A stretch of DNA of 64,000 nt. Origin: Taxawa tesnikishii (nom. ined.) (lineage: Eukaryota > Ascomycota > Dothideomycetes > Dothideales). The notes beneath the pieces were generated by a model that was given only the letters and a program-made list of their open reading frames with translations, searched no databases and was not told the DNA's origin. The stretch is taken from the NCBI GenBank assembly GCA_030247885.1, contig JAPDRO010000026.1, positions 1-64,000 of the forward strand, written 5' to 3'. Positions 1 through 64,000 of this stretch are shown piece after piece (position 1 is the first letter of the stretch; each line of letters opens with the position of its first letter). Made by a program: the position numbers and the translations under genes.

Positions 1-10
1 ACGTATTGCT
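1..10. other. Sequencing-adapter remnant
   Basis: The ten bases ACGTATTGCT are identical to the 3' end of the Oxford Nanopore ligation Y-adapter top strand, as I remember it, and abut telomere repeats directly. They are not telomeric in pattern. I infer an untrimmed adapter, which would mean that the read ends at the physical chromosome terminus. Confidence 0.8.
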
Positions 11-93
11 AACCCTAACCTAACCTAACCCTAACCTAACCTAACCCTAACCCTAACCCTAACCCTAACCTAACCCTAACCCTAACCCTAACC
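11..93. repeat. Telomere repeats (CCCTAA)n
   Basis: This is an uninterrupted array of CCCTAA units mixed with CCTAA units. It is C-rich on the plus strand, as expected at a left chromosome end. The 5-base units may be real TTAGG variants or miscalled CCC runs, because homopolymer errors recur elsewhere in this window. The array is short, roughly 14 units. Confidence 0.97.
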
Positions 94-138
94 CACTCAC
101 TCACTCACTCACTCACTCACTCACTCACTCACTCACTC
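94..138. repeat. (CACT)n microsatellite beside the telomere
   Basis: A run of CACT/TCAC tetranucleotides begins exactly where the telomere array stops. It degenerates into CTTATTCTTACTC-like sequence and has a second small patch of TCAC units at about 160-174. Confidence 0.95.
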
Positions 139-1308
139 TTATTCTTACTCATTCTTACTCTCACTCACTCACTCTCTTTTTCAATGTTTTTTCTTTCTAC
201 TTTATTTCTTTCTTTCTATTTTATCTCTCTACTTCTTTTATTCTTCTTATATCTTATTACTCTACTACTTTATTACTTTACTACTCTATTACTCTACTAT
301 TCTATTACTCTACTATTTTATTACTCTATTATTTTATTACTTTACTACTTTACTACTTTATTATTTTATTACTTTATTACTATATTTTTATTACTTTCTT
401 ATTCTTTTTTAAATATTACTTTAACTCTACTAATTTATTATTCCATTCTTATATTACTATATCTCTATTACTTTACTCCTTATCTTTTACTATAAATCTC
501 TTATTTTAACTTTTTTCTTTTATTTCTTTTCTTTCTTTTATTTTATCTCTTCTTATTTTCCTATTTTTTACTTTTATTCTATTTCTATATTATTATATCC
601 CTATTACTTAAACTTTCTTTCTTTATTCCTTCCTTATTATAACTCTTATTTTCTAACTTACTTATTTTATTCCTTCTCTTTTTATTACCTTTTCTTTTTA
701 TTATCTTCTCTTTTCTTTTATATTATCCTCCCTTACTTTACTTTCCTTTTTACTTTTTTTCTCTTATTCTTAACTAATCTCCTTTTTCTTTTTATATTCC
801 ACTATTTTACTTTAATTTCTTTTACTTTACTATTAAATCTATTAGTTTTTCTTTTTCTTTCTTTTATCTTTTTTATCTTAAGAGATATATCTTTTTCTTT
901 AAAATATTATACTTGTTATAGAGAGAAATATTACCTTTTTTTTTTGAAAATCCTATATAGAGAAATATTGTTTCTTTCTTTAAAACTTAGCTTTTCTATG
1001 ATTATCGTCTTCTTCATTTATATACTTACTTTTTACCCTTATTTATCTAAACCCTAACTCTTAGTTCTATATTATCCTATATAATCCCTAAGGTTTAAGA
1101 AGAACTTTATTATACTTTAGGATTCTTTCTTAACTTCTTTATAACTTAGCTTAAGTCTATTTAACTAAGTTACTTTCCTTATCTATTAGACTTCTTCTTA
1201 ACTACTCTAACTAACTTATTATTAGGCGTTTACTTTTTGTTAGGACTCTTTCTTGCTTGTCGGAGCTAGTAAGGACCTAACGTATTTACCTCTTAAGCTA
1301 TTATCTAT
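139..1308. other. A+T-rich, pyrimidine-rich subtelomeric tract, no gene
   Basis: The plus strand is almost pure C/T/A with runs of CTTT, TACT and TATT. An open frame at 184-495 is only a low-complexity Leu/Tyr/Phe run. The tract has very few CpA or TpG dinucleotides, consistent with RIP or long mutational decay. No conserved coding sequence is visible. Confidence 0.85.
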
Positions 1309-1404
1309 TTTTTTCCTTCGCTACTTCTTCTGTTTTTTCCTTCACTACTTCTTCTGTTTTTTCCTTCACTACTTCTTCTGTTTTTTCCTTCACTACTTCT
1401 TCTG
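1309..1404. repeat. 24-bp tandem repeat, four copies
   Basis: Four head-to-tail units of 24 bp start TTTTTTCCTTC and end CTTCTTCTG (1309-1332, 1333-1356, 1357-1380, 1381-1404). Three are identical and the first differs at one base; a partial fifth unit follows. The array lies about 50 bp beyond the stop codon of the telomere-linked helicase, on its 3' side. Confidence 0.95.
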
Positions 1405-1451
1405 TTTTTTCTTATAGGTCGTTGCTATTAGTTGTCTCTGACCTCGCTATC

Positions 1452-4400
1452 TTAGAACGACAATAAAGCCTTTGCCGCTACTCTGACTCCCTGTACCGCC
1501 ATTCCGCCTCCAAATCTTGTCTCCTCTCCCAACCAGTCAAAGAAATCCTCCACCCCGGCGAATCTGCGCCGGAAGTGGTCCTCTAGCCATCTGGCTCCTC
1601 CGGCGCTCACGAATATCCCGTAACAGAGCGGCAGGACCACGTCTCCGTGCTCACACGCTTCTTCCTTACTGGTCTTGCTGAGCTCAGCCCTTTGGCAGAT
1701 GGACTGAGGGTTTAGGCACCAGAAGCAGCTCGTGTACGGACGCAACCACTTTCGTCCGCGTGTCTCGTGCCGCTGCCGTACTCGACTGCGCTCGTGAAAC
1801 ACCTCATGCCGCCGGGCACACTTGGAGAACTCGTGCTTCCATTCCTCGTCCATCGCACGGCAGAGCAAGCATGTCCCGCGCACGCTGGCCAGGTCCAGAC
1901 GGTAGTTGACAAGTTCGGAGTGAGCCTGCAGCCGCTCTTGCTGGATGAGATCGAGTCCGGTGTGGGCGGTCTGCCGTCTTGTCGCGTCCGAGGCTGCGAT
2001 TGATCCTCGTGAGCCGCTTTGCAGACGTCGCAAGCCACGTCTTCCGGCATGCACCACCTTCGGTGCTGAGCGAGATCGAGGTGTTCGCTCAGCGAAGTTC
2101 GGAAACATTGCTCGCCTCGTAAGTACTTGTGCACGGCCTGCTTGTCCCGTCGCTTGCGAAGTGACACGTCGTCCCTGCAGCTGCCCGTCTGCTCCGAACC
2201 GACGTCGACGTCGTCTTCGAGCTGTGCCTGCCACGTCGCCGGCAGGAGAACCATCGAGTACGCCTCCATCCCGTCGCGGCCGGCCCGACCCGACTCCTGC
2301 GCGAAGGTGACCAACGAGTCCGGCTCCCCTACGTTCATGACCAGACGTACATGAGCGTGGTCGAAGCCTTCGGCAAGAGCGGTCGTGGCAACGAGATACG
2401 GGCGGTCGGAGGTATGGATCCAGCGATCAACGATGAGCTTCTTCTGTTCCGGCGTTCCGCTCTTTGCGGTGTATGCAGCACAACCAAGCAGTTGGCACAG
2501 GCTGTCCGCGTCCTCACACGTTCGGACGTATAGGACGATCTTGTCACGGGAATGATCGAACAGGTCGGAGTCGCGCCACGCGTCTTGCGCTTCGACCGCA
2601 CTCTGCTCCAGAAGGCTGCCTTTGCGAGGGTCTGCCCTGCGGACCATGTAGAATATGTTGGGTCGGTTGCTCGATGCTCTGATGGTTGTCGGACGGTAGA
2701 GGTAGTTGCGCTCCTCAAACTCCTCTTTCATGGACGGAGGCAGTGTGGCTGTCAGGTAGACAAACTGCGTCCTGAGATTGCGGACCGCAGTAAGGTCGAC
2801 GATGCTCGATCGGTAGTCAACGGCAGTCACCGTCAGGTGGCATTCGTCGATCACGATTCGATCGAGTTTCTGCTGGACGATCAGGCTTCGTGCGTATTTC
2901 GTGAAGTGTGTTGTGGCCGCAGCCTCAACGCTGACGATTATCAGCGATGCTTCTCGACTTTCTCCCGGCAACCATTCGAGGTGAGCGATGTTCAGTTCCC
3001 GTATCCGCCGAAGCAGGTCTGCCCGAAGGGATACGAGCGGCACGATGAGGATGGTGATCCCGGCATCAGGCAGCGTACACGGCAACATGAAGGACAGGCT
3101 CTTTCCGGCTCCGGTTGGCAAGATGGCCACCACCTGCTCCGTCCACGACATGATCGTGGTGAGGGTCTGTTCCTGCTCCCTCGATTTCCACATCATTCTC
3201 TGGTTGCCGTAGAGCTTTCTGAGCCCTTCCAGCAGAGCCTCTGCCGACCACGGTTTGCGGGGCCGATAGACACCCTTGGCAAGTCGTTCCTTCAGTCGAC
3301 ACTCTTCTCCGTCCCTCTTTCGCTTCTTGCCTTTTAGCATCGTCTCCACTCCCCAGAAGTCCTGCCACAACGTTGACGCGCGAAGTCCCATTCGGATCAG
3401 CCCGTCCCACACGTTGCCGAAGGTCGCTCCCGTCTGATTGGCATACGCCCTGTTGACCGTGCGTGTCTTGTGGTTGCGCTGTCTCGTCATCGCTCGGATA
3501 TCCTCCTCCATCTCCTCGGCGTCCTCGTCGTCTTCGTTGACTTCGAAGCAGCCTATGTTGCTCGCAAACTTGGTCTTGACGATGGCCACGCTCATCTGGC
3601 GCCAGTTGGAAACGTGAAGCCGGGGTGTGCACGCCCGAGCACTGGCTTCCTCCAGACAACGACTCAACCGTCCTTCGCCCCACACCTTTCCGTCTTTCTC
3701 CCACAAGAACGAGGAGAGCAGTGCCTTTGGTGATTGCTGCCGCAGAAAGACCTGTCGTAGCGGCACGACATAGACGAGGTAATCCAGCAACAGGTCGCCC
3801 ACCGGATTGGCGAGAAACCGGATGTTTTCCTTGTACCTGCCCGTCTGCTGCTGACCTTTGTGGTATTTGACATGTATCATGACACGATCGTGGCGGAGTG
3901 TGATGGATCGTCGTCGTTGCGTGTTCCGCCAGGTCATGGAGAAGAACTCGCTTTCGCGGATGGGCTGACCGCCACTGATGTGAACGAGGACACACAAGCG
4001 TTTCAAGAACTCCTGCACAGTTGCCTCGTAGCCGGCTAGCGCACTGTCCCTCCAAACGAAGCCGCTCGCTGATCGACGGTCTTGCTGAAGGAAAAGGCGG
4101 CACAGTTGCTCGGAACGCTCAACGGCGGCCAACAGAGCTTTGTCCGTCCCCCTCAGCAGGAGAGCGTTGTCACGATGCTGGATCAAGCTCCAGCCGACGG
4201 TATCGACGTTGCCGCTATCTCTAAGCGCCCAAGACTGCATGCGGCGTAGGTCCTTCTGACCCAGCAGCAAGTCGTCGTACAGTAGCCGTTCGCACTCACG
4301 GTATTCGGAGAGCAGTAGCGTGGGGATCTGGTCCATACGCAGCTCTGTATCTTCGTATGTCAGGACCTGTTCGCTTTCGTCCCAACAGGCCTCATGATCA

Positions 4401-5885
4401 CCCACGCTGTCCTTCGAGATGCGAAACAGCAACAGGCGCCAGCGGAGTATCTCCCCATCGGCGTCTCGGCCGTCTGCTGCAGATAACTCTCACAGCATTC
4501 CTTGACGAGCGCGAGCGTTTCTCCCCACCCTGCCGCTCTTTGCGAGCACAGTCATAGAAGATCAGCAGCTGCGCGACCCATATCATCGCAGACAGACTGC
4601 TGTTGAAGTTGCCGGGTTCCATCCAGCCTTGCGTAGACGGCTTGATGCTTAGCATCGCGCAGAAGCTCACTATTGGCGAGCGGTACCGTCGGGCTCCGGT
4701 AGTGTGACGGATAACGAGCATCCATAACTCAACCAGCCCATCTCTCAGTTGGCCCTTGATCCCTTCACCCGTGCCCGTCGCTCCCCGTTCTGCTAACCGA
4801 CGGAGGTTATGCCACACCACCCTTTGCTTGTCCGTCGGTTCGATCACGTCCTCTGGCCGGATCGTCTCCTCCGAGTCAGCACTGAAGTGGTACTCGTCAC
4901 AGATCGCCACTCGCTCCAGGTACGACAGGAACTGTGACGCCAGCTTGAAGTAGACCTTGAGCGTGCCGGGCTCCTTGTAAGGATCGAACGGCCGAACCTT
5001 CCCAATCGACTCGACCTGCGACGACTGGAACCGACTGAGAACGACGCGACATGGCCAAGTGAGCATACAGTCGGGTCCGTCGAAACACCAGCCGTGCGCC
5101 TCCCTGAGCACGTCCTCCATCGCATCGACGATCGTCCGCAGAGGACATCCTTCGTCTCGCGAGGGCACGGCGATCGCTGCTCGGATCTCGTCTTTCTTCA
5201 AGCCGCAGACATGGTCGACGATGCCGGTCTCTCTGAGCCATGGTACCACGGTAGAACGATGCTCGTCGAATCCGCGGACACGGTTGGCCGCAGATGCGGC
5301 GTCGCGCTCTGCCTGAAGGATGTCTTCTTCTTGCGTCCGGAAGAAGTCACGCTGGTGACCGGCTCGCCTCCGACCGCAAATCTCCAGGTCCGCTACTTGG
5401 ACCTCGAAGTACCTCTGCCAGCTTCCGACCTTGAAGAAACGCTGACAGGCGCGGTCGCAAGACCACAGCTTGTTGTGGGTATGGACCTGCTTCAAACGAG
5501 CATCGCCGCCTCGCTTCTGTCCGTTGACCCAGCCGTGTTGCCGCTCACAATGATCTTGCATGCCACGCGGAGTGCGGCATATATAGGGACAAAGCCTGCC
5601 TTCGCCATCTTTCCCGCCACACTTCAAGCCGTCGAAGTACACCGGAAGTCCCGTTACGGGAGGCTCTGTTGCTGCTGGATAGATGACATCTGCCTCGACT
5701 TGCGCAAGTTCGGTAAAAGACCCGACTTTGGCAATAATGTCCCGCCGTTGTTGTAAGCTGAGACGCTTGTGATGCACACGAAGATGTTTGGCGAGCTGCG
5801 AAGGTACGACTGCATACTGACAATGGATGCAAACAAGGATGCGGTGCTGGGCGACTACTTGGAAGAGACGATGAAAATCATCCAT
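1452..5885 (-). CDS. Telomere-linked RecQ-family helicase (OrsD zinc finger + recombinase-like domain + helicase)
   Basis: Reads toward the telomere. The N-terminal part (5885 to about 4525) opens with OrsD/DUF3505-type zinc fingers (CIHC...H...H, then CGGK...CPYIC...H...H). The next part, numbered from the TTG at 4432, shows R159, H273...R278, H321 and Y330 in the order of a tyrosine-recombinase site. It continues with RecQ motifs: Walker A TGAGKS (440-445), DECH (529-532), TAT (561-563) and QESGRAGRDG (712-721). The C-terminus is Cys-rich (CLLC, CFWC) and ends at 1452. The frame changes at G4 runs 4523-4526 and 4453-4456 and again somewhere in 1960-2030. Each change fits one missing base, giving 1,478 residues in all, so sequencing error is as likely as decay. 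Family knowledge: subtelomeric TLH helicases are common in fungi; their role in telomere maintenance is suspected. The recombinase assignment is my inference. Confidence 0.85.
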
Positions 5886-6225
5886 CTGAGTCTTGGCTTG
5901 CCTTCACGGCTGCCATACTTGCGAGGCCAGACATAGCTATATTACCTTTCTAAGGATTTAAAGGATCCATGTGATGCTCAGGATCAATTGTTTAGAGCGT
6001 ACTGATCACGTCGCATAGACACAGGGCTGGTCTTTGTTTGGAGAGGCCGCCCTGCGAAAATGCGGGAGTGGCCTATGCACAAGGCGCCTCATCTTTTTCC
6101 TTTTAAGACCGCCGCCCTTGATGTTCCATGTATATGGCATATATATGAGTGGTGTTTGGCATGCAGAGAGAATAACCTTATGACAGTATAGTGTGTGGGT
6201 TTCGAGAAGGTTGGGGCTCGGGAAG
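5886..6225. promoter_or_regulatory. 5' flank of the telomere-linked helicase
   Basis: This is non-coding sequence of normal composition upstream of the helicase start. It contains TATATGGCATATATATGAG near 6130-6149, a TATA-like stretch about 250 bp upstream of the ATG. No other conserved element is recognised. Confidence 0.4.
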
Positions 6226-6317
6226 GCAAACGAATCGTGGTCAACAGGTGCAAACGAATCGTGGTCGTTCCTCTAACCCTTAGGGTTATAGCCCACGCAA
6301 AAGCAAACGAATCGTGG
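6226..6317. repeat. Three copies of GCAAACGAATCGTGG around a head-to-head telomere palindrome
   Basis: The 15-mer GCAAACGAATCGTGG occurs at 6226-6240, 6250-6264 and 6303-6317. After the third copy, CCATTCGTTTG carries the inverse complement of CAAACGAATGG, a near match to the repeat core. Between copies two and three lies TAACCCTTAGGGTTA (6274-6288), a perfect palindrome of two telomere units meeting head to head. The cluster sits exactly where normal sequence gives way to the RIP desert. Confidence 0.9.
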
Positions 6318-9300
6318 CCATTCGTTTGACTTCTACGAGTAGTAACTAAATCCTCCCTAGTATATTTCGGATTCTAATATCTAGTAAAGAAGTACTTAGC
6401 TACTATTAGTATAATACTAATAAGTTTATATAATAATAAGGATACCCTTATACTCTTAATTATTTCGAAGACTTCTTTAAGATTAACTTCCCTTTAAGTT
6501 ATCTTATCTTATCTTAGCGTCTTTAGCTATATCTTACTATAAACTTTCTATATAGTAGGAAAATCTTTTATACTTAGTTCTAGGCCTTTTACTATTTAGC
6601 TTTACTTTATATTATTTAGTAAAGTTATATTCGAAAGTTTTAGTTCTATAAAATATTTAACGTACTATTTAGTTCTTATAAATTTTAAGACTAGAAGCCT
6701 ACTAGTAGCCTTCTCCTTCTCTTTTAGCTTACTAATCTAGTAGTCTATAGAATTAATATTACTTTACTTCCTTCTTAGTACCTTATTAGTACGTACTATA
6801 GTAATACTAATAGTTCTCCGAGAGGTTTCGACTATATAATACTAAATAGTAACTTCGTCTTTAGAGTCTTTTTCCCTATTACTAGTTAGTCCTTTAAGTA
6901 ATACTTTTAATTCCTCTAGAGGGTCTATTATAAGGAACCTTACTCGTATAAAGCGACTCGAATATATATCTTCCTCTTCTTCTACTACTCTTACTATTTA
7001 AATAATTACCTTCTTTAGTCCGAAGTATTTTAGTACTTACTTATATTAAGAAGGTTTTCTTCTTTCTTTTTAACTATAGAGACGTTTTAAGGGCTTATTT
7101 CTACTACCTAAGAAGATACTATTACTATTATAGTACGCTTAGTCTTTACGCTTATACTCTTTAAGATATATATAACTATTTATATTATAACTTAGTTTAT
7201 AGTAGAACTAGTAATTTATAAGTTCTTAAGGGCGTATAGGAATAGTATTCGCTCTTATAACTAGGGATCTAAAGGCCCTTTAATACTATCCTCTAGTAGT
7301 TATAAGTATTACTCTTATAACGTTCTTTAAACCTTTCTATATATATACTAATATAAAGTAATTAACTAGCTAGCCTACGTAAATAAATATCTTATTTACT
7401 TACTTAGCTAGTTTCTTTATAGCCTTATTAGTATACCCTCTACGTATCTAATTAGTCTTAAAGCTTATAGCTATACTCTTTTTCGGAGTATAATATAATT
7501 TTACTATTTCCTTAAAACGACTATTATTAGTTATAAGGCCTATAATTCCTTAATAACTAATCTTCTTATTTAAGAACTTCTTAATTACCTTTATAATCTT
7601 TACGAAGTTTCTAAAAGTAGCTAGATCCTTACTATTTAACTATACCTTTTAATATACTTTCTCTAATATAGAGGGTACTAGTTCGCGTAATAGTAAAGAC
7701 GCTCGTTTAACTATATTTATATACTTATTTAGTACTTTCTTTTATAGAACTTAAAAGCGCTAATAGTATCCTTTCTAGTCTTTTAGAGTTTTACCTTTCT
7801 AATCCTTAGCTTTCTTATAGAAAGTAGCTAGTATAGACTTAGTATTCCTCGGATAGTTAATATTATCTTTTTAGTATTCTTAGAGGATTTCTCTCTTTAA
7901 ACTAATTTAGTTCCTATTTATATAAGAATCTAGAGACTAGATAAATTTAGTAGGTCCTTTATTTATATACTAAGGAAGAAATCTAATAGACTTCTCTAGA
8001 GTAATAAAGTTATTAATATACTACTCTTTTTAGACTTTAATAAACTAAGTAATATTACTACTAGTAAACCTTAGAGATCTAATAGTATTTAGCTCTAGTA
8101 AGTTACTACTAGTAATAAGGTAACGGAGATTTCTAATAGATAAGCCTTACTTTCTACTTATACTAATAGATACTTAAATAGGAGTAGTAAGTTAAACTAT
8201 AGTAAAAGTAGTTATAGTTTTACCTTAGCTATTACTAGGAGTATAGATAGCTTAACTATTAGACGAGGACGTTTTTATAACTAGTAGAAGCTTAAGATTA
8301 CTATTTAAAGTAAGTCTAGGAATATTATTATAAGTATTAAATAGTATAAAATCCTCGTCGGACTAGTATCTTTTATTAGTAATATAGAAGGTACTAAACG
8401 CTTTTCCTTCTCTAAAAGTAATACTTTAAGTAACGTTCTTAAATATAGTAAGTTCCGTAAATATTATAACGTAGTAATAATAATATAGTTTTTATTATAG
8501 TAAGATTTCTAATATTATCTTTAGTAAATAAATATAGATTTCTATTTAAAGTAGTACTATTATCTCTATCTTTTATAGTAACTTAGTACCTTATACTTTA
8601 TTTTTAATCTCTAATAAGGTTTATCCTTAATATAAGTATACCTTAGTATCTATATAGTTCTTATATTTTTAGATCTAACTAAGCCTTCGATATTACTTAC
8701 TCTTATAAGTATACCTTTAACCCCTTTAGTTTAAATACGCTCCGATTCTAAAATAAAAGCCTTAAGATACTAGCTATATAATACCTTATAAGGGTTTCTT
8801 ATATATTATATCGCTAATATAGGAGCTATTTCTAGCCTTTAAGGTCCTTTATATCGTCGTAGATACGTAAGTAACTAAAGGGGTTAATTGTCCTCTTAGT
8901 ATCGACTAGAACTTCTACTATTTTCCTACTACTTTACGTACTCCTTTTATTAACTATTTCCTTAAGGACTTTATTTCTCCCTCTAGTATAATTACTAAAA
9001 ATATAGTAGGAAGAACTTTATATTAAGTTAAGTTAAGACTATAAAAGGTAACTACGTAAGTAGTAATAAAGATAGTAGTTAGTAAGATATAAGATAAGAA
9101 TAAGATATAAAAAGAATAGTTATTAATTAAATAAGTAACTATCTTATATACGAACTAAATAAGTAAGAATTAAAGGTAGCTTTTACGTAATTAATAACTT
9201 ATAACTATCTAGTAGTTACTTTACTATACTAGATATCCTAGAATATAAAGACTTAATATAAATCTTATAGTAGATATATAGTTAAGCATAATAGAGAAGA

Positions 9301-10130
9301 GTAGCTACTTTCTATTAAGGCTAAGTTAAAGTCTAATTTACTTTATATTACTTTAACTTATAAATCTACGAATTTAAAAATAGGATTTTATAACGTTATT
9401 ACTTTCCCTTTCGCGCTAATTCGATTCTACTATATTATTTTAATTTATATAAATAACTATAATAAGCTTAATAAATAAATTCTTTAGTAAGAGGAGACTT
9501 ATTTTTATTCTTATAAGAGGAAATTCGAAGAGATAGTTTATACTTATAAGAAAGTAGTTAATAAGAGAAAATATCTAGTTTATTATTAAAAATAAATTAA
9601 AAGAGAAGGAAAGTATATAAACGATAACTTTATCTTTAACTTTAAAGGAAGAGTTTATAATAACTATATAGCCTCTTACCTTTTCGTCTTATATTTAAGC
9701 TAATATAAAAGCTAAATACTAAATTATTATTTATATTAGTAAGGATAATTAAGACTAAATTAAGGACCTAGATATAGCTATAACTAAATAAAAGGAGCTA
9801 AGGAATAAATACTTAAATAAGCTTTAAATAATAATAAAGTAGTACTTATAGGATTTTATTAACTATAAGATAAGTCTAAAGATAATTATAAATAAAGTAT
9901 AAACTTAACTAACTAAACTAAGTAAAAAGGTAGCTACTACTTAACTAAATATAATAGCTATTAAAAAGCTAAGTAAAAGACTTTAGTAGTTACTTTAAGC
10001 TTTACTAAATAAATATATTATTATAAGGGATACTATTAATACTTAAATAAATCTACTAATTAAGGAGTCGATTCTTAAGTTTTAAGAAAAAGAAGCTTCT
10101 CTTAAGGCTAAGGCTAGCTAATTTACTCTT

Positions 10131-10295
10131 TATTATAAGATAATAGCTACCTAATTCGAATAGATAGTTATATAACTTATTAAGCTAAGTAGGGAATTTC
10201 TTTATTCCCTAGCTACTATTATAGATAACTTAATTAATTAATAAGTTATAGTTAGTTTTACTATATATTCGGTTATAGTTAAGTACTTAGTTTAA
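10131..10295 (+). repeat. Left LTR of the Copia fossil
   Basis: Direct counterpart of 14355-14518. The original TG start is presumably now TA, as RIP would produce. The right boundary is judged only from where the similarity ends. Confidence 0.75.
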
Positions 10296-13200
10296 TATTC
10301 TTCTTACTAAAAGGTATTAATAATAAAAGACGTCTAATAGAAGGAGATCCTAGTTACTAAATTAAGTTAAGTATTATCTTTATAATAATAACTACTAGCT
10401 AAAAACTACCCTTCTTTTAAAGATATAAGGACTATAACTAAGGATAAAAGAAAGTAAAAGAAGTCTTAAGTTAAGCTAAAGAGGAGTAATAACGATATAA
10501 TAAACTTAATTAATAAGTTCTATAAGGAAGTTATAAACTTAAAGTAAAAAAGGATAAGCTTAAAGTAAAAAAGAGGAAGTATAAAGCCTTTAAAGCTAAG
10601 GAAACTTTAACCTTAAGTAAATCCTAGACTATAAAGTTAAACTTATTAAGCTAAGATTAAGAGTCTATAGACCTTATTAAGAAAGTTACTTATTTCTCTA
10701 AAGAAGTAAGAAGTAAAGTTCCTTACTAAAGCTAGACTTTTAATACTAATATAAGTTTATATATAACTAACTAGCCCTAGTTATTTAAGGGACTACTTTA
10801 AGATATCTTAAGACGAAAGATTATAGTAAGAGGAGGAGTTTTATTTTTAAACTACTAGGGTATAGTAGAAATAATAAATAAGAATAAGAACTTAATCCTT
10901 TTATTAAAGATACTTTATATTTCTAATCTTAAAGCTAACTTATTATCTAAAATAAAGATATATAAGAGCGGACTTTATAAGACCTTTAACGAAGATAATA
11001 TATACTTAAAAGATAAATAAGGAAATATTATAGTAAAGGTAAAGTATAAAGGTAGTATTTATATTATAAATAAAATTACCTCGCCGAATAATTAATATAT
11101 GTTTTAAGCTATATTAGGTACTTATTAAGGTTCTATTCTATTAAATTTACGAGATAAGATTACTTACTAATAGGTAGAATTTATATAGCTCTAAGAGCTA
11201 AGTAATTAGCTAGCTAATATACTGAGAATTTACTAATAAAAGTCGAGGTAAATATTATATAACTCCCGGAGTTATATAAAGATCTAATAAATAGTTCTAA
11301 AAAGGTACTAGTAAAAGATATAACCTAAAAGTAGAGATACTAACTATAGTATAAAAGGCTTACTTATCTTAAAGCTAAAAAGATTAGTAACTTATATAAG
11401 GTTATAATACTTACTAAACTAATCTAAATTAATAAAAGCTATTAATATAAGATTTATATACTTACTAAGATTAGGAATAAGAAGGGACCTCTCTTAATAA
11501 GAAAGTTAAAGGTACTTAACTTAGTCTATATAAATATTTATAAACTATTCGAACTATTATAGTAAGGGTATATTATATTCCTTCTTATTATAAATAACTA
11601 CTTAAGGAAAGTCTAGATCTATAGACTAAAGACTAAGGATAAAGCTCCTACTTACCTTTAGTAATAAAAGAAGAAGGCGAAACTCTAAGGTAAAGTTAAA
11701 CTTAAGGCTATTAGAAGTAATAATACTCCTAAGCTAAAGGAAGTCTTTTAAAAGTAAAAGAAATAAAAGGGAGTTTAACTTTAGTTTACTATTACTTAAA
11801 TATCTTTATAAAATAAAGTTATTAAAAGAAGTAACTAGACTATAGAGTTTAATATAAGGGTAATACTTAAGGACGTAAGGCTACTAAATAAGTTTTAATT
11901 GAAGTAATATAAACTAATATTTACCTTAGAAACCTTATATTTAACGGACTAGTTATTAATAGTAAATAGCTTAGTCCTAAGGAAGTTTTTACTAGAATTA
12001 CTTTATTAATCGACTATATTAGAGTCTAAGGTTATAAAGTTATTACTTATATAAACCTAAAATCCTTACCTTTATTTTTAAGATAAAATAAGCTAATAAA
12101 TAGAAGTAAAGTTAAAGTCTTTATAAGTTATATTAAAAGTATTACTAAGTAATAAAAGCTCTAAGTACTAAATATAAGAAAGATAATTATAAGTAAAGTA
12201 ATTAAGTTCTTTAAAAATAAAAAGGAAGGGAATATTAAGCTTAATATACTCGTTAGATTTACTTTAAATATAGTACCTTAAAAGAGGCTAGTTAATAGAC
12301 TAAGGAGGTAGCTAATAAAGTCTATACTAAGTATTTATAAAGATATACTATAGTAGGAGGAGCTTCTTAAGACTATAAATTAAGAGGAGTCTTATATAAC
12401 TTAATAGAAGGAGTCTCTATAAAAAGAACTATAATAAAAGGAGTAAAAGATAGTTATTTTAACTTAGCTAAGAAACGTATTTTCTTACGTTAAGATTTCT
12501 ACTTTAACTTTATTAAAGAAAGTCTTTTCTTACGTCGAAATCTTAATACTTAAGAAAATAAAAAGAAATCTCGATAAAGACGAGTTAGAAATTAACTATA
12601 AGTTAACTAAGATCTTTAAGGCTCTTATAGCTCTACTTATAAAAGAAGGATAAAGTTAAGTTATCGCTCTTTTTAAAGTTAATTAAATAGAGGAAGAGTT
12701 TACTTTTATAGTAAAAGGTAAGATAAATATTCTAATTTCGCGAACTTATTTAAAAGCTATTTATAACCCTATTTAGAGAGAACTTTAAAAGGAGGCTATT
12801 AAGAAGGAGCTAGATACTTTATAAGTAAACGTAATATTTAAAATAACTACTCTACTAAAGGGGTAGAATATCGTATTAAGTAAATAAGTTTTCAATATTA
12901 AGTTTAACTTAAATAGATCTCTAAATAAGCTAAAGGCTAAGCTAATAGTAAGAGGATTCTCCTAAAAGTATAGTATTAATTTTAAATATACTTTTGCTCT
13001 TACTTTAAGGTATAATATTTTAAGAGTCTTCCTAGCTATTATTATAATCGAGGATTTAGAGTATTATTAAGTAAACGTTAATAATACTTTTATTAAGTTA
13101 TTCTTAAAGGAAGAGATTTATATAGTACTTTTACTTAATATTAATCTCGCCCCTAGCTAAGTACTTAAGGTTCTTAGGAGTCTATATAGTCTTAAGTAAG

Positions 13201-14354
13201 TAGTAAGGGACTAGAACTAAAACTATATACTATAGCTTTAAAAACTAAGCTTTATTTAAAGTAAGGTAAACTTATATCTTTTAATTTACTTAAAAAGGAA
13301 GATACTTCTCCTTATTTACGTAGATAATATCTAAGTAGCGTATAAGAACATTAATAATATCCTATAGTTTAAAGAGGCTTTTACTTTTATCTTTAAGATT
13401 AAGGACTTAGGAGAAATTAACTTTATTTTTAGAGTAAGAATTATAAGAAATAAGGAGGCTAAAATAATTAAAATAAACTAGTCTTATTATATTAAAGATA
13501 TTCTTACTAAATATAATATAAAGAAAGATAAAGCTTACTTAGTAAAGGTACTATTAAATAGTTACGATATACTAAGACTAGTTAGACCCTAAGATATAAG
13601 AGTAAACTAAAGAAAGTACTAGTATCTAATTAAAAAGATAGTTTACCTTAGTATTTTAATAAGGCCTAATATTACCTTTGCCTTAAGTAGACTAAGCTAG
13701 TACCTTATAGATCTAGTAAAGTTTTATACTAAAGTAACTAAGAGAATCTTAAGGTACTTAAGATTAAATACTAACTTAGTAATTATTTTAGGAGTATACT
13801 AAGACTAATATTTAACTAGCTTTTTAACTCTAACTATATAATAAATAAACGAGATAGGATCTTTATCCTTAGTAATATATTTATACTTAAAGGAGGATTA
13901 ATTAGCTAAATAAGTAAAAAGTAAAAGTTAATAGTAACTTTTACTATAGATACTAAGTATATAGTAATATATACTTACTTAAAGTAATTATAATAGCTTA
14001 TACTACTCTTAAGAAATATAGGCTATTAGTACCTTATTAGTAGCGACCCCTTTAAGCTAATAGTTTAAGAAGAGCTAAAGTTTACTATTAAATTACTTAT
14101 TATACTTAAAGGAAATAACTAAGTTACTTTCTTTCTTATTTAAGATACGTATACTTATAATAGATTAAAGTACATCGATATAGCCTATTATTATATTAAA
14201 GATTTATATAAGAGGAAGAAGATTAATATTAAGTTTATTAGTATATAAGAGACAATTATTAATAACTTTATAAAGCCTCTTTAAGATTAGTATTTCTAGA
14301 GGTTTATTAGTTAACTTAGACTATTTAAAGAGGACTAATTTAGCTAAGGAGAAG

Positions 14355-14518
14355 TATTATAAGATAATAGCTACCTAGTCCGAATAGATAGTTATATAAC
14401 CTATTAAGCTAAGTAGAGAATCTCTTTATCCCTTAGCTACTATTATAGATAACTTAATTAATTAATAAGTTATAGTTAGTTTTACTATATATTTAGTTAT
14501 AGTTAAGTACTTAATTTA
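14355..14518 (+). repeat. Right LTR of the Copia fossil
   Basis: Starts immediately after the AAGGAGAAG purine tract and matches 10131-10295 along its whole length with scattered transitions. Confidence 0.75.
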
Positions 14519-15445
14519 ACTTTAACTATAATTTATAACTATAATTATATAATTAGAATTTAAGTAACTATATATACTTATAAGTACTTCCTTATTAGAT
14601 AACGTAATCTATAAGAAAGTAAATTAAGCGAAGTAGCGAATTACTAAAATATAACCTTTTAACCTTTTACTATTACTATAACTTACTATAAGTACTACTA
14701 TACTTAGGAAATATACCTATATAAAAGAAGATATTTAGAAGGCGATATTTACTATAAAAAATAATAAGTACCTATTAATTTATATAAGTACTCTTATATT
14801 TAATATTTTAAACTTAACTTTACGTAGTTATATATTTAAATAAACTTTACGCGCTATAGTTTACGAAGAAGAATAACTACTTTTAACTATAAAAGAAAAG
14901 ATACTAATATAATAGATTATATATCTTATATATACTAAATTCCTTATGTTACTTATATTAGCTATATAAATAGCTAAGGAAATACGACGTATATACGTTT
15001 AACTTTCTAAGGCTTTTATACTAACTCTTTAACTAATTAGTAAGTATTAGTTTAATTACTTTAAGACTTATTATCCTAAGATTATAAGTATCTAGATACG
15101 TTAGATTAATAGCGTATAGTTTAAAGCGACGAGTTATAAGAACGTAAAGAAGTAATTTAACGTAGTAATAAAGATATAAATATAAAACTAATATAATCTA
15201 AAGTACGTTTATAATATAAACGAGTTTAACTTCGCTATTAAAGCAAGTTAATTATTAAGAGTATTAGTTAATATACGTAAGGATAGTAGTTAAAAGTAAA
15301 TTAAAAGTAAGTAAAAATAAATAACTAGAATTAAATACGTAAGCGTTACTAGTATAGTTATTTTACTATTATTAATTTATAAGGTAAAATATACTAATAC
15401 TACGTAGATACTTATATAAATACTTAAGGACTAAGGGTTCTTAAC

Positions 15446-15521
15446 TATTAATATATATAACTCTACTTAAAGTATATAAGTATAAATGCTTATATAACGT
15501 TACTTTTATTATAAGTTAAAA
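15446..15521 (+). repeat. 76-bp direct repeat, copy 1
   Basis: Matches 15745-15820 without gaps. I count six differences, all transitions, as expected from independent RIP of two once-identical copies. Confidence 0.85.
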
Positions 15522-15523
15522 GG

Positions 15524-15604
15524 TTATAAGCTCGAGTTAGCGCGTTAGTTAAATCGTAATCTTAATATACGATAGAAAGTTACGAGTTTAATTTCTACTT
15601 ATAT
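15524..15604 (+). repeat. tRNA-like segment, possible RIP-mutated SINE head
   Basis: The segment has an A-box-like stretch (TTAGCGCGTTAGTTAAA), a possible anticodon stem (TCGTA...TACGA) and a B-box-like stretch (GAGTTTAATTTC, close to GGTTCRANTCC after C-to-T change). TATAAG and CTTATA can pair at its two ends. It lies between the two 76-bp repeats. A tRNA-derived SINE or dead tRNA copy is the likeliest reading. A functional tRNA is unlikely, because the stems are imperfect and the anticodon loop is about 9 nt. Confidence 0.35.
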
Positions 15605-15744
15605 TATAGTAAAAGCGCGTAAAATCCTAAATAGAAGTAAAGCCTTAATAAGCTACGAAGTTAACTAATAAGCCTAGAAGGTTATAAGCCTCGAATTTAT
15701 TAATAATATTATATGCTTATACTCCTTACTAGGATTAGAGGGAG

Positions 15745-15820
15745 TATTAATATATATAACCCTATTTAAAGTATATAAGTATAGACGCTTACGTAACGTT
15801 ACTTTTATTATAAGTTAAAA
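15745..15820 (+). repeat. 76-bp direct repeat, copy 2
   Basis: Second copy of 15446-15521, 223 bp further on. It keeps slightly more C and G than copy 1. Confidence 0.85.
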
Positions 15821-17730
15821 TTAACTAGTAATAGTAGTTAGATATTTAATAGTTATAACTATAAGTAACTAACTACTATATTTAAGCCTTTAATATAACT
15901 AAAAGACTTTATAAGCTAAAGATTACTAATTATAGACGGTTATAGTAGCTATATTATTAGTAAGGTAATTATGTTCTATATATAAAATATAATTAACTTA
16001 ATAATATTACTACCTTATTATTTATATATACTTTAACTACTTAATATTAGCGTATTTACGCTACTTAAGTATATACTAACTTTTAAAACTAATGCTACTC
16101 TTCGACTTAACTTAGGCTATATCTTACGCGTTAAATAAGTTAAGATATATACCTATATAAGAGTAAAGGTAATTACGGCTAATAATATCCTTAATAAATA
16201 GCGTAGTACTAGTTTAGTACTACTAAGTCCTATAATAGTACTTAATAAGTTACTTATAAGGATAACTCTAGTTACTTTACTATTATATATACTATTATAA
16301 TAAACTAATTTAGACTTATTACTACTTAATAGCTTACTACTAAATAGTACTAAACTACGCGAAGTAAACGTACTATTTAACTCTATAATTAAGGTAATTT
16401 AAGATACTTTATCTCTAGTAAAGTAGTATATAGAGTATATAACTTATACTTTTAAATTAACTTATAGCGAGAATATTACTTTACGAAAGTAAGTAAAAGA
16501 GTAAGAAGAGCTTCTTAATATATAAAAGACTCGAAATAAAGGTAAGTAAGTTAAATTAAAAGGATAGTTTATATTTAATACGTAGGAAGTACTTAAGATA
16601 ATAAAGGTAATAAAAGTAAAGATAGTAAAGAAAAAGACTCGTAAATAGCTACGTAAGCGTCGAATTAAAGAGGTACTTAAAGATAAGGAAGATAAAGAAC
16701 TTAAGAGCATATTTAGTAACTTAGATTTTAATTATATTATTATTACAATGCGTAGATAATTAATAAAGTCTAAAGGGTAAAGATTTAGTAATTTACTACT
16801 TTACTTAATTTACTTCCTTATAAATTACGTTATATAAAAATTGGAAATTTAATAAAATAAATAAGTAATAATTATAAAAACTAAGTTTAAAGTACTATAT
16901 AAGATATAAATAAAGAAATAAAGATATATTTAAAAGTTAAGTTTAAAGTCTTAGTATTAGAGATTTATAGTAAATTAAAGATTAATACTAAGATAAAACT
17001 AGTAATAAGGAATTAATTAAATATTTATAATAGAAGATAAAATATAAAGAAGAAATAAAGAAGAAACTAAGAGAGAAAAACGCTATAAAGTATTTATAGC
17101 TACTAAGTTTCCTTATAATATATAAGTAAAGTTTATAATATATTATATGATAAACTAGTATAATCTTATTAAAATAAGTAATTCGTATAAAGTAAAGGGT
17201 TTTAAGTTAATATTATAATAGTAACTCCTCTATAAAGGTAGTTTATAGTAACGTATAAAACGCTAGGACTTAATAGATTATAGTAAAGACTAATTGTTAT
17301 CCTTCTCTAAGGGACTTCTAGCTCCCTTATAAAGTAGGACGAGTTCGCTTCGTAGGCGAGTCCTAGGCGTTTTACAACCGCCCGTAGTATCTACTTAATA
17401 AGACTAAATTCTTATAAAGCCTTATATAAGTATAATAAAAGGTTTAAATAAACTAACTTAATAGAAGGCCTTAATCTTAAACTATAGGTATTTAACGTAC
17501 TTATATAGCTTATAAGTAAGTTTTTAATATCTAGTTCATTATATAAAGTATTTTACTCTAATAAGTAACTTCTTTAATTTAAAATAATCTTTATTATTAT
17601 AATAGAGTAACTATTTAGGTTTTTGTACTAATTACGAAAAGTTATCTTTATTTTCTACTTATTTAGTCTACGTACTCTTTATTACGCTATCTCTTAAATC
17701 TCCTCTTAAACTTAGGATTAGGGCTTTGTT

Positions 17731-19563
17731 GTTATAGTATCGCCGTCGAAAGCTAGTAGGTGCGCTTTTATGGTAGGGTAGCCGGCTCGCTTAGGATCGC
17801 GGGTTCGCTTACGGACTACCTTATTACTATTCTACCTAGTCTTATGTTTCGTACTCCTTTCACTCACGTGGCTCATCAGCTGACGGACTTACTGCTGGCA
17901 AGCAGCTTCATTAGTAAATAGGAGAACGATATCTGGATTGTTCATGTAAACCAGGTTACCGAACGGCTCGCGACATTGCGCGAAAGACCACATACCGATG
18001 TTTGTTCCCTTTATCAAGTTCGCGAGTCCTAGGAGTCAAATGCGGAGGTAGCGGTCACCTGTAGATGTCTTCCTCATCTAGCTCTCTTGAATTCTGTTCC
18101 ACCGTACGGTATTATAGTGGACTCTGCGGCCGTGCAGAACAACTTTTTTATAGAGTAACATCGTTGTCCCGCATTTCCTAGCGGTTGTAGCCCTGCGTGG
18201 GAACAGTAGGCGGATCTTTGCAGATTGACTATATCATGAATTGGGGTAAATGATACTCTGCTACCTATAGTCATGAGTCAACGACCTTGCGAAGCACCAC
18301 GCGCTTGCCCTGCACTATGGTGCGGAGGTAACAGAGATTTTCCTCGAGAATGAAGGCAGCATATCTTGTGCTACCCTCATGCAACTCTGCGAAAGCTCAC
18401 GATCGCAGAACAATAGCGTTTTCACCCAGAACGACATGGCAGCCAAGTCGTGTGTATCGCACAAGAAACCGGCTTACACGATAGAGACTTTACGATGGGA
18501 TCGAACCCACTCCACCTTCGAAACGATTTTCTACGCTTCCCGAAGTCGTCCAGCTATCGTCTTATAACTTCACTTCATTCTGTATCTCTTGGTCGCGGGC
18601 TGCCGCAGCACTTTATGGAGATGACAGAGAGCGGCCAATCTTTCCAGCCGAACCTATGCTACCCAGGCTGGCTGATCTCAGAATACTATCAGTTACTTGA
18701 TAACTTCACGCCGTGCTCTCTACTAGACCGTCCTGTCTTCCTCCTCAACTGCGAGTGCCAGAAGGGGTTCACTCCTTGAGTCTCATATCATGCAGTTTTG
18801 TGTCAAATGAATTTGGCCTGTCAAATGTATCGGCAAAGCGGACAGAGTTTGGGCCTCGCGAAGCTTTACAGTTTTCGGAAATATGCTCGACCAAATCTCC
18901 AACATCTCCACTCTAATCAATAGCCCCTGACAAGGGTTGAACACTAAAACCAAGCGCCTGGGATTATGCGGTGGAAAAATATCGTACCGCACGTCGGTGT
19001 TCTGCCTCTCTGGTTGATCATCGAGAGGGACCGAGCAGCAAGCCGTAATCGGAAATGCCACACGTTGAACCCTTCGGTTCTTGTGGATTGTGAACCGTTT
19101 TTCATAGCCAGGGTTGGAGCCGTTCCGCAGTCGCTGCGCAGAGCTTTTGGGACACAGTTTACCGGCCACAACGGCCATCCTCAAACAGTCAAGGATGAAT
19201 GACTACAGAGCACCCACAGATATATGGTCACGATCGGGTCTCCACTGCACGATTCGAAGATCTTCTGCTGGGGTTGGTAGGAAATATCTCTATGCAAGCA
19301 TCACGGGTTGCAGATATGATTGCCCGCGGACGTTCCGAACTCTGCTCATCCAGCTAAACCTTATCTTTGTACCTGACTCTCTCGATATGTATTATTACTA
19401 TCGGGCGCGCTCTTTCGTTTGTCAAGCTTCGAAACCGTCTGCACGTTCTGTATTCTCACTCCTTTGACCTGCTCCCTACCTTCGTCACTCGTTGTTGGAA
19501 CGCTTGCTTCTTACCGTACTCCTTAGATACCCAGGCCTTTGCCCACGTTTAGCAGATTTTACC
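17731..19563. other. Transition zone, no recognisable gene
   Basis: Base composition returns to normal over about 17.70-17.88 kb and CpA/TpG reappear. Only short frames occur (for example 18783-19184 minus, 133 codons), and none shows recognisable domains, conserved splice structure or repeats. It may hold decayed sequence, regulatory DNA, or a gene too diverged to recognise. Confidence 0.6.
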
Positions 19564-20470
19564 ATGCTCTCTTCTACTCTTTCAGCATTCCTTGTCGCCT
19601 CTTTTGCCCTGACGGCTTCTGCTTTCGATGCGGTCGCTGCCCCAAGCACAGTAGCAGCCGGAAGCGACTTCACAATAACGATCACTCCAGGCAGCGACGA
19701 GGCCACGTACAAGTCATATAGAGTCTATCTAGCGTAAGACGAACCCATCGCCGGATGTTCACTGTGCGCTGACACCTCCCAGAGCTTTCCCTCCTGGCTA
19801 CTCTGGAGGCCCAAGCTGCTACCTTGAGAACTCCACTTCCACCACAAACACAACCTTGTCGTTGTCGATACCAGCCGACATTGGTCCGAACAGCGACTGG
19901 TTCTCGATTGCGACGCAGGAGTTCCCTCCAGCCGACTCCAACAAATACACTTTCTCCAACCACTTTAATCTGACTGGCTCGTGGGTGCAAAGGAACAGCT
20001 CGAACACGTGCACAGCTGACGTGAATTATAGTTCGCTTTCCTCCTGGTCTGATTACGAGAACCACCTGAACGGAAGCCTGATCTGGACACCATCCGCTCT
20101 TCCGTGCAGCAGTTTCAACTGCGCGCGGCAGTGCGCAATGGCATCCTACCCGGATGACCTTACCAAGGACTCCGCGGCATACGGTACAATGAGCGACTGC
20201 ATCCTCAAGTGCCCAGGCGTCACTGCGCGGGCTCCTGAGACATCGTCTTCTTCGGCTTCGACTTATGCTTCCGCTACTGGCATGGCTACGAGCACCAGAA
20301 GCGGCGCGTCAGCGACCAGCTCGTCTGGAAACACTGATGATGATTCTACAGCTTCCTCGTCGATTGATGCTGCGCCTGCTGCCACGTCGACCGGAGCTGC
20401 TGTGAACCTCGGCGTTTCTGGTTCTTCACTACTCATAGCCGTTGGAGGTATTTTCGCTCTTGCTCTATAG
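19564..20470 (+). CDS. Secreted, Ser/Thr-rich, probably GPI-anchored cell-surface protein
   Basis: Two exons, 19564-19733 and 19783-20470; intron 49 bp with donor GTAAGA and acceptor CCCAG; 285 residues. Residues 1-20 (MLSSTLSAFLVASFALTASA) form a signal peptide. A beta-rich stretch follows (APSTVAAGSDFTITITPGS), weakly reminiscent of the Kre9/Knh1-type immunoglobulin-like domain. About seven cysteines follow, including PCSSFNCARQC and DCILKC, and several N-glycosylation sequons (NSS, NTT, NYS). The C-terminal quarter is a Ser/Thr/Ala-rich stalk ending in a hydrophobic tail (SSLLIAVGGIFALAL) typical of GPI-anchor signals. The specific function is unknown; wall structure, adhesion or host interaction are all possible. 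It is the first intact gene after the subtelomere. Confidence 0.8.
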
Positions 20471-21283
20471 GGGCCGGTGGCGGATTCCTACGCGAGAGCT
20501 CTGACGAGGCACGCCGCATGCAGCATCTGGCTTCTCCGATGTTTTTTTGACGGTTTGCTCGTGTTTACTGAACCATACTGGCTGTAATAGGTGATAAAGG
20601 AGAGTAGAGGAACACGTGTGGATGTATGCACACTGCATGTTAGGAATAGATACAGATACCTATGTTCTTTTGAGTCTTGGTGACTAGTGTCCCTCCAAGG
20701 CCGCCCTTGCCTTTCCTTTCCGGGACGGTACGTCATTTTCTGGTACGCGACAACAACATACAGAAGAATTCCGGCTCTTGTACATGTCCATCCTTGCTGT
20801 AACGCATAGATACTTTTTGTGTTTTTCAATCTGTCACAGCCTGCGAACGATGACCGAGGCATATACGGAACCGTTACAGGTTTGTATACATTGGCTTGTT
20901 TCCTGGAGTCAGGCCCGCAATCCGCAGCATGGCGAAACACAACTGCTACTTTCACATGCTTGAAGCTTCGAGGGTCACGGTCACGGTCTCGGTCACGGTA
21001 ACGGTCCCAAGAATCACGACATCATATTCTATCTACCTCACATCTTTCGCTCTAAGCCTTAGCTCACAGAACACACTCATACCCCATCTCAGCCTTCGCG
21101 AATTTACTTGCTTTACTTTGAAAACGATTCGGAACACGAAACTTCTCACGAGGAGCATACCATCGCACGCCGGCTTTCGTCGGGATTGACAGCCATACAA
21201 CCTTTTGTATGTATAGGCTGTTGATGCAACCCATACTACATCCCAGCTAAACCGCGCACTTCTTTGCTGAGCGTTGCCGCAAC
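20471..21283. other. Intergenic region with a GGTCAC hexamer array
   Basis: No gene seen. It contains the hexamer array at 20973-21008. The last 250 bp are presumably the promoter of the downstream GGPP synthase gene. Confidence 0.6.
20973..21008. repeat. GGTCAC-type hexamer array, six units
   Basis: Six head-to-tail hexamers, GGTCAC, GGTCAC, GGTCTC, GGTCAC, GGTAAC and GGTCCC, lie about 275 bp upstream of the GGPP synthase start. Function unknown. Confidence 0.85.
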
Positions 21284-22489
21284 ATGTCTCTCGGATCAGA
21301 CAGTCTCCCCGGCGCAATCCCTCCACGGACGAGCTCCAGCAATGCAGTAAATGGCCATGGGCCAGCCTCCCCGCGCAAACAGTCGCTCCCAGCGCTGCCA
21401 GAAGAGGACTGGATCGCGTCTACCCACCGCAAGTCGCACACGTCCGTCTACGGTCCGCCGTTATCATCTCCCACTGACTCCTTGTCGAACGCGCTGCCGC
21501 ATCTGTCTTCCCCACTGTCGCCGCTGCGCCCGATCGGCAATGACCTGATACACGAACAACAAGCGACGTGGTCGCAAGAGAAGGAGAAGATACTGCTCGG
21601 GCCATTCGAGTACATGTTCGGACATCCGGGCAAGGACATACGCTCAGAGATGATCCGGGCGTTCAACGCCTGGCTCTCCGTACCCGAAGCCTCGCTCTCG
21701 ATCATCACCAAGGTGGTGGGCATGCTGCACACGGCCTCGCTGCTGGTCGACGATGTCGAAGATAACTCGCTCTTGCGCCGCGGCGTACCCGTCGCTCACA
21801 ACATTTTCGGCACCGCGCAGACGATAAACAGCGCAAACTACGTCTACTTTTGCGCGCTGCAGGAGTTGCTCAAACTCAACAACCCGGCCGCGATAAGTAT
21901 ATACACGGAGGAGCTGCTGAACCTGCATCGAGGCCAGGGCATGGATCTGTTCTGGCGGGACACGCTGACCTGTCCGTCCGAAGACGACTATCTGGAGATG
22001 GTCGGGAATAAGACGGGCGGGCTCTTCCGGCTGGCCGTGAAGCTGATGCAGTGCGAGAGTGTCTCTTCCATGGACTGCGTGCCGCTCGTCAACACCATCG
22101 GCCTGCTCTTCCAGATCCTGGACGACTACAAGAATTTGTCCGACAGCGTTTACACGGCGAACAAGGGCCTGTGCGAGGATCTGACCGAGGGCAAGTTCTC
22201 GTTCCCCGTTATACATAGCATTAGGACCGATCCGAGCAATCTGGTCTTGATCAATATACTCAAGCAGAAGACGAAGGATGAGGAGGTCAAGAGGTATGCG
22301 GTCAGCTATATGGAGAGGATGGGCAGTTTTTCGTATACGAGGAAGGTGTTGAGGGGGCTGACGAGGAAGGCGTTGGCGTTGGTTGACGAACTTGACGCCG
22401 GGCGGGATAAGGGTGACGCGATCAGACTCATCTTGGAGAAGATGAAGGTAGACAAGGGAACGCATCAACGGACGACGTCGACTTCGTGA
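21284..22489 (+). CDS. Geranylgeranyl diphosphate synthase
   Basis: 401 residues, single exon. It condenses isopentenyl diphosphate with farnesyl diphosphate to give C20 GGPP for protein prenylation, carotenoids and diterpenes (family of yeast Bts1 and Neurospora al-3). The first Asp-rich motif DDVED is at 156-160 followed by LLRRG. The second is DDYKN at 280-284, preceded by [18 protein letters not shown] is the usual conserved helix. The first 90 residues are a low-complexity, Ser/Pro-rich extension common in fungal enzymes. No terpene cyclase or P450 lies nearby, so I infer a housekeeping role. Start chosen as the first ATG in frame. Confidence 0.96.
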
Positions 22490-22839
22490 TGCAAGAGGAG
22501 ATCTGACTCGCATATTGAAAGAGGTCTGTCTTTGCGCATGCACAGGAACCTGGGTTCATGATTGTACGTCTTTCGATGGTTGTACAGGCTGGGTCTTTTT
22601 CCCTCATGCAGATACACTTTGATCGTGGCCATTTGACACTGCAACCTTCTAACCCTCGTAATACAACGGCCCAAACACAGCCACTCGGTCTTCCTTCGAA
22701 TGGGAGAAGAAATTCGATAACCCTGTCCCTTTTGTCAATCACGAAACGCCTCGTAACTCCAGACATGCTGCAAAGACGGTGACCGCTCTCCTTCCCAGCC
22801 CACGCTACCGACGGATGGTGCTCTCCCAGCTCTTCAGGT
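22490..22839. other. Convergent intergenic spacer
   Basis: 350 bp between the stop codons of the GGPP synthase gene (plus) and NHP2 (minus). It presumably holds both 3' UTRs; nothing else is recognised. Confidence 0.6.
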
Positions 22840-23657
22840 TCATACCTTGACACGCTGACCCTGCTTCTGCACCAGCTTGTTCAGCTCGCTGTACGCCTCG
22901 CTCCACTCCTCCGCGTCCTTGTCCTCGCCGTCCTTCTTCTTTCCGCCCGCGCTTGGCGTCACCATAACGACACTGGTCGGCCGCTTGGTGCTACCCGCGG
23001 CGCCGAGTTCCGCACGACTGGTGAGGTACACGTAGGGAATGCTGTGGTCCTCGCACAGCACGGGTATGTGGCTGATGACGTCCATGGGCGAGATATCGGC
23101 GGCCAGAATGACGATTCCGGGAGGAAGGGTTTGCGCGACCGAAGGGTTTGAGGGTGGGGTCTTGCGGACTGCTTTGACGACTTCTTTGACGCCGCGCTTG
23201 AGAGCTTTGGCTTTGGCGGCTGCGTTTTGGTCGATTAGCGATTTGTTGCGGGTGAATTGTAACACTTGAAGTGCGGTGAAGTAGGCCGGGAGAAGGTGGC
23301 TTGTGGAGCAGAACAGTGCGCAAGCATACCTTTCTTGACAGTCTTCAACACCTTTTTCCCGGCCTTCTCGTCGCAGAGTGGGTTCGCGAACGGCACCAGC
23401 GCGGCCAGCGGTATCTCAACCTTCTTGCTGTCCTCGCCGTCGGCCTCGGCCATGCTGGCATCGACCACGACGTCGCCGTCTGCGTCAACGGCTACAGCGC
23501 CTGAATTCGCATCTTCCATCTCGTTGAGCAGGGCAGTTGTCGCGTCGGTCGACTTTCTGTCCCTCTTGGCCTTCTTCTCTTTCTTCACGCCGTCGGCGGA
23601 CTGGTGCTTCTCCTTCTTCTCCTTCTTCTCCTTCTTTTCCGACCTGTCCTTTGCCAT
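22840..23657 (-). CDS. NHP2: H/ACA ribonucleoprotein subunit NHP2
   Basis: Two exons, 23657-23330 and 23219-22840; 235 residues. It is the L7Ae-family core protein of H/ACA snoRNPs, needed in the nucleolus for rRNA pseudouridylation. The splice I chose (donor GTATGC; acceptor ACGCAG) joins KTVKK to AAKAKALKRGVKEVV, the conserved Nhp2 sequence. An alternative acceptor at about 23256 would insert extra residues. Family signatures are ILAADISPMDVISHIPVLCEDHSIPYVY and GAAGSTKRPTSVVMV. The N-terminus is longer than in yeast, with Lys/Glu repeats (KKEKKEKKEK) and an acidic stretch. It is a paralogue of SNU13, 12 kb away. Confidence 0.95.
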
Positions 23658-24411
23658 TGCTGTGGACGCGTATCAGGGACGGGATGGTGGCGTCGTTGTT
23701 GTTGCTCGGTAGAGGTTGTCGGTGAGGGTCCTTGCCTTGCGTACTGTATACACTTGGTGCGTGCGAGCTTGAACTTTTGAAGCAACTTTTCGAGGTGCGG
23801 GCGCGGGCGCGGGCGCGGCCCGTGCGCTCCTTCCCTGCGAAGCGCTTGCCAAGGCTTTTGACTTCACCACCACCCCATCCCATCCTACTCGGATCCGTAC
23901 GTCTTCCTGTCTTCCTGCCGGACACAGCTATGCAATCCTCGGCTTAAATCTCAGTGTCAAGCGCCAATCGCAATGAGACGGCCTGTGTTCTTCACGAGGG
24001 GAGACTGATGCCGAAGCGGTCCGACCACTGCATACAGTTACGTTACGTTACCGTTACCATGGAACAGCGAAATGGAGCAAGCGTCTCCGTCTCCGTCTGA
24101 TACACCCCCGGCCCCATTCCCGATATGGAAGTGAAGGTGGGAGTCGGGTCACATGACCCTTCTAGCTATATTAGAGTTGCCGAGGGCTTAACCCTCGAAG
24201 AATCAACCAAGTTAACGACCCTAAGGTTCATACCAACTCCCGAAGCATATGCCGAGGTACCCGTTTGCGGTAAGGGTGAGTGAAACTGTAAGGTGCGGCG
24301 CAGTGCGGTCTTCTCTGCTCTGTTGTACAGTATAAGAGAGGAGATACGGATCCCTCTGTAAGTGTTTTCAGTGTTTTCCATCACAGGCACTTTGCATACC
24401 AACCCTGCAAA
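23658..24411. promoter_or_regulatory. Divergent intergenic region between NHP2 and a methyltransferase gene
   Basis: 754 bp separate two genes transcribed outward. It includes a GCGGGC hexamer run at about 23797-23818, a CCAAT box (GCGCCAATCGC, about 23961-23971) and TACGTTACGTTACCGTTACC at about 24039-24058. No gene is seen. The promoters of both neighbours presumably lie here. Confidence 0.5.
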
Positions 24412-25328
24412 ATGGGTCCCTCTGCCATCGCACCAGAAACCGTCAGATACCATGACACTACGTCGGCCTACACTCTTCCTAACGAGTAAGTCCTCTCCGT
24501 TCATGCTCCAATGTCGAGCTCACACATCCCAGCGCGACTGAGCATGAGCGGCTGGAATTCCAGTCAAGGGGCTTCGACGCCATGATGCTCGGCAAGCCAT
24601 TTCACGCTCCTCTGCCAAATCCAGGACGGATCATCGATATAGGCTGCGGCACCGGCGTCATGACGACCAGGCTCGGGTGCGAATTTCCCTCCGCACAGGT
24701 CTACGGCGTAGATCTCTCTCCCGTCCCGGCACTCCAGGAGAAACCCGCCAACGTGGACTTCATTCAAGGGGATGTGATGAAGCTCGTCGGTGTGCTTCCG
24801 GAACTGCAGATGGGAAGCGTCGATTACGCATTCAACCGCCTCCTGGTCTGTGGTATGACGGACTGGCCGGGCTACGTCTCCTCGATCTTCTCCCTGCTCA
24901 AACCGGGCGGGTGGCTAGAAATGCACGAGCATGACTTGATCTTCTACGATAAGTCTGGGAAGGTCATCTCGTCGTCCTGGCGCTGGCTCAATGCTACCAT
25001 CGACTCCGTCAAGCGCAAAGGCCTGGATCCGTTTGCGGGCTCGCACATCGCCGATTACATGCGTAGTGCCGGCTTCGTGGACATCCAAGTGAAGGAATAT
25101 AAATGCCCGCATGGGCCGATGCCTGATGCGCCGGAAACCAAGTTGATAGAGGCTTACGATATGACCGAGGTGCCGCGCATGTACAAGAGGTCCATGCCGA
25201 GGATTTTGGAGGGTTCAGGATATGGAACGGAGAATCTGGACGCGTTTTACGCGGAAATCGATGAGACGATGGGGCCGGAGGAGGGCAAGCACAGAAAGTT
25301 TCGGGTGGCCTGGGGAAGGAAGCCGTGA
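24412..25328 (+). CDS. LaeA-like SAM-dependent methyltransferase
   Basis: Exons 24412-24485 and 24533-25328; intron 47 bp (GTAAGT...CCCAG); 289 residues. Class I Rossmann methyltransferase of the LaeA/UMTA-like fungal family. SAM motif I is IIDIGCGTGVMTTRLG (58-73), followed by VYGVDLSPVP and a post-I acidic segment VDFIQGDVM. LLKPGGWLEMHEHD is the usual motif III region. The N-terminal NDATEHERLEFQSRGFDAM matches the family's NE.ER...H..F pattern. Substrate unknown. Relatives range from the regulator LaeA to small-molecule methyltransferases, and the absence of biosynthetic neighbours leaves the role open. Confidence 0.88.
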
Positions 25329-26389
25329 AGACCTTGCTGACTACAAGCGGTAGCTCAGATGCTAGTCGTAAAGATAGATTGTCTGTCAGACTTTTGGTGC
25401 ATCCATGGCTCGTTGCATCTGTCCAACACAACGCTTTCGTCATCCTTCTTGCAAATCTGCATTAGTCAAAACAACGCAAAAAAGTGCGGATCCGGGCAGC
25501 AAGTAGCATCACCACACGGTTTAAGCAATGGAGGCTGAGGTGTCGAGGTTTCACGTTTACTTCTTCTTCTCGTTGATTCAGGTCTTGCGAATATTCTGTG
25601 GAACGAAGACAGAGAACGAAGAAGAGGTTGGCGTGATCCCGTCTTCTCTAAGCCCTTCAAATACCTCCCCAACTGCCAGGCGACGAGTGGACGTCTTCGG
25701 AACAGTGCGGCTTCCGGATATGGGGGGGCACTGAATTACCAGAGTCTCACGTTCAGGGATACAAAGACGGGCGGGTTGGCACAGAGAGTAGTCGTTCATG
25801 TCATGTACCAACGACCAGGGTTCTCGAACAGCGACTCGAGCGGCATCATCGTGGTACCGTCTGAAAGTGCACGAGAAGTATGGACGGTCGCGCACACGTT
25901 CTGTGCTCCGCAAGGAAAGCGCTCGGTGTCGAACGAGTGTGCTCTGATTCTGGAACAGGCAGTGGAGGCAGTCACCGTCTGCTGCCAGTCAGGTTGCTGG
26001 ATTCACGGTCGGGCATGGCTATGGGATTGGGATGGGGGGACGAGTGCCATATTGTGGTGGGAGGAGAGCTCGCCCAGACAAAGATACGCCGAAGATGGAG
26101 TTGGTGTTTATGAACACGGCGAGGTTCAAAGTCGTGGAATGAGTCGCGTCCGCATCCTAGCTCTCACTTGGTCATATACAATGTCTATTGTGTATAGCTA
26201 GTCATATATAGATACATCCATATCCCTATGACCTCCGCGGGCAAGTATTGTCCCAGCGCAAGTAAAGCTGCTCCCAAGCTGTAAAGGAAAGTCTTGCCGA
26301 GGCTTCCGAGCCGCATCGAAAGTGTTTCTCTCCATGTCGTCGTGGTCTTTAGCTGTATAATACATCAACTTACACTTCTGCCATGGACG
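25329..26389. other. Intergenic region, no convincing gene
   Basis: About 1.06 kb. Two overlapping frames (25578-25913 minus, 111 codons; 25776-26201 plus, 141 codons) have no recognisable domain. A C7 run (minus strand, about 25726-25732) lies in the minus frame, so a gene masked by a homopolymer error cannot be excluded. Confidence 0.5.
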
Positions 26390-27433
26390 ATGCCCCAAGA
26401 TGACCCCCAGAACCAGCAGCCGGAGTCGCAGAGACCAGCTCCAGCTCAGAATGCTACCGCCCAGTCCGACTGGCGCAACCTCTTCGCTGTCCCAGCTCCC
26501 GTGAAGAAGGTCTTCCAAAAGTTTCCTCTGGTCACGTACCCTCGCAACGCATCTCCTTTGCGCACTCCTGAGGAGAGCCATGTCGCTACTCTGTACATCT
26601 TCAGCGATCCAGAGGGCGTGCAGAGTGGCGCGCCCTCATTCAACCCAAGTTGTCTGAAATGGCAGGTATGTCTTGGAACATCTACGTGCGCTCGACAGGA
26701 TATCAACTAACAAACTGTCGCGGCCATCAAGACCTACCTCAAGTTCTCTGGCGTCGAGTTTCGTACCGCAGCCTCGAACAATCACGCCTCCCCAACCGGC
26801 GTCCTGCCGTTCCTCCTCCCCGGCAGTTCAACCTCCAAGCACGACGCGCTGGCGCCTGTTCCTGCAAACAGGCTAAGAGCGTGGGCGGCGGACCATGGCA
26901 AGGCAGTGGAAGATAGCAAGGACCTGCGCACTGACACATACATGTCTTTGCTGGACCATCGGATACGGAGGGCTTGGGTAGGAGCTCATTGCGAACCCTT
27001 GGACCAACTCTGCGCTAACACTCTACAACAGCTCTACACGCTCTATCTCGAGTCCGACAACTTCTCCACCGTCGCAAATCGACTCTACGTCCACCCTTCG
27101 TCTTCCAACGTTTTCGTGAACCTGGCAATCTCCTACCAGCTTCGCCAGGCCGCAGAAACTGAAGTGCTCAAACAGACGCCTCAGATCTGCGTCCAGGACT
27201 TGCTGGCGGAGGCTGCAGAGGCCTTTGGCGCGCTCTCCACACTGCTGGGACAGGACGAGTGGTTCTTTGCTGCAAAGAAGCCGGGCTTGTTCGATGCGAG
27301 CGTTTTCGCGTATACTCACTTGCTGCTTGATGAGGACATGGGATGGCGGGTCAATGAGGTCGCGTTCGCGCTGAAAGGCTACTCGAATCTTGTGAGGCAT
27401 AGGAAGAGGATATATAAGCAGTATTACTGCTAA
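26390..27433 (+). CDS. SAM35: Mitochondrial outer-membrane SAM complex subunit Sam35 (metaxin-like)
   Basis: Three exons, 26390-26665, 26732-26977 and 27032-27433; introns 66 and 54 bp; 307 residues. It is a cytosol-facing subunit of the sorting and assembly machinery that inserts beta-barrel proteins (Tom40, porin) into the mitochondrial outer membrane. N-terminal PAPVKKVFQKFPLVTYPRN matches the start of yeast Sam35 (PMPVKRIFDTFPLQTYPA). The C-terminal half is a GST-C/metaxin fold: AISYQLRQAAETEVL, a Gln/Leu-rich helix, then FFAAKKPGLFDASVFAYTHLLL. An ATG at 26383 in a better context (GCCATGG) opens a six-codon frame overlapping this start, so initiation may be regulated. Sam37 or another metaxin is the alternative assignment. 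Confidence 0.85.
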
Positions 27434-27782
27434 GAGAACCGGCATGTCACACTTCCGACATCGTCTCGGGCGTAGGTGTTTGCCTTGTTACGCTGTTCGA
27501 CGCGAGATCGAGACGCAGTTCGTAGCGCCTCGTAACAGTGTCGTCCCCTTCGCTTCGCTGGCTCCTTGTTCCCCTTTTTCCTCTTTCCAATTTTTTCTGT
27601 TTCTGGCCTGCAGCCATAAGTGTCACTGCTCGTATGACTCATAATTGGGCTCCTGGCGGTGGCTTTCCGCATCCGCGAGGCATTTGCTATCAAAGAGGCA
27701 AGAGGCCCACCAAGTTCCCACCTCCCAACATAAACACGACTTCCATAACGCCAGTCGCCATCTCCAGTCTCCAGTCTCCAAT
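27434..27782. promoter_or_regulatory. Intergenic region upstream of a methyltransferase gene
   Basis: 349 bp. It ends in a C/T/A-rich 5' leader just before the ATG, as usual for fungal promoters. The frame of the next gene stays open through part of this leader but has no ATG there. Confidence 0.5.
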
Positions 27783-28781
27783 ATGACGCAGCCGTCCGTC
27801 AAAACAACCTTTGACACCTCCCTCGAGGAAGTCCGAAACCCATATACCACCGATCAAGGCTTCTCCTCCTCATCCTCCACACTCCCGAGTCTTCCCTCCC
27901 ACATCCTCCCAAATTCCCAGATCGGCTCAATACCCTTCCGTGACCTCTCCACCACGGAAACGTACGACGCCTGGGCCTCCACTTACGACTCGGACGGCAA
28001 CATCTTGCAGGCCGTTGACGATATACAGCTCGCGGACGGTCTGCTCGACGAGGTTCTGGCACTTTGTCGCGAGGGGGCTGCAGACGGAGACCGCGACCTC
28101 GTGCTGCTGGATCTTGGCTGTGGAACCGGGCGCAATACGCGGAAGTTGCTCACAGCTGCTATGCAAATGGATGCGAGAGAGGTCAGGGGTGTGACGGTGA
28201 GGGGAGTCGATGCGAGTGAGGCTATGCTCGAGGTCGCCAGGGCGAAGTTGAGGGATGCATTGGGTGGATTGAAGCGACAGCAGCAGAGAGTGGACGCCGA
28301 TGCCGACACCGCCACCACAACAACAACAGCACCGGCTCTAAAGCTCGAGCTCGAGCAAGCGGATCTCCTGACTACAGGCCTGCCGGGCGGGTACACCGCC
28401 ACCGCGCACCTCGTCCTCAGCACCCTGGTCCTCGAACACTTTCCACTCGACACCTTTTTCTCCGTCCTCGACAAGGCCTTGAAGCCGAACGGCGTTGCCC
28501 TTGTGTCGAACATGCATCCTGATATGGGTGCCTCGACGCAAGCGGGGTTTGTGAACGGAGCCGGCGAGAGGGTGAGGGGGTGGAGCGCGGTGCATGGGAT
28601 CGACGAGACGGTGGGGGCGGCGCAGAGGAACTGGTTTGACGTGCTGAGTGTGAGGGAGGGGAGCGTGGAGAGGAGCATGTTGGACGGAGGGCTGGTGGGG
28701 AGGAGGGGAGAGAAGTGGGTGGGGAGGAAGGTGTGGTATGGAGTTGTGTTGAGGAAGGGAAGGGGGTGTGAGGGGAGTTGA
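27783..28781 (+). CDS. SAM-dependent methyltransferase of unknown substrate
   Basis: 332 residues, single exon; first in-frame ATG chosen. Class I methyltransferase. YDAWASTYDSDGN (61-73) is the usual start of the fold, motif I is LDLGCGTGRNTRKLL (109-123), then VRGVDASEAMLEVARAKL. STLVLEHFPLDTFFSVLDKALKPNGVALVSNMHPDM is the motif II/III region. A low-complexity insert (QQQRVDADADTATTTTTAP) splits the fold after motif I. It resembles the Methyltransf_25/ubiE-like group. No close functional name can be justified. Confidence 0.87.
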   Translation: MTQPSVKTTFDTSLEEVRNPYTTDQGFSSSSSTLPSLPSHILPNSQIGSIPFRDLSTTETYDAWASTYDSDGNILQAVDDIQLADGLLDEVLALCREGAADGDRDLVLLDLGCGTGRNTRKLLTAAMQMDAREVRGVTVRGVDASEAMLEVARAKLRDALGGLKRQQQRVDADADTATTTTTAPALKLELEQADLLTTGLPGGYTATAHLVLSTLVLEHFPLDTFFSVLDKALKPNGVALVSNMHPDMGASTQAGFVNGAGERVRGWSAVHGIDETVGAAQRNWFDVLSVREGSVERSMLDGGLVGRRGEKWVGRKVWYGVVLRKGRGCEGS

Positions 28782-29280
28782 GGGGTTGGAGACGGATGTT
28801 TGATATATGATGTTTGATGTTGTGGGGAGCAAAGATCATGAATTGGAAGTGGAAGAGCTGGCCAGGTCGCTTTGAGTTGAGAAACAGCGACATGGAACCG
28901 TTGGTTGTGCTGCGCCTGCTCACATATGCCTGCATTCGGTTTGTGGTCACTTGCTGGTGAGGTTGTCCCTTCGAAGACAAGCGCAAGGCTGGTACTTTTC
29001 TTTGAGCCGTTGGCGATGGAGAAGGAGCATTCCAAGCCTCCACACTCCACCTTTGGCTGGTGAACGATATGAGCGGCAGCGTGTCGTCACAAAGCGCATC
29101 ATACTGGTGACTGCATGTGCATTTTGCATACTGACCCGCATCATTTTCTCGACATGGAGCCGCCGTTCAAGTCCGAATTCAGCATAAGTGCACGCCATCT
29201 GTGTTCTTGTTGCGTCAATCTTTCCATTAGCGTCAACTGTGTGCAGAATTTAAGAGGAGCGAATGCGAGAACGCCGGAGC
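28782..29280. other. Convergent intergenic spacer
   Basis: 499 bp between the stop codons of the methyltransferase (plus) and MCR1 (minus). No gene or repeat recognised. Confidence 0.55.
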
Positions 29281-30317
29281 CTAGAACTTATAAACATCCT
29301 TTCCATTTAGGCCCAGCTCACGCAGGACACCGCTTGGTCCCGCGATAGCCTTCTCCATAGCAGGCGGACCGCAAAGAAAGACCTTTGTTCCCTTCTCGTT
29401 GCCCCATGTTCCGGTCTTAAAATGCGCGGTGACCTCCCGTAACACTTGCTGGTTGACGTAGCCTTTCCTGTACTTGCCCGGTATCGCAGCATCATCAAGA
29501 GTTTCCGCAAGCCTCTCTGGGCCTGATATGCAATAAGTAACGCGCAATCGATCGGGATGTTGCTTCTGTAGACTCTCAAGTTCGTCTTTGAGCACAATGT
29601 CCCGCGTCCCGTTCACACCCCAGACGAGCTGAATTCTGGACTTGTCGTTCGGGTCGCGAAGGATGCTCTTCGTGAGACTATACATGGGTGTGATACCCGC
29701 GCCTCCTGCGATGAATAGCACATCGCGGGCTACGCTAGATGGTGCCCAGGTATATCCGGGCATCGGTCCACGGACGGTGAGCTCCTGTCCCGGACGCAAG
29801 GAATGCATGTATGTTGAGGCAGCGCCGTTGGGATATTGCTTGATGAGGAGCTGCAGATTCCCGTGTTCATCGGCATCGGAGATGGGCGTGTAGGGCCGTA
29901 GTACGGGGAACCAACGGCCTGAAGGTGTATGTTGGGTAAGGATGGCGCCTGGGGTTGTCAGTCCGGGAGTTTGCAGGTCAGAGTTTATGTTGATCTCACC
30001 TCCAGCAGGCACCCCGCTAATCTCGTCACTGCCTCCAGGAAGAGATAGCGTGATCTTTTCGTGTCGTGATTCACTTGCTCAACCTTGGTTACGGTCAACT
30101 GCTTGGGAAGCAGCATGGTACGCGGGAACGAGAGTGTCGTGGTCTTGGCCGCTTCTTTACTGACAGGGCCCGGAAATGGATGCTCTGGCAACATGGCCGC
30201 TCCTGAGTCGAGCAGGAGGGGTTTCCGAGTAGACAAATATCCAGCGCCCGCGACGCCGACAGACAGTACGCCGGCGGCAAAACGAAGAGTAAAAGAAGAG
30301 CGTAGGGAAGTCGCCAT
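29281..30317 (-). CDS. MCR1: NADH-cytochrome b5 reductase, mitochondrial
   Basis: Exons 30317-30000 and 29948-29281; intron 51 bp (GTGAGA...CCCAG); about 328 residues. FAD enzyme that passes electrons from NADH to cytochrome b5, in the outer membrane and intermembrane space. The N-terminus (MATSLRSSFTLRFAAGVLSVGVAGAGYL) is a mitochondrial signal-anchor. FAD-binding RPYTPIS, then GPMPGYTW; NADH-binding GGAGITPMYSL; C-terminal CGPPAMEKAIAG. Within exon 1, NHDTK and ITLSLPGG are in different frames across an A4 run (TTTT on the plus strand, 30056-30059). One more A restores the family sequence exactly, so I treat this as a probable sequencing error. Confidence 0.93.
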
Positions 30318-31528
30318 TGTTCACTGGTTGTGCACTCGTTTGGAAATGGTAGAGATTGGAGGCTTGTAGAGAAGTCAAGTCTGAGTTGTAACAGCGATAC
30401 GTGTTTGTACGTTATTGTGTTGAGAGGGGATCCGGAGGCTTGTGCCCTGCTTGGCTCTCATGTATATATACCATGTGTCTTTCCATGATTCAGACGGTTC
30501 GCGGACGTTGCTATCCGAGTTGCGTGCACCTTGAACATCTCGGCTGTACTAAGAGCCAACGTGTGATGGCTTGCACGGTACAAAGGCAGTTCCGACTCCG
30601 ATGAGAGGTTGACCAGTCACTCAAGGGTAAGGAGAGGGGAAAGATTGCGAATGGCGTTGAATCCTTCTGGGCTGCACAGCTCTAAGTGGTCCACGGTCGC
30701 CAGTCAATCAGAAGCCGTGTTTCATCCGCGAGCCCATTCCTGATAGGGAGATACGTACGAGATGTCGATCTGATAAGATTCCATGTCCAAGTTCCGGTTC
30801 CGGTTCAGGTGTTCCGGTTCCCGAGAAACGCAGAAGTGGAGGAACGCAGTGCACACAGCCATCGTTCTACGCGGAAAACATGCTGTGCACTTTGATATCG
30901 AGAAACCTCCGGGTAGTTGACTGAAGCTGGCTTGTTGCAGCGCAAACCCGCTATGCTACTTCCGCGCAACGTCGTCAAAGGGCACGGTCCGAGAGGGTCG
31001 TAGAGCAAGTCTTGAGAGGGAGCAAGTCTTGAGAGGGAGCATTTCACTTCGTTTGTTATCCGAACGAATATGTGTTCTGTCACCTTCGCATGCCCTCGGG
31101 ATGACTGGCGATTGCAAACTATAAGAAAGCAATGTTCTCACGACCACAAAGCCAGTTCGCAACCCTCTCATGCAGTCCTAATTGTTGTATCACTATTGGT
31201 CACGCTGACGCTCCTCGCCCGTGATCAGTCGGGGCTGGCGAAGACATGGACGGATCATCTGCTGCTTTCAGTCCTCTTGTTCTTGCCAACGACCACTTTG
31301 CCAAACCGGCTGTTGTTCGCTCTTGCTACAGGCAGACAGTTTAGGTCGAATCGATCCTACGCTTCATCCATCACCTCCATTGAATGCGACCAGCTGTCAA
31401 GCTCGCCTTCAAAAGACGAAGCCACCATAGTAAAGTGGAGGGACATGCAGACTATCGAAGCGAGGCACGCATCAGATACCATCATCCTGCTGGGTGAATC
31501 GCGTTGTGACCGATTACTCGACTACACA
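30318..31528. other. Intergenic region with short G/C-rich repeats
   Basis: About 1.2 kb. It contains GTTCCGGTTCCGGTTCAGG-type repeats near 30790-30825 and an imperfect tandem duplication of AGCAAGTCTTGAGAGGG at about 31002-31038. The first few hundred bases are the MCR1 promoter. No gene is recognised; a plus-strand frame at 31070-31750 mostly shadows the transporter gene. Confidence 0.5.
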
Positions 31529-32933
31529 TCAGCAGCTAAACGGTGCGCCCACAGCACCAGAGTTATACGCGTCGATGATGCTCTTGATGCTCACATAAGT
31601 GCCCGCGACACAAATAAACCCACCAGCAGCGAATGTTGCAATCGCCAACGTGCTCTGCACCGGCCTTCTCCTCCAGCCGGCAAACCCCGCGCCATCATGA
31701 TACGAATCGTGCAACCAGAACGCGCCCGCAATGCCATACGTGTACCATGACGCGAACAAGCTGGCTGCAATGCCGATCAGGTAGTTGAAGATTGGCACGC
31801 CGACGGCCAGCACAAAGGCAGCGCCATTCATGAGGATGATCAACAGGATCCAGGTCGCCCAGCCGGTGAACGTGTGAGAGTGCAGGTGTCGCGAGTTCCG
31901 GAAGAAGCGCACGAAGAACAGCTTGCTTGCCGTGTGGGCGTACAAACTTCCCGCAATCAGGAAATTGGGAATGGCAATACCATAAGCAGCTTTCATCCAA
32001 ACGGTGTCGAGGGAGCTGAAGGCGGGCGAGGCTACGCTGTTGCCGATGTACACATACGTGACGGCAGCGAAGACAGCGTAGAAGGTTGTCGCGAAAGTTT
32101 GCAGCGTGTAGGCGGCTTTCATTGCGTCCTGGGGTTTCTTCATCTCCGAAACGAGCACGAAGAACATGAAGTGGCCCGCGTAGGAGAAGACGGGGTTCGT
32201 GATGGAGAGGAAGGCGTTGTCGAAGCTTGTGGATCGGGCGATGCTGATTTCGCGGCCAGGGACGGGGTGCAGGCCCGCTCCGACCATGCCGACGATGCCT
32301 GCGACCATGATGGAGATGACGCTCGGAACGCTGATCCAGCTGAGCTTGTCGAAGGTTCGTGGGAAACTGATCAGCAGCGTCGGAATGGCGAAGATGCCGG
32401 TGTACAGCATAAGACAGAGCTTGTTGTCGCTCAAAGCTGCCAGCGCGATCTGACCAGCCAGCAATTGTCCTCCAGTCGCAAAGACAGCAAACACGACGGT
32501 GCCAAATGCCAGTATCTCTCTGCCAATGGGCCCGAACAAGATCAGGCCAGCATCGCCCATGTTATGTACTTCGGGATGTCGAAGCTTGAACTTGACCAGC
32601 AGCCAGGAGGTGTATGTTGCGAAGACACCGAGGAAGACAATCAGAACCAGACCCGGTACTATGCCGACGACTGCAAGGGAAGAGGGGAGAGAAAGCATCC
32701 CGTTGGACACGATCTCGGCGATCATGAGGACCGCGACCAGTTGCCAGGACATGGTCTTGTACTTGATCTAACCCATGCCGTCAGTTACACCGGCTCTACA
32801 GCTCGAACGCAGCGTAACTGACCTGGTGATTTTCTTCATGGCCGAAAACGTCATGTTCGTGGTAGCCTGCCGGCGCGCCATTGTATGGCGCTGACGGCTC
32901 ATAACCCTGATCCGCGCGGTACTCCTTGCTCAT
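31529..32933 (-). CDS. Neutral amino-acid transporter (Mtr-like, AAAP family)
   Basis: Exons 32933-32823 and 32767-31529; intron 55 bp with acceptor GGGTTAG; 449 residues. Proton-coupled amino-acid permease of the AAAP family, most like the Neurospora mtr group. About eleven hydrophobic segments begin with SWQLVAVLMIAEIVSNGMLSLPS and GIVPGLVLIVFLGVFATYTSWLL. The hydrophilic N-terminus (MSKEYRADQGYEPSAPYNG...GHEENHQIKYKT) joins the first helix through the splice, matching the family's [IV]xY[RK]T.SW pattern. The product is presumably at the plasma membrane. The exact substrate range cannot be read from sequence. Confidence 0.9.
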
Positions 32934-35625
32934 TTCCGAACTCTGATGTCTGTATCCAAGGTCGTCGACAAGGCAGATGCAGAATGCGGCAGACCTGGGT
33001 ACTCGTTGAGAAGAACATGGTAAGCGCGGCCGTGGTGGCAGCCTTGTTGTTTTTCCCACAAGCCATACGAGACGAGCGATGCGATAAGCTGCCCGCTGGC
33101 CGTGTACATCGTGCGGAGAGACATCGTACCGATGAGGAAGGTGGGCGGTGCGCTGGTCTGCCACGTGCTCGGCGCCCGGGGAGGAGCTTGGCGCGCGAAT
33201 CGTGGATCCCCACCTTTCGATCTACACATCTTCCATCTACCTACTAGTATTTACTGTACGTCAACTTCCTACAGTATATTGGCAACCGTCTACGCCATCG
33301 ATGTTGCAAGCACAGACGATCACTCTCACCGCATGTTGTACTTCTGCTCATGGACCAGCGACGCTTGCTGCGCTCCAATATGCCAAGGCAACATGGCAAT
33401 CAATCTTTTCCTCACACTCGTTAGAACACCTCTCAGCCATCTACACAGGGTCTGACCTTGCAGACGAGGAGAGTAAATAACGGTCTTTGTCAGAAGCCGC
33501 AACTGCGCTTCCAACGACGTCGCATTTGCTTCGCTAGCTGGTACACAATCGGTGATATAATTGTTCTAATGCTTAAGATTCTTTTAGCCCCTGCACACAC
33601 GGTAAATGCATACAGCAAGTACGACGGTTTGTCTTCTTCTCTGAGCTACTTTCAAGGGTGTCCGCGTCGTATTGACTGCCATTCGTGATACGTGCGTCTG
33701 CGTCTTTCCTTGCGTTGCCCCGGCATCTCTACAGCTGCCATCGGGCGATGATATACTATATGCGTTAGTGGAGTAGAACAGAACACGAAAACCCGTGGAC
33801 AATGTATATCTCGCATATCTTTCCATCGTTGTGGCATGCACGTGAGCCTGTTCCCGAGGTTACATCCGTCCTTCGGGAATACCGGGCAACTGCGATGGCA
33901 CCGGAGTAGTACGCATTGCCTTCGAAAGGTACACGAGAAGATGTGAAGCCCAGAGTGCAGTGCAGATCTCACGGCGCATACCAACGCCGACATGAAGCTT
34001 CGAAATGTCAGTTGTTGCTATCTCTGTACTGTATGCGTGTATGTAGCTCAAGACGGATTTGATAGTCGGTTTGTCTTAGACAAGACTGTTACCCTTCCAC
34101 AGATTTCCCTGGAAATATGCGTCTTGACCCGTCCCGCAAGGAGGTAATTCATGGCAGATTTGGCAAAGTCACTGGAATCGTTGACAGCTGTGTAGACTAT
34201 TCTGCCATTGCAAGAGATGGCCTGCGATCGTTCCATCGCCCATATCCAAGAATACAGGAGATGGCCATCTAAGCTGCTCTTCTACCGAGGTGGCGTCAGC
34301 GAGGACCAGTATCCAGAGGTCGAGTGCCACGAGTTTTCCGCCTTGCAAGCAGCATACGGTGGGGTGAAGCAGCACTGTAAGGTGTGGAGGGGGCCGCAGA
34401 CAAGCTCAAAGTCACAATCATCGTTGTCGACAAACACCATGTCAGGTTCTACTGCAACAAGGAAATAGATACTTACCTGGACAACGACAGTCGAAGGTCT
34501 GTTAACTAAGAGTTGGTCCAGAAAGAAGAGAAGAAGTGGAAACAGCATGGCAACAAGAAGAGGAAAGGGTCGGAACCAAAAGACGACAAAGACGACGACC
34601 GACCTCCTGTTACGGTATGGAGACCTGCACTCAACAGCAATGTAAAGCCTGGTGTTCTTGTGAACTCTGCAGTCACGCCCCCAGATCCAAATCAGAATCG
34701 CTTCGATCCCTTCTTGCAATCACACGCTCCCATCAGAGGCACTGCGCGCTCAGCTCAGTACGTGGTCCTCCGGAACGACATGGGGCTTCCGCAACAACAG
34801 GTTCATGACGTTGCAAGTAGCCATTCCCGGCGTCTGCTTCATACCGCATTCTGTAACACCAGTTTCCTTTCTCCATTGCCTCTATATGATTCCGCACCAG
34901 TCTCGGGCGTCTCTTCAAGGCAGCCATTTCCCAGGCACTAAACTGTTTCCTGTTTGTTCTGATTTACCACTAGACACAGACCGTCTTAGATGTCACCTGC
35001 GTGAGTTCTGTCTTGGCGTTTGTTTGCACCCTCAGCCATTCTGAGAGAGCTGTTTGAGGCTGCCAGTAGACAGGCGGTTCGATCAAACAGGGGTTTTTCA
35101 CACTGATGTCCTCCATGCTTGTTTTCTTGTGTCTCTCCCTCTCAGCCACCCGCCGCTCGTGACTGAATAGAACCTTACGACCGGACCAAAGAATGAACGT
35201 GTCTCGTTCTTCCCTGTCATTGACCTCCTACCATCGATAAGACACGTTCTTGTCAGCTGGAATACAGAGCAAGCGTCCCTGTTTTAGTAAGTCAGGATCA
35301 GAACACCTTACCAGACCACCAGTCTTTGTCACCATTCAGTGTGGCATCTCCAAGCCTGCTTTAGAAGAGGTCTGCATAATAGGCATTTCCGCTTGCTCTG
35401 TCGATGTCTGCGTCCCATAGCCATCCGATTCATCACTGTAGCGACCAAGCCGGCCCATCGGGCATAGCGGAAAACAACAAACTTTCTCTTGAGCGTGTCT
35501 TCAACGACTTTCGTTCTTTGATTCGTGGTGTTATATCGGCACTTCTCAGGCCCATACGCTAGGGTCTTTCCCTGCCTATCCTCTGACTCGAAACCAGCAT
35601 CTCCTTCATATCTTTTCTCTGTTTC
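32934..35625. other. 2.7-kb region without a recognisable gene
   Basis: Both strands have only short frames, the longest 34282-34719 minus (145 codons) and 34513-34941 plus (142 codons), neither with a known domain or splice-supported extension. The sequence is not repetitive and not RIP-mutated. It may hold non-coding RNA, long UTRs, or a gene hidden by frame errors. The first few hundred bases are the transporter promoter. Confidence 0.5.
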
Positions 35626-36182
35626 TTAGATCATCAGTCTCTCGACCTTGTCCTTGAGCGCGCGGATCTGACCCATAAGGTCAGAGGCCTCATTGGTGGT
35701 GATAGAGGCGCTGATGACGGAACGGCTGACACCGCAGGCGCGGCCGAGGGCGGTCTTGGAGGGTACGTAGACGTAGGGAACCTGTGCGCTGTCAACTGCT
35801 TGCTCCTCCTGAGTGCGAAAGTGTCTGGGAAAGGTATAGCTTACGTTCTTGTCCTCGCAGAGGAGCGGGATGTGGAGGAGGATTGCGAGGGGGAGGTGTC
35901 GGCAGCGAGGATGACAATCTCAGAGATACCTCTGTTCAGCGTCTTGGTGGCCTCGTTGGCACCCTTCTTGAGCTGCCTGTACTTCTTGATATTAGCATGT
36001 TTTCCCTTCCAACTTGGGAAAAGTGCATTACATGGCTAGCCTGTTGGACCAGATCGAGGATCTCCTGGGTCAACGCCTGATCGGCAACTGGCCACTACAG
36101 AGCGCGTTAGCATATCTTGATCAAGGTGGCAGTAGACCTATTGTTGTATGCTTACAGCAGCGCTGGAATCCTGGGCGGACAT
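35626..36182 (-). CDS. SNU13: U4/U6.U5 snRNP and box C/D snoRNP protein Snu13
   Basis: Four exons, 36182-36156, 36094-36032, 35981-35845 and 35781-35626; introns 61, 50 and 63 bp; 127 residues, as in other eukaryotes. L7Ae-family protein that binds kink-turns in U4 snRNA and box C/D snoRNAs. The joined exons give [50 protein letters not shown] then VPYVYVPSK, and [16 protein letters not shown]. Exon 3 is one base short at a G5 run (35889-35893). With one more base it encodes exactly the expected 46 residues. As Snu13 is essential and otherwise perfect, this is very probably a sequencing error. It shares a 420-bp promoter with VMA3. Confidence 0.95.
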
Positions 36183-36602
36183 TTTGTCGCAAGTGGAATA
36201 TTATGCGGTAATTGTTGCGGGTGGGGTATAAAGATGGGTTGGTAGCAGTCGTAAGGCTCGCCCGTCGTATGTATTGCTAGTGGGTTCACTGCCTGTGGTG
36301 TTGGCTGTTGCGACTGGAAGACGTGGAAAGATTCTTGATCTTCAAATGCTGACGAACTTTTGGATGGTATGCGACTTTTCGATGCGGCCCGTGCTTCCGG
36401 TTAGCCGCACGTGATCTGCTCGAGATAGCGACCGACGTCGTTCGGGCAAAGCTCATCATCGACAACCACTGCCAACTCCAACCAGCTTGCCATCGCCTCC
36501 AACCCACCGCAAACATCTTCGCAAACATCTTCGCAAACACAGACCGCAGAGTCCTCGGATCATCCTAGCAAAGAACAGCATCGCACAGCAGCTACAGTCA
36601 CA
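36183..36602. promoter_or_regulatory. Bidirectional promoter between SNU13 and VMA3
   Basis: 420 bp separate two divergent housekeeping genes. A short direct repeat of CATCTTCGCAAA lies at about 36514-36537 near the VMA3 side. No TATA box is obvious. Confidence 0.6.
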
Positions 36603-37497
36603 ATGTCGTCCGATCTCTGGTATGTCTGCCTGCAGAATTGCTTTTATCAGGGATATCAGGGCATCAAGGGTGTAGGAGAACACAACTCCTCTGTCCTGAT
36701 CTGTCTTGATCTGTCTTGAACGGCATGAGCCTGTGCAGTATATTGAAGGACGTGTGCTAACATCCTGCGTCCTACAGCCCCGTTTATGCCGTAAGTCCTT
36801 CGCGCCGCCTCTCGAGCCTCCCTTCCGCCCATCGTAGGCCAGGAGCTTCTGCAGCCACCCGGCATCACACAAAAATTCGCGATAACCTTTGGAGGAGGAC
36901 TGGAACAAGAACAGGACTGATGAGCGTTGTTTAGCCATTCTTCGGTGCGATGGGCTGCACCTCCGCCATCGTCTTCACCTGCTTTGGCGCTGCCTACGGT
37001 ACCGCCAAGGCCGGCGTTGGTATCTCCGCCATGGGTGTCCTCCGCCCTGATTTGATCGTCAAGAACATCATTCCCGTCATTATGGCTGGTATCATTGCCA
37101 TCTACGGTCTGGTCGTGTCTGTCCTGATCTCCAACGACCTCACCCAAAAGTCCGCCCTCTACACCGGCTTCATTCAGCTCGGTGCTGGTCTCGCTGTTGG
37201 TCTTGCTGGTCTCTCTGCTGGCTTCGCCATCGGTATCGTCGGTGATGCTGGCGTGAGAGGTACCGCCCAACAACCAAGGCTGTTCGTCGGGATGATTCTT
37301 ATCCTGATTTTCGCTGAAGTCTTGGGTAAGTTCGCTTCTCTCGCAACTCCTCTGCCGCAAAGACATGCGCCGTGATATGCAGGCATGGTATCGGATCTTT
37401 ATGAACGGCTTGCTGACCCAGCGGTTCAGGTCTGTACGGTCTTATCGTCGCTCTGCTCATGAACTCCCGCGCCACTGGCGGTGATGTCACCTGTTAA
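36603..37497 (+). CDS. VMA3: V-type proton ATPase proteolipid subunit c
   Basis: Four exons, 36603-36619, 36778-36790, 36935-37325 and 37430-37497; 162 residues. It forms the rotor ring of the vacuolar proton pump. Four transmembrane helices; the proton-carrying glutamate is E138 in [20 protein letters not shown] (E137 in yeast). Starts [24 protein letters not shown]. The 13-bp second exon is a micro-exon and makes the gene easy to mis-annotate. Introns 158, 144 and 104 bp, longer than others here. It could be the paralogue VMA11, but the short N-terminus and length fit subunit c. Confidence 0.96.
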
Positions 37498-40091
<2,594 letters not shown>

Positions 40092-41337
40092 AGAGACGCA
40101 CCCGCAGGTCGCTATTGAATACATCACGAAATGTACATGTGTGGGTAATGAACGATGTCGGAAGTAGATTGGGAGGGTGTGGTGAGGGGTGAGGAGATTG
40201 CTTGTTAGCAGTTGGAGTGGGCGACTTGTTGGACATGTTTGGAATATAAGATGTGGATAGCCCGCAAAAGTATTTACGTGTGATCATGCAGCACTGTTGT
40301 TCCTCCCGGTTGTATGTGACAACCACTCTTTACTCGGAAGGTGGTAGACAAGTTAGATTGTGATACCTCGAAGAGTCTAGAACTCGTGAGGATTCACGCG
40401 AGACATGATTCGAATGGTTATTGGTAGCTAAAACGACAAGGATCCACAACTAACGATGTTTGTTGCCTTGCTTGGGTTGTTCGACTCGGCCTTTCCCTCA
40501 GCGCTCGGCTCGTCCGGACAGAGACATGCCCTGTGACAAGTCACCCATCTTCCGTCGCTTCTGAATTAATTATAAAGTTACAGTGATGTTGAGGCATCTG
40601 GGTGAACAGAAGATACTGCTCGCCCAGAGGAGATGCTTGATGAAAGTCCTGTCCTTCCTCCCCAGTCAGACGCAATAGCCAATGCCAGTATGAAAGCAAG
40701 GGCCGGGTGCAGCACAACCGTCCGATGTATACCATTCCATGATCTCGATTCCGATCCACTATCGGACCGAAAACGTAAGCGTTCCACTCACAGTTCAATG
40801 GTATGTGTCGACTGGACGGAATTCGGAAAGAAAGGAGCGATCTGATGCGAGAACCCTACCTCGAACGTTATAGCCTGTTAAAGCTATCGAGCCTTTGATA
40901 TCGATCCTTAACAGTATACCACACTCGTAGGGGTATCCGGAGCCCCGGATATAGCGCCTGCTCGCAAACGACGCGTTGCATTGTACGCGTGGCAGATGCT
41001 GACACCGTGCCCAGCCGGTGGTGATTTCATGAACACGGGCACCAAAACCGTCGCCGGATGCATTAAAAACCGCACCAACACGACAGGCTACACGACCGTC
41101 TCGTACTCTCTCGTGGGATCTGAGGACCTACAGGACGTGGTGTGGGCAACTACAACGCGACTTTTAAGACGTATGGTTGTTTTAGAGAACTCGTTGATTG
41201 CTACCCGATACCAAGTGTCGCTGAAACCAGAAACTGTTACGTAGAATACTTCCTACGTGATATTGTGAACTATGCTTCCCCACATTTCTTCCTCTTTGTC
41301 TATCGTCTATCTCCTTCCTACAGACGGTACCACTCCT
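40092..41337. other. Convergent intergenic region
   Basis: About 1.2 kb between SFA1 (plus) and the amidohydrolase gene (minus). Only short frames without domains. It leads into the AGA microsatellite. Confidence 0.55.
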
Positions 41338-41381
41338 AGAAGAAGAAGAAGAAGAAGAAGAAGAAGAAGAAGAAGAAGAAA
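41338..41381. repeat. (AGA)n trinucleotide microsatellite
   Basis: About 14 uninterrupted AGA units, just beyond the 3' end of the amidohydrolase gene. A mirror (TTC)n tract lies 2.7 kb away on the other side of the same gene. Confidence 0.97.
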
Positions 41382-41478
41382 AACACCACCTGGCCTCGTT
41401 GGACCGACATTCCCTCATCATGTCATTCTCTGGCCAACCCAATCAATACCACATGAAAAGCAGCGGTACCTCTCTGAT

Positions 41479-43115
41479 CTAGGCCTCAGCATCAAACACC
41501 TTCTCCCCTCAAACCATGTCTGCCGAACCTTTGCCTGTAGCAAATCCTGCGGCGACCACGTCATATCGACAACCGTGAAGTCAGCCTTGAGCCCCGCCGC
41601 CAGCTTCCCCGTCCATTGTTCCGCAAAGCACGAGTACGCCGCGCCTTCTGTCGCAGCGGCGATTGCGCTGGCGAGGGGAAGTGCGAAGTGCTCATTCACG
41701 GTCTGTATGGTTTCCGGCTCGCGCGCCGAGCGCCTCGTCGTGGCCGTATACAGGTTGGGAAAGGGTACGTAGGGCGCAGTGGGCGTGTCAGTGCCGATGG
41801 CCAGTGTCGCACCGCCATCACGCATCTCTTTGTACGCGAAGGCGCGGCCGCAGCGGTGGTCGCCGAGGAGCTTAGGCCAGGCGGGTAGGATGATGGGATC
41901 GGCGTGGACGGGCTGGATGGAGGCGGTGATGCCGAGCTCGCCTAGCGCTATTGCGTCTTCGCGAGAGCAGAGCTCGAGATGCTCAATCCGGTGGCGGTGG
42001 CCTCGTACGCAATTATCTCTGAGAGTGGCGACGGCGTTGCTGACGGCTTGGTCGCCGATGGCGTGGAGGGCGCATTGCAGGCCTGCTACGTCCGCCTTTC
42101 GCACCACGGGTGCGAGCATCGATGGAGTCCAGAGCGGTGAGCAGAACAGCCCGTTGCTGCTGTACGGTTCCGCGAGGGCGGCTGTGCAGGAATCAACCAC
42201 GCCATCGCAGACGATTTTGATGCCGGCGATTCGGCAGTCCGGAGAGGTCTCTATGTTGAACTGTTTGTGCAGCACAATGGCTCTGTCCACTTGAGCCAGC
42301 ATGGCAGACTCATCAGCTGAGGGATGGATGATCCAGTGTGCAGCCAAGCGTACAGGAATCCTCTCCCTCGACCGCAGGACTTGCAAAGCAGCCCAAGCGT
42401 TCTCGTCCATGGCCATGTCAATCGCTCCAGTGTAACCAGCAGCTGTGTAGGCCGAAAAGGCTGCCCGGAGGGAATCGACTTTCTCCTCCATTGGTCCGAC
42501 TTTGGCAAAGTGCGGCCAGCCGTACGTGATAGCAGCTGCTTCGCTCAGCAACCCGGATGCTTTGCCAGTGGCGGTCCTGTGGATCTTTCCACCAGCTGGA
42601 TCGGGCAGGTCTTGCACGCCTAGTTCCTGCAGTGCGGTTTCGTTGCACCACAGGGAATGCAAGTCTTTGGCGTCGATGAAGATCGCTCGGCCGTTGACAC
42701 CGTCAATACCCTCGAGCATGGCGGCTGTTGCTTCGCCGTCTATGGTTGAGGTGATCCAGCACTTGCATCCAACGCGTGGTGCGCTTGGATTAGACAGAGC
42801 AAAGGTTGCGATCTTTGCACGGATGTCGGCTAGATTTTTACACGGTGTCAGATCTATCTTATTCAGGGATTGTCCGAGGAGCATCAGATGCATGTGTCCG
42901 TCAATGAATCCTGGAAGAACAGTACGGCCGTCCATATCATATTCGTGACCTCCCGACTGTATAGCATGTGTTACGTCAGCATTGTCTCCGCTTCCAATAT
43001 ATGTGATGAGGTCGTCTTGGACGATCATGCATTCTGGAAATGCCGGTGGTGAATCGTTGGAGGCATCAGCAGGCCCTGTGAAGAAGCGGCCATTGCGGAA
43101 AACCGTGACTGCCAT
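41479..43115 (-). CDS. Amidohydrolase-3 family metal-dependent hydrolase (YtcJ-like)
   Basis: TIM-barrel amidohydrolase with the YtcJ layout. HxH at H74/H76 (GFIDGHMHL); HAIGD at 351-355; HRIEHLEL from 375; GTDTP at 441-445. A small beta domain precedes and follows the barrel. The annotated frame runs to 41418 as an odd Arg-rich tail. At a G4 run (CCCC on plus, 41505-41508) one more base would give FEGEKVFDAEA and a stop at 41479-41481, the usual ending of this family. I therefore end the gene at 41479 and suspect a one-base sequencing error. Substrate unknown; relatives act on N-acyl or cyclic amides. About 545 residues. Confidence 0.88.
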
Positions 43116-44044
43116 GCTCGCTTCTCTTCACTGCTCTTCCTGCCGCGTGCCTTCTTCCATCGAGAGAAGAGTAACGGGATGACTGTGCAAAGTGGTTACG
43201 GCTAGAGAAGGCATGTCGTGGTCTGCAGTAAATTTACCGTCAAGTTTCCCGACGGGCAACTTCCCCAGCCGGTTCCCGCTCGGTGCTTTCTTTGAACATC
43301 AGCTGCCTGGACCAGGACCAGAAAGAAGAACACAACATGTTCGAAACGTCCAGACTAACTGTTTGTGAAGGCAACGCATTCGCAATCACTGAACGATGCA
43401 TGGATGTGGAGAGAAATGGAGCAGATGAGCCTCTGGAGTGGTGAGACGAGCTACTACCTTTTCCATTGACAATCGGTAGCGACTAGCCCAGGCAGAGCTC
43501 AACTGGAACTCAACTGAAGCTAGAATGAAGTCTTAGCGAAAGCTAAGTAACGTTCAAGAGGAGTACGACAAACCTCTTAGTACCAGTATAGGAGTGCAGG
43601 TACAGCAACGACAAGGTGATGGGAAACAGCGTCGCTTGCAGAAACACAAAAGAACAGAGATGATATAGAAAGATGGTCAGAAACAAAAGAGCTCTGCTTG
43701 TAGCATGGAAAGCAATGTTTGGACTTTCCGTTTGACCTTTTCCTTCCAGATCACAAGACCGGGAATGCCCTCATACAGCATCGCGTCGTCTTATTCCTTG
43801 TGTCTTCCAGCATCACGGTACAAGCAGTGTTGCATTGGCGCTGCTGTATCTCCGAAAGGATCCGTAGAGACCAACGAGTGATGAAGGCTATGGAAGGACA
43901 TCGAACCGGCCGCCAAGCCGTATCTCTTCCGGATTGGGAAAGACTGACGCGCTCATACGACACATTTACGCTCGACCGACGTGACTTTCACGCGTCAGCC
44001 TGGAGCGCGAGAACAAAAAGGTGCCCTTGTCCTCGCCGATTCCT
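43116..44044. other. Intergenic region upstream of the amidohydrolase
   Basis: No gene recognised. A long plus-strand frame (43719-44393) runs through the TTC microsatellite as poly-Phe and is rejected as coding. Confidence 0.5.
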
Positions 44045-44088
44045 CTTCTTCTTCTTCTTCTTCTTCTTCTTCTTCTTCTTCTTCTTCA
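44045..44088. repeat. (TTC)n trinucleotide microsatellite
   Basis: About 14 TTC units, the reverse complement of the AGA tract at 41338-41381. It lies within the C/T-rich leader of the candidate gene at 44337. Confidence 0.97.
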
Positions 44089-44336
44089 CATCGCACAATG
44101 AGTCCTTCTCCTTGCACACTCACACAACAAGATCTCTCTTCCTTCTACACGAAACAACACCGCGGTCCATCGAGTTAGATCACTACTGCACACCATCTAC
44201 AGGCTCACCCATCCTCACAAAAGGGGCCTCAACCACCTTCTCCTCGCGCAGATTCTTCATCGCGCTTCCCGTCTTACCACTCTCTCTTTCCACATCACAC
44301 AACATCGCGACAAATGCTTTCACTCTACTGCATGCC

Positions 44337-44571
44337 ATGGACACACTCATCGACTTCGGTAAGTCGTGCATTTGCCTGAACTCTAGTTCCTGACACTAAC
44401 AGAATTATCCAGACCATGAGAGCAGCATCATCAAGCACGCTCACGGGTCAAACACCTCACACTAAGCCGACTCGCAAAGTATTTACCACCAAGAACTATC
44501 GAGAGTTTTACCAGTCGGCGGTATGGTAACGCCAATGATCCCTTCGAAGTGATATGCTAACGATCACGCAG
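44337..44571 (+). CDS. Candidate small spliced gene (unrecognised)
   Basis: A C/T-rich leader precedes CCATGG. Exon 1 (44337-44358, MDTLIDF) ends at a GTAAGT donor; a CTAAC branch sequence and an ATCCAG acceptor follow (intron 44359-44412). Exon 2 reads DHESSIIKHAHGSNTSH and meets a stop at 44463-44465. Further on, 44521-44571 is a textbook intron (GTATGG, TGCTAAC, ACGCAG), so transcription probably continues. Either this is a 24-codon frame in a spliced non-coding transcript, or the coding frame continues after a sequencing error before 44463. No family recognised. Confidence 0.3.
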
Positions 44572-46305
44572 CGAGTGAAAAAGTTCTCCGGCTCAACCCC
44601 ACCTCCCTTCACTTCACACTTCACGCAACGCCGCACACTTGCTGCTTCTGAGACCACCTCATCAAGAACAGCCTTCTATTTCTCTCACCACCGACCTCAT
44701 CGCCGACCTCATTGTCAACTTCATCATTTTCCGCTTCACGGCAACGCTATTGCCACTCTTTGCTCACCTCCCACCCTCATTAGCGCTCGACTGCGAAGAA
44801 CACATTGTAGATCCCGCAATACTCCCGCCCATACTCATCATCGATAACTAGCATCTGTCGTCTCGAGCCCACTCTTGGAGTTCTTCACTTCAACTCCGGC
44901 ATCCACCACCTTCAACTTCAACATCGACCCTCAACATCAGTTCTTGGCATCAATTCTCAACATCAATTTCCGGACATTGCTTGACCAAACTTACAACGAC
45001 CATGGAGTTCGACTCATCTTTTCAGGCCGGCCTCGGTTTGTCCCGAAAGAGAGCTTGAACGCACATTTCGTACAGTCTTGCAGAAAGAGAGCTTGAATAC
45101 ACATTTCCTACTGTCTCACAGGAAGAGAGCTTGAACGCACCCTTTCGTATTCCTTTTTAGCCTTTGTCTTCTTCACGTCATTTCATAGAGGACAACCCTG
45201 GGTCGGCCCAAAAGCGCATGGGCACTCTCATTTTCTGCTGGTGGCGGACTAGGTACAATCTGGCGTACGCAATTGGTAGAATGGGCACGATCGACGTTTG
45301 TAGATTGGTTTTTGGTGGGATCAGGGGCCAGACTGTGCAGGATGATGTATGGGATTACCTTGGATGGTTTGATTGATTATGAATTGGGAGAGGGATCAGG
45401 CATGAGTCCTTGGCATCATGTCTTGTCTTCTGGCACGGGATGCCGTGTTGACTCAACGCTGACTTATCATTCTGTACTCAATGCAATGCGGTCAGACTGA
45501 CCTTAATCCTCCCATTCCGTCTCGTTTTCGCTCCCTAGTCTGCTACCTTCGTCGACCTCTCCCTCTCTTTCCCCTTCATCACGGCGTTTTGGTACCGCTG
45601 ATTCCGCTAATTCTACCAGAGTCGGCTGATAAGACGGAGGAGAGGGATCCTCAACCTCAATCTCACCTCTCCCATCCCCTCCCAGACCCGTCCCAACCAT
45701 CCCAATCCCTATGCCAGTCCGATTCATCTGAGGGCTATAAAGCTTTTCAGACTGTTCGACACTGCTTGCGAAGCACCCGTTAGCGCCCTGTTTCCAGTGT
45801 CGTCGTCCGCTCCCTTCCTGCTCTCTCTGTAGACGCGCGGGAAGCGGTTCGCTTCGTTTGTACGGCAAGGACGGTAATGCGCCTGAATCGGCGACAGTTG
45901 CTCACGGTGGCGCGACGTTCTCTGTGGTGCTGGCGGGCATTGTAACAAGCATTTGCTAAGCCCTAGTCGTGGGAAGTGTTGATCAAGATGGACGAAGCTG
46001 CGGTTTCGACCATCGTCTGCATAACGCACTGTGCACAACGCCAGGCAGCAATCTGGAGTATGTTTCTATTGTTTCCCTTACGCCCGAAAACTCCCCGCTA
46101 AACAACAATTTCTGACTAATCTCATGAGCGCCATTCACTGACGGATGCGCTATCAAAACGCCCATGCTGGTATCATCTCTTTCCGGGTACTCGATGCTTT
46201 CCCAGCCTGCTTTCCCAGCCTGCTTCTCTTCTCCTTCGCAATGCAGGCGCCTCTTGTTCTCAAGTCCCTCACTTTCCTTCTATCCATGACACGCCACCAT
46301 CCACC
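44572..46305. other. Region with no assigned gene; 3' part of a possible transcript and a 38-bp repeat
   Basis: About 1.7 kb. Open frames at 44554-44847 and 44639-44851 (plus) may belong to the transcript starting at 44337 but show no domain. It contains the 38-bp repeat at 45048-45140. The remainder (45.2-46.3 kb) has only short frames and is not repetitive. Confidence 0.45.
45048..45140 (+). repeat. 38-bp tandem repeat, two and a half copies
   Basis: Units at 45048-45085 and 45086-45123, plus a partial one to 45140, each begin AGAGAGCTTGAA. The first overlaps the end of a short frame starting at 45002 (MEFDSSFQAGLGLSRKRA, stop). Each unit repeats that RA-stop context. Function unknown. Confidence 0.85.
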
Positions 46306-47409
46306 TTAAGACTTCGGCATCGCAGTCTGTCTTCCCATATGGCTCGGCGTAGGCGAAATGGGGTTGGGCACATCCCTTCCAGGCATCATATACCCAACGC
46401 CCGCTTCCGCGTCCCCTCTTCCACCCCTCGGAATGATCCTGCTCGGATGCCAGACGTTGAACAGCACCATGGTGAAAAACATGAGGCAAGCGTCGAAGAC
46501 GTAGAGGTAGACCTCGTGGCCCAGGAGCGTGCCGTCGTTGCCCTGCGTGTATTCCGCGACACGGAAGATGGATCTGATCATGATGAAGACAGAAGCGGCG
46601 TAGAGAACGTAAAGGAAGCGGGCCCAGGGGACGTCGATGGAGGCGGAGCGCGTAGTCGGGTTGCGGTTAATGCGCACGTGGAAGACGCTGGCGACGATGA
46701 CAAAGAGGCCGAAGAAGAGGACCTGGACAACCAGACCGCCGACGATGATGTGGTTGCCCGTTTGTACTGCGGACTCGGTCTTGGCTTGTGCGAGCATGCC
46801 GCCGCCTGTTTGTCCCAGTCAGTACGTACTGTGATGTGTTGTGCCGTGCTGTGACAAGTGGGTGGGGGTTAAAGGGTAGGAGGAGGGAGAGACGAACCTC
46901 CGGATTGGGCGAGGAAGGAAATCACATCCCCCGCGACGAAGATCTTGGTCAGCCACTTCGAGCGGATCAGGGAGCAGCGCTCGCCGTCCGTCAAGCGGAT
47001 GATGCGGCCCAGCACCATGTAGATGGATGCGGCGAACAGGGCTGGCGCGACGAGGAGGAGCAAGGTTTGCATTATGTACGGTCCCAAGGTCCAATTCGGT
47101 GTCTCCTTGGCGGACAGTGCGCGGCCAATGTAGCCGATCCATTCGACTAGGTAGGCGCGTTAGGCTGTGGTGAGTAGGCGTGGGGGTAGCATGAAGAGAC
47201 TTACAGAAACCGCCGAGGAGGAAGGGAATGAAGTACCACGTTCTCCTCTTCGCCAACTGCCAGGTGTGCACAGCGGACGTTGCGAGGAACAAGATGATGA
47301 ATACTATAGCAGCAGCCATGGAAGGGTTGTAGTGGTAGTATTTGAAGTCGGCGAAGAGGTCCTGGTGATCACCACCGGTGGTGGTGGAGTTGCCCGTGGA
47401 ATTGGACAT
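46306..47409 (-). CDS. RTA1-like seven-helix membrane protein
   Basis: Three exons, 47409-47205, 47146-46898 and 46805-46306; introns 58 and 92 bp; 317 residues. Member of the fungus-specific RTA1/RSB1 family (lipid-translocating exporter group; 7-aminocholesterol resistance, sphingoid-base export). Seven hydrophobic helices. Family signatures are IGYIGRALSAKETPNW, LLVAPALFAASIYMVLGRIIRL and FVAGDVISFLAQSGGGG, then SIFRVAEYTQGNDGTLLGHEVYLYVFDACLMF. The second donor (GTTCGT) is unusual but yields the conserved Gly-rich junction. Substrate unknown. Confidence 0.92.
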
Positions 47410-47915
47410 GGTGCCTGATCGGGACTTGTTGTATGTGTGCCGTTGAGCACTGTGTTATACTGGAACGCTTCGGCTGCGACAGAGATGGACGAGGGTATCA
47501 CGTGGATGAGTGTGCTCGGGAGCGATCGACTGACTGTGCGGTGATACAGAAAGGAAAAGGAGAGGTGAGATAGGAAACAACAAGACAGAGAGAGTAGAGC
47601 GGAAACACTTATACCTTTACAGTGTAAACATTTCTACGGCCTCGCCAAGGAGCCACGACAGCTCGGGGAGGCGCAGTGGTTATCGGAAGCGATTATAGGA
47701 GCGTATACAGCGTATCTCCCTTTCGCTTGTGCTCGATGTGGGTCCTGTTATGGTTGAAGGAAGGTCGGTTGGTTGGAAAGCGCACGGCCGGGGTTTGAGC
47801 CGGGACTTGGGCCAAGCGAGCGTAACGAGTACGGCGGGCCGCAACGGGATCGTATTTCTCGTATAGGCAAAAGTACTGGGAACACCACAGTACGTTCAAC
47901 GCCTGCCAACATCCT
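47410..47915. promoter_or_regulatory. Intergenic region between GH5 and RTA1-like genes
   Basis: 506 bp between two minus-strand genes, carrying the RTA1-like promoter and the GH5 3' region. Nothing else recognised. Confidence 0.5.
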
Positions 47916-49295
47916 CTAACAATAACTCGAATTCGTCTCCACAGTGATGACGCCCTCATCAATCAATAACCCATAGGACCAATAATCCTCCGTGATCCCT
48001 TCACCATCGACCGGGTCCACCGCCGTACTGTTGTACGTCCAGAACGCGCCTCCGGACGCATAGTGCTGCCACGCATAGCGCTGGGTATCAAACAGCGTCT
48101 TCCGGTAGTCCAGCGTGTTGTTGTACATCGTCTGCAGGCTCCATTCACCCACAAAGACGGGGAAGGTAGAGTTGCTCGTCAGCACGGATGCTTGACCGCA
48201 GATGGCAGGGCTTACGTACTGGGCATATACGCCGCTGGCGGCGAAGTAGTAGACCTTTGTTACAGTCAGCTCATCCCCCTTTCTTTCTCTCAGCCGCCCT
48301 CTTTTCCACCCCTCACGTACATGCGAGTCAACAACAAGATTGGCCTCCTGGCCAAAGAGCCGGCTCCGGAACGCCGCGCCACAGAAGCAATCCTGCAACA
48401 TAATCGGAATGCGACCATCAACTTCCGACACCATCGCCAGGACGCCCTTGACGTACGTCGTGATCCAATTCGTGCCGTCGGCCGTGAGTCCGGCGCAGGA
48501 TCCGAAGCCCACGAGGTTGGTGTCGGAGGCCTCGTTCAGGGGCGCGATGGTGAAGCCGTTGAGGTGCCCGCTGCGCTCGATGAAGTTGAGGATGGAGCGG
48601 ACGGCCTGGAAGCTGTAGTCTAGGTTTGTGCAGTTCTGGAACCTATTGATGAAGTTAGCGAGTAGCTACGCGATTATGTGCGAGGAAGAGGCGGAGAGGG
48701 AGAGGGGGGAACAAACCAACCATCGTGCCCAAAGGCTTCGCCAATATCCAGACCATTGATTTCCGCCGGGCAGTGAGTGCAGACCAATGATGACATGCAT
48801 ACCATACTCCTCAATCGCGTACAAGGTCGAGTAACGTTCCTCGAGCACGGGGCCACAACGATCCCCGAGATCGAGGCAGAGGTTCCATTCGTCGAGGGCG
48901 GAGGGCGCGAGCGCGTTCCACCACGCTTCGCTGTGAGTTTTCTCCTGCTCCATCCACGCGCCCACATTCACACCGTTGGACTTGAACGTCTTCCAGTCGA
49001 TGAATTGCCCGTCTTGACCGCCTTTCTGTCAGGGTATGGAGTGCGAGATGAGCGGCGGCGTCAAGCCATGTAAGACCTGTGCGGCGATCTGGGCGACGTG
49101 GAGGTCCTTCCACTCCCGTGGAGTCCCGTGCTCCCCAGCATTTGTCTGATATGTGAGGTTGAGGGAAGATACGGTTGGGGAAGTTTTGGGATGTTCTGTA
49201 ATGTCTCCGAAGGTGCTACGCTTGTCGACCTCTACTGGAGCAGCGAGCGCAACGACAGAGCCGAGCAAGGCTGTCGTCGGTGTCAAAATCTTCAT
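47916..49295 (-). CDS. GH5 exo-beta-1,3-glucanase-like protein lacking a core segment
   Basis: Four exons, 49295-49077, 49025-48717, 48642-48321 and 48254-47916; about 395 residues. Secreted glycoside hydrolase family 5 relative (MKILTPTTALLGSVVALAAP signal peptide). Acid/base glutamate in TIAPLNEASD; nucleophile in FPVFVGEWSL. GLHSLPGG and INGLDIGEAFGHDGW are separated by a one-base frame offset at an A3 run (TTT on plus, 48760-48762); removing one base gives the exact family sequence. More striking, CGPVLEERYST runs directly into YAIEEYGMHVII. Family members have about 50 residues there, including the LRIP strand with a substrate-binding arginine. It may be a decaying gene or an assembly collapse. 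Confidence 0.82.
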
Positions 49296-49788
49296 GTTAA
49301 GCGAAAGCTAATAAAGGACAACCTGAGGATGTCTGAAAGTCCCGAGCCAAAGGTGCTGTCCGGACGGTCAGGCACACGCCAGCCTGTATTCATGCTATCA
49401 ACAAGAGAGGGAGAAGAACGGGAGCATTTCTTTCGTCTCCCAGCAACAACGGAAACCCAATGTGGATCGTTGTCGGTACTGGAATGACGATTTGTTCATG
49501 GATAAGGTTGCGCTGAATGCGAAGCATGTGATGGAAGGGGATATCGTCGAACCATGTCGAGGAAGCATAGAGGTTACGTACGGTAAGCGCAAGGGAACAG
49601 CATGAGCATTTCCAAGCACTGCTCTTCTTGCTCGTGATGCAATCGATGGATGGTCGATCAGAATGAGATGTTGAGGGGTTGTTCTCAAGTCGGAGCCTCG
49701 TCGAGCTTGGGAACCAATAAACCTTAATCTCACATCCGATGAAGTGAGCAAAACCGAAAGTGATAATCGTGATCATTGAGTTGGGTAT
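49296..49788. promoter_or_regulatory. Intergenic region between TFB1 and GH5 genes
   Basis: 493 bp carrying the GH5 promoter and the TFB1 3' end. No further feature recognised. Confidence 0.5.
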
Positions 49789-51822
49789 CTATGCAGTTGC
49801 ACTCTGTTCCTCGAAAGCCTTCCTGTACCGTTCCGTCGCCTCCCTAATGGCCTTTATCGTTGGGGCGACCATCTCCTCTACGACCTTCTTTCCGCCTCCA
49901 AGACTCTCAACATCCAATTCCAGGCGCCGTCGCTTGTTGCCCTTGGGGTTTAGACCTTGCATTTGATTCCTCAGACCCTGCACTGCCCTGGCCCTCTCTT
50001 CTTCCGCAGTGGACATGACCGCATTAATACGGTCCACCGATTTGTCGAGCGTCTCGACGAGTTTTGCCAACTCGCTTGTTCTCGATGCATCCCCCGACAG
50101 GAACAGCGTCCAGAAGTAATGGAGAAACTCGACTGTGGTGTTGTGTGTCATGGTCAGGGTGTCGAACGTGGTCTGCAAGAGGCCTCTGGTCGAAGTCACA
50201 TCGTCTGAAGTGGCGGCTTTACGATTCCGAATGGAGGCCGTGATATTAGATGTTGCTGTTATGAGGGTCGTCTTGCTGCCCACACGCGCAGTCTTCTTTT
50301 TGAAAATAGCACCATTTGCATGGCCGTCCGCTTCGTCGCCCGAATCATCACTGTCCGATTGTACACCGATGGCCTCGCCAAGGCGAATACCTCCGGCAGC
50401 ATCAGATGCTAGATGTGCGGAAAGGTCTGACCGTAGGGACGAGAGAACCTTGTCCGGATTTTGTCGAGCATAAATGGCGGCGTCAGCCGACAGCTGACCG
50501 CCGCGCTCGCCAGCCGCGAAGAGCTGCTGGTCTTTTATGTTGAGCGTCACTCGATTGTCGTTGGCATCTGCTTGAAGATCCCGTAATTGCAGTTCGTTGA
50601 AGGTCTCTTCGTCCATGCCAATCGGTGCGTGCGGATCAGTGTCTGTCGGTGCTACTTGCGACAGCATCTTCTCCGACAAGTTGTTCAAGATTCGGAGGAT
50701 AGGTACTTTGTCGTAAGAGCTAGGCCGCATTGTCTCATCCGGCCTGTTGCCCCTCATCTGACTGTGGTTCTGTTCATTGCCCTCCAAATCGATAAAGTGA
50801 GGCACTTGTCCCAGGTTCGTTGGCGCCCTGTCCCGGTAATCCAGATACCTGTCGAGAATAGGATCCGGTGGGTCGTCGTCTGTGACCTTTTGCCCTTTAA
50901 GCTTTTTTAACAGTCTGCTGTTGAAGAATCTCGACCAAAAGTCATTCTGAGCGACTTTGTTGGGAACGTTATCGTTGTATGCCTCCCGTACAATCGGGTA
51001 TTGTTTGAATATGAGTATGATTTGCTCTTTCGTCAAGTTGAGCCTCAGACTGTCTGCTTCGCCTTCTCTTTCCGCGGTAACGCGCGTAAATTTGATCTCC
51101 GGGAGTACATTGTATTCACCTTGTGTCTGAGCTTTTTCTATGGCGTGTGCCCGAAGGAGATGCACCCTGCTTGACCAGAATTGCCGAGTGAACTGCAAGA
51201 TATCCATGTCCGCCGGCTTGTTCTCTCGGAACTCATTGAACCTCTGTCGTAGAGCAGGATTGGCATTGAGAAGGGACTCCTGCAATTTGTAGTCCGTTGC
51301 CAACTTTTTATCGTCATACCAACCGTCATTGTTCTCGCCAGTTCCTGACGAGACCGCTTGGGCCATGGCCATTGCAGCAGATTGGCCGCTACCATCTTGC
51401 GCAGGTGCTGGCGTTGCTGCTGGTGTAGGTTGTGCACTGGCGGCGTTCTTCGCTGTTGATATCGCTTGGCTCAGAACCTGGGTTACTGCTTCTTGCTCCG
51501 CTCTCGCAGCAGTGGCAGAAGTGAAGGAGAAGACATGGTTGTCTGGCGCCGCCGCACCCGCAGGCTGTACGACAACTTTGAGGGCGATCTTGGGGCTTGA
51601 CGCTGGAGTTTGTTGGAGGTCTAAGCAATACCTGATCAGGGTATGCGCATGGTAACAGATGGGCTATCCTAAGCAGCACTTACTGACAATATCCGCTACC
51701 GCGATGGTAAGAGAGGGTGAAGCGCCTGGAGGAGCGGCAGGCGCCCAGAACAGGTATTTCTTGTCATCGCTGACTGTGAGAATACCATCTTTCTTCTTGT
51801 AAGAAGTCGATGCCTTGGACAT
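49789..51822 (-). CDS. TFB1: TFIIH core subunit Tfb1 (p62)
   Basis: Two exons, 51822-51684 and 51620-49789; intron 63 bp (GTAAGT...GCTTAG); 656 residues. Structural subunit of TFIIH, in RNA polymerase II initiation and nucleotide-excision repair. PH-like domain at the N-terminus (KKKDGILTVSDDKKYLFW...KIALKVVVQ), then two BSD domains: DILQFTRQFWSSRVHLLRAHA, and IILIFKQYPIVREAYNDNVP with FWSRFFNSRLLKKLKG. A long middle region binds other TFIIH subunits. C-terminal FLHYFWTLFLSG is a conserved Tfb1 stretch. No frame problem. Confidence 0.95.
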
Positions 51823-52874
51823 GATAAGAAGAAGCGGTGTCTACTGAACGGCGATGTAGCACCAAGCCAATGTAGTGAGCCGATCTGGACGCGGAAGGTT
51901 TCCGAACGTCATCAACTTGGCGTTTGCTTGTGCTTGTGCTTGTGTTTGTGCTTCGAACCAGACCATCTCATCTCTGCCGTGACAACAACTACGCGGCAAG
52001 AGACGCATTTGAAGGATCACCTGTCACTCTAGCACCTCCAGTTCCAGCGTTACAGAGCAGCTGTAGGCCGGGTCGTGCCCAACATGTCACTCTTCTGTTC
52101 CATTTTGTTCCGCATTCGAGCTATGATTCCGCGTGTAGGGGAATATAAACTACCGCGGGACGACTCATTGCTGCCGCCGTAGATGGACGCATACCACCGG
52201 TCTCTATATTTTATCTATCTTTTTGGAACTTCATGTTCGACCATAGGCGGCTGAATATTGGGCATCCCGTCCGCTCTGCCATACACAAGCAGTCGACCGA
52301 CCAGTCAGTACTACAATCGGTGACGGTGTGGGAATCCTGGTTGTTGAACGTCACTTTTGCCTGGCGTTCTTGCTTGCTAGCCGATCAGTACGCGTAAGAA
52401 GAAGTGTTGATAGAGATCCGCCAGGAGAACGTTCCTTTTGGCTCTTTTGTATCTGCCCTAACCGAGTGCGCTCAACCTGCTGTAAACTGACGCTGAAGTT
52501 GCCTTCTCTAACACCTGCAAGCGCTGCAAGCATGCTTCCAAGTGCGCCTCACAGCGCCTACCCATCTCTTCGCTCACGTCTTTCCACTCCAAGAAGGTCC
52601 TCTTATCCTCGGCCAATGTCCGCGGCGAATCGCTGCCTCAACACAACAGCACCCCAACCCTCTCCTCCGAAATTCTCGCATCCCGACATACAACCGTGCC
52701 GTTTCGCGGCGCTGTCCAGAACACAGAACGACTTTTGAATCAGTGAGCGAGGGGCCTTCCCCATCCACGTCTCTCGTGAACCGGCCAGCGGGGTTAGGAG
52801 TGCTGTACGGCACGCGCTGTTCCGCGATCCATTAACGGAGACAGATTCAGCTAGTCGAAACAGCAGAAACCGCA
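51823..52874. other. Intergenic region, no convincing gene
   Basis: About 1.05 kb. GCTTGTGCTTGTGCTTGTG-type hexamer repeats lie at about 51923-51951. A plus-strand stretch near 52512-52547 reads TCKRCKHASKC in one frame, a weak echo of a Zn(II)2Cys6 finger, but spacing and context do not fit. Confidence 0.5.
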
Positions 52875-54386
52875 TCAAGTCCCTTGAAACGCAACATCCA
52901 TGCACAACAAATTCTGTCTACTTGTCATCGGCTCCACACGCCACCGCACGAGATCGACCACAGCATCAGACGTGGCCGTACTAGCAGTTTGTCCGACCAC
53001 TTCATCATCCATAGCTTGCAAGATACTACGGTAGCACGAAAACAGCTCGTTATCGTATTCGGCCAGATCCGGAACAGTCCACTGATCGTAAAGACGGCCG
53101 TGTGTGTTCGTGGGAACGAATCGGCCATGGTATCGGAGGAAGAGGTAGCAAAGATAGCAAAGCCATTTGGACGTACCGATGACCCTTGGTCTGTAGAAGT
53201 TTGGATGGTCTGGCTGTGCATCGCTTGGAGCGGATGCAAGTCGACCCTGCAATTGGAATTGGGATTGGGCTAGGAGGTCATAGTACACGGCCAGCTGAAT
53301 TTCGGCGTGGACGTGGCAAGTCTTCGCCCAAGATTCGTAGCCGATTGTGGTTGGGACGCTTTTGTAGGGCATTAGAAACTCCAACTGGATCTTTTCGTGG
53401 AACAACACCGGATACTGTCTAGCAGTGTCTGCAAGAGACCGAGCGATACGCTGGTACGCGCCGATCTTCTCGATCTGCCGAAGACATTTGATCGCAGAAG
53501 CGACCAAGGCCGTAGGTTTCGCGTTCACACTGTCCTCGAGCCGCTGCGCGTAGTCTTTGATCTCCGCGTCTGTACAGAAGCGGTAACTCGTTTTGACAAG
53601 ACGCTTAATCGAATCGAACTCATCATCTGAGCCCGCTTCAGCTGCCTCAAAGGCCTCATAATTCGAAGCCAGACTCTGCAGCCGATTCTCTACTGCCCGC
53701 CTCGACGTCGCTTCGCGCTTGGTGTACAGGAACTGTGCCCGATGTACGAGATTAGTAAAGTCCCGCCACAAGGGCTTCTTATGGCTTCTCGACAGATGTT
53801 TCGGTTTCTCCCATTTGCGGGAACGTAACCGAGCGAGCAGACGGCGGAAATGCAGCTTTGCTATTTGCTCGAACAACGCGTCAACCTGCGTGTCTGTGAC
53901 AGCCAGCGTTTCGGTGATGTCGTGCAATGCAGCCTTCACATCTCCACTTAGCGAAAGGTCCAGCGCTGCGAACCGTACTGTGAGGCGGGACGGCTGGATA
54001 TGCTCTTCGATACAGACGGCGGCTACGCTCTGTGCGCCCTCTTCGATGGCAGCTAGACAGGCGAGGTCATCTGCGACTTGTTGCTCTACGCGCAGCGGCA
54101 AGGTATGACCGTCTCCTGGGACGGCTTCAGCGATAGGGAAGGCCTGCGCGTCAATCGGCACTGCATTTGTACGCTCCTCGAGTTCTACCAGGTGCTGGCG
54201 AAAGCTGTCTTCCGTGATATCCCGCCATATTGAGCGGTCAGGGCTTGCCGTACGGCTTTCCAGCCAGGACATGTGTGAATGTATAGTGACAAATGAGCAG
54301 AGGGTTGTAGTTGGGTGATGGGAGGAATTCGCGGAGCGGAAAAGCGATTTTCCACCGAGGCTTTCGCGCTTCTTCTCTACAAACAT
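52875..54386 (-). CDS. OTT_1508-type deaminase-fold protein
   Basis: 503 residues, single exon. The C-terminal third has the zinc-site signature of the cytidine-deaminase superfamily: HAE at 360-362 and a CYLC pair at C410/C413, inside RVIGTSKWLCYLCYLFLRYHGRF and followed by THGRLYDQWTVPDL. This is the pattern of the OTT_1508-like deaminase family, frequent in fungi and of unknown biology. The N-terminal 300 residues are helical and charged without a named domain. Predicted activity is deamination of a nucleobase in nucleotide or nucleic acid (inference). A second ATG at 54272 (MSWLESRTASPD) may be the true start, because the first 38 residues are low-quality sequence. Intact. Confidence 0.8.
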   Translation of the reverse strand: MFVEKKRESLGGKSLFRSANSSHHPTTTLCSFVTIHSHMSWLESRTASPDRSIWRDITEDSFRQHLVELEERTNAVPIDAQAFPIAEAVPGDGHTLPLRVEQQVADDLACLAAIEEGAQSVAAVCIEEHIQPSRLTVRFAALDLSLSGDVKAALHDITETLAVTDTQVDALFEQIAKLHFRRLLARLRSRKWEKPKHLSRSHKKPLWRDFTNLVHRAQFLYTKREATSRRAVENRLQSLASNYEAFEAAEAGSDDEFDSIKRLVKTSYRFCTDAEIKDYAQRLEDSVNAKPTALVASAIKCLRQIEKIGAYQRIARSLADTARQYPVLFHEKIQLEFLMPYKSVPTTIGYESWAKTCHVHAEIQLAVYYDLLAQSQFQLQGRLASAPSDAQPDHPNFYRPRVIGTSKWLCYLCYLFLRYHGRFVPTNTHGRLYDQWTVPDLAEYDNELFSCYRSILQAMDDEVVGQTASTATSDAVVDLVRWRVEPMTSRQNLLCMDVAFQGT

Positions 54387-54582
54387 CCCTCCAAAGCTGA
54401 GAGCAGTACATATGGATTTCTCCTCCTAGACGGTGAAAACGACGCATCAGCGGTCGACGTCGGGAAAAGCGGCGACTGGGGCACATCACTTGAACTTCTC
54501 TTCAACAGAGGGCAATGGCAGTTGACATGAGAGGTCTTTCCATTACTGCATGCAAAGAAGAAACACTAAACTCCAAGTTCCT

Positions 54583-56213
54583 TCAAACCAAGAACCTGAA
54601 TCCTCCATCCCCATTCCTGTTTCCCCTGGCGCCACCACCGACAATGACGCCGGGAACGTACTCGCCACGATCTAGCTTCTTGTTGAGCCTCACAAGCATG
54701 AATCTCAGAACCGTAGCCGCGATGATGGCGAGTACAGCGGTACCGCAGTTCATGCTCATGGCAAGAATATACCTCGGGCCCATGCTGTCCTTGTACATGT
54801 AGCTAGCATAGATAGACGTGCAGTTACTGACACAGTTGATGAGGGCCAAACTCGCTGCACGCTTGCTGGCCGGGCGCACGAGCGTGTTCGAGACCCAGGC
54901 CAGGATGACGACGAAGCTCATGTAGAACGAGGCGGGCATGAGCATCATGGCGACGTAGCGGGGCGCGGTGCTGGTCGTAGCGACGGCGAGGATGAACGCG
55001 ACGATAGAGACGAGGAGAGGGAGCACGACGTGCAGGTATCTCTCCCGTCCTGTCGGCGTGCCAGGCGTTGAAGGAGGCGGTAATGACGGCTAGCACGTAC
55101 GGCGGGGCGGTCAGGAGGAGCGTGTTGATGTGGTTGTAGCCCAAGGTTGACACGACGGTGGGGAAGAAGTTGGTCACGCTAGCGCTAGACACCACGCCCG
55201 TAAGGATGGCCATGAGGACCCAAGTCTTGGGGTCGCGGGCGGCCAACGTGAAGCCATGGAAGAATCCGCGGTCGTCCTCGGCGTTGCGGTCGTCGACGCC
55301 GATGTCCTCTTCGAGTCTGTAGACGGCAAGTTGACGTTCCTGCTCGCTGAGCCAGGACGTCGTGCGCGGAAAGTTGGGGAGGACGAGGAAGGCGAGGAAG
55401 GCGATGACGACGGTAATGGCGCCCTCGATCAGGAAGAGCCAACGCCAGGCTCCCAGTCCCTTCAAGCCGTCCATGCCGTTAGTGATGCCGGCAGAGATGA
55501 GACCGGAGAAGGCGCCTGAGATGAGGGAGCCGGAGTAGAGCAGAGCGGTGCGCAGACCGAGCTCCTTGCGTGTGTACCAGGAAGAGAGGAAGAAGAGACA
55601 GCCGGGGAAGTATGCTGCTTCGATGAAACCGAGGCAGAAGCGGATGGCTACGACGCCGCCGAAGGACTGCGCGGCCGCGGTGGCTCCGGACACGATACCC
55701 CAGATGATCATGATTGTGGGCAGGAAGATGGCCGGTTTGCCGAAGTGGCTCAGGAAGAGGTTGGACGGGACTTGCATGAGGATGTAGCCGACGAAGAGGA
55801 TGCTGACACAGGTCTGCAAAGACAATGAGTGAGTTACTGTTCAGGGACACACAAACACAGAGAATGCGGCTTACGTTGTACTCGGTCGAAGACATGCCAA
55901 GATCCTTGACCATTCCCTTCTTGCCAGCCAGTCTGGCACTGGCGATGTTGTTGCGGTCGAGATAGTTCATAATGTACATCAAGACCAACATGGGGAGGAG
56001 GCGCATATCGATCTTCCTGACGAGTTTCTTCTCCAGTGCCACCCTCTCGCCAGGCGTGAGGTCTCTCAGGAACTCGGGGACCTCGGGCGCATTTGCGCGT
56101 TCCTTCTCCTCGAGCCCAAAGTCGGCAGCTTCCAGGAAAGCATCCTCCTTCTTTCCGCTAGGGAATGGCTCGGGAGCCAGGGCGTTGGCGTTGTCCGGGG
56201 CGTGGAAAGGCAT
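54583..56213 (-). CDS. MFS permease of the allantoate/anion symporter family (Dal5-like)
   Basis: Exons 56213-55875 and 55813-54583; intron 61 bp (GTAAGC...TTGCAG); about 523 residues. Twelve-helix major facilitator of the anion:cation symporter group. RKIDMRLLPMLVLMYIMNYLDRNNIASARLAG is the hallmark first helix, then GYILMQVPSNLFLSHFGKP and FCLGFIEAAYFPGCLFFLSSWY. The frame changes at a G3 run (CCC on plus, 55044-55046), where HADRTG should continue as ERYLHVVLPLLV. Two more bases, or one fewer, reconcile it. All other parts are intact, so sequencing error is likely. Substrate (allantoate, nicotinate, tartrate-like anions) not determinable. Confidence 0.88.
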
Positions 56214-57628
56214 GTTTCGTGATGAACGAAGGACAGTGGACGTGGAGGAGAAGACGCGTCTTGGATCGGTGCAGCATGATTATATACTCGACAGGCAAAA
56301 ACTCAATGCCCAGCACGGTATATCCCTCGGGTGTCGCTGCCTTGCAAGCGTTGACTCTAGAGCACGCGACCGGGTCCGTAGTGCTGGCACGGTGCCATAG
56401 CCGATGGAGTCCCCACAGCTTGTTCCGGGGCTTCTTCGCTCGGGGATGCTCGTACAAGAGCCCAGTCTGTGGCCTATACCGGGTGTTTCGCCTCCCAGAA
56501 AATGATGGGTTGGTGCGGAAAAGGCAATGTTGACGTCTGTCGAGCGCGTAGCCGACGCTCCTGTGCGAGCGATGGCCCTGAGCTGGGCATACCTTGCTGC
56601 ACCGCCGCTAATGTCAGCGCAATCGATCAGGTTGTGCCGCTCTAGCGTGTTCAGAGTGGATCACTGGGGCCCCAAAAAGACCCATAATCTCCTCTTTGCC
56701 TCGGACCCTCTCCAGCTTTTTCTTGTTGGAGCCTTTTCCTTTTCGCTCGTTTCGGAGCGCGAAACAGAAACGGATAGGATCCTCGGCGCCGAGGTTTTGC
56801 CCCATGGACGGAGCGCGGCGGTTGAGCCGGCGTGGGTCGGCTACGCCAGTTCTGGCTGAACCGCCGCGTCACTGCCTTGTTTTGCGGCAATATTCGCCGA
56901 AATGGTATGCCTCGAGCACGGAACTTTCTCCCGGCTGCCCTCTTGGCGATAGCCTAGGCACTTCACTTAAGCTCCACCGAAGTCTTACTTGAGCTTCAAT
57001 CTACTTCATACAGTACACACACATTTCGACCCACCCCATTCGCAGATATCTTGTACCTTGTTGCGCATCTGGAAGAGCTTAGGCACTCCATTCACTTGAG
57101 CTTTACAAAAGCCTTGGCCAAGCTTCCGCCGAGTCTTACTTGGGATCGTTTGCTTCCCACAATCGGCGTAAGAATACGTCGTGCTCTGTACTTCTACCCC
57201 CTCCTTTGAACCAAGCCTTAGCAGTGCATGTCGTGAGGTTGTGGCAGTCAACCAGACACTTCAACGGCCTGCTGAAAGCACCGTTAACGAAGCGGCCGGT
57301 GTGAACGGCAGATCTGTGTCGGAACTCATACGAGACCTGCACGGCGATACAAGACCTGCACGGCGGCATCAAAATCCTGCATCTCTGTCGAGTTACTAGC
57401 CTGGTGTGGTTTACATGGCCAGTCTTCACTCACTCGCCGAACGTATGACTTCGCAACGGGGCTGTCCATACGGTAGATAACATCGCTACGCCATCTCAAA
57501 GAACTCCACACTTCGGTGTCTCAACTTAACAATGCCCCCGTTCCACATCGGCCATCCGGCATGAATCGTCGGCCAATCTTCCGAGTAGCATCCCTTCCCT
57601 TACCTTTCCCCACAAAACTCCTCATCTC
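56214..57628. other. Intergenic region with short related segments
   Basis: About 1.4 kb without a gene. Two related stretches at about 56959-56991 and 57079-57141 share TAGGCACT, CACTTRAGCTYYAC and CCGAGTCTTACTTG-type words, an imperfect duplication of unknown meaning. The first part carries the permease promoter. Confidence 0.45.
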
Positions 57629-59502
57629 TTACAGATCAATCAAGCTCCCACTCTGCCCACCCTGCTGCCTCTGCTGCCCAAACGGATTGCTGCTTCCAAA
57701 CCCACCCGCGGGACCTGTCTGCGCCGGGAACTGCTGCGGCACGCCCGTGAACTGACTATGCAAGAACGGGTTATGACCCGTCCTCTCGGCGACCAACCTA
57801 TTCGTTCCCGCGCCGGCGCTGTTGACAAAAGTGCCCGGCGCCGTGTGCTGGGCGGGGATGCGCAGATTGCCGACATTACCGAAGGTGTCCTGGCCCTCGC
57901 CCGACGCGAGGAGCGCGTTGAGCTGCTCGCGGTGCGGGTCCAGTGCTTGCTGTGGCTGCGCGGTTTGCTGTTGGGTGATGGGCTGCTGGGCAGCTTGGTA
58001 TGAGGTGATGGGGTTGTAGGAGGGCTGTGTGAATTGGGTTGCGGTTTTCTGCTCTTGCAGAGCTGAGAGCGTGGGTGCTCGTGCGGCGGTCTGCTGGGGT
58101 CTGTTGAAGGATGAGGCGAATGGGTTGTTGGAGCCTGTAGGTTGGGGTGCAAGGCTGTTTTGCTGCTGGGTTGCAGAGGCCCAGGGGTTGTTTGAGCCGG
58201 CCTGGGCCGTAGGCTGTTGCTGCAAGGGTTGTTGTTGCTGTTGCATCGGGTCGAAGCCGTTCATCTGCGAGCCCCACGGGTTGTAGCTGGTCTGCTGAGT
58301 CTGCATGTACTGCTGCTGTGGTTGTTGTTGGAAGGCTTGATCGAAGCCGGTCTGTTGCGGTTGCTGGTATCCTTGGTATCCGTACCCGGTTTGGAAACCA
58401 GTCTGTTGCGGTTGCATTCCCGTGGACTGACTGTAGGCGTTGTTCAGGAAGCCTGTGCTCTGCGGCTGCTGCTGGTCCATTGGATTCGCAAACCAATCAA
58501 CAGCCGCGCCCTGTTGGTATCCTTGGTTGAATCCAGTTGGCTGCGCGGCCTGCGCAGGCGTGTCGTCGAACAGAGAGTCCGCATTCTGTTGCTCCAGTTC
58601 TCTCCTCCGCAGTTCCTCTTCTTCCTTGCTCAACTTAATCGCCTTGGCCAGATCCTCATCATCATCTTCCCTGCCAGCCTTTTGTGCACGCCTCTTTGCG
58701 TCTTCCTCAGCTTCGTTCTTGCTGGCCTCGATCGCCAATCTGTATTCCAGATCATCTTCGTCATCGCGACGTGGCCGTGGCTGCCGCTGACGCTTTGGTG
58801 TCGTCGCGTCGCTTCCAAAGCCCTCACCCATATCCTCCAATCCGGTGACTCTCGACTTCCAAGAGTGTCTGTTGGCGCGCTCCGCACGCAGGCGATCCTC
58901 GTCCATGATAAGACTTGTCAATTCCTTTGCGGACGTCCGGACTGTCGCGCGTTATCAGCAGGCTGCCATATACATACTGCAAGGTACACACTGTTTTGTC
59001 CAACATCTCTGCCCTCTTCATCCACATGTATGAACTCCCTCAGGGTCCTGATGATGTAGATGTTCTTCCTAGCCCAAGTGACGCACAACTCAGAGCCCTC
59101 ATGAAGACAGTAATCAAGCACTTTCAACGACTTCAAGACATGGCGCCAGTTCTTTCCTTTGTCGTTCAATCGCTTGTCCAGCATGTCCATTACTTCGTAG
59201 AAATCTGTGGAGCTGTAGGACGAGGAGTCAGCCTAGTCGCTTGAGGCAAGGCGAGCAGTGCGCAAAGGACTGAATGTATCGTTGGCGATATGTTGTCTGC
59301 GCGCATACCTGTTGTAGGTGATTTTGGCGATATCAGCCATGTCAGAGCCCGTCGGGCCCCATGGGTCATTGCTAGTCGCTGCGCAAATTAGTCATAAGCC
59401 ATGCTGTCAATGCCTGATGGAGGACATACCATTTCTGACCTTGACCTGTACAGAGGAGTAACCTTTGGTAACGTTCTTGACGCTGCGCAAGACTTGCGAC
59501 AT
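57629..59502 (-). CDS. ENT1: Epsin, clathrin adaptor with ENTH domain
   Basis: Four exons, 59502-59430, 59378-59309, 59212-58992 and 58941-57629; introns 51, 97 and 50 bp; 558 residues. Endocytic adaptor that binds PtdIns(4,5)P2, ubiquitinated cargo and clathrin at the plasma membrane. ENTH domain at the N-terminus (VRNATSNDPWGPTGSDMADIAKITYN, STDFYEVMDMLDKRL, LLDYCLHEGSELC-like helix). Two ubiquitin-interacting motifs: DLEYRLAIEASKNEAEED and DEDLAKAIKLSKEEEELR. A Gln/Asn/Pro-rich tail carries NPF motifs (NNPFAS, HNPFLH, SNPFGQ) for EH proteins and ends in LIDL, a clathrin-box-like motif. ENT1 versus ENT2 cannot be separated. Confidence 0.95.
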
Positions 59503-60486
59503 TGTGTGAGTTCTCTACTAGGCGCAAGCGTTCCGCCAGTTCCAATCCCTTCCTGTTCGCTTGTGACGCGGATCTGAATCGCAGGGTTGATGTCTGTGCG
59601 ACGTCTGGTTCTTTGGCAAGGATTGTAAAGTTGTGTCGGCTATGTAGGCGGCGGTACACGCAGCGTGATGTGGGAGTGGGAGTGGGAGTGGGAGTGTGCA
59701 GTACGCGATGTCGGTTGGAGAAGGTAGATTGCGTGAATGACGAAGGCGGGCTGGGGTGGGCTGTGCTCTGCCTTGGCGTTCGTGCTCGCGGACGGACGCC
59801 TCGGCGCTCAATCAATCAGCAGGTGGGTAAGAAAACCCCGGTAGTTCCGATAGCTGCCTTACTTACCTGGGCAGACCTGTCTCACCGCTGCAGGTGGCAA
59901 TATGATGTTATGAACTTCTTGTCGAAGTATACAAGGCTTGAACTGGCGTTCCATGCCAAGTTTCGCCTGAGCGGTATCTGAGAGCCAAAAACAGTCACGT
60001 GTAATTTTCAGCGTCGACCGGCTATCGAAGCGCACAACGAAGGCGAGAACAGTCACGGGTAGGGAGCTTTTGGCGGGTTGATTGCAGTTCACAGTCTATA
60101 ACTAGGTATAGTACAATCCCAATCGTACAAGTCATCAAATAAGGAGACGCCTGCCTACTGCTCTCAGCTGCTAACAATGAGTGCAGCAAGATCTGCCAGA
60201 TACCACTCCGTTTCCCCCTCCGGACCAAGCCGCCAGCCATGTAATGCTCCAAGATCGCAGCAAAAGAAAAACAACTTAAGGAGAAGAAAAAGTCTTGATG
60301 CGCAGACGCATAAAAGTAACTGAGTTGGATCCACCGAGGACGCCGTCATTCCCACCAGATGAATAGAGATTATCAGCAACAATGTGCAGGAGGGTATAAC
60401 TTTCCACCTTCTTAGAGCGCCGTAACAGTAAGCCACAATGACACAAGCCGAGCCATGCCGAAATCTTTTGCTTTTAAAACGATAAA
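59503..60486. promoter_or_regulatory. Intergenic region upstream of epsin
   Basis: 984 bp. It includes four TGGGAG hexamers at 59671-59694 in the epsin 5' leader. No gene recognised. Confidence 0.5.
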
Positions 60487-62064
<1,578 letters not shown>

Positions 62065-64000
62065 CTTGACGGCGCAGCTATCCCTCCTCGTACTAGGCCA
62101 CAACAACGACTCGACCGACGGGAGCAACATCCGGTATGGTGTACTGGTGCACAGCACAAGGACTACTGACTGGCAGAGTTTTTCTCCGGACGACCAAGAC
62201 TGTCAAGGTCCGAGTAATGTGTTCTTTGATGTTGTTCGCGACGGTGACTGTGATACGCGTTGTACGTCTCGATGGGGACCGTTGCAGGTGGTCTGTTCGT
62301 CAGAGGTTTGCAGAAGGACGGGAGCTTGTAGGGATGGCGTGAGGTCAAAGCTGGGAATGACGCTGCAGGAACAGACAGGTCAGCGGTGGTCGAGCAGAAA
62401 GCGACGAGTGGTATGTATGTGAAGGTATGTGGAGGTACTTGTGTGAGGCGGTTGGGGGGTGTTGTGACACGCGGGCTGCCGTTTGGAGAGTCGCGTAGCA
62501 TTGCATGCGTGTATGCGTGGAAAGGGGATGAGGGTTTCAGGAAAAAGGAGAGGCGCGACGGGCGCGTCAACAAGGCTCTTTCGCGAAGCGGTCACGTACC
62601 TTGATGAGTGTTCCAGCAGGCGACGACCAGCAGCACCGAAGGGTATTACAAAGGAGCGTGTGAATAGGCGTGCAGCAGCAAAGGAACGGTGGGTGCGTTG
62701 TTTCTCTCTTCTCTGTTGCGCGTTGTCGAGGTGTGAGAGTGGACGAGTCGGGGGGACCGTGCGCCTTTTTCTGTGGTTCTGCGATCTTCGGCGCTAGTCC
62801 GCAATCGATTGGCTCAACCCCCTCTCAAAACGCTCGCCGTCTAAAAATGACACACGAGACTTCGCACCGCCGGATTGCTGACGACCGCTCCCTCTCCTTT
62901 GGTTCGTGACTTCAACAAAGTCACCGTAGTAGCTCCTCAAACACCGCGAGAACCGTCACAATCGGTTCAGCTGATTTGGTGGCGGCTTTTCGGCTACTCC
63001 TGTTGTTCTTCCGCCCTGCAGGTGTCCGCTGTCTTCAAGACCACGGCCGCCTCAAAAGCCAAACGCGTCTTCCGTCAGCAGATGCTGCTGGCGAATTTCG
63101 GCCCGGTCGGGTGGCAGGCCAAACTTCCGAAATTCGGCGTGTCGTTCGTCGTGTGTTGGTAGGCTGCAAATAGAAATCTCGTTCTATCGCAGTGTCGTCA
63201 AAGGGCTGTTTTTACGGCGTAAAGGCGTCTGGTTGCGTCTCTGTTTTGCTCGTCCGTAAAGGTCGTTCAGTCGTAAGTCTTCAGCGTCACTCGTATCTCT
63301 TCGTTTCCTCGTTTCCGACCTCTTCTGCTCGTAAGTATAAAAGCAGAGGCTGTCTCAACCGTCGTTCAGACGGGCTCCTGTGCAAACAGTAAGCGCAAGG
63401 CACGCAATGTAGAGCTGCGGTTCCATGCATACGTTATCGTTAATATCCTCCGGAAAGTTCAGTTTATCCTGTCCCGGACGGGATGATTCGCTTGGAAGGA
63501 ACACTCAGATGGTGATACCAGTCACTCAGCGGTCTTTCGACTTTGGGTAGATGGGTGGAATGCTTCTTGGAATGATGTTACTTGGAATGATGGTGTTGTC
63601 GTGGCAGACTATCAAGGTTCTGATGGACTGCGGTGGAAGGAGGCACTGGTTGCAAGCTCCAAAGCGCAAGAAGGCCTGTGTTCTGCAGGGGAGGGGATGG
63701 ATGTATCGATGAGCGATGCAAGGGCTATGCCTGGACGGTGTGCTTAAGTGCTGGTTATGCTCCGCAAGTAACGGCAGAGGGAACGTGAGGTGATGAAAGG
63801 GGCATCACTTGGTGGCCACTGCCCGTTCATATCTATACTCGCATGGTGATCTCAGCTCCCCCTGCTGTTGATCCCTCCAAGCCTGTCCGGTTTCCCGAGA
63901 TGCACTTGCCTGCCCTGTTCGCCAATCTTACCAATTGAACGGAGGGCATGTTTCTTGCGCTCTGATCAAGCAGCGTTAGGCCCAGGCCCTGCAGATGCCC
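62065..64000. promoter_or_regulatory. Long region upstream of the zinc-finger gene, no gene recognised
   Basis: About 1.9 kb to the window edge. Only short frames without domains. Transcription-factor genes in filamentous fungi often have long 5' leaders, so part of this is probably promoter and 5' UTR. TATAAAAG near 63338 would suit a plus-strand start. Nothing else can be supported. Confidence 0.45.

Follow-up and report, generated by a model that had tools for sequence, protein, structure and literature searches.

Which of the described genetic systems comes closest to the gene at this chromosome end? It is a telomere-linked helicase (TLH) gene, in that it encodes a RecQ-type helicase and has numerous copies directly adjoining telomeres. 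Such genes are described from Fusarium and Magnaporthe, as a RecQ family from Mycosphaerella, and as UTASa and UTASb from Ustilago, where OrsD is mentioned as well (PMC12857005, PMC4522978, PMC10532341; sections drawn on here). The same sections present TLHs as host helicases and make no mention of a tyrosine recombinase (YR) domain, of an inner border that is exact, or of target sites.

In other respects the locus resembles several classes of mobile element. As the Starship account is excerpted here, Starships share with it a YR gene placed first inside the 5' edge and, where they insert, direct repeats that are short and variable (PMC12506042). However, they have two ends within the chromosome, whereas the unit described below has the telomere as its outer side and a RecQ helicase fused to a YR-like domain. 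The Starship captain domain DUF3435 had no match in the frames of the window (the whole stretch of 64,000 nucleotides that was analysed) at E up to 1, and a single one genome-wide, of 17 bits, under the cut-off of 25.8. Cryptons, by their published description, are fungal DNA elements whose movement depends on a YR bearing the tetrad R-H-R-Y (PMC3212892), and the likeness lies in the combination of a fungal DNA element with a YR-like protein. Unlike theirs, the protein of the unit has no box II histidine and carries a fused helicase and OrsD, and the unit is terminal in position; the words 'helicase' and 'RecQ' are absent from the main text of the Crypton paper. TATE of trypanosomatids is also tied to telomeres and encodes a YR, but is a retroelement clustered inside the telomeric hexamer repeats according to the part of its description used here (PMC6681497), whereas the inner border of the unit lies in unrelated, mostly AT-rich DNA.

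MoTeR, FoTeR and the yeast Y' elements are likewise repeated units at chromosome ends. Y' elements spread by recombination. In the accounts consulted in part, FoTeRs co-occur with TLHs, and MoTeR and FoTeR are retrotransposons, unlike the unit here. Addition of the unit by reverse transcription was rejected: its exact end lies upstream of the gene, and no reverse transcriptase domain exceeded its Pfam cut-off in the gene's three frames, zf-RVT staying below it at E 0.12. Among the open-access papers searched, a body that most subscription papers lie outside, none pairs telomere-linked helicase with tyrosine recombinase and none combines as many as three of the terms DUF3505, OrsD, recombinase and helicase; among the papers listed by broader searches, no title or abstract opening describes such an element.

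The terminal unit and its gene

The gene lies in a unit that extends from the telomere as far as an exact inner border at 6342. Past the first ten bases of the window, which are not telomeric, telomere repeats (CCCTAA with CCTAA variants) occupy 11..93, followed at 94..1451 by the distal part of the unit, a CACTC run and then AT-rich, RIP-like DNA. The gene itself spans 1452-5903 on the minus strand, starts about 450 bp inside the border and is transcribed toward the telomere. Between its first frame and the border lies a leader (5904..6342) that holds three exact direct copies of CAAACGAATCGTGG at 6227, 6251 and 6304 (6227..6317, plus strand) and a perfect inverted repeat with 9-nt arms and a 7-nt spacer (6304..6328), a candidate recombinase binding site that stops 14 nt short of the border instead of spanning it. 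In the other lineages, the upstream search for inverted repeats returned a single overlapping palindrome, in L044. The last 23 nucleotides of the unit (6320..6342, plus strand), ending in AG at 6342, form the border 23-mer used below, and the DNA interrupted by the unit is a RIP-mutated dispersed repeat (6343..9231).

Split over three frames by 1-nt shifts, the gene encodes an OrsD finger followed by a middle domain, a helicase of the RecQ family and, last, a tail rich in Cys. All three frames are on the minus strand. The first (ORF1, 4401..5903) holds the OrsD finger at about 5532-5867; the second (ORF2, 1715..4489, 874 aa) a pre-recombinase region, the YR-like domain and the helicase, whose core covers aa 386-784 (1985..3181); and the third (ORF3, 1452..2426, open over 1455-2426 with its stop from 1452) a tail rich in CxxC, coding being assumed for its 3' part only. 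Pfam matches in these frames are OrsD PF12013 (E 1.5e-23), DEAD (3e-13) and Helicase_C (4e-11); the RecQ-family model TIGR00614 matches the core with E 6e-36 and 124 bits, under its curated cut-off of 219.8, and the top PDB match of copy L016 is human RECQ5. Finger, helicase and tail are thus where the initial annotation had placed them from the letters alone.

None of 30 scanned copies (L009-L038) is open across all tags, and the break between first and second frame is visible in 29 of them; in the exception, L034, the locating Walker A tag found no match, and no tagged frame was obtained. Over the parts covered, the differences between these 30 copies and the window amount to 60 one-base gap columns and 2 substitutions. 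This pattern looks like long-read consensus error, a resemblance that falls short of proof. As a cause of the frame breaks, introns seem less likely: paralogue L043 has one open frame, and by eye its residues agree with those of the short in-between frame in the window, which favours 1-nt shifts.

The middle domain

Between finger and helicase, the first reading had proposed a recombinase-like domain with R159, H273, R278, H321 and Y330 as its catalytic residues, which in ORF2 numbering are R127, H241, R246, H289 and Y298. Lineage conservation and hhalign delimit a YR-like domain at ORF2 aa 95-330 (3347..4054, minus strand). Across six diverged lineages within one genome, it preserves, in the order typical of YRs, R-x2-E, a box II R and H-x8-Y. 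R127 (codon 3956-3958, this and the following on the minus strand), E130 (3947-3949), R246 (3599-3601) and Y298 (3443-3445) occur in all six, and H289 (3470-3472) in five, with Arg in L041; these residues persist between lineages that are at most 40% identical to the window. Y298, the putative nucleophile, sits nine residues after the box III candidate H289, the distance at which the nucleophilic Tyr follows the box III His or Trp in the YR superfamily. A candidate for the beta-hairpin Lys, K160 (3857-3859), is found in five lineages, the letter of the sixth (L040) coming from a misplaced piece.

The histidine of the box II HxxR motif, for which Lys is the alternative in YRs, is absent from all six lineages, the position three before the Arg reading S, S, L, Q, R and S, and H241, two residues beyond it, is not conserved among them. 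The proposal of a recombinase-like domain is partly borne out, with its catalytic positions, their order and the alignment register given below in favour and the missing box II histidine against: of the five residues put forward, three are invariant and H321 occurs in five lineages, whereas H273 is not conserved. A missing box II His is known from some members of the YR superfamily.

The A1 alignment was used over a MAFFT addfragments alignment, which misplaced two pieces, and itself has misaligned tails in some broken pieces, such as L040 around K160. The ordered signature arose in 0 of 200,000 column permutations, under spacing limits chosen after viewing the alignment. Against a profile of 15 YRs, hhalign pairs R127, E130, R246, H289 and Y298 with R148, E151, R247, H270 and Y279 of XerD, leaving K160 unpaired with XerD K172. 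The score tops 150/150 and 200/200 permuted controls, and in global mode 3/150 controls reach the observed score; the match is weak (probability 1.72%, E 0.029 for one comparison, leave-one-out scores down to 13.46). No YR domain was found by Pfam, PHROGs or PDB profile search: ten alignment members matched four PHROGs families, none named integrase, the A1 profile matched one non-YR chain in the PDB at E 1, and phmmer with the window segment returned nothing from the PDB up to E 10. The ten-row alignment is too variable for pattern making, a one-sequence AlphaFold model of the segment has a mean pLDDT of 32.9, too low for its strand-helix order to count as evidence, and no relatives beyond the source genome turned up among viral contigs (three queries) or genome contigs (one query). 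We infer a divergent tyrosine recombinase, putatively catalytic, in the middle domain.

One inner border at many chromosome ends

The stronger result, which argues for mobility, comes from the border itself, outside 1452..5885. In a search that allowed one mismatch, the border 23-mer was found at 51 places in the genome, all of them exact and 6.2-6.4 kb from a telomere. Fifty of these borders are 6,236-6,374 bases away from a contig end; the remaining one lies beside a telomere at the join in C2, a scaffold with an N run between two telomeres. The flanks differ at all 51 borders, with a longest shared prefix of 6 nt and a first flank base of G in 20. In the parts that were compared, identity among the unit copies is 99.84-100%. 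Toward the outside, the copies are alike: the segment 150-1700 is present at full length at 40/40 scored places, where the outer side is common up to the telomere, and a second element end inside the chromosome was not found. Of the 20 readable sites in unoccupied paralogues of the flanks, 17 have AG before the junction, like the end of the unit itself, and 3 lack it, compared with an AG share of 7.0% in the flanks; one of the sites counted, L121, is uncertain (alignment from flank base 11), L114 was left out of the count (alignment from flank base 44), and the queries carried 12 border letters, which may slightly favour paralogues sharing the border's last bases. For the target repeat of the window, TAG stands at the junction in 12/12 internal copies read. 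At its inner end only, the unit thus shows the hallmark of a Crypton- or Starship-like mobile element, an exact end at many unrelated sites with short target identity; neither an insertion intermediate nor a fresh insertion was observed. A second, diverged family points the same way: its gene lies just within an abrupt inner border and is directed to the telomere.

Mobility of the unit is well supported, and with it the spreading between chromosome ends that the initial annotation had suspected. The gene probably belongs to a mobile element rather than being merely a host gene, because a sharply bounded unit joins the same base to different DNA at many ends. We favour, with moderate confidence, a scenario in which a terminal, chromosome-capping DNA element has the gene as its core, is inserted by its own YR domain and is copied outward with the help of RecQ. 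The YR-like domain would recognise the repeats beside the border and join the border to an AG in the recipient chromosome. The RecQ part might then open the donor, and break-induced copying would lengthen the recipient strand along the element, up to the telomere of the donor. Such copying would leave the donor in place and cap the recipient, and later exchange between ends may help the copies to stay alike.

The exact border against 51 different flanks turns the presence of TLHs at many chromosome ends into a testable problem of transposition. Living solely in the form of chromosome ends, a YR-RecQ element would be the DNA-based equivalent of telomeric retrotransposons and would rebuild chromosome ends by a route other than telomerase or homologous exchange. 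More tentatively, TLHs of this type could in general be the transposition proteins of one-ended capping elements, with YR joining to AG and RecQ copying to the donor telomere. If so, the element would spread from end to end, replace the old end of the recipient and be able to supply a lost telomere; should the residues and borders be shared by other TLHs of fungi, a family of genes that has long been taken for host telomere helicases would consist of mobile elements.

Alternative explanations

Could the inner end have been made by another nuclease or transposase, with the AG joins reflecting microhomology of 2-3 nt or break-induced replication, and the YR-like domain being a relic or serving in DNA binding only? 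The identity of just 2 nt at the junction is compatible with microhomology joining, the YR assignment depends on weak profile scores, and the protein lacks the customary His of HxxR. However, end joining usually trims both partners, and the exact end of the unit in 51/51 copies therefore counts against it; conservation of the YR-like residues between lineages so far diverged from the window likewise speaks against this reading. We regard this explanation as unlikely.

The capping element must also be weighed against an ordinary subtelomeric host helicase, the copies of which spread and stay alike solely by homologous exchange between ends. The near-identity of the copies is what gene conversion would produce, and TLHs are treated as telomere-linked host genes in the portions of the literature cited above. 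Yet homologous exchange would not bring a single exact border up to 51 flanks that all differ, and the AG at 17/20 unoccupied sites would be left unexplained, which makes this account quite improbable.

Protelomerases of the YR superfamily exist, and the unit contains a palindromic site; the YR-like domain could accordingly act as a protelomerase or resolvase at chromosome ends, spreading being a side effect. The palindrome, however, is located at the inner border, with over 6 kb between it and the telomere, and the outer end carries ordinary telomere repeats, so that such a role in telomere processing appears very improbable.

A Helitron was rejected as well. Helitrons end in CTRR, whereas the unit ends in GTAG; the helicase is of RecQ type, and the three frames hold no Pfam Rep domain.

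That assembly software attached a consensus chromosome end to many contigs, as the near-identical copies and the N run of C2 might suggest, is hardly credible, given that scattered one-base indels distinguish the copies, that the AG at the junction is common to the unoccupied paralogues, and that a similar layout recurs in the second, diverged family.

The terminal helicase gene and its middle domain

What kind of protein does the chromosome end encode? Contig C19 terminates on the left in about 80 bases of telomere repeat; inward of these come 1.3 kb of AT-rich DNA and, at 1452-5903 on the minus strand, a telomere-linked helicase (TLH) gene in three frames. Ten non-telomeric bases (window 1-10), perhaps an end artefact, precede the repeat. 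The gene comprises, in order, OrsD fingers (PF12013, E 1.5e-23 in Pfam), a long middle segment, the core of a RecQ-family helicase and a tail rich in CxxC; the best PDB match for the helicase part of L016, a near-identical copy, is human RECQ5 (E 2.8e-26). In the genome of 29.4 Mb in 34 contigs, which the telomere repeat, the kind of gene and the traces of RIP mark as probably that of a filamentous fungus, the second-frame protein has at least 68 matches (52 of 161 candidates scored), every one at a contig end or adjoining the telomere join in C2. Identity to the window copy, over the parts covered, is 99.84-100% for 30 loci, the differences amounting to 60 gap columns of one base and 2 substitutions. 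An indel excess of this kind is typical of long-read consensus error, which may account for the frame breaks, as may real frameshifts. Frames two and three are fused into a single 1012-aa frame in three loci (L016-L018), and the break between frames one and two is present in 29 of the 30, the other (L034) having given no tagged frame.

The initial annotation had recognized in the long middle residues in the order of a tyrosine recombinase (YR) catalytic site, an observation that is real, and had suggested a Crypton as a possible source. Diverged relatives of the gene were found on contigs C2 and C27, and ten pieces representing six lineages, 11-40% identical to the window row, were aligned with MAFFT independently of any recombinase. 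Ten of the columns with at least five lineages are invariant, including R127, E130, R173, R246 and Y298 (numbered in the second frame, 874 aa); K160 and H289 are each kept in five of the six lineages, and the H289-Y298 spacing of nine equals that of H270-Y279 in XerD. The usual box II histidine, three before the arginine, occurs in none of the six, the residues there being S, S, L, Q, R and S. The ordered YR signature, with spacing limits picked after the alignment was seen, arose in 0 of 200,000 column shuffles. Among the five residues originally proposed, whose numbers exceed ours by 32, R159, R278 and Y330 are invariant and H321 is kept in five of six lineages, while H273 is not conserved.

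Using hhalign, we compared this alignment with a YR profile of 15 sequences (lambda Int, Cre, XerD and 12 phage integrases). The best local alignment, of 128 columns, pairs R127, E130, R246, H289 and Y298 with XerD R148, E151, R247, H270 and Y279; XerD K172 is not paired with K160. Its score was 20.07 (E 0.029, probability 1.72%), compared with a maximum of 17.21 over 150 controls in which the TLH columns were permuted and of 19.89 over 200 in which the YR columns were; reversed profiles scored 11-12 and, within the TLH family itself, the adjacent N-terminal region scored 13.61. Leaving out single TLH rows gave scores of 13.46-21.42, often with far fewer columns aligned, and single rows scored 10-18; in global mode the observed score was reached by 3 of 150 controls, and an initial comparison covering a larger region aligned only 19 columns, at box I. 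Searches of Pfam, PHROGs and PDB returned no YR match, and a single-sequence structure model was too poor to be used. It is the conserved active-site pattern, more than the profile score, which makes a divergent YR the quite probable identity of the middle domain.

The inner border and its target sites

The repeated terminal unit extends from the telomere to window 6342. With window 5880-6345 as query, all 40 scored places (window included; 51 candidates) are 100% identical from query base 1 and end at base 463-466, corresponding to window 6342 or up to three bases further. The last 23 bases of the unit (6320-6342) have 51 copies in the genome with zero mismatches, one being permitted. Fifty of these are near contig ends (27 left, 23 right), 6,236-6,374 bases in, and the 51st is inside C2, beside the N run between two telomeres at a scaffold join; the 23-mer is absent at other contig ends, such as C25-C28 and C32. 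The telomere side is common too, with the whole of window 150-1700 matched at each of the 40 places scored (63 candidates). Beyond the border, the 51 flanks (window, L042, L062-L071, L098-L136) are all different, with at most 6 bases of prefix common to any two, and some pairs belong to one repeat family but differ in position or orientation. The earlier suggestion of a self-spreading system is backed by these 51 exact borders with 51 different flanks.

Flank G+C is below 0.40 in 48 of 51, and the repeat that flanks the unit in the window is extremely RIP-mutated (TpA/ApT 1.97; CpA+TpG over ApC+GpT 0.0). The same indices are RIP-like in the distal AT-rich part of the unit (1.64 and 0.25), and the TLH gene, despite its copy number, is without RIP signs (0.54 and 1.08). 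As the flank is mutated and the gene is not, the gene-bearing part would have arrived, or been re-copied, after the target DNA mutated. Between the unit and gene-rich DNA, window 6343-20000 contains dispersed repeats with strong RIP mutation (TpA/ApT up to 1.97), one of which has copies elsewhere up to 91% identical.

The unoccupied site of the window reads TAG at the junction in 12 of 12 internal flank paralogues. Other unoccupied sites were taken from 11 stretches and two cross-comparisons, five readable flank cross-comparisons, and 15 stretches; in the pairs L068/L069 and L113/L134 each member served as the unoccupied copy of the other. Of 21 sites with a paralogue, 20 were readable (L114 left out), and 17 of these have AG before the junction (TAG 8, AAG 9), matching the last two bases of the unit. 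Among flank dinucleotides 7.0% are AG, so that the excess has p ~2e-17, or 3e-16 without the uncertain L121. The exceptions are L126 (TAA), L134 (AAA) and L098 (TTA or TCG, depending on the copy). Copies also vary within sites, with AAG in 2 of 4 at L070 (the rest AGG), TAG in 2 of 3 at L065 and AAG in 2 of 3 at L124, variation of which RIP could be the source. Of the 51 flanks, 20 begin with G, compared with 11% G after TAG within flanks (p 1.8e-7); by eye, no further common target sequence was seen.

On the unit's side of the border are three direct copies of CAAACGAATCGTGG, four copies of CAAACGAAT (in 11 of 11 border loci spanning that part) and a perfect inverted repeat with 9-nt arms and a 7-nt spacer, for which the chance expectation is 0.04 per window at up to 3 mismatches. 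YR sites are typically described as inverted repeats of 11-13 bp with a spacer of 6-8 bp (PMC3212892). Since the palindrome lies 14 nt inside the border without straddling it, it may be a binding site rather than the crossover site.

A possible mechanism and its precedents

The inner end of the unit is fixed to the base, and its partner sites mostly end in AG. Given the conserved active-site residues and the position of the gene just inside the border, we infer that the predicted YR domain encoded by the unit would make the border-to-target join. In this position the TLH gene resembles the captain gene of Starships, which also lies just inside the element border (PMC12506042). Because the outer side of the unit is the telomere, the join might then be completed by a copying step that starts at the border and runs to the end of the donor chromosome, with the RecQ domain helping; reciprocal exchange is the alternative to such copying. 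The genome has a single weak trace of DUF3435, the Starship captain domain, which falls below cut-off and has an internal stop (L039, G000:C24:107741-108025).

In the parts of the literature covered, TLHs are treated as host telomere-linked helicases, in F. oxysporum (PMC12857005), Mycosphaerella (PMC4522978) and Ustilago, where OrsD is named (PMC10532341), and in a review (PMC8381367). The word 'recombinase' is missing from the main text of the latter two; the detailed literature on TLH organisation was covered in part, and an earlier published description of the unit's border may exist. A YR retroelement of trypanosomatids, TATE, is known from inside telomeric repeats (PMC6681497).

Diverged relatives on contig C2

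On the left of C2, an older, diverged gene (L042) has the main unit attached about 1 kb past its helicase part, both in the same orientation, which looks like repeated capping of one chromosome end. A second family, represented by L041 and its copy in L040 and L095, shows 99.75-99.92% identity over the 5.6 kb compared, out of about 14.3 kb from its start base to the telomere in both copies. Its upstream start is abrupt, at one base 239 nt before the open frame, with differing DNA beyond; the two copies may be one shared duplication. An N run (L097, G000:C2:865105-865764) links two telomere-bearing ends, and scaffold C2 is probably two chromosomes. C2 was the richest contig in the OrsD search, with several diverged, mostly broken OrsD-RecQ genes (L040-L043, L045), one of which is adjoined by a 349-aa frame (L043:346-1395, minus strand) that by eye is DDE transposase-like.
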